A stretch of DNA of 42,855 bases from Hyphomicrobium sp. (GTDB taxonomy: Bacteria; Pseudomonadota; Alphaproteobacteria; Rhizobiales; Hyphomicrobiaceae). Both the position numbers and the translations under genes were made by a program. The notes below the pieces were generated by a model that saw nothing but the letters and a program-made list of their open reading frames with translations, did not search any database and had not been told where the DNA came from. Below are positions 1 to 42,855 of this stretch, piece after piece; position 1 is the first letter of the stretch, and each line of letters starts with the position of its first letter. The stretch is taken from contig NZ_RXIZ01000015.1 of NCBI RefSeq assembly GCF_003987855.1, positions 69,971 to 112,825 on the forward strand, written 5' to 3'.

Positions 1-1
1 C

Positions 2-1225
2 GCCAATGCCGGCACCATGCGCGCGGGTACGCGTACGTTCAAGTCGGGCGACATCATCTCGATCGACGGCGGCTCCGGCCGCGTCTACGCCGGCAAAGCT
101 AAGATGCTGCCGCCCCAGCTTTCAGGAACATTCGCGACCGTGATGGAATGGGCCGACAAGACGCGTCGCATGAAGGTGCGTACCAACGCCGATACGCCGC
201 GAGACGCCCGCCAAGCGCGTTCCTTCGGGGCGGAGGGTATTGGTCTTTGCCGGACCGAGCACATGTTCTTCGAGGAAAAGCGCATCCTCGCCGTACGCGA
301 GATGATTTGCGCGGAAGACGAGGAGGGACGTCAGCAGGCGCTCGACAAGCTTCTTCCCGTCCAGCGAGAAGACTTCGAAGAGTTGTTCGAGATTATGGCT
401 GGCTTGCCGGTAACGATCCGTCTGCTCGATCCGCCCTTGCATGAGTTCCTGCCGCACGAGGATCGTGAGGCGGCACAGGTGGCTGCGGCGTTGGGAATGG
501 ATCTCATGCGTCTCAAGGCGCGCGTGGCAGAGCTCGAGGAATTCAATCCTATGCTCGGCTTTCGCGGATGCCGGCTCGGTATCAAGTTCCCTGAAATTAC
601 CCGTATGCAGACGCGCGCTATCTTTGAGGCAGCTGTGAATGCGCAGCGCAAGACGGGAGAAGCGGTGCATCCCGAAATTATGATCCCGTTCATCGCCTAT
701 CGACGGGAATTCGACATCCTGCGCGATGTCATCACGGAAACGGCAAAGGCAGTGGAGGCGGAGACGGGCGTCACCGTTGCCTACGACGTCGGAACGATGA
801 TCGAGCTGCCCCGAGCCGCATTACGCGCGGCCGACATCGCAGCGGGCTCCGACGGCGCCGACTTCTTCTCGTTCGGAACGAACGACATGACCCAGACGGT
901 ACTCGGGTTGTCCCGCGATGATGCTGCCCCGATCTTATCCAATTACCTGGAGCACGAAGTCATTACCACCGACCCGTTCGTTTCGATCGATCAGCCTGGC
1001 GTCGGTGAATTGGTGAAGATTGGGGTTGAACGCGGCCGCTCGGTAAAGCCCACGCTAAAAACAGGAATTTGCGGCGAACACGGCGGCGACCCGCGATCGA
1101 TCTACTTTTTTGAGACGGTCGATCTCGATTACATCTCCTGCTCGCCCTATCGCGTGCCGATCGCCCGCTTGTCGGCGGCGCAGGCCGTGGTCCGCAGAAA
1201 ACAGCGCGAGCAGAAGCGATCCTAA
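2..1225 (+). CDS. ppdK: Pyruvate, phosphate dikinase, C-terminal part (5' end outside window)
   Basis: The visible 407 residues are the C-terminal part of pyruvate phosphate dikinase, which interconverts pyruvate, ATP and phosphate with PEP, AMP and pyrophosphate. The frame is open from base 2, so the gene begins upstream; the ATG at 17 is internal. The first residues are the end of the swivelling phosphohistidine domain (GDIISIDGGSGRVY). The PEP/pyruvate-binding barrel follows, with GLCRTEHMFFE, LGFRGCRLG and SFGTNDMTQ. The catalytic cysteine motif TGICGEHGGDP lies near the end. SFGTNDMTQ and CGEHGGDP are also found in PEP synthase and enzyme I, but the insert after GLCRTEHMF and the overall layout fit PPDK. 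The stop overlaps the end of the convergent small gene by 3 bases. Confidence 0.95.
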   Translation, partial: ANAGTMRAGTRTFKSGDIISIDGGSGRVYAGKAKMLPPQLSGTFATVMEWADKTRRMKVRTNADTPRDARQARSFGAEGIGLCRTEHMFFEEKRILAVREMICAEDEEGRQQALDKLLPVQREDFEELFEIMAGLPVTIRLLDPPLHEFLPHEDREAAQVAAALGMDLMRLKARVAELEEFNPMLGFRGCRLGIKFPEITRMQTRAIFEAAVNAQRKTGEAVHPEIMIPFIAYRREFDILRDVITETAKAVEAETGVTVAYDVGTMIELPRAALRAADIAAGSDGADFFSFGTNDMTQTVLGLSRDDAAPILSNYLEHEVITTDPFVSIDQPGVGELVKIGVERGRSVKPTLKTGICGEHGGDPRSIYFFETVDLDYISCSPYRVPIARLSAAQAVVRRKQREQKRS

Positions 1226-1449
1226 TGCGGTCCGTTTTCTCGGCGGTCGATTTCGTCGAGCGTTGGTTGCCGGGGCCGCGGTCCCTTGATCCGGGGCAGG
1301 AGCAGCAGCCAAATCACGAATGGGGGCACCAGGAAGCTCCACGCCATCCAGTAGGAATAGTCACGGTTTTTGACGCCCGCCAGCACGGCCGCGACAATTG
1401 ACGCCGCGATGGCGGTAGCGCCCCATAGCACGATCCACTGCATCGCCAT
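1222..1449 (-). CDS. Small two-helix membrane protein of unknown function
   Basis: A 75-residue protein I do not recognise. It has two hydrophobic helices, about residues 4-24 (IVLWGATAIAASIVAAVLAG) and 33-51 (WMAWSFLVPPFVIWLLLLP), joined by a short charged loop (KNRDYSY). A polar tail ends in DEIDRRENGPH. The frame is open up to 1617, but I chose the ATG at 1449 because GGAGGG lies upstream of it and the upstream residues do not look like protein. The arrangement suggests an inner-membrane protein. It is convergent with ppdK, overlapping at the stop codons, and lies downstream of nadC on the same strand with about 90 bases between, so it could be read through from the nad operon. Confidence 0.65.
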   Translation of the reverse strand: MAMQWIVLWGATAIAASIVAAVLAGVKNRDYSYWMAWSFLVPPFVIWLLLLPRIKGPRPRQPTLDEIDRRENGPH

Positions 1450-1543
1450 GAAAATCCCGACCCTCCGAATGGGCAAGAGACTCAGATTCCTACCACAGAC
1501 CGCCAGATGCGAGCCGACTATGGCAAATTCAAGCAGTGCTGGC

Positions 1544-2416
1544 TTAACTCTTTTTCGGCTGTGTGACGAAATCGAGTCCGAGATCGAGGACGGGTGCGGA
1601 GTGGGTGAGCGCGCCAACCGAAATGAGATCTACGCCAGTCTCGGCGATTTCCCTGACGGTATCGAGGTTAACGCCGCCGGAGGCTTCGGTCAGGAAGCGA
1701 CCGCCGACCATCGTCACGGCCTTGCGCAGGTCGGCAGGTCGCATGTTGTCGAGGAGCACGCAGTCTACCTTCGCGTGTAAGACGATTTCGAGCTGAGCGA
1801 GCGTATCGACCTCGACCTCGATTTTGGTCATGTGGCCGGCGGCTGCCTTGGCCGCCGTGATCGCCTCGGCAATGCCTCCCGAAGCGACGATGTGATTGTC
1901 TTTGATCAGAATGGCGTCGAACAACCCGAAGCGATGATTGTAGCCGCCTCCGCATCGCACCGCATATTTCTCAAACACCCGCAATCCGGGCGTCGTCTTG
2001 CGTGTATCGACGATCTTTGCACGCGTTCCCGCGACAGTGTCGACGTAGCGCCGCGTCAGCGTGGCGATCCCGCACATCCGTCCCATAAAGTTGAGCGCGA
2101 CACGCTCCGCGCTCAAAATTGCGCGGGCATTTCCGCTGATGCGCGCAGCGGTGGCGCCGCCAAACACCGGTTCTCCATCATCGATCGCAACTTCAAACGA
2201 GCAGCTTGGATCGAGCTCGCGAAACGCCGCTTCCGCAAGCGCGAGACCTGAAACCACGCCCGGTTGGCGCGCAACGACAAGGGCTTCCGAGCGCGCGTCG
2301 GAGGCGATCGTCGCTTCGGTCGTTATGTCTCCGCTAAGACCGAGATCTTCCGCGAGCGCGCTGCGAACGGCGGCGAGTACGAGGGTGTTTGGGAGGGTCA
2401 TTGCTTCGAATTGCAC
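1544..2416 (-). CDS. nadC: Nicotinate-nucleotide pyrophosphorylase (quinolinate phosphoribosyltransferase)
   Basis: NadC converts quinolinate and PRPP to nicotinate mononucleotide, CO2 and pyrophosphate, the third step of de novo NAD synthesis. Family marks seen are the N-terminal EDLGLSGDITTEATI, the core VDTRKTTPGLR with active-site Arg and Lys, HRFGLFDAILIKDNH, EVEVDTLAQL, LLDNMRP and the C-terminal SGGVNLDTVREIA with GALTHSAP. The length (285-290 residues) is normal. A GTG at 2416 shares one base with the nadB stop, while an ATG at 2401 gives MTLPNTL. Neither has a strong ribosome site, and translational coupling to nadB is likely. It is the last gene of nadA-nadB-nadC. Confidence 0.95.
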   Translation of the reverse strand: MQFEAMTLPNTLVLAAVRSALAEDLGLSGDITTEATIASDARSEALVVARQPGVVSGLALAEAAFRELDPSCSFEVAIDDGEPVFGGATAARISGNARAILSAERVALNFMGRMCGIATLTRRYVDTVAGTRAKIVDTRKTTPGLRVFEKYAVRCGGGYNHRFGLFDAILIKDNHIVASGGIAEAITAAKAAAGHMTKIEVEVDTLAQLEIVLHAKVDCVLLDNMRPADLRKAVTMVGGRFLTEASGGVNLDTVREIAETGVDLISVGALTHSAPVLDLGLDFVTQPKKS

Positions 2417-4071
2417 TAGGGATAGACGGCAACTGCCGTCTCGCTACGAGCTAGGGAAACCTTCTCGGTAGCCTCGAGATCGGCAAGCGTAATGAAGGTG
2501 CGGCGGGCGAGCGACGGATCTGTTTTAGGATAATCGGTGCGATAATGGCCGCCGCGGCTTTCCTTGCGCAGGAGCGCAGCCGCGGTGATCAATCTCGCCG
2601 CTAGCAGCATGTTCGAAAGTACACGATCATTGGAAGTGGACGCACTCAAGGCGGCGAGTTCCGCAAGCGCCTTCCGCAAACCTTTGCCCGATCGTTGCAC
2701 CCCGACGTACTTCGTCATGACGGAGCGAAGGGTGTTCAACGAATGGAGGCGAGAAGCCGTATCGGCTGCGCGTCCGCTCCCCGGAATACGATGCGGAACC
2801 ACAAAGTGTCCGACCCGGTCCAGCGGCAGCATATTTCGAATATCGTTGGCGACGCGGGCTCCGAATACAACGGCTTCCAACAGCGAATTCGAGGCGAGCC
2901 TGTTTGCGCCATGCAAACCGGTGGATGCAACTTCGCCGACCGCCCAAAGCCCGGTGACGCTTGTCCGGCCCCGTACATCGGTGGCGATGCCGCCCATGTG
3001 ATAGTGCTCGGCAGGGGCGACCGGGATGAGATCTTTTGCGGGATCGATGCCAGCGCGCTGGCAGTGGCCCCAAACTGTCGGGAATTCTTGTGCGAAGTGC
3101 GCGCCGATGGCGGTGCGGCAATCGAGGAACACGCCACGTCCAGCGCTCAGCTCACTGTACACGGCGCGCGCGACCACGTCGCGAGGAGCAAGTTCGCCTC
3201 GCGGATCTATCGCGAGCATGAAGCGCTCACCATCGGAGTTGACGAGAGTGGCGCCTTCGCCGCGAAGCGCTTCCGTAGCAAGAGGCGCCGGGTCAATACC
3301 GGCATCGATTGCGGTCGGATGGAATTGCACGAATTCTGGGTCGGCGATGACGGCGCCGGCGCGGGCCGCCATCGCGAGCGCTTCACCCTTTGCGTAGGAG
3401 GGATTCGTCGTCAAAGCGAAGAGAGCGCCAACGCCGCCTGTCGCCAAGATGACCGCGGAGGCCGGAACGAATGCGTAGCGACCATTACCAAGCGCCGTCG
3501 GACGGATCAGCCTGACGCCTTCCACACGCTCGTTCGCAACGATGAGATCGTCGGCTTCATAGCCCTCTAGCACGCGGATTGATGGGGTCGAGCGAACAGC
3601 CGCGATAAGGGCCTGCATGATCGCTGCACCCGCCTTATCGCCAGAGACACGAACCACGCGCTTCTCGGAATGCGCCGCTTCCTTCGAAAGAACGTAGTGG
3701 CCCTCCAGATCGCGATCGAACGGCACGCCGTACTCGAGAAGGTCGCGAATGCGATCTGGTCCTTCGTCCGCAACGAGTCGAGCCACGTCGACGTCGACAA
3801 TCCCTGCGCCGGCTTCGATCGTGTCCGCCGCGTGCTTGGCCGTGCTATCGCCTTCGCCGACCGCCGCCGCGATGCCGCCCTGCGCCCACATGCTCGACGC
3901 GCCCTCGCCGAGCGGCGCCGCAGCGATAACCGTCACGGGAAACGGCGCGAGTTTCAGCGCGGTGAACAGGCCGGCGAGCCCGGCGCCTATGATGACGACG
4001 TCGCCAGGACCAGGCTCGCCTGTGAAGCCTTCGAACGACTTGGTGAGATAGCGCTTCTTTTGTGCGGCCAT
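2416..4071 (-). CDS. nadB: L-aspartate oxidase
   Basis: NadB is the FAD enzyme that oxidises L-aspartate to iminoaspartate, which NadA condenses with dihydroxyacetone phosphate. The 551-residue product shows the dinucleotide-binding motif VVIIGAGLAGLFTAL near the start, SSMWAQGGIAAA, EFVQFHPTA, TEALRGEGATLVN and HYHMGGIATD, as in the succinate dehydrogenase flavoprotein family. The succinate dehydrogenase-type covalent FAD site is not expected in NadB. The frame is open much further upstream. I chose the ATG at 4071 because AGGAGGG sits just before it and the longer product would run into nadA. It lies 47 bases after nadA and overlaps nadC. Confidence 0.96.
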   Translation of the reverse strand: MAAQKKRYLTKSFEGFTGEPGPGDVVIIGAGLAGLFTALKLAPFPVTVIAAAPLGEGASSMWAQGGIAAAVGEGDSTAKHAADTIEAGAGIVDVDVARLVADEGPDRIRDLLEYGVPFDRDLEGHYVLSKEAAHSEKRVVRVSGDKAGAAIMQALIAAVRSTPSIRVLEGYEADDLIVANERVEGVRLIRPTALGNGRYAFVPASAVILATGGVGALFALTTNPSYAKGEALAMAARAGAVIADPEFVQFHPTAIDAGIDPAPLATEALRGEGATLVNSDGERFMLAIDPRGELAPRDVVARAVYSELSAGRGVFLDCRTAIGAHFAQEFPTVWGHCQRAGIDPAKDLIPVAPAEHYHMGGIATDVRGRTSVTGLWAVGEVASTGLHGANRLASNSLLEAVVFGARVANDIRNMLPLDRVGHFVVPHRIPGSGRAADTASRLHSLNTLRSVMTKYVGVQRSGKGLRKALAELAALSASTSNDRVLSNMLLAARLITAAALLRKESRGGHYRTDYPKTDPSLARRTFITLADLEATEKVSLARSETAVAVYP

Positions 4072-4118
4072 ATGACTGCCCTCCTGGGGCGATGTAGACC
4101 CGGCGCCTGTTGCGTTGC

Positions 4119-5177
4119 TCAATTCGTTAGATTGACCATGCGCTCGACAGCGCGGCGCGCACGCACGGCGACGTCGGGATCCACAGTGACCTCGTGGCGC
4201 AAATGTACGAGGCTGTCGTAAATATTTTCCAAGCTGATGCGCTTCATGTGCGGGCAGAGATTGCACGGACGGATAAATTCGACGTCCGGCGCTTCCACCG
4301 CAACGTTGGACGCCATCGAGCATTCCGTGACGAGCATGACTTTGCGCGGATGCGAGTCCTTTACCCACTTGATCATGCCGGACGTGGATCCGGTGAAGTC
4401 CGCCGCGGCGATGACATCAGGCGGGCACTCAGGGTGCGCGATTATCTTGAGGCCGGGTTCGTCGGCACGCATGCGCTCGAGTTCTTCGCCCGTGAATCGC
4501 TCGTGCACTTCGCAGGCGCCCTTCCAGGCGATCACCTCGACCTTCGTCTGAGACTGAACCCATTTTGCGAGATACTGATCGGGAATGCAGAGCACCCGCG
4601 GCGCGCCGAGGCTTTCGACGACCTTCACCGCATTGGCCGACGTGCACGTGATATCGCATTCGGCCTTCACCGCGGCCGAGGTGTTGACGTAGGTAACGAT
4701 CGGTACGCCGGGGTACGCCTCGCGAAGCATCCGGACGTCCTCAGGCGTGATGGAAGACGCCAAGGAACACCCTGCGCGCATATCAGGTATGAGGACGGTT
4801 TTTTCTGGGGAGAGCAGCTTCGAGGTCTCCGCCATGAAGTGCACACCAGCCTGCACAATCACTTTTGCATCGACGCGCGCCGCTTCCTTTGCGAGTTGCA
4901 GCGAGTCGCCGCGAAAATCCGAGACGCAGTGGAAGATCTCAGGCGTCATGTAGTTGTGCGCGAGAATGACGGCGTCACGTTGCGCCTTCAGCTCGTTGAT
5001 CGACTTGATGAGTGGCGCGTAGTACGGCCACTCCATGGGCGTAATGACGTTCTTCACCCGCGCGTAAAGCGGCGCCATCTCCTTTTCCAGAGCCGGCGAC
5101 CACGCATAGGCAAGAGGTGCCTTGGCCTCGGCGCGCGCCTTCGGTGCGGGAGCCAAAGTCGAAGCTGTTGAAACCAT
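4119..5177 (-). CDS. nadA: Quinolinate synthase A
   Basis: NadA uses a [4Fe-4S] cluster to join iminoaspartate and dihydroxyacetone phosphate into quinolinate. The three cluster cysteines are visible in [21 protein letters not shown] and [14 protein letters not shown]. Other marks are [20 protein letters not shown] and [13 protein letters not shown]. The product is 352 residues from the ATG at 5177, which follows AGGAGGCAGGCAG. A longer frame starting with GTG at 5279 is rejected because it would run through two regulatory palindromes. The gene heads nadA-nadB-nadC, and the palindrome at 5192-5212 lies just upstream of its ribosome site, so NadQ repression of the whole operon is likely. Confidence 0.97.
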
Positions 5178-5191
5178 CTGCCTGCCTCCTG

Positions 5192-5212
5192 ATATGCTCC
5201 ATTGGAGCATAT
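5192..5212. promoter_or_regulatory. Probable NadQ operator 1 (nadA-proximal)
   Basis: A perfect 21-base palindrome, ATATGCTCC-ATT-GGAGCATAT, lies 14 bases upstream of the nadA start. Its core is TGCTC-N5-GAGCA. It overlaps a TAAATAT stretch on the reverse strand that could be the -10 element. A repressor bound here would block transcription of nadABC. Assignment to NadQ is inferred from the adjacent nadQ gene. Confidence 0.8.
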
Positions 5213-5257
5213 TTAGCTTACGAAATGCGGCGGCGACCTCGCCATCCAACCCGTACT

Positions 5258-5284
5258 CAAGAATGCTCGATGTGAGCACTCTTG
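5258..5284. promoter_or_regulatory. Probable NadQ operator 2 (nadA-distal)
   Basis: An interrupted 27-base palindrome has arms CAAGAaTGCTC and GAGCAcTCTTG around GATGT, with one mismatched pair. Its core is again TGCTC-N5-GAGCA, identical in half-sites and spacing to the site at 5192-5212. The two centres are 69 bases apart, which would suit cooperative binding or looping. Confidence 0.75.
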
Positions 5285-5317
5285 AACTGCTTTAACTTAA
5301 TAGACTTGGTCGCGAAT

Positions 5318-5345
5318 TTCCAGGGTGGCGGTCCCCACCCTGGAA
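5318..5345 (-). terminator. Hairpin terminator after nadQ
   Basis: A perfect 11-base stem, TTCCAGGGTGG / CCACCCTGGAA, encloses a 6-base loop 18 bases after the nadQ stop. The run of T on the reverse strand is short (AAATT), so it is a weak intrinsic terminator or an mRNA-stabilising hairpin. It separates nadQ from the nadA promoter. Confidence 0.6.
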
Positions 5346-5362
5346 TATTCTTTGCGTCGCTT

Positions 5363-6415
5363 TTAGGCGCGGCTCGGCGGTGCTGAAACTCTCACACCAG
5401 GAGCAGGGCGCTCGAGCAGCACTTCCTTCCTGAAGCGGAACAGCTTGGCTGGACGTCCGCCGGTCCGTGTCTTCACATCGCCCGTTGGCTCGACAAGGCC
5501 CGCGCCTTCGACCAAACGACGGAAGTTCTGCTTGTGCAGGTGAGGACCAAGGATGGCCTCCACGGTTTTCTGCAGCTCGTAAAGCGTGAATTCGTCCGGC
5601 ATCAACTCGAACACCACCGGACGATATTTGATCTTGGCGCGCGTACGGCTGATCGCCGTAGCGAGAATGCGCCGATGGTCCGCCTGCATGGGAAGGCCAA
5701 GCTTCGGCCGATCGGTCCATTCGCGAGCGGCTTGCCGGCCGTCGCGGGCTGCTTCATCCGCGAGGCCCGCTTCGTAGAGAAGTTCGAAACGCTCGAGAAC
5801 TTTTTCTTCGTCCCAGGCCGTACCATCAAGGCCGAAACAAATGCGCGCGCGATCTGCGCGAGCGATTGAATGCGTGCCATTGGTACCCGCAGACCTTTCG
5901 GCCCAAGCCTTGAGGCGCGGCTCGATCTCACGCGAGATGATCTCCGGCCGGCCTCGGCGCCAATCTTCCCACGGGAAGTATTGGTACCAGCTACGCCACA
6001 GGCCGTTCGTCAGCCCATGATGTCCGACAGCCTGCGTCAAAGCCAAATAGCCAATCGAAACGACATGCGGAGACACGTCGTTCGTATCCGTGTGCCGGCC
6101 GCGATCAGCGAATGTATACAGCTGCTCGGCATAGCCGAGTTCAAGGCCAGTTTGATCCTGGACCCAAGACCTCAATCCGCTTTCGAGCGTACGATGCTCG
6201 CGCGGATTGAAGGGTCCGTACGGCAACACATCTGTGGCACCAATGCTATCGGGCTCGCCACGAACGACAAGCGCGACAGGCTCGTTGTCAGACACGGCGA
6301 CGATCGCCGCATTGAGGCCTATGCCGACATGAGGCTCAAAATCGTGCTCGTCATCAGGAGCTCGTTGAGACCTATCGGGCGTCGGCTTTCTCCGGCCTGA
6401 AAGTTCCATGTTCAT
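5363..6415 (-). CDS. nadQ: NadQ, Nudix-related transcriptional regulator of NAD synthesis
   Basis: This matches the COG4111/NadQ family of alphaproteobacterial NAD regulators. It has an N-terminal Nudix-like ligand domain (about residues 30-210: GIGLNAAIVAVSD, PYGPFNPREHRTLESGLRSW, YFPWEDWRRGRPEII) and a C-terminal winged helix (about 250-350: ELMPDEFTLYELQKTVEAIL, KQNFRRLVEGAGLVE, GGRPAKLFRFR). A degenerate Nudix box suggests binding rather than hydrolysis of a nucleotide. The ATG at 6415 (350 residues) has GGGGAAG upstream; an in-frame ATG at 6439 is the alternative. It lies directly upstream of nadA on the same strand, with two TGCTC-N5-GAGCA palindromes between, so it is expected to repress nadABC when NAD is plentiful. 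Confidence 0.88.
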   Translation of the reverse strand: MNMELSGRRKPTPDRSQRAPDDEHDFEPHVGIGLNAAIVAVSDNEPVALVVRGEPDSIGATDVLPYGPFNPREHRTLESGLRSWVQDQTGLELGYAEQLYTFADRGRHTDTNDVSPHVVSIGYLALTQAVGHHGLTNGLWRSWYQYFPWEDWRRGRPEIISREIEPRLKAWAERSAGTNGTHSIARADRARICFGLDGTAWDEEKVLERFELLYEAGLADEAARDGRQAAREWTDRPKLGLPMQADHRRILATAISRTRAKIKYRPVVFELMPDEFTLYELQKTVEAILGPHLHKQNFRRLVEGAGLVEPTGDVKTRTGGRPAKLFRFRKEVLLERPAPGVRVSAPPSRA

Positions 6416-6523
6416 GTGTATCTTCCCCGTGCTCCCCATGAGGCGAGCTATTCGCCGATCATGGCGATTTTCAGATAACGCTCTGGCCGAAAACCGCGAA
6501 ACAGCCCCAAAAACGCCTGATTG

Positions 6524-7132
6524 TCAGCGCGGCGACAATTCCGCGAACCTAGCAATGAAGAGTTCTTGGGCGTCGTGAACCGACGCAGGCTGTAGTACGG
6601 CCAGGACGCTATGAAGTTCCCTGGGTAAATGCGGATTGCCGAAAAAACGTTCCGCCTCTGACGATGTAAAACCGGCAAGGCCGGTCGCCTCGTAGTACGC
6701 CGCGATCGTGTCCGCCTCCTTGATCGCAGCCGATGCGACAACGCTTAGTTCGCGGATATGAAACCGGCAATAGATCGCATGGAGGAGCTTGAGCTCGAAC
6801 GCCTTGTAGTCCAGGCCGATCGCCGTTTTGAAAGGACTGATCAGATCGCCGATGACATACTCCGGCGCATCGTGCAGCAATGCTGCGAGCAATTCGTTCG
6901 CGGAGAATTCGGGATGAAGCGCAGCAACGATGTCGGTTACGACGAGACAATGTTGCGCCACTGAAAATGCGTGCTCGCCTTTGGTCTGTCCATTCCATCG
7001 CGCCACACGCGCCAGTCCATGCGCGATGTCTTCAATCTCGATGTCTTTCGGATCGGGAGAGAGCAGGTCTAGGCGGCGGCCCGACAGCATGCGCTGCCAA
7101 GCGCGCGCAGAAGGATTCTTTGATTGAGTCAT
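6524..7132 (-). CDS. HD-domain hydrolase (YfbR-like)
   Basis: A 202-residue HD-superfamily metal-dependent phosphohydrolase. Metal-binding residues appear in order as GEHAFSVAQH (His54, His61), LLHDAPEYVIGD (His87-Asp88) and KEADTIAAYY (Asp141). The family includes the 5'-nucleotidase YfbR, so a nucleotide or nucleotide-like substrate is plausible, but the substrate cannot be read from the sequence. I chose the ATG at 7132, which overlaps the tag stop in the ATGA manner, over an upstream ATG at 7171 that lies inside tag. It is the third gene of ygfZ-tag-HD and is probably translated by coupling to tag. Confidence 0.88.
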   Translation of the reverse strand: MTQSKNPSARAWQRMLSGRRLDLLSPDPKDIEIEDIAHGLARVARWNGQTKGEHAFSVAQHCLVVTDIVAALHPEFSANELLAALLHDAPEYVIGDLISPFKTAIGLDYKAFELKLLHAIYCRFHIRELSVVASAAIKEADTIAAYYEATGLAGFTSSEAERFFGNPHLPRELHSVLAVLQPASVHDAQELFIARFAELSPR

Positions 7133-7737
7133 AGCCCGGCGATTTTTAGTTTCTTTTGAAGTTTCGCGCATGGCGCGTGACGAAAGCAGGAAACGAGGTG
7201 ATCATTCACCATCCCGGTCGACTGCATGAAGGCATAGAGCGTCGTTGATCCAACGAAGCGAAATCCATCAGCCTTCAGGCCCTTGCTGATGCTCTTGGAC
7301 GCATCTGTCTCGGTTAGGATTTCTTTTGAGGATTCTACGGCATTGATAACCGGTCTGCCATCGAGAAAACCCCATAAATACTGGGCAAATGGCACGCGCT
7401 CGCGAATGGCGAGATAAGCCTTCGCGTTGGAAATCGCCGCTTCGATCTTTGCGCGATTGCGAATGATACCTTCATTATTCATGAGGCGTTCGATGTCGCG
7501 CGCGGAGTATCGCGCAATTCGCTCGGCATCGAAGTTGTGAAACGCTTGTCGAAAGTTTTCGCGCTTGCGCAGTATCGTAATCCACGAGAGTCCAGCCTGG
7601 AAGCCTTCGAGCGTCAGCTTTTCGAATAGGGCGCGATCGTCGGTCATCGGCACACCCCATTCTTCATCGTGATAGCGGATGTAGTCTGCGTCGGAGCCCG
7701 CCCAGGTGCAGCGTGTGATGGTCTTTGCGGCTGTCAT
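7129..7737 (-). CDS. tag: DNA-3-methyladenine glycosylase I
   Basis: Tag removes 3-methyladenine from alkylated DNA to start base-excision repair. The 202-residue product has the family opening RCTWAGSDADYIRYHDEEWG, followed by FEKLTLEGFQAGLSW and the helix-hairpin region GFRFVGSTTLYAFMQSTGMVNDH. The four structural zinc ligands expected from E. coli Tag are present: Cys10, His23, His180 and Cys184 (HLVSC). It starts 2 bases after the ygfZ stop and overlaps the HD hydrolase by 4 bases, so the three genes form one operon. Confidence 0.96.
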   Translation of the reverse strand: MTAAKTITRCTWAGSDADYIRYHDEEWGVPMTDDRALFEKLTLEGFQAGLSWITILRKRENFRQAFHNFDAERIARYSARDIERLMNNEGIIRNRAKIEAAISNAKAYLAIRERVPFAQYLWGFLDGRPVINAVESSKEILTETDASKSISKGLKADGFRFVGSTTLYAFMQSTGMVNDHLVSCFRHAPCAKLQKKLKIAGL

Positions 7738-7739
7738 GT

Positions 7740-8630
7740 CTATGGGAGAATGGTTTGAACCCGTGCGGCGGAGGCGCGATAGCGATCAATGGCTTCGTGA
7801 TCCGCCGTCACGAGAATGCCGTCTGCGGTTAGAGGAAGATTTTTCTGCTCGGCTTCGACGGCACGATCGAGACGCAGCATCGCGAGAGCTCTATTTCCGG
7901 CAATGGTACCGATCCGACCAACCGGAATATCTCCGAGAAGAATGTCAGACCCGGAAGTGAGAGGAGCGTCGCCGGAAATCTTCACGGCACGCTTCCGAAC
8001 AACGGTCTTGTTTTGCATCCGCGCGACGATCTCCTGGCCGACGTAGCACCCTTTCGAAAATGATACGCCGTGGAGCAGATCGAAATTGGCTTCGTGCGGA
8101 TACGCATCGCCAAATTCGTAATCCTTCCCGCCTTCCGGTACGCCGAGCTCCACACGGTGCGCATCATAGTCGTTGACCGAATCATCCGCGGCCTCGGCGC
8201 GTCGCTCCTCGACGGCCGCATTGGACAAAAGCACTAGACCCATCGAAGGATGGCGAGGATCCCTAAACGCGACGACGTTGCCCTCTCCTGAGACGTCTGC
8301 GTCCGCCCCCCATACCGCAGACACCTCGAACGCATCCGAGACATCGGCCAGCGCGACGTCCGCGCGCAATTTATACATGGTCAGCCGCTTGACGAGTTCC
8401 GCCGCCTTGGTCCGTGCGATGACAAGCAGATAGCCCGCCCCGTGCTTCACGACGAAGAAGTCGAACAGGATCTTCCCTTGCGGCGATAGCAACCCCGCGT
8501 GCCGGGCTTCCCCCTTGGCGAGGCATTCGATATCGTTCGTCACGAGCCCCTGAAGCAGCTTTTCGCTGTCCTGTCCGGTCACGCTGACGACGCCGCGATT
8601 CTGAAGTCGCGCGATGTTTGCAGCAGACAT
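7740..8630 (-). CDS. ygfZ: Folate-binding YgfZ/GcvT-like iron-sulfur cluster factor
   Basis: A tetrahydrofolate-binding protein related to GcvT that assists repair or assembly of iron-sulfur clusters in a subset of enzymes (the YgfZ/IBA57 family). The signature KGCYVGQE is at residues 193-200, with the conserved cysteine. The N-terminal fold shows [20 protein letters not shown] and [14 protein letters not shown]. The product is 296 residues from the ATG at 8630; a TTG at 8651 gives an alternative with 7 more residues. It is the first gene of ygfZ-tag-HD and is divergent from the dihydroorotase-like gene, with 82 bases between. Confidence 0.92.
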
Positions 8631-8712
8631 GCGCTCACGCCTCGGTTGCAAAGGAGGAGAGAGTTACGTATGCGGGGTTCAATGCGATGGCAAGCCCAGG
8701 GAGTGTCGGTAC

Positions 8713-10047
8713 ATGGCGCAGACGTTCGACCTCGTGATCCGTGGCGCGACCGTCGTCAACCATGATGGCAAGATCGTCCGCGATATCGCGGTATCTGGCG
8801 GACGCATCGCAGCTTTGGGCGATCTAAGGGAAGCCTCCGCGCCTGAAATTATCGAGGCGGACGGCCTGCATATTCTGCCCGGCGTAATGGACACTCAGGT
8901 CCACTTCCGCGAGCCCGGTCTCGAGCACAAGGAAAATTTGGAGACGGGCAGCCGCGCCGCCGTAGCCGGAGGTGTCACGGCCGTTTTTGAGATGCCCAAC
9001 ACCAAGCCGCTGACCACCAGTGCCGAAATGCTGGCGGACAAGGTCGGCCGCGCGCGTCACCGCATGTTCTGTGACTTCGCATTCTTCGTTGGCGGCACGC
9101 GAGAAAACGTCACCGATATCCCCCGTTTGGAGAAGCTCGAAGGTTCCGCTGGCATCAAGGTTTTCATGGGATCTTCGACCGGCGACTTGCTGGTCGATGA
9201 CGAGGTGTCGCTGGACAAGATCATCGCAACGATTTCACGGCGTGCGTCTTTTCATGCCGAAGACGAAGCGCGCCTCAAATCCCGGATGCATCTGCGGCGC
9301 AAGGGCGATCCGTCATCGCACCCCGAATGGCGCGATCCGGAAGCGGCCCTCATCGCCACGAAGAAACTGGTTGATCTTGCGGAGAAGCATGGCAAGCGCG
9401 TCCACGTGCTCCACATCTCGACGGCCGAGGAGATGGAGTTCCTCAAAGATCACAAGCAATATGCGACTGTTGAAGTCACGCCTCATCATCTTACGCTAGA
9501 GGCTCCGGATTGCTACGAGCGTCTGGGCGCGTACGTCCAGATGAACCCACCCGTTCGTGATGCGCGCCATCGCTCGGCGATTTGGGCGGCACTTCAGTCC
9601 GGTGTCGTCGACGTGCTGGGTTCCGATCACGCCCCCCACACGCGCGAAGAGAAGGACCACGTCTATCCGGACACGCATTCCGGCATGACCGGCGTTCAAA
9701 CCCTCGTGCCGATCATGCTCGATCACGTCAACGCCGGGCGTCTGTCCCTGCAACGCTTTGTCGATCTCACGAGTCATGGGCCGCAACGCTTGTTCGGCAT
9801 TCGCGGGAAGGGCCGCATTGCGGTCGGTTATGACGCCGATCTGACGGTCATCGACTTGAAGCGAACGGAGACGATCACCAATCGCTGGATAGAGAGCCTC
9901 GCCGGCTGGACGCCCTATGATGGCGTCAAGGTGAAGGGCTGGCCGGTCGGAACGTTCGTCCGCGGCCGCAAGGTTATGTGGGAGGGAGAAATCATCGGGC
10001 CCGCCCACGGCGAGCCCGTCGCTTTCCTCGAAGGCTACGCCGGTTGA
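8713..10047 (+). CDS. Dihydroorotase-like cyclic amidohydrolase
   Basis: A 444-residue class I dihydroorotase-family enzyme. Expected metal ligands are present: Lys149 (IKVFMGSSTG, candidate carboxylated lysine), His181 (SFHAEDE), His234 (HVLHIST) and Asp305 (GSDHAPH). The usual HxH opening motif is changed, however, because DTQVHFREPG has Gln62 in place of the first His, followed by His64. The protein would usually be annotated dihydroorotase (pyrimidine synthesis). It stands alone without pyrB, so a different cyclic amide substrate is possible. The ATG at 8713 follows GGGAG; the upstream frame to 8614 is not protein-like. Confidence 0.82.
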   Translation: MAQTFDLVIRGATVVNHDGKIVRDIAVSGGRIAALGDLREASAPEIIEADGLHILPGVMDTQVHFREPGLEHKENLETGSRAAVAGGVTAVFEMPNTKPLTTSAEMLADKVGRARHRMFCDFAFFVGGTRENVTDIPRLEKLEGSAGIKVFMGSSTGDLLVDDEVSLDKIIATISRRASFHAEDEARLKSRMHLRRKGDPSSHPEWRDPEAALIATKKLVDLAEKHGKRVHVLHISTAEEMEFLKDHKQYATVEVTPHHLTLEAPDCYERLGAYVQMNPPVRDARHRSAIWAALQSGVVDVLGSDHAPHTREEKDHVYPDTHSGMTGVQTLVPIMLDHVNAGRLSLQRFVDLTSHGPQRLFGIRGKGRIAVGYDADLTVIDLKRTETITNRWIESLAGWTPYDGVKVKGWPVGTFVRGRKVMWEGEIIGPAHGEPVAFLEGYAG

Positions 10048-10052
10048 TCTTG

Positions 10053-10799
10053 TCAGCCGTCGCGATCGGCGACGCGCGACAGATCAGCTGGCAGCTTCTT
10101 CAGCACGTAGACTGTCGTCCCGACGTCCGCGAGACCGGCAAGGTGCATGACGTTGGCGTTCGTCATGCGGATGCAGCCGGATGATGCGGCCGTCCCGATC
10201 GACGAGGCGTCGTTCGTCCCGTGGATGCGGTAAAGCGTGTTTCCAAGGTAGAGAGCCATCGCGCCGAGAGGATTGCGGACACCGCCCGACATTCTCACGG
10301 GAAGTTCAGGCTTGCGTGCGCGCATCTCCGCCGGCGGAATCCAGTCGGGCCAAGCGACCTTCTTGGAGATTTTCTCCGTACCGCTCCACGCGAAGCCCTG
10401 CTTGCCGACCGCGATCGGATATCGATAGGCTGCGTTGGAAGAGAGCACGTAATAGAGGTGACGTCCCGCCGTATCGATGACGATGGATCCCGGAGCATAG
10501 CCGCTGCGGAAGGAAACTTTGGGCGGCGCCTTCGCCGAAATACGCGGCTGACCTCCACCCGTCAGGGACTGCTTGTCGCCCGCCCGCGAGTCCTCAGATT
10601 CGTCGCGTTTTTTCTGCGGGCTATCCCATCCCCAGCCGAAAAGTGATTGCGTGTCCGCATCGCTCGCCGTGCGATGGCCGCGATCGAACTTTTTCGGCGG
10701 GACATACCCATAGGTTTCATCGGCGGGATGGAAGGCGTATGCCGGTCCTGCCAGTGCACACGACAACATGACCGCTGCAAAAAGCCTCAAATGCGCCAT
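10053..10799 (-). CDS. L,D-transpeptidase (YkuD family), secreted
   Basis: A periplasmic peptidoglycan-modifying enzyme of the ErfK/YbiS/YkuD family, which makes 3-3 crosslinks or links proteins to peptidoglycan. The signal peptide is residues 1 to about 22 (LFAAVMLSCALAGPAYA). A linker rich in charged residues leads to the YkuD domain from about residue 95, starting at IVIDTAGRHLYYVL. The catalytic motif is IHGTND, then SIGTAASSGCIRM with the nucleophilic cysteine, followed by the end of the domain at GTTVYVLKK. Of 248 residues, the part before the domain is variable. It is convergent with the dihydroorotase-like gene, with 5 bases between. Confidence 0.93.
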   Translation of the reverse strand: MAHLRLFAAVMLSCALAGPAYAFHPADETYGYVPPKKFDRGHRTASDADTQSLFGWGWDSPQKKRDESEDSRAGDKQSLTGGGQPRISAKAPPKVSFRSGYAPGSIVIDTAGRHLYYVLSSNAAYRYPIAVGKQGFAWSGTEKISKKVAWPDWIPPAEMRARKPELPVRMSGGVRNPLGAMALYLGNTLYRIHGTNDASSIGTAASSGCIRMTNANVMHLAGLADVGTTVYVLKKLPADLSRVADRDG

Positions 10800-10927
10800 T
10801 GAACTAAACCTCGCTCTTCACGTGAAGTGTGACGAGCGGAATACAGTCAAGCTCCGGCGCTGACCACCCCTCTGCGGCAATTGGCGGATATGCAAGTCGA
10901 TCGCGGCGCGAAAATCGAACTACGCGC

Positions 10928-11599
10928 TCAATTCGACTTCCTGAACAGGGTCCATGTGCCGTCGGCGCCTATGATGACGCGCCACCAGAGCCAACGTTTT
11001 TTCGCTCGCATGTCCGCTGCGAGCTCCGGCGAGACGAGACGGTAGAGATCGACCTGCTCTGAAGGCGTGAGCTTGTCGAGCGGACGTGTCGACAAACCCG
11101 GCCAGACATAGATCAGATTATTCTCGATGTCGTTGCCGAGCGGCAGGGCAGCGGGTGGCATCTCGAGTGCCTGGACCAGCGCAGCGAGCGTATCGCGACC
11201 GTTAGGATCGGCCGAACGATCCTTGAGCGCTTTGATCGGATCGGAACGCGGCGAGATGCCAAGGTCCGGGACCGAGCCGCTGACGTCGAAAGCCGACTTC
11301 AGCTCCTCGATATTGCCGGAGTGCGCGGCGGTCAGGATGACGTCACGAAGGTCAAGAACATGCGGCGGAATCTTCGGGCCAAGATATGCGTCATCACCGT
11401 GCGCCGATGAAACATGGACAAGCCCGCGAGCCGCCACTACCACTAGCAGAACGAGGGCAATTTTCACGATTGATGGGGGTTGAAGCGACTGCTGAAGTCT
11501 TTTCCACGCCGGGGGAATAGGCAACCGCTTTTGTTGTTGCGCGTTCTGCTCACCCATGGTGCGGTGGAGAACGTTCACTTGCCGCTCGGCATCGTCCAT
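10928..11599 (-). CDS. Membrane-anchored protein of unknown function
   Basis: I do not recognise a named family. The 223-residue product has a polar N-terminus, one transmembrane helix at about residues 43-60 (IVKIALVLLVVVAARGLV), and a large presumably periplasmic domain. That domain contains VILTAAHSGNIEELKSAF and ends in KRWLWWRVIIGADGTWTLFRK. The piece LTAAHSGNIEELKSA resembles one ankyrin repeat, but no second repeat is clear. The ATG at 11599 (MDDAERQ) has a GGGGATGGGA stretch upstream. Starts at 11614 and 11557 are possible; the first leaves only 14 bases before the divergent LysE-type gene. Confidence 0.7.
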   Translation of the reverse strand: MDDAERQVNVLHRTMGEQNAQQQKRLPIPPAWKRLQQSLQPPSIVKIALVLLVVVAARGLVHVSSAHGDDAYLGPKIPPHVLDLRDVILTAAHSGNIEELKSAFDVSGSVPDLGISPRSDPIKALKDRSADPNGRDTLAALVQALEMPPAALPLGNDIENNLIYVWPGLSTRPLDKLTPSEQVDLYRLVSPELAADMRAKKRWLWWRVIIGADGTWTLFRKSN

Positions 11600-11628
11600 T
11601 CCCATCCCCGACATCGAGCACCCGCCCC

Positions 11629-12288
11629 TTGCTGAGTTACATTCCCAACCCGCTCATAATCCCGATCGGTTTGATCGTCGGCATGCTCATCGCGGCCCCG
11701 GTGGGGCCTGTCAACGTGCTCTGCATCCAGCGGGCCATAGAACGCGGATTTTGGGGAGGCGTTGCGGCCGGGATCGGATCGGTAGCGGGAGACGCCCTGA
11801 TTGCGCTGTGCGCTGGGCTTGGCGTCGGTTCGATCTCAGGCGTGGTCGAGACGCACCGGGCGGTCATTCAGGTGATCGGCGGCATCGCGTTGGTCGCGTT
11901 TGGCCTGCGGCTCTTTTTCAGCGAGCCGAAACTGTCGATGGACCCGGCCGCATCGCGCGCTGGCTTGAAGGATTTCGTCTGGGACATCCCTCAGACATTT
12001 TTCCTGACCATTACGAATCCTGGCGCGGTCCTGGGGCTGTTCGCGGTCTTCGGCGGCGTCAGCACATTCGTCGAAGTTCATTCGACCGTCGACGTGCTGC
12101 TCTTGGTGGCCGCGATTGCTGGCGGCAGCATGCTGTGGTGGGTTGCGCTGTCGAATTTAATTGGCCGTTATCGCCACCGGATTGATCTGCGCATGCTGAA
12201 TATGGTCAATCGCATCGCGGGACTTCTGCTGGCGTTGTTTGGCGCCGTCCTGATCGCAGAAGTCATTTGGAAAGCCGGCCACTTCTGA
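11629..12288 (+). CDS. LysE/RhtB-family transporter
   Basis: A 219-residue inner-membrane protein of the LysE exporter superfamily, usually exporting amino acids or derivatives. The N-terminal motif APVGPVNVLCIQRAIERG corresponds to the family's PGP-type motif. About six hydrophobic segments follow, including AAGIGSVAGDALIALCAGLG, IGGIALVAFGLRLFF, FFLTITNPGAVLGLFAVFGG, DVLLLVAAIAGGSMLWWVAL and IAGLLLALFGAVLIAEVI. No ATG precedes the first helix, so a TTG at 11629 is the best start, giving MLSYIPNP. A ribosome site is not clear. The substrate is unknown. Confidence 0.85.
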   Translation: MLSYIPNPLIIPIGLIVGMLIAAPVGPVNVLCIQRAIERGFWGGVAAGIGSVAGDALIALCAGLGVGSISGVVETHRAVIQVIGGIALVAFGLRLFFSEPKLSMDPAASRAGLKDFVWDIPQTFFLTITNPGAVLGLFAVFGGVSTFVEVHSTVDVLLLVAAIAGGSMLWWVALSNLIGRYRHRIDLRMLNMVNRIAGLLLALFGAVLIAEVIWKAGHF

Positions 12289-12310
12289 GGCGCCGGTCTC
12301 TTGGCGCCTC
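12287..12310. terminator. Hairpin between convergent genes
   Basis: A perfect 8-base stem, GAGGCGCC / GGCGCCTC, with an 8-base loop begins in the stop codon of the LysE-type gene. No good T run follows on either strand, so it is a weak terminator or 3'-end stabilising hairpin. Confidence 0.5.
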
Positions 12311-12333
12311 CAAATATCTCGGCGATAGATGAG

Positions 12334-12579
12334 TTACTGGTCGCGGCGCGCTAACGTGAACTCACCCTCGACCACGCGTTTCTCCAATCCGCGCGTAAGG
12401 TGGATGACCGCGTCTTCTCCGTAAATGGCAACGAGATCCGTGAGCGCTGTGAACAGGGCGGCGTACGCCATCTGCTGCGGCTCCACGCCCGTATCTACGC
12501 CTTCGTCCCATGCAGCGAGAATGAGATCGAGCGCCTTCAGCGTCGGATTCTTTGTGTCGAGGTCCTCAAAACACTGCAT
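12334..12579 (-). CDS. Small conserved-looking acidic protein, unknown function
   Basis: An 81-residue protein that I cannot place in a family. It is acidic in the first part and helical in character (NPTLKALDLILAAWDEG, YAALFTALTDLVAIYGEDAV), ending with RGLEKRVVEGEFTLARRDQ. It has no signal peptide or membrane helix. A purine-rich GAGGGAAGGA lies upstream of the ATG at somewhat long spacing. The reading frame fills the gap between the LysE-type gene and the TIGR02301 gene, and its amino-acid composition is protein-like, unlike the opposite-strand frames. Confidence 0.6.
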   Translation of the reverse strand: MQCFEDLDTKNPTLKALDLILAAWDEGVDTGVEPQQMAYAALFTALTDLVAIYGEDAVIHLTRGLEKRVVEGEFTLARRDQ

Positions 12580-12738
12580 ACCGGCTACAATCCTTCCCTC
12601 GTCCCTTGGCTGTCCTGTGGGGACCGCCCCCGTGCATTCTCAACTAGCATGCTCTTTTGCGATAGGTCGTAGCTGCCACTATTCACAGTAAACCAAGCAG
12701 AAATGGTCACCACCCGTTAAGCCAGTTTTCCCCAAGCG

Positions 12739-13140
12739 TCAGTTTGGGAAAGACTTCAGCATGCCCTCGGAAAGCTCCGAACCCTCAGACAGAAAGCGCG
12801 TGATCGCCGTCTGCGCCGAAGGACTGCAGGTGTTATAGGTGCGGCTGTAGCTCCGATACCCCTGGTTGAACGCACGCGTCAGTTTCGCGCGGCGGAGGGC
12901 GCTCGATCCCTCGGCGTCCATGAGGTCGCGCATCCGGTCGCGCCAGTATTGACCCTCGTTGGCCCCGCAGAGTTCGCGCAGATAGTGAATGGCACCGAGG
13001 ATCTCCGACAACCGAAGCAGTCGGTCGTCGTATGGCTTGCCCTCCGGCGCCGCAAAGGTCGGCCAAGACGTGGACATGACCAGGAGAAGGCTGAGTGGCA
13101 GCAGCCAACCATTGCACCCGTAGCGTTTCAAACTTTGCAT
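12739..13140 (-). CDS. TIGR02301-like secreted protein
   Basis: A 133-residue exported protein resembling the TIGR02301 family of Hyphomicrobiales, whose function is not known. It has a signal peptide of about 30 residues (WLLPLSLLLVMSTSWPTFA). The body contains LRLSEILGAIHYLRELCG, then EGQYWRDRMRDLMDAEG, and RRAKLTRAFNQGYRSYSRTY. Two cysteines (in RELCG and YNTCS) could form a disulfide. The ATG at 13140 is preferred over 13191 because it places the signal peptide at the N-terminus. It is divergent from yedK, and a 23-base inverted repeat lies between them. Confidence 0.82.
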   Translation of the reverse strand: MQSLKRYGCNGWLLPLSLLLVMSTSWPTFAAPEGKPYDDRLLRLSEILGAIHYLRELCGANEGQYWRDRMRDLMDAEGSSALRRAKLTRAFNQGYRSYSRTYNTCSPSAQTAITRFLSEGSELSEGMLKSFPN

Positions 13141-13153
13141 CTCGCCCCATCGA

Positions 13154-13176
13154 GAACATGCCGCTGAAGCATGTTC
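13154..13176. repeat. Inverted repeat in the divergent TIGR02301-like/yedK interval
   Basis: GAACATGC and GCATGTTC, perfect 8-base arms with a 7-base centre, sit 14 bases upstream of the TIGR02301-like start and 64 bases upstream of yedK. It could be an operator for one or both genes. It is not an alphaproteobacterial LexA box, which would be a GAAC-N7-GAAC or GTTC-N7-GTTC direct repeat. Confidence 0.5.
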
Positions 13177-13239
13177 TGGCACCGAATCCATCAGAGCTTA
13201 TATTCCGGATTCATACGTCATCAAAAGGACGGCGCGCGC

Positions 13240-13926
13240 GTGTGCACGAGGTACAGCCTGACATCTCCCCCCGAGGCGGTGCGTGCCTTCTTCCATGCAC
13301 CGCGCGTGGATGATTTCCCGCCGCGTTACAACATCGCCCCGTCGCAACCCGTACTCATCGCCCGAAACGATGTCCTTGGCTCTCCCGAGCTGCAGTTGGT
13401 GCGATGGGGACTCATCCCATCGTGGGTGAGGGACCCTCGAGCGCTTCGGTCGACGCTGGTCAACGCTCGGGCCGAAACAGCCGCGGAGAAGCCCGCTTTT
13501 CGGGGCGCCCTACGGCACCGGCGCTGTCTTATTCCAACGACCGGATTTTACGAGTGGACGGGGAAGAAAACGGCTCGCCAGCCGCATCTGATCTGCTTGA
13601 AAGATTATGATCTTTTCGCTCTCGCGGGCATCTGGGAATGCTGGCTCGGCGCCGACGGCAGCGAAATCGAAACGATGAGCATTCTGACGACCGCCGCGAA
13701 CGGGGATGTTTCTCATCTGCACGACCGGATGCCCGTGATCATCGCGAAGCAGGATTTTGAACGTTGGCTCGACTGCCGGTCGGGATCTTTTGACGATATT
13801 CTGGATCTGTTGCGGCCGTTGCCAGACGGAAGCCTTCGGGCCATGCCTGTGACGTCGCGGGTGAACGATCCGAGAGCCGAAGGTCCAGGCATTCACGAGC
13901 CGGCCGCATCTCCGCTCCTGCTATAA
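13240..13926 (+). CDS. yedK: SOS response-associated peptidase YedK (HMCES/SRAP family)
   Basis: A 228-residue SRAP-domain protein that caps abasic sites in single-stranded DNA through a covalent bond with its N-terminal cysteine. The start must be the GTG at 13240: it is followed directly by TGC, so removing Met exposes Cys2 (CTRYSLTSPPE), and AAGGAC precedes it. The longer frame from 13171 would bury the cysteine. Other family marks are RYNIAPSQPVLIA, LVRWGLIPSWV, NARAETAAEKPAFRGAL, RCLIPTTGFYEW with the conserved Asn and Glu, and LHDRMPVII with the active-site His. Confidence 0.95.
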   Translation: MCTRYSLTSPPEAVRAFFHAPRVDDFPPRYNIAPSQPVLIARNDVLGSPELQLVRWGLIPSWVRDPRALRSTLVNARAETAAEKPAFRGALRHRRCLIPTTGFYEWTGKKTARQPHLICLKDYDLFALAGIWECWLGADGSEIETMSILTTAANGDVSHLHDRMPVIIAKQDFERWLDCRSGSFDDILDLLRPLPDGSLRAMPVTSRVNDPRAEGPGIHEPAASPLLL

Positions 13927-14080
13927 GGCTGCCCCCTGATACGGGTATGCCACTCGCGGCCAGGGCAAATAAGCGCTAACCTCAGCAGGGGCTTGCAGCC
14001 ATTCCGCTCACGCGTGTCGGGGGCGATCGCCGAGAGGGAAGCCGGGCGAGGGCGCGAGGATAGTAAGGGGAGAAAGTATC

Positions 14081-15835
14081 ATGGCGTATCACGGCGAGGA
14101 TTTGGATCTCAGAACGCCGCAGACCTGGGGATCCGCGCCCGTCGACGCGGTCGCCTCGGGCGATCATGTCTCCGCCAATGGCAAGCGCGGTTCGATGCAG
14201 CAGGGCCCCGTGCTCGTTGATGATGCCGTCCTCGCTTGCTTCAACCAGGCCTATGACATCGCCTCAGCCCATCGTGCTGGCGAGGTGCGGATCGAGCATC
14301 TGCTCAATGCCATGACGCGCCTCGACGCGTCGGCCGTCGCGCTCGAAGGCCACGGCATCCGGGTGCTCGCGTTGAAACGAGAGACGGCGACTATTATCGC
14401 CGGCGATATTCCTGCCGTACCGGGAAGCGGGCCGGTCTCGCCCCGGCGATCGGAAGAGGTCGCAGATGTTTTGAAATATGCGGCTGCATTTGCCTCGCGC
14501 CGCAACGCGGCGGTGACGATCGAGGACATCTTGCAGGTTCTCTTCGAGCACAGGAGCGAATTCGGAGCCTCCGACCTGCTCTTGCGCTTTGCGCCCCGCG
14601 CTCCCGAGCCGTTGCCGCCGCTGACGCGGTCCGAGCCCCGCTATGCGCCGAGCCCGTACCGTTATCCCGCCGAGTATTCCCGGTCCTCATATCGGCAGGA
14701 GTATCTCGGTACTCCGACCGATGCCTTGCAGAATTCGCGGATTGAATCGCTGGAACAAACGGTCCGGGCGCTGGGTCAGGATCTTTCGAACGAGCGTCAT
14801 GCCATCGCGGGACTGATCCGCGATCTGGCGCGAGACACGGTTGCCCATCAGGATGATCAAGGTCGGTCGCAAGGCCTTCTTCTCGACCGTCTCGCCGCCT
14901 TGGAAACAGCCTTTCGCGACGGACGCGGCGGGAGCGCCGGATCAATCAGCGACCCTGCCCCGCTCATCGCCAAGCTGGGCGATATCGAAGCTGGGCTTGA
15001 ACTTCGTTTGCAGGAGATGTCTCAGTCGTGGGCCATTCTCTCGTCCCGTCTGCAGGAACTTGAGAACTCGATCCGCGAGCGCGCCCTGCCAGCCGAGGGC
15101 GTCGCCGGCTTGGCGTCGGTCGACGGCGGGCTGTCTTTCGATTTGAAACCCATCGCCGATCGCCTCGACGTTATCGAGGAGGCGGTTCTTGGTAACAATC
15201 GGGATCAGAGTGGCTTCGTCGATATCGGTGACCGCTTGTCCCGCTTGGAGGACATCATCGGGCAGGCCATTGCCACGCCGGGCGGTGAAGGGCAGACGGA
15301 AGGCTCATCCGGCGGGCTTGAGACTCTGGCCGCGAACTTCGACGGCCTCACTGGGAAAATCGACACGCACTTTGGCTCACTGAGCGACATCATCGCCAAT
15401 TTGACGGAACGCGTCGGTGCCGCCGAACGTGCAGTTGCGGCCGAAATCGAAACGTCAGCGGCGAAACACCAGGCCTACACACACGATCTGACCGAGGTTC
15501 ATGAAGCGTTGCTGAAGGTCAATCAAAACCAGCACACGCTCGCGGGTTCCATGGACCAATGGCGAACGGAATCTGCGGGCGATGTCGCATCCATCCTCAA
15601 CCGCCTCGGCGCCCTCGATCGTAACAACGCGATACCCGCCGAAACGCTGAGTGCTTTGAACAGCCACATGGACGCGATGAACCGCTTCATCATCGAGCGC
15701 TATCACCGTCGTCATCGCTTCATGTACTGGCTCTTCGGCACCGACGATTGGATGAGCGCAAGTTGGCCTTCTGCCCGCGCAGCGATCGATGCCGAACATC
15801 AACGCCTGCAGGAAGTCGGCAAAGCCGAGGCATGA
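14081..15835 (+). CDS. Clp_N-like domain and coiled-coil protein, unknown function
   Basis: A 584-residue protein. Residues about 45-170 look like the double helical repeat of ClpA/ClpB N-domains: LACFNQAYDIASAHRAGEVR with IEHLLNAMTRLDASA, then VLKYAAAFASRRNAAVT with IEDILQVLFEHRSEFGASD. There is no AAA+ ATPase, Walker A or Walker B motif. A proline and tyrosine-rich linker (about 180-215) leads to a long coiled-coil region (about 215-520). The end is tryptophan-rich (RFMYWLFGTDDWMSASWPSAR). No signal peptide is seen. The ATG at 14081 follows GGGGAG. It may be an adaptor or scaffold whose Clp_N part binds clients or partners; that is inference. Confidence 0.8.
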   Translation: MAYHGEDLDLRTPQTWGSAPVDAVASGDHVSANGKRGSMQQGPVLVDDAVLACFNQAYDIASAHRAGEVRIEHLLNAMTRLDASAVALEGHGIRVLALKRETATIIAGDIPAVPGSGPVSPRRSEEVADVLKYAAAFASRRNAAVTIEDILQVLFEHRSEFGASDLLLRFAPRAPEPLPPLTRSEPRYAPSPYRYPAEYSRSSYRQEYLGTPTDALQNSRIESLEQTVRALGQDLSNERHAIAGLIRDLARDTVAHQDDQGRSQGLLLDRLAALETAFRDGRGGSAGSISDPAPLIAKLGDIEAGLELRLQEMSQSWAILSSRLQELENSIRERALPAEGVAGLASVDGGLSFDLKPIADRLDVIEEAVLGNNRDQSGFVDIGDRLSRLEDIIGQAIATPGGEGQTEGSSGGLETLAANFDGLTGKIDTHFGSLSDIIANLTERVGAAERAVAAEIETSAAKHQAYTHDLTEVHEALLKVNQNQHTLAGSMDQWRTESAGDVASILNRLGALDRNNAIPAETLSALNSHMDAMNRFIIERYHRRHRFMYWLFGTDDWMSASWPSARAAIDAEHQRLQEVGKAEA

Positions 15836-15907
15836 CTTCGGCTTCCCCGGCAGCGTTCACCAACTCTTAACGAAAGATCTTGAGCTCGCCCGCGCTCCCG
15901 TGCTTCC

Positions 15908-15922
15908 TTAACGAAGAGTTAA
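15908..15922 (+). promoter_or_regulatory. CtrA box
   Basis: TTAA-CGAAGAG-TTAA is an exact match to the TTAA-N7-TTAA recognition sequence of the cell-cycle regulator CtrA. It lies 19 bases upstream of the ATG of the small gene at 15942. A half site (CTTAACGAA) lies about 40 bases further upstream at 15866-15874. CtrA is conserved in Hyphomicrobiales. Confidence 0.65.
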
Positions 15923-15941
15923 GCACGCGTAGGGGGCGGTG

Positions 15942-16130
15942 ATGTTGCGTCGGTATCTACTCGTCAATGGAACGACTACGGCGTTGCTTTACGGGGGTAT
16001 TTACGCGGCGACCCCATCGACAGGGCACTTGGTCCAAACCGCGCGTGACTTCTGCGATGGGTTCGTCATGCAAAGTCCGATCCTTGGACCCATCATCAAC
16101 AAGGTCGTACTGCTGATCAGCGCGATCTAG
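15942..16130 (+). CDS. Small probable membrane protein under a CtrA box
   Basis: A 62-residue protein of unknown function. The N-terminus is positively charged (MLRRYLL) and leads to a hydrophobic stretch (TALLYGGIYAATPS). The C-terminus is also hydrophobic (ILGPIINKVVLLISAI). It could be membrane-associated or exported. I chose the ATG at 15942 after AGGGGGCGGTG; a GTG one codon earlier is possible. Because a CtrA box lies just upstream, it may be cell-cycle controlled. It is convergent with the threonylcarbamoyl-AMP synthase gene, 6 bases away. Confidence 0.6.
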   Translation: MLRRYLLVNGTTTALLYGGIYAATPSTGHLVQTARDFCDGFVMQSPILGPIINKVVLLISAI

Positions 16131-16136
16131 GCTTCC

Positions 16137-17111
16137 TTATCCGCGCGGTGCCGCTGCTCGGCGCAGCCGATCGTTGATCGCTTCCCCAAGACCGGTCGGC
16201 GGCACGGGCGTCGCGGCGATCGAAGCAGCCCCGGATGCATCTAGCGCGCGCAATGCCGCAAAAAGATTGGCTGCGGCCTCGATCAGATCGCCACTTTCGC
16301 TGAGATTGATGAACGCGTGCGCGCGTTTTTCCGCAACCGGTCCGAATGCAAGCACAGCTTCGTCAGGCTGCCAGTCGTAGGCGTTTAGACGCAGCCGGGC
16401 ATTCGGCGCGTAATGACTAGCCAGCTGCCCTGGCGAGGTGAGGTGGCCCACCGCTTCTTCGCGTCGTGCAAGGCGACCTCCGATGACATCTTCAATCGCT
16501 TCGGCAGTGATGGCGCCGGGGCGAAGGAGCACCGGCGCATCATCGATGACGCTCAACACTGTCGACTCGAGGCCATGCATCGTCGAGCCGCCATCGAGGA
16601 TCAGCGCTGCCTTGCCTCCAATATCGGCCGCGACGTGCTCGGCGCGAGTTGCGCTCACATGTCCCGAGCGATTTGCAGAGGGTGCTGCGAGTGGACGATG
16701 CGCGGCGGCCAAAAGCTCGCGCGCAACCGGATGGTCGGGAGCCCGTAGCGCGACTGTCGGAAGCCCCGCCGACACGAGCGGGCTGATGTCGGTGTTTGCC
16801 GTGCGTGACGCCACGAGCGTGAGGGGGCCAGGCCAGAATGCTTCCGTGAGGCGCCGCGCCAGCGCCGAAAGCGAGCCGATGATGAGGGCCTGCTCCAATC
16901 CCAACACGTGCACGATCAAGGGATTGAATACCGGTCGCCCTTTGGCCTCGAAAATGCGCGCGACAGCCTCTCCGTTGGTCGCATCGGCGCCGAGGCCATA
17001 GACGGTTTCGGTGGGAAACGCGACGAGCGCCCCTCCCCGAAGCATTTGTCCCGCTTCGGCGATCCACTCGCTGTTGGCCGGGACGATCCGGCTCTGCATT
17101 TGATGTGTCAT
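16137..17111 (-). CDS. tsaC: L-threonylcarbamoyladenylate synthase (Sua5-type)
   Basis: This enzyme makes threonylcarbamoyl-AMP from threonine, bicarbonate and ATP for the t6A modification of tRNAs that read ANN codons. The 324-residue length indicates the Sua5 form, with a YrdC domain (about residues 15-205: GALVAFPTETVYGLGADA, FEAKGRPVFNPLIVHV, PGPLTLV, APDHPVARELL, PSANRSGHVSAT) followed by a Sua5 C-terminal domain (SPGQLASHYAPNARLRL onwards). The start ATG at 17109-17111 is divergent from the acyl-CoA dehydrogenase gene. An ATG four codons further in is an alternative. Confidence 0.95.
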   Translation of the reverse strand: MTHQMQSRIVPANSEWIAEAGQMLRGGALVAFPTETVYGLGADATNGEAVARIFEAKGRPVFNPLIVHVLGLEQALIIGSLSALARRLTEAFWPGPLTLVASRTANTDISPLVSAGLPTVALRAPDHPVARELLAAAHRPLAAPSANRSGHVSATRAEHVAADIGGKAALILDGGSTMHGLESTVLSVIDDAPVLLRPGAITAEAIEDVIGGRLARREEAVGHLTSPGQLASHYAPNARLRLNAYDWQPDEAVLAFGPVAEKRAHAFINLSESGDLIEAAANLFAALRALDASGAASIAATPVPPTGLGEAINDRLRRAAAPRG

Positions 17112-17179
17112 CGGGTTTGCTTGTGCTTCCGTTCGGCATAGTGTCCAGATGCCGACGGAACGACATCACGAGACACTCC

Positions 17180-18949
17180 ATGACCTATCAGGCTCCAATA
17201 GACGATATCGTCTTTGCCCTCGAAACCGTGGGAGGCCTCAACGATTTAGCCTCGAGCAATTGCTATCCGGGGCTCGACTCCGAGACCGTCATTGCCGTGA
17301 TCCAGGAGGCTGGTAACTTCGGCGCCGAGGTCCTAGCACCTTTAAACGCGTTAGGCGACCGAGTTGGTTCAAAGCTCCTCGACGGGAAAGTAACAACGCC
17401 GCCCGGCTTCAAAGAGGCTTATAGGGCGTTCGTCGACGGCGGATGGAGCATGCTGCCCTGCGCCGAGGCCTATGGTGGCCAGAACCTCCCTGAAATCGTT
17501 GCCACGCCCGTTGGCGAAATCTGGAACGCGGCGAACGTGTCCTTTGGGCTGTGTCCGCTCTTAACGCAGGGCGCAATTCACGCCATCGAAGCCGGCGGTA
17601 GCGACGCATTGAAAGCGAAGTACCTCCCGAAAATGGTAGCCGGTCAATGGACCGGAACGATGAATTTGACGGAGCCGCACGCCGGTTCCGATCTCGGTCC
17701 GCTGTCGACTCGTGCCGAGCGCATGGGGGACGGCACCTATCGCATCACGGGAACAAAGATCTTCATCACGTGGGGCGAACACGAGATGGCTGAGAACATC
17801 ATTCATCTTGTGCTCGCACGGTTGCCGGATGCACCGGCCGGCACACGTGGCATTTCTCTTTTTCTCGTCCCCAAGTTTCTGGTCAACGAGGATGGCACGC
17901 TCGGTGCGCGCAATGACGTGATCTGCGCCGGTATCGAGCACAAGCTCGGTATCATGGCGAGCCCAACCTGCGTGATGAAGTTCGGCGAGAAGGGGGGCGC
18001 GGTCGGATATTTGGTCGGCGAGGAAAATCGCGGCCTTGCGACTATGTTCGTGATGATGAATGCGGCCCGGTTGGGCGTGGGCGCGCAAGGCGTTGGAGTG
18101 GCCGAACGCGCCACCCAGAAAGCCGTCGCCTATGCGAAGGAACGGCACCAAGGCAAGAGCTTCACGGCCAATGGCGATATCGGAATGCGGCCGATCATCG
18201 AACACGCTGACGTGCGGCGCATGCTGCTCACGATGAAATCGCTGACGCATGCAGCGCGCATGATTTGCTACGCGACAGCGAAGGAACTCGACATTTCCTA
18301 TCGCGCCGAGGATGCAAGCGCGCAGAGCATTGCCCGCAATCGCGCGGCCCTGCTGACGCCCTTGGCCAAAGCATTCGCGACGGACGTCGCCAACGAGGTG
18401 GCCTCTTTGGGCGTGCAGGTGCACGGCGGCATGGGCTTCGTCGAAGAGGCGGGCGCGGCGCAATTCCTGCGTGATGCGCGGATACTACCGATCTACGAAG
18501 GCACCAACGGCATTCAAGCGATCGATCTTGTGACCCGCAAGCTCACTCTAGAAGGCGGGGCTGCGGTAACGAGCTTCCTTGGTGAACTCGGATCGATCGT
18601 CAACGTCTTGCGGGCCGCGAAGCGCAGCGAATTCGGGCACATGGCAGAACGATTGTCTGACGCGTTGAACGCCTTACAGTCAGCGACCTTGTGGATGGCG
18701 CAGTCGCTTCCTGGTCATCAGGAGAAGGCGCTAGCATCCGCAACCCCTTATTTGCGGCTGATGAGCCTTGTCGCGGGCGGCGCCTATCTCGCGAAGGGAG
18801 CGTTCTCCAAAGACGCCGCATCACCGCACGTCGCGATCGCACGCTTCTTCGCCGAAAATCTGCTGACCGAGTGTGGCGGGCTGGCGGACACCATACAATT
18901 CGGGCCGGATTCGGTCCTTGTCGATCCGCATGGAGCCGTTTTCGCATGA
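17180..18949 (+). CDS. Acyl-CoA dehydrogenase (DmdC-like long form)
   Basis: A 589-residue FAD-dependent acyl-CoA dehydrogenase of the long subfamily with a C-terminal extension. This subfamily includes 3-methylmercaptopropionyl-CoA dehydrogenase DmdC and many fatty acyl-CoA enzymes. Marks seen are GTMNLTEPHAGSDLG, TGTKIFITWGEHE, VQVHGGMGFVEEAGAAQ and RDARILPIYEGTNGIQAIDL, where the catalytic glutamate is expected. I chose the ATG at 17180 because MTYQAPIDDI is the family's usual opening. It overlaps the enoyl-CoA hydratase by an ATGA, so the pair forms a beta-oxidation operon. The true substrate cannot be read from sequence. Confidence 0.92.
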   Translation: MTYQAPIDDIVFALETVGGLNDLASSNCYPGLDSETVIAVIQEAGNFGAEVLAPLNALGDRVGSKLLDGKVTTPPGFKEAYRAFVDGGWSMLPCAEAYGGQNLPEIVATPVGEIWNAANVSFGLCPLLTQGAIHAIEAGGSDALKAKYLPKMVAGQWTGTMNLTEPHAGSDLGPLSTRAERMGDGTYRITGTKIFITWGEHEMAENIIHLVLARLPDAPAGTRGISLFLVPKFLVNEDGTLGARNDVICAGIEHKLGIMASPTCVMKFGEKGGAVGYLVGEENRGLATMFVMMNAARLGVGAQGVGVAERATQKAVAYAKERHQGKSFTANGDIGMRPIIEHADVRRMLLTMKSLTHAARMICYATAKELDISYRAEDASAQSIARNRAALLTPLAKAFATDVANEVASLGVQVHGGMGFVEEAGAAQFLRDARILPIYEGTNGIQAIDLVTRKLTLEGGAAVTSFLGELGSIVNVLRAAKRSEFGHMAERLSDALNALQSATLWMAQSLPGHQEKALASATPYLRLMSLVAGGAYLAKGAFSKDAASPHVAIARFFAENLLTECGGLADTIQFGPDSVLVDPHGAVFA

Positions 18950-19719
18950 CGCCGAACATCGCAGTCGAAGTTGATCAAGGCGTGCAGATTCTCCGCATCG
19001 TCCGGCCCGAGAAGAAGAACGCTTTGACGGGGGAGATGTACGCCGCGTTATCTGACGCGCTGGAGCGAGCCGAAAGCGATCCGTCTATCGCAGCGCACAT
19101 CATAACCGGCTCGAACGGGTTGTTCACGGCAGGCAATGACATCGCAGATTTTCTCGCGACTGCCCGCGGCACTGGCGGCCTGGACAACAACGTGGTGCGT
19201 TTCATTCGATTGTTGCCCGCACTGAAGAAGCCTCTGATCGCCGCCGTTGACGGCAACGCGATTGGCATCGGCACGACCATGCTCTTTCACTGCGACCTTG
19301 TTTACGCCGCGCCGGATGCAACGTTCGCCACGCCGTTTCTCGATCTCGGAGTTGTGCCAGAAGCGGCGTCGAGCCTGTTGATGCCTCGCCGGATGGGCTA
19401 CGCGCGCGCATTCGCGATGCTGGTCCTTGGCGATCCGCTCTCAGCCGATGATGCAGTGGCAGCCGGATTCGTGAATGCCGTCATCCCAGCCAACAACATC
19501 GAGGGAACTGCCGTGGAAGCCGCGCGGCGACTTGCCAAAAAGCCGCCGCAGGCGATGGCGACCGCTCGCCGGCTGATGCGCGGCGATCCCGCCGAGATCC
19601 TGGCGCGCATGGACGAGGAAATCGCGGCTTTTCGTGAGCGATTGCGTTCGCCCGAGGCCATTGAGGCATTCACCGCGTTCTTGGAGAAGCGCACCCCGAA
19701 CTTCGCCTCTTCCGAGTAG
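18946..19719 (+). CDS. Enoyl-CoA hydratase/isomerase
   Basis: A 257-residue crotonase-family protein. The oxyanion-hole segments are GLFTAGNDIADF and AVDGNAIGIGTTMLFHCDLVYA; the region FLDLGVVPEAASSLLMPRRMGYA follows, with a glutamate (VVPEA) at one expected catalytic position. It is likely to hydrate or isomerise the enoyl-CoA made by the preceding dehydrogenase. The ATG at 18946 overlaps the dehydrogenase stop (ATGA). The frame continues upstream as non-protein-like sequence and was rejected. Confidence 0.93.
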   Translation: MTPNIAVEVDQGVQILRIVRPEKKNALTGEMYAALSDALERAESDPSIAAHIITGSNGLFTAGNDIADFLATARGTGGLDNNVVRFIRLLPALKKPLIAAVDGNAIGIGTTMLFHCDLVYAAPDATFATPFLDLGVVPEAASSLLMPRRMGYARAFAMLVLGDPLSADDAVAAGFVNAVIPANNIEGTAVEAARRLAKKPPQAMATARRLMRGDPAEILARMDEEIAAFRERLRSPEAIEAFTAFLEKRTPNFASSE

Positions 19720-19875
19720 ATAGGGCGTTTGGTGGTTGCGGCTTGCCGGGCTGTCCTCAACTCCGTTTCTCGTGGATCGGCTCCTCTTTCCGAATAATGA
19801 CACTGTTGTTCCTCTTTACGATGCCGATGCGACGCGACTAGGCTGACTGCCTGGCATTCGAATGAGAATAGGGTA

Positions 19876-20760
19876 ATGGCGGCACTCAAGGGCAAGACCC
19901 TCTTCATTACGGGAGGCAGCCGAGGCATCGGACTGGCGATTGCCAAGCGGGCCGCTAGCGATGGCGCCAACATTGCAGTCGCGGCCAAGACCGTTGATCC
20001 TAACCCCAAACTCGAAGGCACGATCCACTCGGCGGCGAAGGAGATTGAGGCCGCGGGCGGAACCGCACTCGCTTTGGAATGCGACATCAGAAATGAGGAG
20101 GACGTTCAGCGCGCCGTCGCGCGAACTGTCGAGCGTTTCGGCGGTATCGATATTTGCGTCAACAACGCCAGCGCGCTGTCGCTAACGCCGATCGAGAAAA
20201 CCGAACTCAAGCGCTTCGACCTTATGTTCGGTGTCAACACTCGCGGCACGTTCCTCACCTCGAAAACATGTCTGCCGCACCTGAAGCGTTCAGAGAATCC
20301 GCATATTCTCGTCCTATCGCCACCGCTGGACATGCACCCGAAATGGTTTTCCGGACACGTCGCCTATTCGATTGCGAAATATGGCATGAGCCTTTGCGTC
20401 CTGGGTCTGGCCGACGAGCTGAAGCCGGATGGTATCGCAGTGAACGCACTGTGGCCACGAACGACGATCGCAACTGCAGCGGTGAAAAACATCCTCGGCG
20501 GCGATAAACTCATGCGCATGAGCCGAACTCCAGGCATCGTTGCCGATGCGGCGCATCTCATATTTCAGCAGCCCGCCAAGTCGTTCACCGGGCACTTCTT
20601 GATCGACGATTCGTTTCTGTATGAAACCGGCGGAGTAAATGACTTTGAAAGTTACCGTGTTGACCCGTCGATGCCGCTAGCGCCCGACTTCTTCGTTCCC
20701 GCTGAAAGCAAGCCGCCGCCCGGCGTGAAAATCGCTCGACTGTCGGAGTTGACGTCTTGA
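19876..20760 (+). CDS. Short-chain dehydrogenase (HSDL2-like)
   Basis: A 294-residue NAD(P)-dependent oxidoreductase. The cofactor motif is TGGSRGIGLAIAKRAA, followed by CVNNASALSL. The catalytic region is ILVLSPPLDMHP (Ser) and HVAYSIAKYGMSL (Tyr-x3-Lys). The long C-terminal tail after DDSFLYETGGVNDF matches the HSDL2-like group, which often sits near lipid metabolism genes. The substrate is unknown. It starts 156 bases after the enoyl-CoA hydratase, and the amidohydrolase follows after 25 bases. Confidence 0.9.
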   Translation: MAALKGKTLFITGGSRGIGLAIAKRAASDGANIAVAAKTVDPNPKLEGTIHSAAKEIEAAGGTALALECDIRNEEDVQRAVARTVERFGGIDICVNNASALSLTPIEKTELKRFDLMFGVNTRGTFLTSKTCLPHLKRSENPHILVLSPPLDMHPKWFSGHVAYSIAKYGMSLCVLGLADELKPDGIAVNALWPRTTIATAAVKNILGGDKLMRMSRTPGIVADAAHLIFQQPAKSFTGHFLIDDSFLYETGGVNDFESYRVDPSMPLAPDFFVPAESKPPPGVKIARLSELTS

Positions 20761-20785
20761 CTGCAAAGCCCTTCGATCGCGCGAC

Positions 20786-21730
20786 ATGTCGACCGTTCTG
20801 ATCACGCATCCCGCCTTTCTCAATCACGATACGGGCGAGCATCACCCCGAGCGTCCGGACCGGATGCGCGCCATCGACAAGGCGTTGTCGGCGGGCGTGT
20901 TCGATGAGCTCTTCTCCCGCGAAGCTCCGCTGCGGGACGACGACATCACATACATGGCGATGGCGCATGGACCGGCGCATTTGGCGAACGTCGGCGCCGT
21001 GGTCCAACATATCGTCGGCGAGCCCAAGCAGGTTTATCCAGATACGGTTGCTTCGTCCGGAACTTGGGAGGCTGCGCGGCGCGCGGTGGGCGCCGGTCTC
21101 GACGCCGTCGATCTCGTCATGGGCGGCAAAGTCTCGAACGCATTCTGCCAAGTACGGCCGCCGGGCCATCACGCCGAAAGCAATCGCGCGATGGGGTTTT
21201 GCTTTTTCAACAACATTGCCATCGCAGCTCTCTATGCTCGGGCAAAGCACGGAGCCGAACGCATCGCCGTCGTCGATTTCGATGTCCATCACGGCAATGG
21301 AACACAGGAGATCTTCTGGTCAGACAAGGATCTCTTCTATGCCTCGACGCATCAGATGCCGCTCTACCCCGGTACCGGCTCATTGCAGGAGACTGGCGTC
21401 GGTAATATATTCAATGCGCCGCTGCGGTCAGGGGACGGTGGCGACGTCTTCAAGGAGGCTTTGCAAAGCCGCGTCCTAGCACCGCTTCACAATTTCGGAC
21501 CGGACTTGGTCTTGATCTCAGCGGGCTTTGATGCTCACCAGCGGGATCCACTCGCTGGCCTCGAACTCGTCGAGGATGATTTCGCCTGGGCTACCGAGGC
21601 TCTGGCTGAGGTCGCCAGGCGTCATGCGAACGGCCGGATCGTTTCTATGCTCGAGGGTGGCTACGACCTCAAGGGGCTTGCCCTCTCGACGGCCGCCCAC
21701 GTAAAGGCACTGATGGACGCGGGCAGCTGA
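20786..21730 (+). CDS. HDAC-like amidohydrolase (acetylpolyamine/histone deacetylase family)
   Basis: A 314-residue zinc amidohydrolase of the arginase/deacetylase fold. It shows RPPGHHAE (His128-His129), the zinc ligands in VVDFDVHHGNGTQ (Asp166, His168), SAGFDAHQRDPL (Asp249), and LEGGYDL. Bacterial members deacetylate acetylpolyamines or other N-acyl substrates; the substrate here is unknown. It follows the short-chain dehydrogenase closely and precedes xseB by 42 bases, an arrangement I associate with other Hyphomicrobiales. Confidence 0.92.
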   Translation: MSTVLITHPAFLNHDTGEHHPERPDRMRAIDKALSAGVFDELFSREAPLRDDDITYMAMAHGPAHLANVGAVVQHIVGEPKQVYPDTVASSGTWEAARRAVGAGLDAVDLVMGGKVSNAFCQVRPPGHHAESNRAMGFCFFNNIAIAALYARAKHGAERIAVVDFDVHHGNGTQEIFWSDKDLFYASTHQMPLYPGTGSLQETGVGNIFNAPLRSGDGGDVFKEALQSRVLAPLHNFGPDLVLISAGFDAHQRDPLAGLELVEDDFAWATEALAEVARRHANGRIVSMLEGGYDLKGLALSTAAHVKALMDAGS

Positions 21731-21772
21731 GCCGCGCCGTCTGCTGTCGCGGACCTATGAAAGCAGGACATT

Positions 21773-22057
21773 ATGAGCACGACAAACTCGGCCCCGGCCA
21801 AAACCTTTGCTGATATCAAGGAGATGACCTTCGAGCGTGCCCTGAAGGAGCTGGAGGCGATTGTCGGCAAGCTGGAGCGCGGAGATGTCGATTTGGAGGA
21901 AAGCATCGAAATCTACGAGCGTGGAGAAGCGCTTCGGGACCATTGCGATAGGCTCTTGAAGGCCGCCGAAGCGAAGGTCGAGAAGTTGACCCTTGGGGCA
22001 GACGGCAAGCCCTCGGGAACGGCCCCGCTCGACCAGAACGGCGACACCCCGTTTTAA
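21773..22057 (+). CDS. xseB: Exodeoxyribonuclease VII small subunit
   Basis: XseB is the small subunit of exonuclease VII, which degrades single-stranded DNA with XseA. The family signature is [20 protein letters not shown], then [19 protein letters not shown] and [11 protein letters not shown]. At 94 residues it is slightly longer than the E. coli protein, the extra residues being polar ends. It starts with ATG after AGCAGGAC. It is separated from dxs by about 200 bases. Confidence 0.95.
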
Positions 22058-22261
22058 CCGACCTGCGCGAACGAGCCGCGCAGATCAAGCTTCGGCCTCA
22101 AACACCATTTCTAACTGCATCTGCGGCACGCGGGCGCATTACATCGCGGCCGCTTCAAAGCTTTTTTGGGGGGATCGAAGATCGGCGGTATGCATGGTAA
22201 GCGATCGAAGTAGACACGAGCGCGCTCCCGTAACTGCCGATTTCGTTATCAAGGTTTCACA

Positions 22262-24169
22262 GTGAGCAAGACACCGCTACTCGACCGGATTCCAACGCCG
22301 CAAGAACTGCGACAGCTGTCGGAAGATCAGTTGCCGCAGCTCGCGGCGGAGCTGCGCGAAGAGATGGTGGACGCGGTGTCGGTAACCGGTGGCCATCTCG
22401 GCGCCGGTCTCGGCGTCATAGAGCTCACAGTCGCGCTTCACTGGGTCTTCAATACGCCCGACGATCGCCTGATCTGGGACGTCGGTCACCAAGCCTATCC
22501 CCACAAGATCCTGACGGGACGACGCGATCGCATTCGCACGCTGCGCCAGCCGGGGGGCCTGGCGGGTTTCACGAACCGCGAAGAGAGTGTCTACGACCCG
22601 TTCGGCGCGGGCCACTCCTCCACTTCGATTTCAGCCGCGCTCGGCATGGCAGTAGCGCGCGATCTTGCCGGCAAGTCGAACAACGTCATCGCTGTCATCG
22701 GCGACGGCGCGATGAGTGCCGGTATGGCCTACGAAGCCATCAACAATGCCGGTGCGCGCAACGAGCGCCTGATCGTCATTCTGAACGACAATGATATGTC
22801 GATCGCCCCTCCGACCGGCGCGCTTTCGGCCTACCTTGCGCGCGTGACGTCGAGCGGCACCTACGTCCACTTGCGCGATTACGCCAAGCAGCTCGCGAAA
22901 ATGCTACCCAAGCAGTGGGAACGCCGCGCTGCGCGCGTGGAGGAATACACGCGACACCTCTGGCAGGGCGGCGCCTGGTTCGAAGAACTTGGCTTCTACT
23001 ATGTGGGGCCGATCGACGGTCACAGTTTCGAGCAGCTTTTGCCCGTTCTCAAAAACGTTCGCGATCTTGAGCAGGGGCCGATCCTGCTCCACGTCGTGAC
23101 GCAGAAGGGCAAGGGCTACGCGCCGGCGGAAGCTGCTGACGACAAGTATCATGGCGTCAACAAGTTCAATGTCGTGACCGGCGCGCAGGTCAAACCGAAG
23201 CCGAACGCACCGAACTACACGAAGGTGTTCGCCGATAGTCTCATCGCCGAAGCCCGCAAGGACAAACGTATTGTCGCGATTACGGCGGCGATGCCCTCCG
23301 GAACGGGGCTAGATCATTTCGGCAAGGAGTTTCCTGACCGGACGTTCGACGTCGGCATTGCCGAGCAGCATGCCGTGACATTCGCTGCAGGGCTGGCGAC
23401 CGAAGGCTACAAGCCGTTCGCGGCGATCTATTCGACGTTTCTCCAGCGCGCCTACGACCAGGTCGTGCACGACGTCGCCATCCAGAAACTGCCTGTGCGG
23501 TTTGCGATCGACCGCGCTGGTCTCGTCGGCGCCGACGGCGCAACCCACGCTGGCTCGTTTGATATCGCCTACCTGGCGTGCTTGCCGGACTTCGTCATCA
23601 TGGCGGCGGCAGACGAGGCAGAGCTTGTCCATATGGTCGCGACCCAAGCCCAGATCGATGATCGTCCGAGCGCGCTCCGCTATCCGCGCGGCGAGGGTGT
23701 CGGCGTCGAACTGCCCGAAGAAGGCGTACCGCTCGCGATCGGCAAAGGCCGCATCGTTCGTGAGGGCTCGAAGGTCGCGCTTCTATCGCTCGGCACGCGT
23801 CTGGCGGAATGCCTGAAGGCAGCCGACCACCTCGCGAGCTGTGGTTTGTCGACGACGGTCGCGGACGCGCGCTTCGCCAAACCCCTCGACGGCGACCTCA
23901 TCCGTCAGCTCGCCGCAAATCATGAAGTGTTGGTGACCGTCGAGGAGGGCTCCATCGGCGGCTTCGGCAGCCACGTGCTGCAGTTCCTCTCCGACGAAGG
24001 CTTGCTGGACGGCGGGCTTCGCGTGCGCGCGAAAGTTTTACCGGACGTCTTCGTTGACCATGGCAAGCCAGAGGTCATGTACGAGGAGGCGCGCCTCAAC
24101 GCCTCGGGCATCGTGGAGACTGTCTTTTCTGCCCTCGGGCGCGAAGACGTGGTAAGCGAGCGGGCCTGA
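22262..24169 (+). CDS. dxs: 1-deoxy-D-xylulose-5-phosphate synthase
   Basis: Dxs condenses pyruvate and glyceraldehyde 3-phosphate, with thiamine diphosphate, to start the MEP isoprenoid pathway that also feeds hopanoid synthesis. The 635-residue product has [37 protein letters not shown], the ThDP motif [18 protein letters not shown]...NDNDMSI, and [16 protein letters not shown] with the catalytic Glu. The C-terminal transketolase domain includes [15 protein letters not shown]. The start is a GTG at 22262 after AAGGTTTCACA. A perfect hairpin begins in its stop codon. Confidence 0.97.
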
Positions 24170-24187
24170 CACCTCCGGAAGGTGTCA
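24167..24187 (+). terminator. Hairpin overlapping the dxs stop codon
   Basis: TGACACCT-CCGGA-AGGTGTCA is a perfect 8-base stem with a 5-base loop. The first three bases are the dxs stop codon. No T run follows, so it may protect the 3' end or lower expression of the next genes rather than end transcription. Confidence 0.45.
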
Positions 24188-24204
24188 TCCACAGTTCGGA
24201 GAGA

Positions 24205-24579
24205 ATGAGAATGCACGCGCTCGTAAGCCTGATTGCACGAATACTCTTGTCTGCGATTTTTGTTTCCGCTGGGATCAGCAAGGTCTCGGGCTATGCGCAG
24301 ACGCAAGCATACATGGAATCTCATGGTCTCCCCGGCACACTGCTCCCTCTGGTAATCGGACTTGAGGTGCTTGGCGGCCTCGCCGTTCTGCTGGGTGTCT
24401 TCTCGCGTTATGCAGGGCTTGCGTTGGCTGCATTTTGCCTGGCCTCCGCCGCCGTGTTCCACAGCAACTTCGCCGACCAGGCGCAGATGACGAACTTCAT
24501 GAAGAACGTTTGCATGGCAGGCGGCTTTCTCTTGCTGTTTGCGAACGGTTCGGGCCGCTACGCTGTCCGGCCGGATTGA
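24205..24579 (+). CDS. DoxX-family membrane protein
   Basis: A 124-residue inner-membrane protein of the DoxX family, with about four hydrophobic helices: LVSLIARILLSAIFVSAGISK, GTLLPLVIGLEVLGGLAVLLG, YAGLALAAFCLASAAVFHS and a last one near AGGFLLLFANG. Marks typical of the family are SAGISKVSGY near the first helix and AAVFHSNF. The role of the family is unclear; some members associate with redox or sulfur chemistry. It sits between dxs and tlyA and is probably part of the same transcript. Confidence 0.88.
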   Translation: MRMHALVSLIARILLSAIFVSAGISKVSGYAQTQAYMESHGLPGTLLPLVIGLEVLGGLAVLLGVFSRYAGLALAAFCLASAAVFHSNFADQAQMTNFMKNVCMAGGFLLLFANGSGRYAVRPD

Positions 24580-24601
24580 AGCGAAACATCCAGGTTGGGC
24601 C

Positions 24602-25333
24602 ATGCGTATTGATCAGATGCTCGTCACGCGCGGACTGGCGCCATCACGCTCCCGCGCTCAGGATCTGATCAAACGCGGCTTCGTATCGGTAGCAGGCGTG
24701 CGCTGCGATAAGCCGGCGTATGACGCGAAAGACGATGTCGCCATTGCGATCTCGGCTGACGCCCCGAGCTACGTTTCCCGAGGTGCGGAGAAGCTGCTCG
24801 CCGCGCTGGAACACTTCGATCTCGAAGTTGCCGGTCGTGTCGCCCTCGATGTCGGCGCTTCCACCGGTGGGTTCACGCAGGTGCTGTTGGAACGCGGCGC
24901 CGATCGCGTTTATGCCGTCGATGTTGGGACCGCCCAACTCCACGAACGGCTGCGGAATGATCCTCGGGTGATCTCGATCGAGAACGCAGATGCCCGCGCA
25001 TTGACCGCCGTCGAGATACCGGAACGCATTGGCGCTATCGTGATGGATGTGAGCTTCATTTCAGCAACCAAAGTGCTGCCTGCCGTTCTTCCGTTTGCCG
25101 CGCCCGGCGCCTGGCTCGTCGTGCTTGTGAAGCCGCAATTTGAAATCGGCCGCGAGAACATTGGCAGCGGCGGCATCGTTCGCGATGACGACGCCCGACG
25201 CATGGCGCTCGATGGCGTACGTGAGTTCCTCGCAGCCCGGCAGGGTTGGTCGATCCTTGGCGATTTGCCGTCGCCGATCCTGGGCGGTTCGGGCAACGCA
25301 GAATTCCTGCTCGGAGCGCGTTTCAATGGCTGA
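24602..25333 (+). CDS. tlyA: TlyA-family rRNA 2'-O-methyltransferase / hemolysin-like
   Basis: A 243-residue protein with an N-terminal S4 RNA-binding domain (MRIDQMLVTRGLAPSRSRAQ, IKRGFVSVAGV) and a FtsJ-like SAM-dependent methyltransferase domain (LDVGASTGGFTQVLLERGA, VYAVDVGTAQL, AIVMDVSFIS, VVLVKPQFEIG). TlyA of mycobacteria methylates rRNA cytidines and controls capreomycin sensitivity; other members are called hemolysins. I chose the ATG at 24602, which follows the doxX stop by 22 bases. It overlaps the next methyltransferase by 8 bases, so the two are coupled. Confidence 0.93.
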   Translation: MRIDQMLVTRGLAPSRSRAQDLIKRGFVSVAGVRCDKPAYDAKDDVAIAISADAPSYVSRGAEKLLAALEHFDLEVAGRVALDVGASTGGFTQVLLERGADRVYAVDVGTAQLHERLRNDPRVISIENADARALTAVEIPERIGAIVMDVSFISATKVLPAVLPFAAPGAWLVVLVKPQFEIGRENIGSGGIVRDDDARRMALDGVREFLAARQGWSILGDLPSPILGGSGNAEFLLGARFNG

Positions 25334-26558
25334 TATACGCCAGCTTCGAATCGATCGGCTCGGCGCCCAGGGCGACGGTATTGCCGATGTCGACACAAAG
25401 AATATCTTCGTGCCGTATGCGCTGCCCGGCGAAAGCATCGAAGCCGAGGTCGAAGGCGATCGCGGTCGTTTGCTGCGCGTCATCGAGCCCAGCAGCGATC
25501 GCGTCACGCCAATCTGCAAACATTTCGGAGCGTGCGGTGGCTGCAGCGTGCAGGATCTGGCGGTCGATGCCTATGCGGCCTGGAAGCGCGAACTCGTCAT
25601 CCAGGCGTTCTCTGCTCGCGGATTAAATCCGGTTGTCGAGCCGCTGCAGCGGCCGCAAGGCAAGCGAAGGCGAGCGGTGCTTACGGCTATGCGCTCGGAC
25701 GCTGGTATCGCGATCGGCTTTCACGAGGCTGCATCTCACGCTCTCGTCGCGATAAATGAGTGCCCGGTTCTCGAGCCCAAGATCGTCTCGGCCTTGCCAT
25801 CGATTGGAAATCTAATTGCCCCGCTCCTGTCCAAGCGTGGCGAGGCGCGGCTGACGATAACGCTCACGAGTGCAGGTCTCGACGTCGACATAGAGGGAAC
25901 GGGCAGACAGCTAACCCCAGACGTGCGCATTGCACTTGCGTCAGCCGCGAGCGCGCTCGGCCTGGCCCGTGTTGTTGTCGGTGGGGACATCATCGTAGAG
26001 ACCTTGCAGCCGTTTCTAAGATTTGGCCCGGCCGACGTTGTGCTTCCACCGGGCGTGTTCGTTCAGGCCGTAGAAGCGGCGGAAAGTGAAATCGCGCGGC
26101 GGATCGTGGCGTCTCTGAGTAAGGTCAAGAAGGTCGCGGATCTTTTCTGCGGCATGGGCGCCTTCACGTTTCCGATCGCGGAGAAAGCGCGCGTAGCTGC
26201 ATTCGACGGCAGCCGCACTGCAATCGCTGCGCTTTCCGATGCAGCGAAGAAGACATCCGGTCTGAAGCCGGTCCTCGCGACAGTGCGCGATCTTTTTCGC
26301 GACCCATTATCACCGATCGAACTCAACGAATTCGATGTCGTCGTTTTCGACCCGCCGCGGGCAGGAGCGGAAGCGCAGTCGGAGCGCCTCGCGCGCTCAA
26401 AGGTGAAAACCGCTATTGCTGTCTCATGCAATCCCGCGACGCTGGCGCGCGACGCGCGTCATCTCGTCGACGGCGGCTTCAAGATCGACAGCGTGACGCC
26501 GATCGACCAGTTTGCATACTCCGCCCACGTTGAGGTCGTTGCCGTCTTCCGGCGTTAG
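25326..26558 (+). CDS. RNA 5-methyluridine methyltransferase (RumA/RlmD type, Fe-S)
   Basis: A 410-residue class I SAM-dependent methyltransferase of the RumA/TrmA family that methylates uridine-5 in RNA. It has an N-terminal TRAM-like region (IDRLGAQGDGIADVD, PGESIEAEVEG). The [4Fe-4S] cysteines are Cys64, Cys70, Cys73 (CKHFGACGGC) and Cys146 (NECPVL). The SAM site is VADLFCGMGAFTFPIA; VVFDPPRAGA follows, with the catalytic cysteine in AVSCNPATLARDA. The exact target (23S U1939-like or another) is not certain. The ATG at 25326 lies inside the tlyA end. Confidence 0.93.
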   Translation: MADIRQLRIDRLGAQGDGIADVDTKNIFVPYALPGESIEAEVEGDRGRLLRVIEPSSDRVTPICKHFGACGGCSVQDLAVDAYAAWKRELVIQAFSARGLNPVVEPLQRPQGKRRRAVLTAMRSDAGIAIGFHEAASHALVAINECPVLEPKIVSALPSIGNLIAPLLSKRGEARLTITLTSAGLDVDIEGTGRQLTPDVRIALASAASALGLARVVVGGDIIVETLQPFLRFGPADVVLPPGVFVQAVEAAESEIARRIVASLSKVKKVADLFCGMGAFTFPIAEKARVAAFDGSRTAIAALSDAAKKTSGLKPVLATVRDLFRDPLSPIELNEFDVVVFDPPRAGAEAQSERLARSKVKTAIAVSCNPATLARDARHLVDGGFKIDSVTPIDQFAYSAHVEVVAVFRR

Positions 26559-27262
26559 CTCCCGGTAAGAATATGATCGACGTATGCGGGCACGATCTCG
26601 GTTGCGCGGCCGTAGATTGCTTCATCGAACAAGCTCGCCCCCTCGGACGGCTCGAGATTTAGCTCGACCGTGTGCGCGCCATGCTCACGCGCCTCCGCTA
26701 CGAAGCCTGCGGCCGGGTAGACGTGCCCGCTGGTACCGATTGAGATGAAAAGATCAGCTTCTCCGAGCAGAGCTGTGATCCTACCCATTTGATAGGGCAT
26801 TTCGCCGAACCAGACCACATCCGGCCGCATGCCGCCCGGTAATCCGCAAAATGGGCATGACGTATGAACGTGAAGATCATCATGCCAGGCAAAGCGATGT
26901 TTGCAGAAGGTGCAGAGTGCCTTAAATAATTCGCCGTGCATGTGGATCAGCGAGTGCGATCCGGCGGCTTCGTGAAGCGCGTCGATGTTCTGCGTAACGA
27001 CGGTGAAATTTCCTTGGTGCGCTTCAAGCTTGGCCAGCGCCAAATGCGCGGCGTTGGGTTTAATGCCGCCATGCGCACGTCGCCGCGAATTATAGAAGTC
27101 GAGAACGAGCGCGGGATCGCGCTGAAATCCTTCGGGCGTCGCGACATCACGCCAATCGTTTTTGGCCCAGATCCCATCGGGGTCCCGAAACGTGGGAACA
27201 CCGCTTTCCGCCGACAGGCCCGCGCCCGTCAAGACGACGATGTTGTTATACCGCGCGATCAA
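26555..27262 (-). CDS. cobB: NAD-dependent protein deacylase (CobB-type sirtuin)
   Basis: A 235-residue class III sirtuin very like E. coli CobB. It has LTGAGLSAESGVPTFRDPDG, VTQNIDALHEAAGS, the catalytic His109 (HMHGELF), zinc cysteines 117, 120, 136 and 139, and GTSGHVYPAAGFV. The Tyr57 and Arg60 of FYNSRR are the residues that let class III sirtuins remove succinyl and malonyl groups, so desuccinylation is plausible. The best start is a TTG at 27262, 14 bases after the aroC stop, so aroC-cobB may be one operon. Its stop overlaps that of the convergent RNA methyltransferase gene by 4 bases. Confidence 0.94.
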   Translation of the reverse strand: MIARYNNIVVLTGAGLSAESGVPTFRDPDGIWAKNDWRDVATPEGFQRDPALVLDFYNSRRRAHGGIKPNAAHLALAKLEAHQGNFTVVTQNIDALHEAAGSHSLIHMHGELFKALCTFCKHRFAWHDDLHVHTSCPFCGLPGGMRPDVVWFGEMPYQMGRITALLGEADLFISIGTSGHVYPAAGFVAEAREHGAHTVELNLEPSEGASLFDEAIYGRATEIVPAYVDHILTGS

Positions 27263-27276
27263 GAGACCCCGTTGCG

Positions 27277-28365
27277 TTATGCGCCCGTCTGGCCGCGGTG
27301 GCGTAGAAAGTGATCGGCCAGAACGATCGCCATCATGGCCTCGCCGACCGGTACCGCACGAATGCCCACACAGGGATCGTGCCGGCCTTTTGTTATGATT
27401 TCGCTCTCGTGCCCTTGGCGATCGATCGTTCTTCTCGGAGAAAGTATCGACGAGGTCGGTTTTACCGCGAATCGGCAGACGATCGGCTGCCCGGTCGAGA
27501 TCCCACCGAGAATCCCCCCCGCGTGGTTCGACAGAAACTCCGGCGCGCCATCAGCGCCGATGCGAAGCTCGTCGGCGTTCTGTTCGCCCGTCAATTCGGC
27601 GGACGCCATGCCGTCCCCGATCTCGACGCCCTTGACTGCGTTGATGGACATCATCGCGCTGGCGAGGTCCTGGTCGAGCTTTCCGTAGAGGGGCGCGCCC
27701 CAACCCGCCGGTACACCTTCAGCGACCACCTCAATGATCGCGCCGACCGATGAACCGGCCTTGCGGACCTTATCGAGATAATCGGCCCAATGCTCGGCGG
27801 CCTGCTTATCGGGGGAGAAGAAGGGGTTGTTTTGAACCTCTTCCCAGTCCCAGTTGCCGCGATCGACTTTGATCTGTCCGATCTGGACAAGGGCGCCACG
27901 CACTTTGACGCCGGCGATGACCTTCCGGGCTACCGCTCCTGCCGCCACGCGGGAAGCTGTCTCGCGCGCCGATGATCGGCCGCCGCCGCGGTAGTCGCGG
28001 ATGCCGTATTTGGCGTCATAGGTGAAGTCGGCATGGCCAGGCCGGAACTTGTCTTTGATGTCGCTATAATCTTTCGATCGTTGGTCGGTATTTTCGATTT
28101 CGAGGGCAATCGGCGTCCCGGTCGCCACCTGCTTCCCGGACGCGTCGGGAAAGACGCCGGACAGGATCTTCACCGCATCCGCCTCCTGGCGCTGCGTGGT
28201 GAAGCGGGATTGTCCCGGCTTGCGCTTGTCGAGGTACGCCTGGATCTCCGCAGCATCGAGTGCGATGCCAGGGGGACAGCCGTCCACGACTGCTCCGATC
28301 GCGGGGCCATGGCTTTCGCCCCAGGTCGTCACGCGGAAGAGATGGCCGAAGGTGTTGTGAGACAT
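27277..28365 (-). CDS. aroC: Chorismate synthase
   Basis: AroC converts EPSP to chorismate with reduced FMN, the last shared step of aromatic amino-acid synthesis. The 362-residue product opens with [20 protein letters not shown], followed by [68 protein letters not shown] and the end motif [18 protein letters not shown]. The ATG at 28365 fits the family opening; the frame is open to 28743 but the extra residues are arginine-rich and not protein-like. A 513-base interval lies upstream. Confidence 0.97.
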
Positions 28366-28679
28366 TTGCCTGAAATGCGGATCTGGGGCCGATCGAGCGC
28401 GTCGATGGCTCTGCAACGATTGTTGCCGGGCTGCGTCACTGCCTTTCTTAGGTGGCTGCGGGAATGGCGGCAAGAGCGCTTGTCGGGCAAACCCGCGTGA
28501 CAACCCCGGGCGACGCAGATTAACTCGCTTCAGTACCGCGTTCGTCGGCAGTTCGTTGCTCTGACGATGGGACGAAGCAGGCATGTCCGTATTCGACCGG
28601 CAACTCGGCCGAGCCCGTATTCGCTGCCTGACAGCAGCCTGCGGTGCATCGAAGGATCGCATGTTGCGAGGGAATATGG
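28366..28679. other. aroC upstream region without a supported gene
   Basis: The first 314 bases of the 513-base gap upstream of aroC hold no reading frame I can support. The long reverse frame is an extension of aroC with arginine-rich, non-protein-like sequence. A forward frame at 28583-28780 (65 residues, ATG after GAAGCAGGC) is possible but resembles nothing I know. The aroC promoter must lie here, but I see no clear -35/-10 pair. Confidence 0.5.
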
Positions 28680-28863
28680 ACCGGTCGCTCCACCTGAGCG
28701 ACCGCGCTGGAAGCCAAGTCTCAATCGATTCGAGCAGCTCCATGCCGGCTACAGGAAAAAGACCGTTCTTCCCGGATTGAGCCCCGGGTCGAGGGGTCTT
28801 TCAGCATGCACTCCTCATCGAGTGCCAGGAGCCGGAGAGCCGCATCTCCGGCTCTTTTGTTTG
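28680..28863 (+). ncRNA. Candidate structured small RNA
   Basis: Four stable hairpins follow one another. The first is CGGTCGCTC-CACCT-GAGCGACCG (28682-28704). The second is an AAAGACC/GGTCTTT stem (28758-28801) that encloses CCCGG/CCGGG. The third is GCACTC/GAGTGC (28808-28825). The last is a 10-base intrinsic terminator stem ending in TTTTGTTT. The T run is only on the forward strand, while both flanking genes are on the reverse strand, so the terminator serves a forward transcript with no recognised gene. I could not match it to SRP RNA, RNase P RNA or tmRNA, and a 6S RNA match is not convincing. The 5' end is a guess. Alternatively it is the 3' end of a small mRNA for the 65-residue frame at 28583. 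Confidence 0.5.
28829..28863 (+). terminator. Intrinsic terminator on forward strand
   Basis: GAGCCGGAGA and TCTCCGGCTC form a perfect 10-base stem with a 6-base loop, followed by TTTTGTTT. There is no T run in the reverse direction. No recognised forward gene lies upstream, which is the main reason to suspect a small RNA or short mRNA there. Confidence 0.8.
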
Positions 28864-28878
28864 CAAGGCTGCGGACCG

Positions 28879-29496
28879 CTACAGCCACTGCATTTTTCCA
28901 TGCGAGAGGCGAAGAATCTTGTCCTGCGGCACTTCGAGGAACGGCACCAAGGCCCTGTCGATTCCAAGCAAAGCGCCGCGCGCCACCCTGCTGACCCCAC
29001 CATGGCTGACAGCGACTGTGCTCTTCTCCAAGCCGGCGAGCCAAGCGGAAACGCGCTGCTCGAGATCGCGGTAGCTTTCGCCATCGCGCGGGCGCCAACC
29101 GTAGGGATCCGCATTTTTGCCAGCGAACCCTTCAGGATCCTTTGCCGGCAATTCGGCTGCAAGTTCGCCTTCCCAATGGCCGTAACTCAGCTCAGCGATA
29201 TCGGGAACCCGGCGGAAATCGTCAGCGTCCAGCCCAAGTGCCGCTCGGATGAGCTGCATTGTCTCGATCGCACGCTGCAAAGGACTTGAAACGAAGTCGA
29301 AGTCAGCGATCTCCGGCATCGAAGCATTGAGGATGCCGCCGTGACGCTGCGCCTGCGCTCGGCCGTTCGAATTCAGCGGAATATCCCGCTGGCCTTGGTA
29401 GCGCGCTTCCCGGTTCCAGTCGGTTTCGCCATGACGAATGAGGTAGAGCGCGACGCCTGGCTTCAACCAGACAGTCGCCGTCGCTCCGACGTTCAC
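28879..29496 (-). CDS. Histidine phosphatase family protein (phosphoglycerate mutase-like)
   Basis: A 205-residue member of the histidine phosphatase superfamily. The phosphohistidine motif is LIRHGETDWN, the second arginine is in SSPLQRAIETM, the acidic motif is ELSYGHWEG and the second histidine is in VAVSHGGVSR. This is the small cofactor-dependent type, so it could be a phosphoglycerate mutase or a broad phosphatase such as CobC-like enzymes; the substrate is not certain. It starts with a GTG that overlaps the fabI stop (GTGA), so the two are co-translated. Confidence 0.9.
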   Translation of the reverse strand: MNVGATATVWLKPGVALYLIRHGETDWNREARYQGQRDIPLNSNGRAQAQRHGGILNASMPEIADFDFVSSPLQRAIETMQLIRAALGLDADDFRRVPDIAELSYGHWEGELAAELPAKDPEGFAGKNADPYGWRPRDGESYRDLEQRVSAWLAGLEKSTVAVSHGGVSRVARGALLGIDRALVPFLEVPQDKILRLSHGKMQWL

Positions 29497-30344
29497 GCGT
29501 CCTCGCTCTTGACGACCGAAATGTCCGGCGCTTCCTCGTTCTTCATGCCCTGCACGTGATAGCCGCTATCCACGTGATGGATTTCGCCGGTAACGCCGCG
29601 CGACAGGTCTGAAAGAAGATAGAGGCCAGCGTTGCCGACGTCTTCGATGGTAACGTTGCGGCGCAGAGCCGAATTGTACTCGTTCCACTTCAGGATGTAA
29701 CGGAAGTCGGCGATGCCGGAAGCCGCGAGCGTCTTAATGGGCCCTGCGGAGATTGCGTTGACGCGAATGCTGTTGCGGCCGAGGTCGGCAGCGAGATAGC
29801 GCACGCTCGCCTCCAAAGCGGCTTTCGCCACGCCCATCACGTTGTAATGCGGCATGACCTTCTCGGCGCCATAGTAGCTCAGCGTGATCAGCGAGCCGCC
29901 GTTCGGCATCAGCTTCTCAGCGCGTTGAGCGAGCGCCGTGAACGAGTAGCAGGAGATGAGGAGGCTCTGCGTGAAATTCTTTTCGGTCGTATCGACGTAT
30001 CGCCCATCAAGTTCGTTTTTGTCGGAGTAGGCGATCGCGTGCACGAGGAAGTCGAGATTGCCCCACGTCTTTTCCAACGCGGCGAACACGCTGTCGATCG
30101 AAGACGAATCCGTCACATCGCAATGCAAGACCGATTTCGCACCAAGTTCCGCCGCTAAAGGTTCGACCCGCTTCTTGAGCGCATCCCCCTGATACGTCAA
30201 AGCGATTTCGGCCCCTTGTGCGGCGCAAGCTTTTGCGATGCCCCAGGCGATCGATCGGTTGTTCGCGACTCCCATGATCAGGCCACGCTTGCCGGCCATT
30301 AAAGAACCTGAGGGGATGGACGTGTTCGATTGATGCCCCGCCAT
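29493..30344 (-). CDS. fabI: Enoyl-[acyl-carrier-protein] reductase (NADH)
   Basis: FabI reduces trans-2-enoyl-ACP in the last step of each fatty acid elongation cycle and is the target of triclosan. The 283-residue product has the variant cofactor motif GVANNRSIAWGIAKACAAQG typical of FabI, LVHAIAYSDK, and SYYGAEKVMPHYNVMGVAKA containing the Tyr-x6-Lys pair. NAISAGPIKTLAASGI follows. The first 15 residues (MAGHQSNTSIPSGSL) are an extension before MAGKRGLIMG. I kept the longer start at 30344 because AAGGAAAAC precedes it. Confidence 0.95.
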   Translation of the reverse strand: MAGHQSNTSIPSGSLMAGKRGLIMGVANNRSIAWGIAKACAAQGAEIALTYQGDALKKRVEPLAAELGAKSVLHCDVTDSSSIDSVFAALEKTWGNLDFLVHAIAYSDKNELDGRYVDTTEKNFTQSLLISCYSFTALAQRAEKLMPNGGSLITLSYYGAEKVMPHYNVMGVAKAALEASVRYLAADLGRNSIRVNAISAGPIKTLAASGIADFRYILKWNEYNSALRRNVTIEDVGNAGLYLLSDLSRGVTGEIHHVDSGYHVQGMKNEEAPDISVVKSEDA

Positions 30345-30406
30345 GGGCGCTGTTTTCCTTGGTTATTCCGATTGGGGTGGTGAGTTTGGCCGCATCCTAC
30401 ACAAAT

Positions 30407-30436
30407 GCCCCTTCCGGTCCAGATGCCCGGAGGGGC
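30407..30436 (-). terminator. Weak hairpin between devA and fabI
   Basis: GCCCCTTCCGG and CCGGAGGGGC form a stem with one bulged base about 75 bases after the devA stop. The reverse-strand tail is ATTTG, so termination would be weak. It may end the devC-devA transcript. Confidence 0.4.
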
Positions 30437-30509
30437 AGTTTGCGCGGCCATTGGCCCCGAAGCCCGGCATTCGGCATTTTCAGCCGATGCCACGTAGCCG
30501 GAGAGAAGG

Positions 30510-31244
30510 TTAGTGGGCGGCCATTTCCACTGCCTTTTCAGTCAGTTTCGGGCGCTCTGAACCAGCGATACGGCCATCATCGATCGTGATGATGCGATCG
30601 GCATAAGGCAGCGTGCGATGATCGTGGGTCACCGCCAAAACGGCCCTGCGGGTGTCCTGAGCAACTTTCGCCAGCAGCTCCATGACCGCCAGCCCGTTCT
30701 TGGCATCAAGCGCCGCTGTGGGTTCGTCCGCCAGGATCACCGACGGAGACCCAGCAAGCGCGCGTGCGATCGAAACACGCTGCTTTTCACCGCCCGACAT
30801 TTTCGACGGCATGGCCTTAATGCGGTGGCCGAGCCCGACGGCTTCCAAAGCGTCAGCCGCCTGATCGTAAGCGTCGGGTCCGTTCAGATCGCGCAAATCG
30901 AGAGCAAGCATCACGTTTTCGACTGCCGAGAGAGTCGGCACCAGATTGTAGGACTGGAACACGAACCCGACGTGCTTGCGGCGGAGCTTCGCAAGCTGCT
31001 CCTTGTTCATGGTGTGCGTCTGCAGGCCTCCGATCGTCAGGCGGCCCTGGGTGGGCGAGAGGATGCAGCCCAGAATGGACAGGAGTGTCGTCTTGCCGGA
31101 ACCGGAGGGACCCATCATCAAGGTCAGCTCACCGGTGTGCAATTGGAGGTCGACACCCTTGAGGACTTTGTTCTCGCTCGCGCCGGCCCCCAGCACCTTC
31201 ACGATGCCTTCAGCTTCGACAATCACTTTCGATTCGGTCGTCAT
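30510..31244 (-). CDS. devA: DevA-type ABC transporter ATP-binding protein
   Basis: A 244-residue ATPase of the MacB/LolD/DevA group. It has Walker A GPSGSGKTT (residues 45-53), the Q-loop FVFQSYNLVP, the signature SGGEKQRVSIARAL (from residue 150), Walker B VILADEPTAALD (169-180) and the switch His in LAVTHDHR. In DevBCA systems it powers export of lipids or glycolipids, or other substrates, with a membrane fusion protein and an outer-membrane channel. It starts at an ATG after GGAAGGAATTC, 21 bases after the devC stop. Confidence 0.9.
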   Translation of the reverse strand: MTTESKVIVEAEGIVKVLGAGASENKVLKGVDLQLHTGELTLMMGPSGSGKTTLLSILGCILSPTQGRLTIGGLQTHTMNKEQLAKLRRKHVGFVFQSYNLVPTLSAVENVMLALDLRDLNGPDAYDQAADALEAVGLGHRIKAMPSKMSGGEKQRVSIARALAGSPSVILADEPTAALDAKNGLAVMELLAKVAQDTRRAVLAVTHDHRTLPYADRIITIDDGRIAGSERPKLTEKAVEMAAH

Positions 31245-31265
31245 GTTAGAATTCCTTCCCTCAGA

Positions 31266-32480
31266 TTAGCGGCTGAACACGACGGCCGGATCGATACGAA
31301 CAACCTTGATGATGGCGCTGATGGCGGCGAACACGCACATGCCGATTGTTATCGCGAAGAGCTGTGCGGCCAGCGGCACCGTCATGATGATGGTGAGCTT
31401 TGTATCCTGTGCAAGATGAATGGCGAGCAACGCCAGGCTCATTCCCAAGACGTAACCGATCAATCCGGAAAGTACGGCTTGAATGAGGATCACCTTGACA
31501 ATGTACCCAGCCCCGGCACCGAGGGCGCGCAACGTTGCGAACTCGTTGATGTGGTCTTTTGTGCTCGAATAGAGTGTCTGCGCAACGATGACAATGCCGA
31601 CGATCAGACCCAGGAGTTTTCCGGCATCGAGCGCGGCACCCGCGCCGGTCTGCTTCAACCAGTAGTCCTGACTGCGGGTGCGGAACTCGGCCTGCGTTAG
31701 GACTTCCGTGTCGGGAAGGCGGGCCTGAATTTCATTGCGCACCGTCTCGATGTTCGCACCGGGAAGAAGCTTCACGCGCTGATAGCTTGCCTGCTCTTGA
31801 TTGGCTCCCGACAGCCTGCGCGCTTCATCGATCGATGTGAAGACGAACGGCAACGTCGTGAATGAGCGCACGCGCTTCGTGATCGCCACCAGCTTGACGG
31901 CAGTTCCGTTGAGCTCGGCATTCTCTCCGAGTTTGCTCACTCCAAGATCGTTGAAGTAGCTGCGGTCTATCGCAACGGTGTTGGGAGCTTCGAGCGCGCC
32001 ACGGCTGCCTTCGATGATGTTGGCAGGAAGAGCCTTCGGGCTGTCGCCCGCCGTACCGATTAGCAGCACAGTCGTTTCGCCACCGAGCGGCTTACGCCAG
32101 CGAGCGAAGGAAACGACCATATCCTCCGAAGCTTCGACGCCAGGCGCCGACAACGCGGTGTAGCGTTCCCGTCCCGACAGGAACGACGGATCGTCGTAGC
32201 TCTTCGTTCCGAGCGGCACGACCCAAAGATCAGCGGGCGCTGCGTCGATGATCGTCGCAATCTTGTTTGCAGATCCCAGATAGATGCCGGACTGAATGGC
32301 GACCAAAACAACCGAAAAGAGGATGCCCACGATCGTGACGATGAAGCTCAACCGGTCATGGAAAAGATTGCGGTAGGCGAGCTTGAAGACCATCGGCAGC
32401 CGCCGGCCGCGCGACCTTGGACGTTGCGATTGCGCGGCGCGCTGATGAGCGAATGGCTGGGCTGTTACTGCGAGTTCCAT
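31266..32480 (-). CDS. devC: DevC-type ABC transporter permease
   Basis: A 404-residue FtsX/MacB-fold permease. The cytoplasmic start (QRPRSRGRRLPMVFKLAYRN) leads to a first helix (FIVTIVGILFSVVLVAIQSG). A large periplasmic domain follows (about residues 60-265: AAPADLWVVPLGTKSYDDPS, VSFARWRKPLGGETTVLLIG), then three C-terminal helices (AGKLLGLIVGIVIVAQTLYS, ILIQAVLSGLIGYVLGMSLA, QLFAITIGMCVFAAISAII). It matches the DevC layout. I chose the ATG at 32480 after AGGGAAGGACC. It forms an operon with devA; the membrane fusion gene is about 1.7 kb upstream. Confidence 0.88.
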   Translation of the reverse strand: MELAVTAQPFAHQRAAQSQRPRSRGRRLPMVFKLAYRNLFHDRLSFIVTIVGILFSVVLVAIQSGIYLGSANKIATIIDAAPADLWVVPLGTKSYDDPSFLSGRERYTALSAPGVEASEDMVVSFARWRKPLGGETTVLLIGTAGDSPKALPANIIEGSRGALEAPNTVAIDRSYFNDLGVSKLGENAELNGTAVKLVAITKRVRSFTTLPFVFTSIDEARRLSGANQEQASYQRVKLLPGANIETVRNEIQARLPDTEVLTQAEFRTRSQDYWLKQTGAGAALDAGKLLGLIVGIVIVAQTLYSSTKDHINEFATLRALGAGAGYIVKVILIQAVLSGLIGYVLGMSLALLAIHLAQDTKLTIIMTVPLAAQLFAITIGMCVFAAISAIIKVVRIDPAVVFSR

Positions 32481-32537
32481 GACCTGGTCCTTCCCTGAGG
32501 CGTTGGTCGGACAATAAAGGATATAGTTGTGTGCGGA

Positions 32538-32553
32538 TGTTTCCCAGGGCACA
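32538..32553. promoter_or_regulatory. Degenerate copy (E) of the TGTTYC-N4-GRAACA palindrome before devC
   Basis: Forward strand TGTTTC-CCAG-GGCACA, with outer A/T pairs extending the symmetry. One base departs from the consensus seen at sites A-D. It lies 57 bases upstream of the devC start, a position like the other sites. The overlap with a hairpin makes chance possible. Confidence 0.35.
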
Positions 32554-32570
32554 TAGCATTTGGCCCTGGG
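32543..32570 (-). terminator. Hairpin between secreted-protein gene and devC, overlapping a degenerate operator
   Basis: CCCAGGGC and GCCCTGGG form a perfect 8-base stem with a 12-base loop, just after the stop at 32578. No T run follows on the reverse strand. Its lower arm overlaps a degenerate copy of the local operator (32538-32553), so it could be an attenuator, a weak terminator or part of the devC promoter. Confidence 0.4.
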
Positions 32571-32577
32571 GCTACTC

Positions 32578-33123
32578 TCATTCGCAAGGAACATCGACGA
32601 GTGCGGCAATGGCCGGTGAATACCGCCGGCAGACGTGCTTCGTTTCTGCTCCGCCAGCGTTTTCACCGCTATCTTTCTTTGCCGCGTCGGACGCGTTGTC
32701 AGCGGTGTTTTCGGCCGTCGAAATTTTCCCGGCCGGAGCGGACGTCGCTTTGGTTACCTCCGCATCGCTTTTCTTGATCACTGTTTTCTCTGCAGCCGGC
32801 GTTGACGGCGCGGTGGTGAGCATGTCCTCCCGCTTCGCCTCTTGGAGAACGGGCTTCTCGATGACGGCTTCGGCCACTTGGGGCTGAGGCTGCTTCTTAA
32901 CCTTGACGACCCTGCGAGCCGGGGCATCGTCTTCAAGATCTCTACGGGCGTAACGGGGCTTCTCGGCCTGACGGAAATCCCGAGCGCTGTAGCTCTCGTT
33001 CGAATGTGCAACGAACGAGCCGAGCGGGAAGCCGAAGCCGACGCGAACGCCATCGGCATGGGCCGTGTTGGCTGCCGTCAGGGCGGCCACGACAGCGGCG
33101 AGTGCGATTGTTGTCTTCGTCAT
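32578..33123 (-). CDS. Secreted low-complexity protein, unknown function
   Basis: A 181-residue exported protein. It has a signal peptide of about 23 residues (TIALAAVVAALTAANTAHA), then GVRVGFGFPLGSFVAHSN. A charged, Ala/Lys/Glu-rich disordered middle follows (about residues 45-160). The C-terminus is short and ordered-looking, with two cysteines (HVCRRYSPAIAALVDVPCE). I know of no family. The ATG at 33123 follows GGAGG. A clear copy (site C) of the local palindrome lies 87 bases upstream and the devC-devA operon follows, so it may be cargo, an accessory factor or a co-regulated envelope protein. Confidence 0.8.
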   Translation of the reverse strand: MTKTTIALAAVVAALTAANTAHADGVRVGFGFPLGSFVAHSNESYSARDFRQAEKPRYARRDLEDDAPARRVVKVKKQPQPQVAEAVIEKPVLQEAKREDMLTTAPSTPAAEKTVIKKSDAEVTKATSAPAGKISTAENTADNASDAAKKDSGENAGGAETKHVCRRYSPAIAALVDVPCE

Positions 33124-33210
33124 CGTAGCCTCCACAGGCAACTGGTTACTTGTTTGGGTCCGGGCCATCCCGGTTCATGAGCCGACAATGCTCCGCCGCG
33201 CGCCGATCCG

Positions 33211-33228
33211 CTGTTCCTGCTGGAACAT
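33211..33228. promoter_or_regulatory. Site C of the local TGTTYC-N4-GRAACA palindrome
   Basis: Reverse strand TGTTCC-AGCA-GGAACAGC, 87 bases upstream of the secreted-protein start at 33123. The hexamers are a perfect inverted repeat with a 4-base spacer, as at sites A, B and D, and GC follows in the direction of transcription. Confidence 0.65.
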
Positions 33229-33265
33229 GGCGGACGGCCGAATATTAAATCATGATTTCAGTAGG

Positions 33266-33688
33266 TTAGGCTGCGATGCGCATCTCGGCAGTTGCGGCCT
33301 GTGCATGGCGCGTTGGGGCGGTCATCGCTTCCAAGGCGATCAGCAGCCGCTGAGAGTTGAAGCCGAACCGGATGTTTAGCGGCTGCGCGGCAGTCCAGTG
33401 CGCCAGCGCACCGAAGACCGGATAACCACGCTCGAGAAACAGCGCCTTGACGCGGCGGCTGCTGAACACTGCGAGGAGCGCGCGAAAGCGAAGTGCGATC
33501 GCCACGCGCGAATTGGCGGTGCCCTGATACTCGTTCCAGATCTTCTCCTCCAGCTCGCGGATCTCGCCTTCGTTCAGTCCACGAAGCAAGGCCAGGCCCC
33601 GACCGCTGTCGATCAGCAGCCTCAGAACGAATGCGATATCGGACGCGTCCACGGTGGGGACGTCGGCTACATTGAGCGTGCTGTGCAT
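33266..33688 (-). CDS. Unknown 140-residue cytoplasmic protein
   Basis: I do not recognise this protein. It has no signal peptide or membrane helix. It is mostly helical in character (SDIAFVLRLLIDSGRGLAL, EGEIRELEEKIWNEYQG, RVAIALRFRALLAVFSSRR). A segment ERGYPVFGALAHWTAAQPLN and a short Ala/Thr-rich end follow. The ATG is supported by AAGGAGACCGCG. It lies 20 bases after the cold-shock-like gene, so the two are one operon, controlled from the promoter carrying site B. Confidence 0.75.
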   Translation of the reverse strand: MHSTLNVADVPTVDASDIAFVLRLLIDSGRGLALLRGLNEGEIRELEEKIWNEYQGTANSRVAIALRFRALLAVFSSRRVKALFLERGYPVFGALAHWTAAQPLNIRFGFNSQRLLIALEAMTAPTRHAQAATAEMRIAA

Positions 33689-33708
33689 CGCGCGGTCTCC
33701 TTCAATCT

Positions 33709-33927
33709 TTAGAGGGCGATGCCGCCGAAGGCCGCCCAGGGCGATCCGGCAAGCACAATGATATCGCGAGCTTTGAAGCTGCCGATCTCGAAATGGACCT
33801 CATGACCTTCGAGATCATCGCGGCGATTGCGGATCTCGCCGCCATCGAAACGGTAGCTGCGTCCGTCTTCTGCGCGAATAACGCCGATGCCGAGATCGGC
33901 GCGGAATTTCTTGATTTCTCCGTACAT
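33709..33927 (-). CDS. Small cold-shock-domain-like (OB-fold) protein
   Basis: A 72-residue protein. The opening MYGEIKKFRADLGIGVIRAE followed by DGRSYRFDGGEI resembles the first strands of a cold-shock domain, and VHFEIGSFKARDIIVL the later ones. The aromatic RNP motifs of true Csp proteins are weak, so nucleic-acid binding is only a suggestion. The ATG at 33927 follows GGGAGACAAAG; a start five codons earlier lacks this. It is the first gene of a two-gene operon behind site B. Confidence 0.72.
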   Translation of the reverse strand: MYGEIKKFRADLGIGVIRAEDGRSYRFDGGEIRNRRDDLEGHEVHFEIGSFKARDIIVLAGSPWAAFGGIAL

Positions 33928-33991
33928 CTTTGTCTCCCGCATAAGCCTTGGTTTCTGATGATTGCAGGATGACGGTGGCTTCGGACTTTCG

Positions 33992-34009
33992 CTGTTCCGG
34001 CCGAAACAG
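33992..34009. promoter_or_regulatory. Site B of the local TGTTYC-N4-GRAACA palindrome
   Basis: Forward strand CTGTTCCGG-CCGAAACAG, 18 bases with one mismatched pair. It lies 64 bases upstream of the cold-shock-like gene and just downstream of the devB terminator, so it marks a separate promoter. On the reverse strand it reads TGTTTC-GGCC-GGAACAGC. Confidence 0.68.
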
Positions 34010-34035
34010 GATGCGTACGGAGCGTTTTCAGCATG

Positions 34036-34100
34036 AAAAAAAATTGGCGGGAGAGGCGTGCCGATCGGGCCGCATGCCCCGATTGCACATCTCTCCCGCC
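34036..34100 (-). terminator. Strong intrinsic terminator after devB
   Basis: A 10-base perfect outer stem, GGCGGGAGAG / CTCTCCCGCC, with an inner ATCGGG/CCCGAT stem, is followed on the reverse strand by AATTTTTTTT. It lies about 125 bases after the devB stop and ends the devB transcript, so devB is transcribed apart from the genes downstream. Confidence 0.88.
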
Positions 34101-34163
34101 TTCAGGCCGGCAGCGGCTTCACTAAGGAGGAAGCGAGCCGCCGCTGGCTTTCACTAATCCTCC

Positions 34164-34200
34164 AAGCTCCGCGCCGCGATACGAGTGAGGCGCGGAGCTT
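34164..34200 (-). repeat. Long stem in the devB 3' untranslated region
   Basis: AAGCTCCGCGCC and GGCGCGGAGCTT are perfect 12-base arms with a 13-base loop, starting 25 bases after the devB stop. No T run follows on either strand. It may stabilise the 3' end or be an RNase target, and together with the terminator gives a structured 3' UTR. Confidence 0.6.
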
Positions 34201-34224
34201 CGGGAGGAGCGGCGCGTCGCGCCG

Positions 34225-35304
34225 TTACTTGAAAAAAGCGTCTGCTCGCATGCCGGGAAGCAGCGGAGGATTACCCTCCAGATCGACGGTCACTTCGAGC
34301 ACTTCGACATCGGTCGGCCGGCGTGCGCCACGTAGCGCGAACTGCGGTGAAGTGAGTGTCGGAGCGAGATCAGCAACCGTGCCGTCGAACTCCTTGCCGG
34401 GATAAGCATTGCTCTTCACTTTGACCCTGCCGCCGACCTTGATCTTCGAGACGTCGATCTCGTCGACTTCAGCCTTCAGGCGCACGACCGACATGTCACC
34501 AAGAACCACGAGCGACTGCTCAGGAGAGGGCGAAACCATTTCGCCTGCCTTTGCGGGGAGCTGCAGAACAGTGCCGGCAACCGGGGCGCGGACACGGGTT
34601 TTCTCGAGCAAAGCCTCAGCGACGGCCACATCGGAACGCGCCGCCTGAAGTGCCGATTCCAGCCGGTTTGGCGCAGGAACATCGGGTTTGGCTTGCGCGG
34701 TGGCGTAGGTTGCGCGGGCCTTCTGCAGCTTCGTCTTCGCTTTGGCGAGATCGTCACGAGCATCTGCAACGCGAGCCGCGCTGCCGGTTCCTTGCCGTTC
34801 TGCCTGAAGCTCGTACTCGAGTCCGAACCGAGCATTGGTCAAAGCGCGCTCAGCGGAGAAGACGTTGTCTTCGGCGGTACGAAGTTCATCGCGCGCCTTA
34901 TCCAGCGGCTGAGCATCGCGCTCGCGTTTGCGTGAAGCAGCTTCCGTTTCCGCGGCCTGAAGGCGCGCGCGCGCTTCTTCATCGTCGAGACGGATCAGAA
35001 GCTCACCTTCTTCGACCTTGTCGTTGAGCTTGACGTTGACTTCGGCAATGCGGCCGAGCAACTGCGCGCCGACACGAACGAGGCCCGACTTCGGTTCGAT
35101 GCGGCCAGGCGCTGCGGCAGCCCAGTCGATCTTCGACTCGTAAACCTCGTTTTTGATGACGTCGTCGCTGCCCTTTGCGACGAGCAAGTCGCTGTGGGTC
35201 AGCGCGATCGCGCCAAAAGCGCCCGCGCCTACGGCCAAAAGCAGGAAAAATGTTTTGGCTATGATGCCGCCGCGTCGCGGACGGTCGTTCTCATCGATGC
35301 TCAT
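34225..35304 (-). CDS. devB: DevB-type membrane fusion protein (HlyD family)
   Basis: A 359-residue periplasmic adaptor of an ABC exporter. A cytoplasmic start (MSIDENDRPRRGG) leads to a signal-anchor helix (AKTFFLLLAVGAGAFGAIAL, about 16-36). The first half of the lipoyl domain is APGRIEPKSGLVRVGAQLLG. A long coiled-coil hairpin follows (about residues 105-235), then the second lipoyl half (RVRAPVAGTVLQLPAKAGEM) and a beta-barrel domain (EVDEIDVSKIKVGGRVKVKS). Strong AAGGAGGATAGCAAC precedes the ATG at 35304. It is expected to work with DevC-DevA downstream. Site A lies 90 bases upstream. Confidence 0.9.
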   Translation of the reverse strand: MSIDENDRPRRGGIIAKTFFLLLAVGAGAFGAIALTHSDLLVAKGSDDVIKNEVYESKIDWAAAAPGRIEPKSGLVRVGAQLLGRIAEVNVKLNDKVEEGELLIRLDDEEARARLQAAETEAASRKRERDAQPLDKARDELRTAEDNVFSAERALTNARFGLEYELQAERQGTGSAARVADARDDLAKAKTKLQKARATYATAQAKPDVPAPNRLESALQAARSDVAVAEALLEKTRVRAPVAGTVLQLPAKAGEMVSPSPEQSLVVLGDMSVVRLKAEVDEIDVSKIKVGGRVKVKSNAYPGKEFDGTVADLAPTLTSPQFALRGARRPTDVEVLEVTVDLEGNPPLLPGMRADAFFK

Positions 35305-35394
35305 GTTGCTATCCTCCTTAAAGATGCAGTTGCTGGCCAAGCGAAATCTCGAACCAACTTCACGAGCGAAATTAGAGACTTTAACCCGCCTTTG

Positions 35395-35412
35395 CTGTTT
35401 CGGCCGGAACAG
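35395..35412. promoter_or_regulatory. Site A of the local TGTTYC-N4-GRAACA palindrome
   Basis: Forward strand CTGTTTCGG-CCGGAACAG, 18 bases with one mismatched pair, 90 bases upstream of the devB start. It is the mirror image of site B apart from the position of the mismatch. Reverse strand reads TGTTCC-GGCC-GAAACAGC. Confidence 0.68.
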
Positions 35413-35486
35413 GTGAAAAACGTGATGAAAAATGCTCGCAAAGGCGATGGCGGCAAGATCTTACAGCGAATGATCCGCATAAATAC

Positions 35487-35516
35487 AAAAAAGCTCCGGG
35501 GGCCCGGAGCTTTTGA
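35487..35516 (-). terminator. Intrinsic terminator after the four-cysteine protein gene
   Basis: AAAAGCTCCGG and CCGGAGCTTTT form a long stem with a short GGGC-type loop, followed on the reverse strand by TTTTTTG. It lies about 35 bases after the stop at 35549. The forward side has TTTTG, so it is partly bidirectional. Confidence 0.85.
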
Positions 35517-35548
35517 AATCGCCTCTTCGAACGGTGTTTCCTAATTCT

Positions 35549-35815
35549 CTACTGGCACATCTCGCGAAGGGTCCAGCCCACGATCTTGCAGCTTTCCGCG
35601 CCGCTCGCCGTGATGATGCATTTGCGGTTCGGCAGACGCTGATAATCGCAATAGTAGTTGCCCGAGTGGCCGGAATAGCCATGCATCGGCTTTGCAAACT
35701 GGTAGTCCTGGATGAACACTTCCTTCGCGCCGCCACCTGCGTTGGCAGCGGAAGTGCCGAAGGCGATTGCAGCGAAAGCAGCGGCGACTGTCAGGGCGTT
35801 GGCGAATTTCGTCAT
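35549..35815 (-). CDS. Small secreted four-cysteine protein, unknown function
   Basis: An 88-residue exported protein. The signal peptide is about 26 residues (ALTVAAAFAAIAFGTSAANA), leaving about 62 residues. The mature part has KEVFIQDYQFAKPMHGYSG and then four cysteines at 56, 66, 76 and 87 with near-regular spacing (C-x9-C-x9-C-x10-C), which could form two disulfides. I do not recognise a family. Strong AAGGAGGAACTAGAA supports the ATG at 35815; the frame's upstream extension is not protein-like. Site D lies 75 bases upstream and a good terminator follows, so it is a one-gene unit. Confidence 0.82.
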   Translation of the reverse strand: MTKFANALTVAAAFAAIAFGTSAANAGGGAKEVFIQDYQFAKPMHGYSGHSGNYYCDYQRLPNRKCIITASGAESCKIVGWTLREMCQ

Positions 35816-35890
35816 TTCTAGTTCCTCCTTGAGATGAGCATCGCGCTCTGTGTTTGATGGAGGCACTGTAGATGTGGAGCCGGGTACCGG

Positions 35891-35908
35891 CTGTTCCGGG
35901 TGGAACAA
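35891..35908. promoter_or_regulatory. Site D of the local TGTTYC-N4-GRAACA palindrome
   Basis: Forward strand TGTTCC-GGGT-GGAACA with perfect hexamers. It lies 75 bases upstream of the four-cysteine protein and 82 bases upstream of the divergent glutathione peroxidase, so it could control both. The reverse strand reads TGTTCC-ACCC-GGAACAGC. Confidence 0.68.
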
Positions 35909-35990
35909 GCTTAATTGGCGTGCTCGACCACGAAGTTGCCCGAGTAGTATAGTTCTCCATGGCAACGTAGCAAAACATCGAAGGAGCGAG

Positions 35991-36578
35991 GTGAAAGTGC
36001 GTAAGCTATGGAATTCAGGCGTGAACCTCTTCTCGATGCTGACGGCACCTTCGAGCCGGGCGCCGAGCAATCCTCCCACGGGGAACGGACACGACTTCGA
36101 GTTCACCGGCATTGACGGCGCGCCGCTGAAACTTTCAGCGTGGCGCGGTCGTCCTCTTCTGATCGTCAACACCGCCTCGCTCTGCGGCTTCACCAAGCAG
36201 TACGGAGATTTGCAGGAGCTTTGGCGGCGTTACGAATCCGCGGGGCTCATCGTCATCGCCGTGCCGTCGAACGATTTTGGTGAGCAGGAGCCTGACGCTG
36301 ACGGCGAAATACGCGCGTTCTGCCAGGGCGTTTTCGGCGTCACATTCCCGATTGCTTCAAAGCAGCCAGTGATCGGGCCTGATGCGCACCCGTTCTACAA
36401 GTGGGCAGCTGATGCCGTGGGGCCGGGAGGAGCGCCGACGTGGAACTTCCACAAATACCTTGTTGGTCGTGACGGCCAGCTTCTGCGATCGTTCTCGACT
36501 AGGCTTTCGCCAACGTCGACAGAGATCATCTCGTGGATCGAAAAGGCGATCGAGCAACCCACGCCCGCTGCCGCATAG
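35991..36578 (+). CDS. Glutathione peroxidase-like thiol peroxidase
   Basis: A 195-residue peroxidase of the glutathione peroxidase family with a cysteine rather than selenocysteine at the active site. The catalytic tetrad is visible: Cys65 (TASLCGFTKQY), Gln99 (NDFGEQEP), and Trp151-Asn152 (PTWNFHKYLV). An N-terminal extension of about 30 residues precedes the fold and does not look like a classical signal peptide. I chose the GTG at 35991 after AAGGAG; a GTG two codons later is equally possible. The frame is open from 35850, but that region contains site D. It is divergent from the four-cysteine protein. Confidence 0.88.
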   Translation: MKVRKLWNSGVNLFSMLTAPSSRAPSNPPTGNGHDFEFTGIDGAPLKLSAWRGRPLLIVNTASLCGFTKQYGDLQELWRRYESAGLIVIAVPSNDFGEQEPDADGEIRAFCQGVFGVTFPIASKQPVIGPDAHPFYKWAADAVGPGGAPTWNFHKYLVGRDGQLLRSFSTRLSPTSTEIISWIEKAIEQPTPAAA

Positions 36579-36603
36579 AGAGGCACTTGGCCCGGCCAAA
36601 ATG

Positions 36604-36641
36604 AAAAAGGCGCGCCAATCGGTCGGCGCGCCCTTTCGTTT
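36604..36641. terminator. Bidirectional terminator between glutathione peroxidase and sseA
   Basis: GGCGCGCC-AATCGGTC-GGCGCGCC forms a perfect 8-base stem with AAAAA before and CTTTCGTTT after. It can end transcription from both convergent genes, with the better T run on the reverse strand. Confidence 0.85.
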
Positions 36642-36658
36642 GTCGGTGAGCGCCAAAA

Positions 36659-37522
36659 CTACTTCGCAGGACCGGTCTCGATAGGAAGCCCGTTCTCCTG
36701 ACCCCATTCGGCCCAGCTGCCATCATAGACGGCAGCATTCGTCTGTCCCACGACGGCAAGGGCGAGCGCCAGCATCGAAGCCGTTACGCCCGAGCCGCAG
36801 GTCGTCACCACCGGCTTCGATGGGTCTATGCCGATATCGGCGAACAGCTTTTTGAGTTCGTCGGCTGACTTATAGGTCCCGTCCGGGTTCAGAAGCTTCT
36901 GCGACGGCAGGTTCTTGGAACCTGGAATGTGACCTTGTCTCAGACCTGGGCGCGGCTCCGGAACTTTGCCCTCGAAACGGCCGGCGGGTCGAGCATCGAC
37001 AATCTGGACCCCGTTCTTTTTGAGCAAGGCCTTCATGTCTTCCAGATCGCGGAGGATCTCGGTGTTCTGTAGCGGCGTATAGTGCCGCTCAGAGCGCTTC
37101 GGCGGCGGACCGTCTTCCGTTGGCCGCCCTTCGGCCTTCCATTTTTTGAGGCCGCCATTCAAGACGGCGACGTCCCGGTGGCCCATCGCACGGAATGTCC
37201 ACCAAACGCGCGCTGCCGAGAAGATTCCGGTGGTGTCGTAAACGACGATTCGCGCGCCGTCGCCGATGCCCATTTTCTTCATGCGGGACGCAAATTTCAC
37301 GGTCGAGGGCAGCATGTGGGGAAGGGACGATTTCTCGTCTGACAGGTCGTCGATATCGAAGAACAGCGCGCCGGGGATATGCTCGGCGAGATACTCCTTC
37401 TTGGCGTCGCGGTTTTCGGTCGGAAGATGCCAGCTGCCGTCTAGAATTATCAAATCGGGCGATGACAGGTGATCAGCGAGCCAATCTGTCTCGACGATCC
37501 AGTTTTTGGCGGTGTCAGGCAA
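36659..37522 (-). CDS. sseA: 3-mercaptopyruvate sulfurtransferase
   Basis: A 287-residue protein with two rhodanese domains that moves sulfur from 3-mercaptopyruvate to thiols or cyanide. The catalytic cysteine is Cys242 in TTCGSGVTASML, whose loop CGSGVT is the mercaptopyruvate type rather than the thiosulfate type. The first domain has LIILDGSWHLP and HIPGALFFDID, and the second has DARPAGRFEG and GHIPGSKNLP. The start is a TTG at 37522 with TAGGA nearby, giving MPDTAKNWIVETDWLADHL. It is convergent with the glutathione peroxidase gene. Confidence 0.94.
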   Translation of the reverse strand: MPDTAKNWIVETDWLADHLSSPDLIILDGSWHLPTENRDAKKEYLAEHIPGALFFDIDDLSDEKSSLPHMLPSTVKFASRMKKMGIGDGARIVVYDTTGIFSAARVWWTFRAMGHRDVAVLNGGLKKWKAEGRPTEDGPPPKRSERHYTPLQNTEILRDLEDMKALLKKNGVQIVDARPAGRFEGKVPEPRPGLRQGHIPGSKNLPSQKLLNPDGTYKSADELKKLFADIGIDPSKPVVTTCGSGVTASMLALALAVVGQTNAAVYDGSWAEWGQENGLPIETGPAK

Positions 37523-37775
37523 GGACGGTCCTACAGGTTATCGAAAATGACATTCGTGGAGGTGGGTGTGGACATAGGCAAATCTACTCGGCCCCGCAAG
37601 CTGAAGTAGGGTTTTTGCGGCTCTAGGGCAATGCACGGCCGATCCAAGATTGGAGGCTCCGGCGACATCGTTTCCGCGTTGTTTTCGGTTTCGCTTTTCA
37701 GTATGACACGCCCTCCCGGCGGCGCATGCGCATCCGGTTCGAAGCCAAGGCGATGAGCCGGGCTCATGTATGGCT

Positions 37776-37860
37776 GCGGGCGTGGCGGAACTGGTAGACG
37801 CACTGGATTTAGGTTCCAGCGGCGCAAGTCGTGGGGGTTCAAATCCCTCCGCCCGCACCA
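37776..37860 (+). tRNA. tRNA-Leu (anticodon UAG)
   Basis: An 85-base tRNA including an encoded CCA end. The acceptor stem pairs GCGGGCG (37776-37782) with CGCCCGC (37850-37856). The anticodon stem pairs CTGGA with TCCAG around the loop TTTAGGT, giving anticodon TAG at 37810-37812, which reads CUA and other CUN leucine codons. The D-loop region has TGGTAGA, the T arm GGGGGTTCAAATCCCTC, and there is a long variable arm as expected for leucine. Confidence 0.97.
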
Positions 37861-38056
37861 ACATCGACATAACGTTCTGAAAAATCGCGCGTTCTCGCAT
37901 CCCCTACGCCGCATGCGCCCGTGCTTGCGGATTCGTTAATGCATGTCTAAAGCATCGCTCCACTGGGCGGTCTTTCCGGGCCAGTTGAAGGTTCTTTTGG
38001 CGTGGTTTTGGCCGTCGTGACGCGAACGGGTCGCGGCAATTCCGGATTGAGCAGTA

Positions 38057-39358
38057 ATGTCACGAAAATGGCTGGTCGCCGGCGGGGGAATATCTGGACT
38101 GGCCGCCGCCCAGTGTTTGCAAGCCAGCGGCCGCGACTATGTTCTGCTCGAGCGTTGCCCCGCCGTTGGCGGCCTAACTCGGACGACCCAAGTCGAAGAT
38201 TTCTGCTTCGACTACACCGGCCACTTTCTCCATCTCCGTCGCTATCCCTCGCCGGGGCAAGTGCCGTATGCGCATCTGAACGACGACGATTGGGAAACCG
38301 TCGAACGCAAGTCCTACTTCTACGCCGGCGGCCGTTTGATTACGGCGCCGATCCAATACCACCTCGGTGAGTTGCCGCATGACCTCCGCAACGCCTGCGA
38401 AGCGTCTTACGACCAACGGCCGGCGCCGAATGGGGATGTCACCGGCTTTCGTGATTTCATCGTTTCAGGTTTCGGCCAGGTCGTAGCCGACAATTTTCTC
38501 ATTCCGCAAAACGAAAAGACGATGGCGACGCCGCTTGGGCGCTTGTCGATCGGCGCGGTCAAGCGCTTCTTCCCATTGCCGGACGAGAAGCGCATTCGTG
38601 CCGGTTTCGCCAACACGGGCGAGCAGTTTGCGGAGTACAACTCGACCTTTTGGTATCCTAAGCGCGGCGGGATAGACGTTCTGACGCGCGGTCTGGCGCA
38701 AGGTTTGACAAACGTCGCAACAACCGAGGAGATCGTTCGGCTCGATCTTCATAACCGGGTCGCGACCACCAGCTCGGGACTGAGCGTCGCCTGGGAGAAA
38801 ATGTTTCCCAGCATTCCGTTGAAAGCGCTCTGCGGTTTGTCCGGCGATCCGGAGCTTTTGGATGCAGCATCTAAGCTGAGCCACAGTTCCACGATCAGCT
38901 TCAACTTCGGCGTTCGCGGCAGGCTGCCTGAGTCACTGAAGGACGCCCACTGGGTTTACGTCCCTGATCGCGACATTCCTTTCTACCGCTTCGGCTGCTA
39001 CTCGAACATCAGCTCCGCAATGGCGTCGCACGGATTGAACGCGGTCTATGTCGAGGTCGGCGTACCGGGCGAGCAGATCGACAGTGTCGACATCGTCTCT
39101 AAGACACAAGCCGCTGTAATCCGATCCCTGGAATCGCTCGGATGGGTGAAGAGCCAGGACATCATTTGCTCCGTGACGCACGTGATACGCTGCGCCTACG
39201 TTCACCACACGCCCGAGCGTGACCGGCTTGTGGAAGACATTCTTTCCCGGCTCAATGAGGTCGGCATACATCCCATCGGCCGCTATGGGCTATGGGATTA
39301 TGTGGGCATGGAGGATTCCATAAACTCCGCCCTGTCGACCGTCGAGGCGCAGCTCTGA
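38057..39358 (+). CDS. FAD-dependent oxidoreductase, protoporphyrinogen-oxidase/UGM-like
   Basis: A 433-residue flavoprotein of the amine oxidase/protoporphyrinogen oxidase/UDP-galactopyranose mutase superfamily. The dinucleotide motif is VAGGGISGLAAAQCL (GGGISG at 9-14) with Glu32 (LLERC) and the following GGLTRT. The C-terminal FAD contact region is GRYGLWDYVGMEDSINSAL, a form often seen in members beside glycosyltransferase genes. I cannot name the reaction. It starts an operon with hpnK (13 bases later), hpnI and hpnL, so a role in hopanoid side-chain or sugar chemistry is possible. Confidence 0.82.
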   Translation: MSRKWLVAGGGISGLAAAQCLQASGRDYVLLERCPAVGGLTRTTQVEDFCFDYTGHFLHLRRYPSPGQVPYAHLNDDDWETVERKSYFYAGGRLITAPIQYHLGELPHDLRNACEASYDQRPAPNGDVTGFRDFIVSGFGQVVADNFLIPQNEKTMATPLGRLSIGAVKRFFPLPDEKRIRAGFANTGEQFAEYNSTFWYPKRGGIDVLTRGLAQGLTNVATTEEIVRLDLHNRVATTSSGLSVAWEKMFPSIPLKALCGLSGDPELLDAASKLSHSSTISFNFGVRGRLPESLKDAHWVYVPDRDIPFYRFGCYSNISSAMASHGLNAVYVEVGVPGEQIDSVDIVSKTQAAVIRSLESLGWVKSQDIICSVTHVIRCAYVHHTPERDRLVEDILSRLNEVGIHPIGRYGLWDYVGMEDSINSALSTVEAQL

Positions 39359-39371
39359 GGGAGATCGGCGC

Positions 39372-40217
39372 GTGAAATCTCTGATCGTGACGGCTGATGA
39401 TTTCGGAATGTCGCTGCCTGTCAATGAGGGCATCGAGGCCTCTCATACGGAAGGCATTCTTTCGGCGACGAGCCTTATGACCGGCGGCGAAGCGTTCGAA
39501 GACGCTGTGGACCGGGCGCGGCGATTGCCCGATCTCGGCGTCGGCCTTCACATCCATTTGGTGGATAGCCGCCCTGTCCTGCCGCCGGAGCAGATACCGG
39601 ATCTCGTCGACCCGGAGGGCAACTTCTCCAACAATCCGGAAGCTTTCGGATTTAAGCTGTTCTTCTCTCCTGAAATGCGCCGCCAGGCCGAAGCCGAGAT
39701 CACGGCGCAGTTCGAGCGCTTCGCACGCACCGGGCTCGTGATGGACCATGTTAATGGCCATCACCATTTTCATATGCATCCCGTTGTCACCGACGCGATC
39801 GCCAAGCTGGCGCCGAGATTTGGTTCGCCGCCGGTGCGATTCCCCGTCGAACCCTTCGGTCCGTCATGGCGAGCAGGGGCCGACAAGCCGATCCGGCGCT
39901 TTTTCAACTGGGCGTTCTACGCGGGTCTGACGCAACGCATGCGCCGTAAACTCGAATCGGCGGGCCTCGCTCTCAACGATCAGGTTTTCGGCGTTACGGA
40001 TACGGGAGGCATGACCGAGGGGCGGCTGCTCGCCTATCTGGACCATCTTCCCGATGGAATCACCGAGGTTTACGCGCACCCGGCCATGGCGGCGAGCGAT
40101 CCCGCGGCTTATCCTTCCTTTGAGGAATACCGAGGTCTGATCAGCCCCGAAGTCCGGGCTAAAGTTGAGGCTCTCGGGCTGCACCCGCTGACATTCAAAG
40201 CCGCATTTGCAACGTAA
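39372..40217 (+). CDS. hpnK: Hopanoid biosynthesis deacetylase HpnK (YdjC family)
   Basis: HpnK removes the acetyl group from N-acetylglucosaminyl-bacteriohopanetetrol made by HpnI. The 281-residue product opens with KSLIVTADDFGMSLPVNEG (metal Asp9-Asp10). It has GLHIHLVDSRPVLP (His60, His62) and MDHVNGHHHFHMHPVV (His cluster 130-136), as in the YdjC carbohydrate deacetylases, and ends with a YAHPAMAAS motif. The start is a GTG at 39372, 13 bases after the oxidoreductase stop. Confidence 0.92.
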   Translation: MKSLIVTADDFGMSLPVNEGIEASHTEGILSATSLMTGGEAFEDAVDRARRLPDLGVGLHIHLVDSRPVLPPEQIPDLVDPEGNFSNNPEAFGFKLFFSPEMRRQAEAEITAQFERFARTGLVMDHVNGHHHFHMHPVVTDAIAKLAPRFGSPPVRFPVEPFGPSWRAGADKPIRRFFNWAFYAGLTQRMRRKLESAGLALNDQVFGVTDTGGMTEGRLLAYLDHLPDGITEVYAHPAMAASDPAAYPSFEEYRGLISPEVRAKVEALGLHPLTFKAAFAT

Positions 40218-40311
40218 ATCTAGAATGCCGCTACATTTGTGCTAGGCCGGTCACGCTGTGGCCCCACCTCCGCAGCACCCTTCGCGCACTTGCCTTGGAG
40301 ACACTTGACGA

Positions 40312-41520
40312 ATGGATCTGCCAATCTTCGTTCTGAACCCATTCGTGATCGCCGGCGTCATTCTCGGTCTTGCAGCTCTCGCCTATTTGGTGCTGGCGCT
40401 CTATTTCACATGGCGCTTCCGCGAGAAGCCGGTGACACCCGCTGCTGGGTTCAGGCCGCCCGTTTCCGTCCTGAAACCCGTGCACGGTGCGCAACCCTTC
40501 CTCTACGAATGCCTGCGCACTTTCTGCGATCAGGACTGGCCTGAGTACGAAGTGATCTTCGGCGCGCACTCGGAAAGTGATCCGGCGGTGGCCGTCGTCA
40601 AGCGCCTGATGAGCGAATTTCCGGATCGCGATTTGCGTCTCGTCGTTGACGCGAGCCTCGTCGGCCCAAATCCACGCGCATCAAATCTTGCAAATATCTA
40701 CCGGGCGGCCCGTTACGACATTCTGATTGTTGCGGACGCTGATCTCAAGGTCGATCGCAATTGCATCGCCTCGCTCGCAGCACCGCTGATCGATCCAAAG
40801 GTCGGCGCGGTGGCCTCGATCTATAAAGGTCTGCCCTACGGGGGAGCCGCTGCCGCCGACTTCGGCACCATGAACATCAGCGACTGGTTCGCGCCATCTG
40901 TACTCGTCGACGTCGGTCTTCGCGGCATCGATTTCGTATTCGCGATGTGCAGCGTTCGCCGCGAGGCGCTCGAATCGTTCGGCGGCTTCAATCACCTCGC
41001 GAACTTCTTTCCCGACGATTTTGCGCTGGGCAACCTCACGGCGCAGCGCGGCTATCAGGTGGTGCTGTCGTCATACTGTTGCGACACCATCGTCGCCGAG
41101 AAAAGCTTCTCTGAACTCTTCCGTCACGAAATCCTATGGCAGCGCATGGAGCGGTTCTGTCGCCCAGGCGACCATTTCATGTCGGTGATCACGTGGCCGC
41201 TGCCCCTTCTGCTTGTTCTATTGCTTCCCTGGCCGACAGTGGTCGGACTAGGCATCATCGCAACCGAAATCGTTCTCCGAATTGCGCTTCACTATCAGGT
41301 CCGCCGGAGCTTCAGGATGAACACGCCTGCGCAGCCGTGGCTTGTTCCAATCCGGGAGTGCGTCTGCTTTTTTGCTTGGGCATTCGGCCTGTTCGGCAAC
41401 AAAGTGAAATGGGGCAAAAACATCTTCACCTATGAGACATTCCGGAAGCTCATCGCGGACGGCCGGAACGTCACCCCACTCGGCGGCGACCGCGTCGCGA
41501 CCTCTCTCGGAGAGAAGTGA
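40312..41520 (+). CDS. hpnI: Hopanoid glycosyltransferase HpnI
   Basis: HpnI is a family 2 glycosyltransferase that adds N-acetylglucosamine to bacteriohopanetetrol. The 402-residue product has an N-terminal helix (PFVIAGVILGLAALAYLVLA). The GT-A domain starts at PVSVLKPVHGAQPFLYECL and contains DQDWPEYEVIFG, ILIVADADLKVD, and DDFALGNLTAQRGYQV near the acceptor site. HEILWQRMERFCRP (QxxRW-like) follows. C-terminal membrane helices include PLPLLLVLLLPWPTVVGLGI. The ATG at 40312 is 94 bases after hpnK. It ends by sharing one base with the hpnL start. Confidence 0.93.
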   Translation: MDLPIFVLNPFVIAGVILGLAALAYLVLALYFTWRFREKPVTPAAGFRPPVSVLKPVHGAQPFLYECLRTFCDQDWPEYEVIFGAHSESDPAVAVVKRLMSEFPDRDLRLVVDASLVGPNPRASNLANIYRAARYDILIVADADLKVDRNCIASLAAPLIDPKVGAVASIYKGLPYGGAAAADFGTMNISDWFAPSVLVDVGLRGIDFVFAMCSVRREALESFGGFNHLANFFPDDFALGNLTAQRGYQVVLSSYCCDTIVAEKSFSELFRHEILWQRMERFCRPGDHFMSVITWPLPLLLVLLLPWPTVVGLGIIATEIVLRIALHYQVRRSFRMNTPAQPWLVPIRECVCFFAWAFGLFGNKVKWGKNIFTYETFRKLIADGRNVTPLGGDRVATSLGEK

Positions 41521-42545
41521 TGAGCGCTGACGTCGACACGAAATCGGGAGCGTCGCGGACCGCGTTCTTCATTGCCGCGACCCTGGGCATTCTGCTGGCC
41601 GTCTGCCTCATTGCCTATTTTGGCATCTCCGAAGTTTGGGATGCCATGGCCACGGCAGGCTTCAGTGGAATGGCGGCCGTGCTCTGCGCCTATTTTCTTT
41701 CGCTATCGTTCTGCGCCTGGAGCTGGCGTGTTCTTTTGATTGAGAAGTACCCGCAAAACCGGGGCGCTACGTTCCTTTGGGCCCGCTGGATCCGCGATAG
41801 CGTCGGCAACCTTCTTGCCATTGTGCCCGGAGCCGGTGAGGCGGCGGGCGCCCGCGAGCTGACGAAACACGGCCTGCGGATGAACGTCGCGGCGGCAACC
41901 ACCATCGTCGACATGACGACCGAGATGCTGAGTCAGCTCATTTACACCTTCATGGGACTGGCCTTCCTTTTCGCCTATCATCCGAGCGAACCCGTCGCCT
42001 GGTGGGCAGCTGGGGGCCTCGTCGTGGCGACGATCGCCGTGATAGGATTTCTCGTCGCTCAGAGGCACGGGCTCATCCTGTTCCTGGAGTCGCTTCCAGC
42101 CAAACTGGGTTTCACCCGTGCGTGGGAAGGGCTGTCGGACACCGGCACGATCCATACCGCTATTCAGGGAATTTACAGCGACAAGCGTGCGGTTGCCGCG
42201 TCGATCGGCCTTCATGTCGCTGGCTGGCTGGCCGGGGCACTGGAAACGTGGCTCGCGCTCTGGTTCATGGGCCACAGTTTGTCTGCGGGCGATGTTCTGT
42301 CGCTCGAAAGCCTGGTGTTCGCATTACGGACGGCGGCATTCGTCGTACCCTGGGCCGCGGGCGTGCAGGAAGGCGGCTATGTCGTCGTCGGAGCGCTGTT
42401 CGGTTTGGGTCCGGACGTCGCGCTCGCGCTTTCCCTGCTGAAGCGCGCCAAAGAGGTCATCATAGGCGTACCAGGACTGCTCGCCTGGCATGTCTCGGAA
42501 GGCAAGCGCTTCTGGCAAGGACGTCTGGCTGAGTCCCGGAAGTGA
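41520..42545 (+). CDS. hpnL: HpnL-like integral membrane protein (LPG synthase TM/flippase-like)
   Basis: A 341-residue polytopic protein of the UPF0104/lysylphosphatidylglycerol-synthase transmembrane family, matching the HpnL layout. Hydrophobic helices include FFIAATLGILLAVCLIAYFG, MAAVLCAYFLSLSFCAWSW, LIYTFMGLAFLFAYHPS, GGLVVATIAVIGFLVA and LHVAGWLAGALETWLALWFM. Conserved loops are NLLAIVPGAGEAAGARELT and PWAAGVQEGGYVVVGALFG. It has no catalytic domain and is thought to help move or place hopanoid lipids; that function is inferred from family and context. The ATG at 41520 overlaps the hpnI stop (TGATG). Confidence 0.85.
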   Translation: MSADVDTKSGASRTAFFIAATLGILLAVCLIAYFGISEVWDAMATAGFSGMAAVLCAYFLSLSFCAWSWRVLLIEKYPQNRGATFLWARWIRDSVGNLLAIVPGAGEAAGARELTKHGLRMNVAAATTIVDMTTEMLSQLIYTFMGLAFLFAYHPSEPVAWWAAGGLVVATIAVIGFLVAQRHGLILFLESLPAKLGFTRAWEGLSDTGTIHTAIQGIYSDKRAVAASIGLHVAGWLAGALETWLALWFMGHSLSAGDVLSLESLVFALRTAAFVVPWAAGVQEGGYVVVGALFGLGPDVALALSLLKRAKEVIIGVPGLLAWHVSEGKRFWQGRLAESRK

Positions 42546-42644
42546 CACGCGACCTGATGTCGGTGCCCGTGACAACATCAAAGCTTTATACGAATGGTCT
42601 ATCGCGTTTAGTCTGCGATTGAACGCGGTAGCCTGGAAACGATC

Positions 42645-42855
42645 ATGCTTCGTCTTGCCATCGCCTGTGTTTTAGCTGCGTGTCTCGGCCTTTGGGCGTC
42701 GTCGGCTGAAGCGGGGCGCAGGCCGCGCTGCGATGGAAACTTCCAGTATGTGCAGGGTGGATGGACGTCGACGCCGTATTGCCGCGCCGATCAGATCGCG
42801 CGGGTTGCGCGCGAGGCGGGCGTTCATACGACAGCCGAGGCGTTGTTGGCGCACC
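42645..42855 (+). CDS. Secreted protein of unknown function (3' end outside window)
   Basis: The first 70 residues of a protein that runs off the window edge. It has a signal peptide of about 23 residues (LAIACVLAACLGLWASSAEA), then GRRPRCDGNFQYVQGGW and TPYCRADQIARVAREAGV. The two cysteines in the visible mature part (PRCDG and PYCRA) could pair. I do not recognise a family with certainty. It begins about 100 bases after hpnL, and its relation to the hopanoid cluster is unknown. Confidence 0.72.
   Translation, partial: MLRLAIACVLAACLGLWASSAEAGRRPRCDGNFQYVQGGWTSTPYCRADQIARVAREAGVHTTAEALLAH

Follow-up and report, generated by a model that had tools for sequence, protein, structure and literature searches.

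Clr of Sinorhizobium meliloti and the envelope regulator CenR are the closest described systems for the promoters discussed here. Clr is a receptor for cyclic nucleotides, and the earliest work on it was done in root-nodule bacteria. In the accessible parts of the Clr literature, the consensus site is given as HGTYHCNNNNGRWACA with the core GTNNCNNNNGNNAC, and it is also written HGTYHC-N4-GRWACA (PMC5498481, PMC10127613). Most Clr-activated promoters are described with a site-to-start distance of -42 to -76 (PMC10127613). Among the Clr targets described are two proteins predicted to be extracytoplasmic, one a FecR-domain and the other a TPR protein (PMC5498481, PMC10127613). The Clr structure paper names Q184, S194, R195, K197, and N199 as base contacts. 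CenR is a conserved alphaproteobacterial response regulator of the envelope. In Rhodobacter it is reported to activate genes for secreted and envelope proteins, and in S. meliloti an inverted repeat near -42 is reported for srlA, whose promoter depends on CenK-CenR. For ChvI the motifs found in the available reports are TTGC-N3-GCAA or GCC-N8-GCC.

The locus studied here has four copies of a palindrome, TGTTYC-N4-GRAACA, which on comparison of the two patterns is a special case of the Clr consensus. The window, by which we mean the whole 42,855-nucleotide stretch of Hyphomicrobium sp. DNA analyzed, lies on contig C1. One of the organism's regulators has 98% identity to sequences in Hyphomicrobium metagenome genomes. 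An exact scan agrees with the original prediction that the four palindromes are the only exact copies in the window. When up to two mismatches are allowed there are 10 matches in the window versus 3.5 expected, and none of 100 shuffles gets to 10. All four of sites A-D have the GRAACAGC orientation toward a minus-strand gene. The sites and their -10-like hexamers are as follows.

35892..35907, minus strand: site D, Clr-type box of the four-cysteine secreted protein gene, 12/12 to HGTYHC-N4-GRWACA
35865..35870, minus strand: -10-like hexamer TACAGT of site D
35396..35411, minus strand: site A, Clr-type box of the DevB-like gene, 12/12 to HGTYHC-N4-GRWACA
35369..35374, minus strand: -10-like hexamer TAATTT of site A, 22-27 nt beyond the palindrome
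33993..34008, minus strand: site B, Clr-type box of the cold-shock-like and 140-aa gene pair, 12/12 to HGTYHC-N4-GRWACA
33966..33971, minus strand: -10-like hexamer CATCCT of site B
33212..33227, minus strand: site C, Clr-type box of the secreted low-complexity protein gene, 12/12 to HGTYHC-N4-GRWACA
33185..33190, minus strand: -10-like hexamer CATTGT of site C
32538..32553, minus strand: relaxed fifth site TGTGCCCTGGGAAACA upstream of the permease gene, 11/12, no GC flank, TATTGT correctly spaced

The genes of the locus are those of a DevBCA-like exporter and of several small proteins, some of them apparently secreted.

35549..35815, minus strand: four-cysteine secreted protein gene
34225..35304, minus strand: DevB/HlyD-like membrane fusion protein gene (HlyD_D23; TIGR02971 below cut-off)
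33709..33927, minus strand: small cold-shock-like protein gene (label from the original prediction; no Pfam or NCBIfam match)
33266..33688, minus strand: 140-aa protein gene, family unassigned
32578..33123, minus strand: secreted low-complexity protein gene, matching no family
31266..32480, minus strand: DevC-like permease gene (FtsX, MacB_PCD; TIGR01185 below cut-off)
30510..31244, minus strand: DevA-like ATPase gene (ABC_tran; TIGR02982 below cut-off)

The exporter genes are called DevBCA-like only, as judged from scores below the NCBIfam cut-offs (227.8 of 295.8 bits for TIGR02982, 144.9 of 290.35 for TIGR01185, and 90 of 129 for TIGR02971). Secretion was assigned by reading the N-termini. 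The 140-aa gene is likely to share one transcript with the cold-shock-like gene. From sequence and gene calls, site A lies about 91 nt from the DevB start codon (ATG at 35304) and site B about 65 nt from the cold-shock-like start (ATG at 33927), or 50 nt from an upstream ATG. The distances for sites C and D are about 88 and 76 nt. These values are close to the 90, 64, 87, and 75 nt first claimed for sites A, B, C, and D.

The palindromes are conserved at orthologous promoters, a check that the original prediction had itself named. Eight relatives examined (L037-L044) share the locus gene set of fusion protein, cold-shock-like, 140-aa, low-complexity, permease, and ATPase genes. The four-cysteine gene is present in these loci except L044, where it was not found. 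The DevB, secreted-protein, and cold-shock-like promoters match HGTYHC-N4-GRWACA at 12/12 positions in all eight relatives; for the cold-shock-like promoters, six were read directly, L041 lies beneath a mis-called ORF, and L037 comes from the composite scan described below. The four-cysteine promoter, readable in seven of the eight, matches at 12/12 in four, 11 in two, and 10 in one. An alpha/beta hydrolase gene has been added in four relatives (G001, G002, G004, and G007), and it has its own site matching at 10-11 of 12 positions. A counterpart of the fifth site with its -10 was found only in L041 among six relatives with the permease row examined.

The four-cysteine protein gives a wider view of site conservation. 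Its homologues occur in 17 of 397 order genomes, every one of them in the window's family. Of 19 homologue loci, 15 were read: sites matching at 10/12 or better are present in 11, and none was found in L277, L278, L282, and L283. L279, L280, L281, and L284 are outside the count, and L272 and L277 were later additions. In ten loci with a site the promoter-side half is constant as GGAACA or GTAACA, followed by GC in eight, and in three of the ten the outer half has drifted to TGTCAC or CGTTAC. Across orthologous promoters the central N4 varies while the sites persist.

The palindromes are real and not a product of chance. The organism's genome (3,776,453 bases) has eight exact copies versus one for a reversed-pattern control, so four within 2.7 kb is far beyond chance, as originally argued. 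The 22 genus genomes searched have 153 exact sites in sum versus 29 controls, with a minimum of two and a maximum of ten per genome. The weakest genomes are G011 (three sites versus two controls) and G017 (two versus one). In relatives with site positions listed, the copies are concentrated at one locus. When one mismatch is allowed, the organism's genome shows only a small excess (29 versus 22), which is near background, so this bare scan is little informative. An exact scan of 249 order genomes was of little use beyond the family because many copies there are TGTTTCACGTGAAACA, which we take to be the parS sequence.

The palindromes are promoter elements. The analysis was given 70 sites, the site L005 of the organism's genome, which is within an ORF, having been left out beforehand. 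Sixty sites were analyzed; ten had no usable gene, eight being within a called ORF and two without a neighbor. The nearest downstream gene alone set the orientation of each site. Gene calls came from a simple codon-usage caller, and they include some incorrect starts and a few erroneous ORFs (e.g., in L041 and L044). In 26 of the 60 sites a -10-like hexamer, YANNNT, begins 22 nt beyond the palindrome, while other offsets average 0.9 with a maximum of 6. When each of the 23 target families is represented by a single randomly picked site (200 picks), offset 22 accounts for 8.6 of 23, versus 2.5 for the best other offset. The GC flank is found on the gene side of 43 sites and on the far side of 16 (n = 60). 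From the offset of 22 nt, the palindrome center would therefore be at -41.5 relative to the predicted start, the class II activator position. At 33-35 nt past the palindrome, where a transcription start would fall, the commonest letters are C, A, and T (30, 28, and 28 of 60). A composite pattern of site, GC, 19 nt, and YANNNT with up to two mismatches gave 16 hits versus 2 controls in the organism's genome, and in the relatives G001, G004, and G007 it gave 9 versus 5, 11 versus 4, and 17 versus 2.

The regulon is probably of the Clr type and scattered over the genome rather than local. On other contigs, three genes have exact sites upstream: one encodes a secreted protein rich in Met and His, one a 66-aa membrane protein, and one, with a poor -10, a short-chain dehydrogenase; another exact site in the genome is within a gene. 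Relaxed sites lie before the genes for a YceI protein, a 67-aa membrane protein, and two secreted proteins, one of them cysteine-rich. The relatives have sites upstream of FecR, TPR, and DUF2147 genes and a TetR gene, and beside transglycosylase and type III polyketide synthase genes. The original prediction of a shared promoter element with envelope and secreted targets is supported, while its other parts are not. Sites on other contigs speak against a local regulon, and a palindrome that fits the published Clr box is not an undescribed motif. The divergent glutathione peroxidase had been suggested as a target; the GC flank is absent on its side in all five loci sharing a 12/12 site. No support was found for the redox part of the proposed stress response.

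A gene on contig C5, at about 9.74-10.45 kb, encodes the candidate regulator. By sequence comparison its product is a Clr-like CRP-family protein, and the PDB structure that it matches best is 7pza, S. meliloti Clr (E=2.3e-49); the two agree at 88 of 215 aligned residues (41%). All five base-contact residues are the same as in Clr, and I takes the place of L152. The nucleotide pocket retains G85, E86, R95, and S96 but has A and D for T140 and T141, so the ligand may differ. The recognition-helix core GASRPKVN is conserved in all 30 loci examined, the organism's own included, and is found in one of the seven CRP-like proteins compared in its genome. One HTH_Crp_2 protein group, the one with the Clr-like protein, is present in all five family genomes compared, and a gene with MASE7 and Guanylate_cyc domains follows the Clr-like gene in five of five genomes examined. 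A regulator match at E<=1e-40 is found in 63 of 79 family genomes; 16 have none at that threshold, as do 9 of the 62 more complete ones. G144 has the regulator but no exact sites, and its four-cysteine promoter has a relaxed site of 10/12. No convincing site was found at the regulator's own promoter.

The most probable explanation, in which we have high confidence, is that the sites are bound by this Clr-type activator, which would switch on envelope and secreted genes across the genus. Points against it are the full YANNNT at the right offset in only 26 of 60 sites, the changed pocket residues, the family genomes that gave no regulator match, the regulator-bearing G144 with its zero exact sites, and the failure to find a convincing site at the regulator's own promoter. 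CenR would act on similar targets from similarly placed sites, and the relaxed half-sites TGTCAC resemble AGTCAC. Its reported repeats, in the accessible descriptions, are AGTCAC-N6-GTGACT and TGA-N8-TGA, while sites A-D are N4 palindromes of the form TGTTCC-N4-GGAACA. The organism's own CenR has the DNA-reading stretch TTHTLETH[IV]YRLR[QR]KIE, which is shared by all 66 usable rows in a set of 71 (80 loci fetched; the 71 picked from 83 sequences, five of them in wrong frames), so the CenR motif should be unchanged. In addition, the best site-like match upstream of cenR itself is no better than the background before other regulators. Overall it is improbable that CenR uses these sites. OmpR-type regulators as a group were also tried, and their upstream matches are at background level (30 loci). 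The ChvI motif TTGC-N3-GCAA, as published, does not fit the palindrome by inspection.

The promoter geometry by itself would suit several dimeric activators, and another class II activator of the CRP/FNR or NarL/LuxR type might use the box. A CRP/FNR gene in G110 has a site 107 nt upstream. The homologues of its product are patchy: those in site-bearing G007 and G218 are only weak, and the one in G144, a genome without exact sites, reaches 64%. The organism has ten GerE/LuxR-type regulators, and no exact site was found in 19 GerE-domain loci (10 its own, 2 from G258, and 7 from G022); G258 retains only three such genes. Of the organism's CRP-like proteins compared, the six others lack the Clr helix, and a different activator is, if anything, less probable than CenR. 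It would be least probable of all that the copies reflect chance, coding constraint, or a repeat element with no regulator. Some copies are intragenic, in the same permease-like gene in G000 and five relatives, which is accounted for by protein conservation, and the G011 count is barely above its controls. Against this stand the genus-wide excess, the fixed -10 spacing, and the orthologous conservation despite a changing N4.

Activation by the Clr-type protein would proceed through a cyclic nucleotide. The signal would be cAMP or cGMP, bound by the dimer encoded on C5, and a gene for a membrane-bound class III nucleotide cyclase lies behind the regulator gene. At promoters that lack a good -35 element, the ligand-bound dimer would then sit centered at -41.5 and adjoin RNA polymerase. 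It would activate the DevB-like gene, the cold-shock-like pair, and the two secreted protein genes, and these window targets would belong, with other envelope and secreted genes, to a set that spans the genus. We infer binding, activation, start positions, and signal from sequence comparison. A further proposal is that in the Hyphomicrobiaceae a Clr orthologue has turned into an envelope regulator for the whole family, acting at class II promoters of rigid layout. Its altered pocket (T140A/T141D) would answer a signal other than the cAMP/cGMP read by Clr, or answer with another preference, and the adjacent membrane-bound MASE7 cyclase would make that signal. This proposal is speculative, and we consider it rather unlikely.

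These results provide a likely regulator, binding site, and promoter model for conserved small secreted proteins without known function. They would also link an envelope exporter of Hyphomicrobium-like bacteria with cyclic-nucleotide signaling, and they suggest that Clr controls extracytoplasmic FecR and TPR proteins beyond rhizobial symbiosis as well. In searches of an open-licence library, no paper was found that joins Hyphomicrobium with such a regulon. The regulon is real and conserved. Its motif and probable regulator are of a known kind, while the host group and target set are new and the ligand possibly so.

Among described systems, the Clr regulon (S. meliloti; cAMP/cGMP receptor; 7PZA, 7PZB) shares with this one the box consensus, the DNA-contact side chains, a predicted activator-type position near -42, and FecR and TPR extracytoplasmic targets. 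The predicted center at -41.5, from predicted starts only, agrees with the lower end of the Clr range. Unlike S. meliloti Clr, the Hyphomicrobium protein, at 41% identity, has A and D for T140 and T141 and an adjacent MASE7 cyclase gene, and its putative regulon has small secreted proteins, a DevBCA-like exporter, and tight placement at -41.5. The CenR regulon of Rhodobacter sphaeroides and S. meliloti is similar in that secreted and envelope genes are activated from sites just upstream of -35, but it differs in its N6 inverted repeat or TGA-N8-TGA direct repeat and its OmpR-type protein. The E. coli CAP site is TGTGA-N6-TCACA. E. coli CRP/CAP shares the 16-bp palindrome, the 6-4-6 geometry, and the class II position, but its half-site and recognition helix are different, CAP E181 and R185 being P and A in the C5 protein.

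The palindrome TGTTYC-N4-GRAACA lies within a permease-like gene, at an identical position, in six genomes (loci L005, at local coordinates 1501-1516, L046, L051, L067, L073 and L082), and this recurrence is probably due to conservation of the protein. Outside the Hyphomicrobiaceae, the scan of the order genomes showed that TGTTTCACGTGAAACA, the parS sequence, fits the same pattern (for example in genomes G038, G178 and G256), so that palindrome counts are inflated in these genomes.

In four of the eight relatives (G001, G002, G004 and G007; loci L037, L038, L040 and L043) the cluster has an extra gene for an alpha/beta hydrolase, and this gene carries a relaxed site of its own, a mismatched version of the palindrome. 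The hydrolase gene is absent from the window.

Sites are also found near regulator genes. A TetR-family gene is downstream of the site at L064:1501-1516 (G004), and the site at L170:1497-1512 (G110) has a CRP/FNR-family gene on one side and, on the other, a divergent gene for a secreted protein. In L008 and L068 the site lies between genes for a 57-66-aa membrane protein and a divergent lytic transglycosylase (SLT_2 domain at L068). A conserved 213-aa gene, whose product resembles GTP cyclohydrolase II, is 84-87 nt from the site in L057, L074, L075, L084 and L250, and the GC flank following GRAACA is directed away from it. Finally, the site at L166:1501-1516 (G110) is followed by a 70-aa ORF and then by a gene for a PLP enzyme (Aminotran_1_2), which resembles serine palmitoyltransferase; this is a possible sign that lipid synthesis, too, is controlled through this box.
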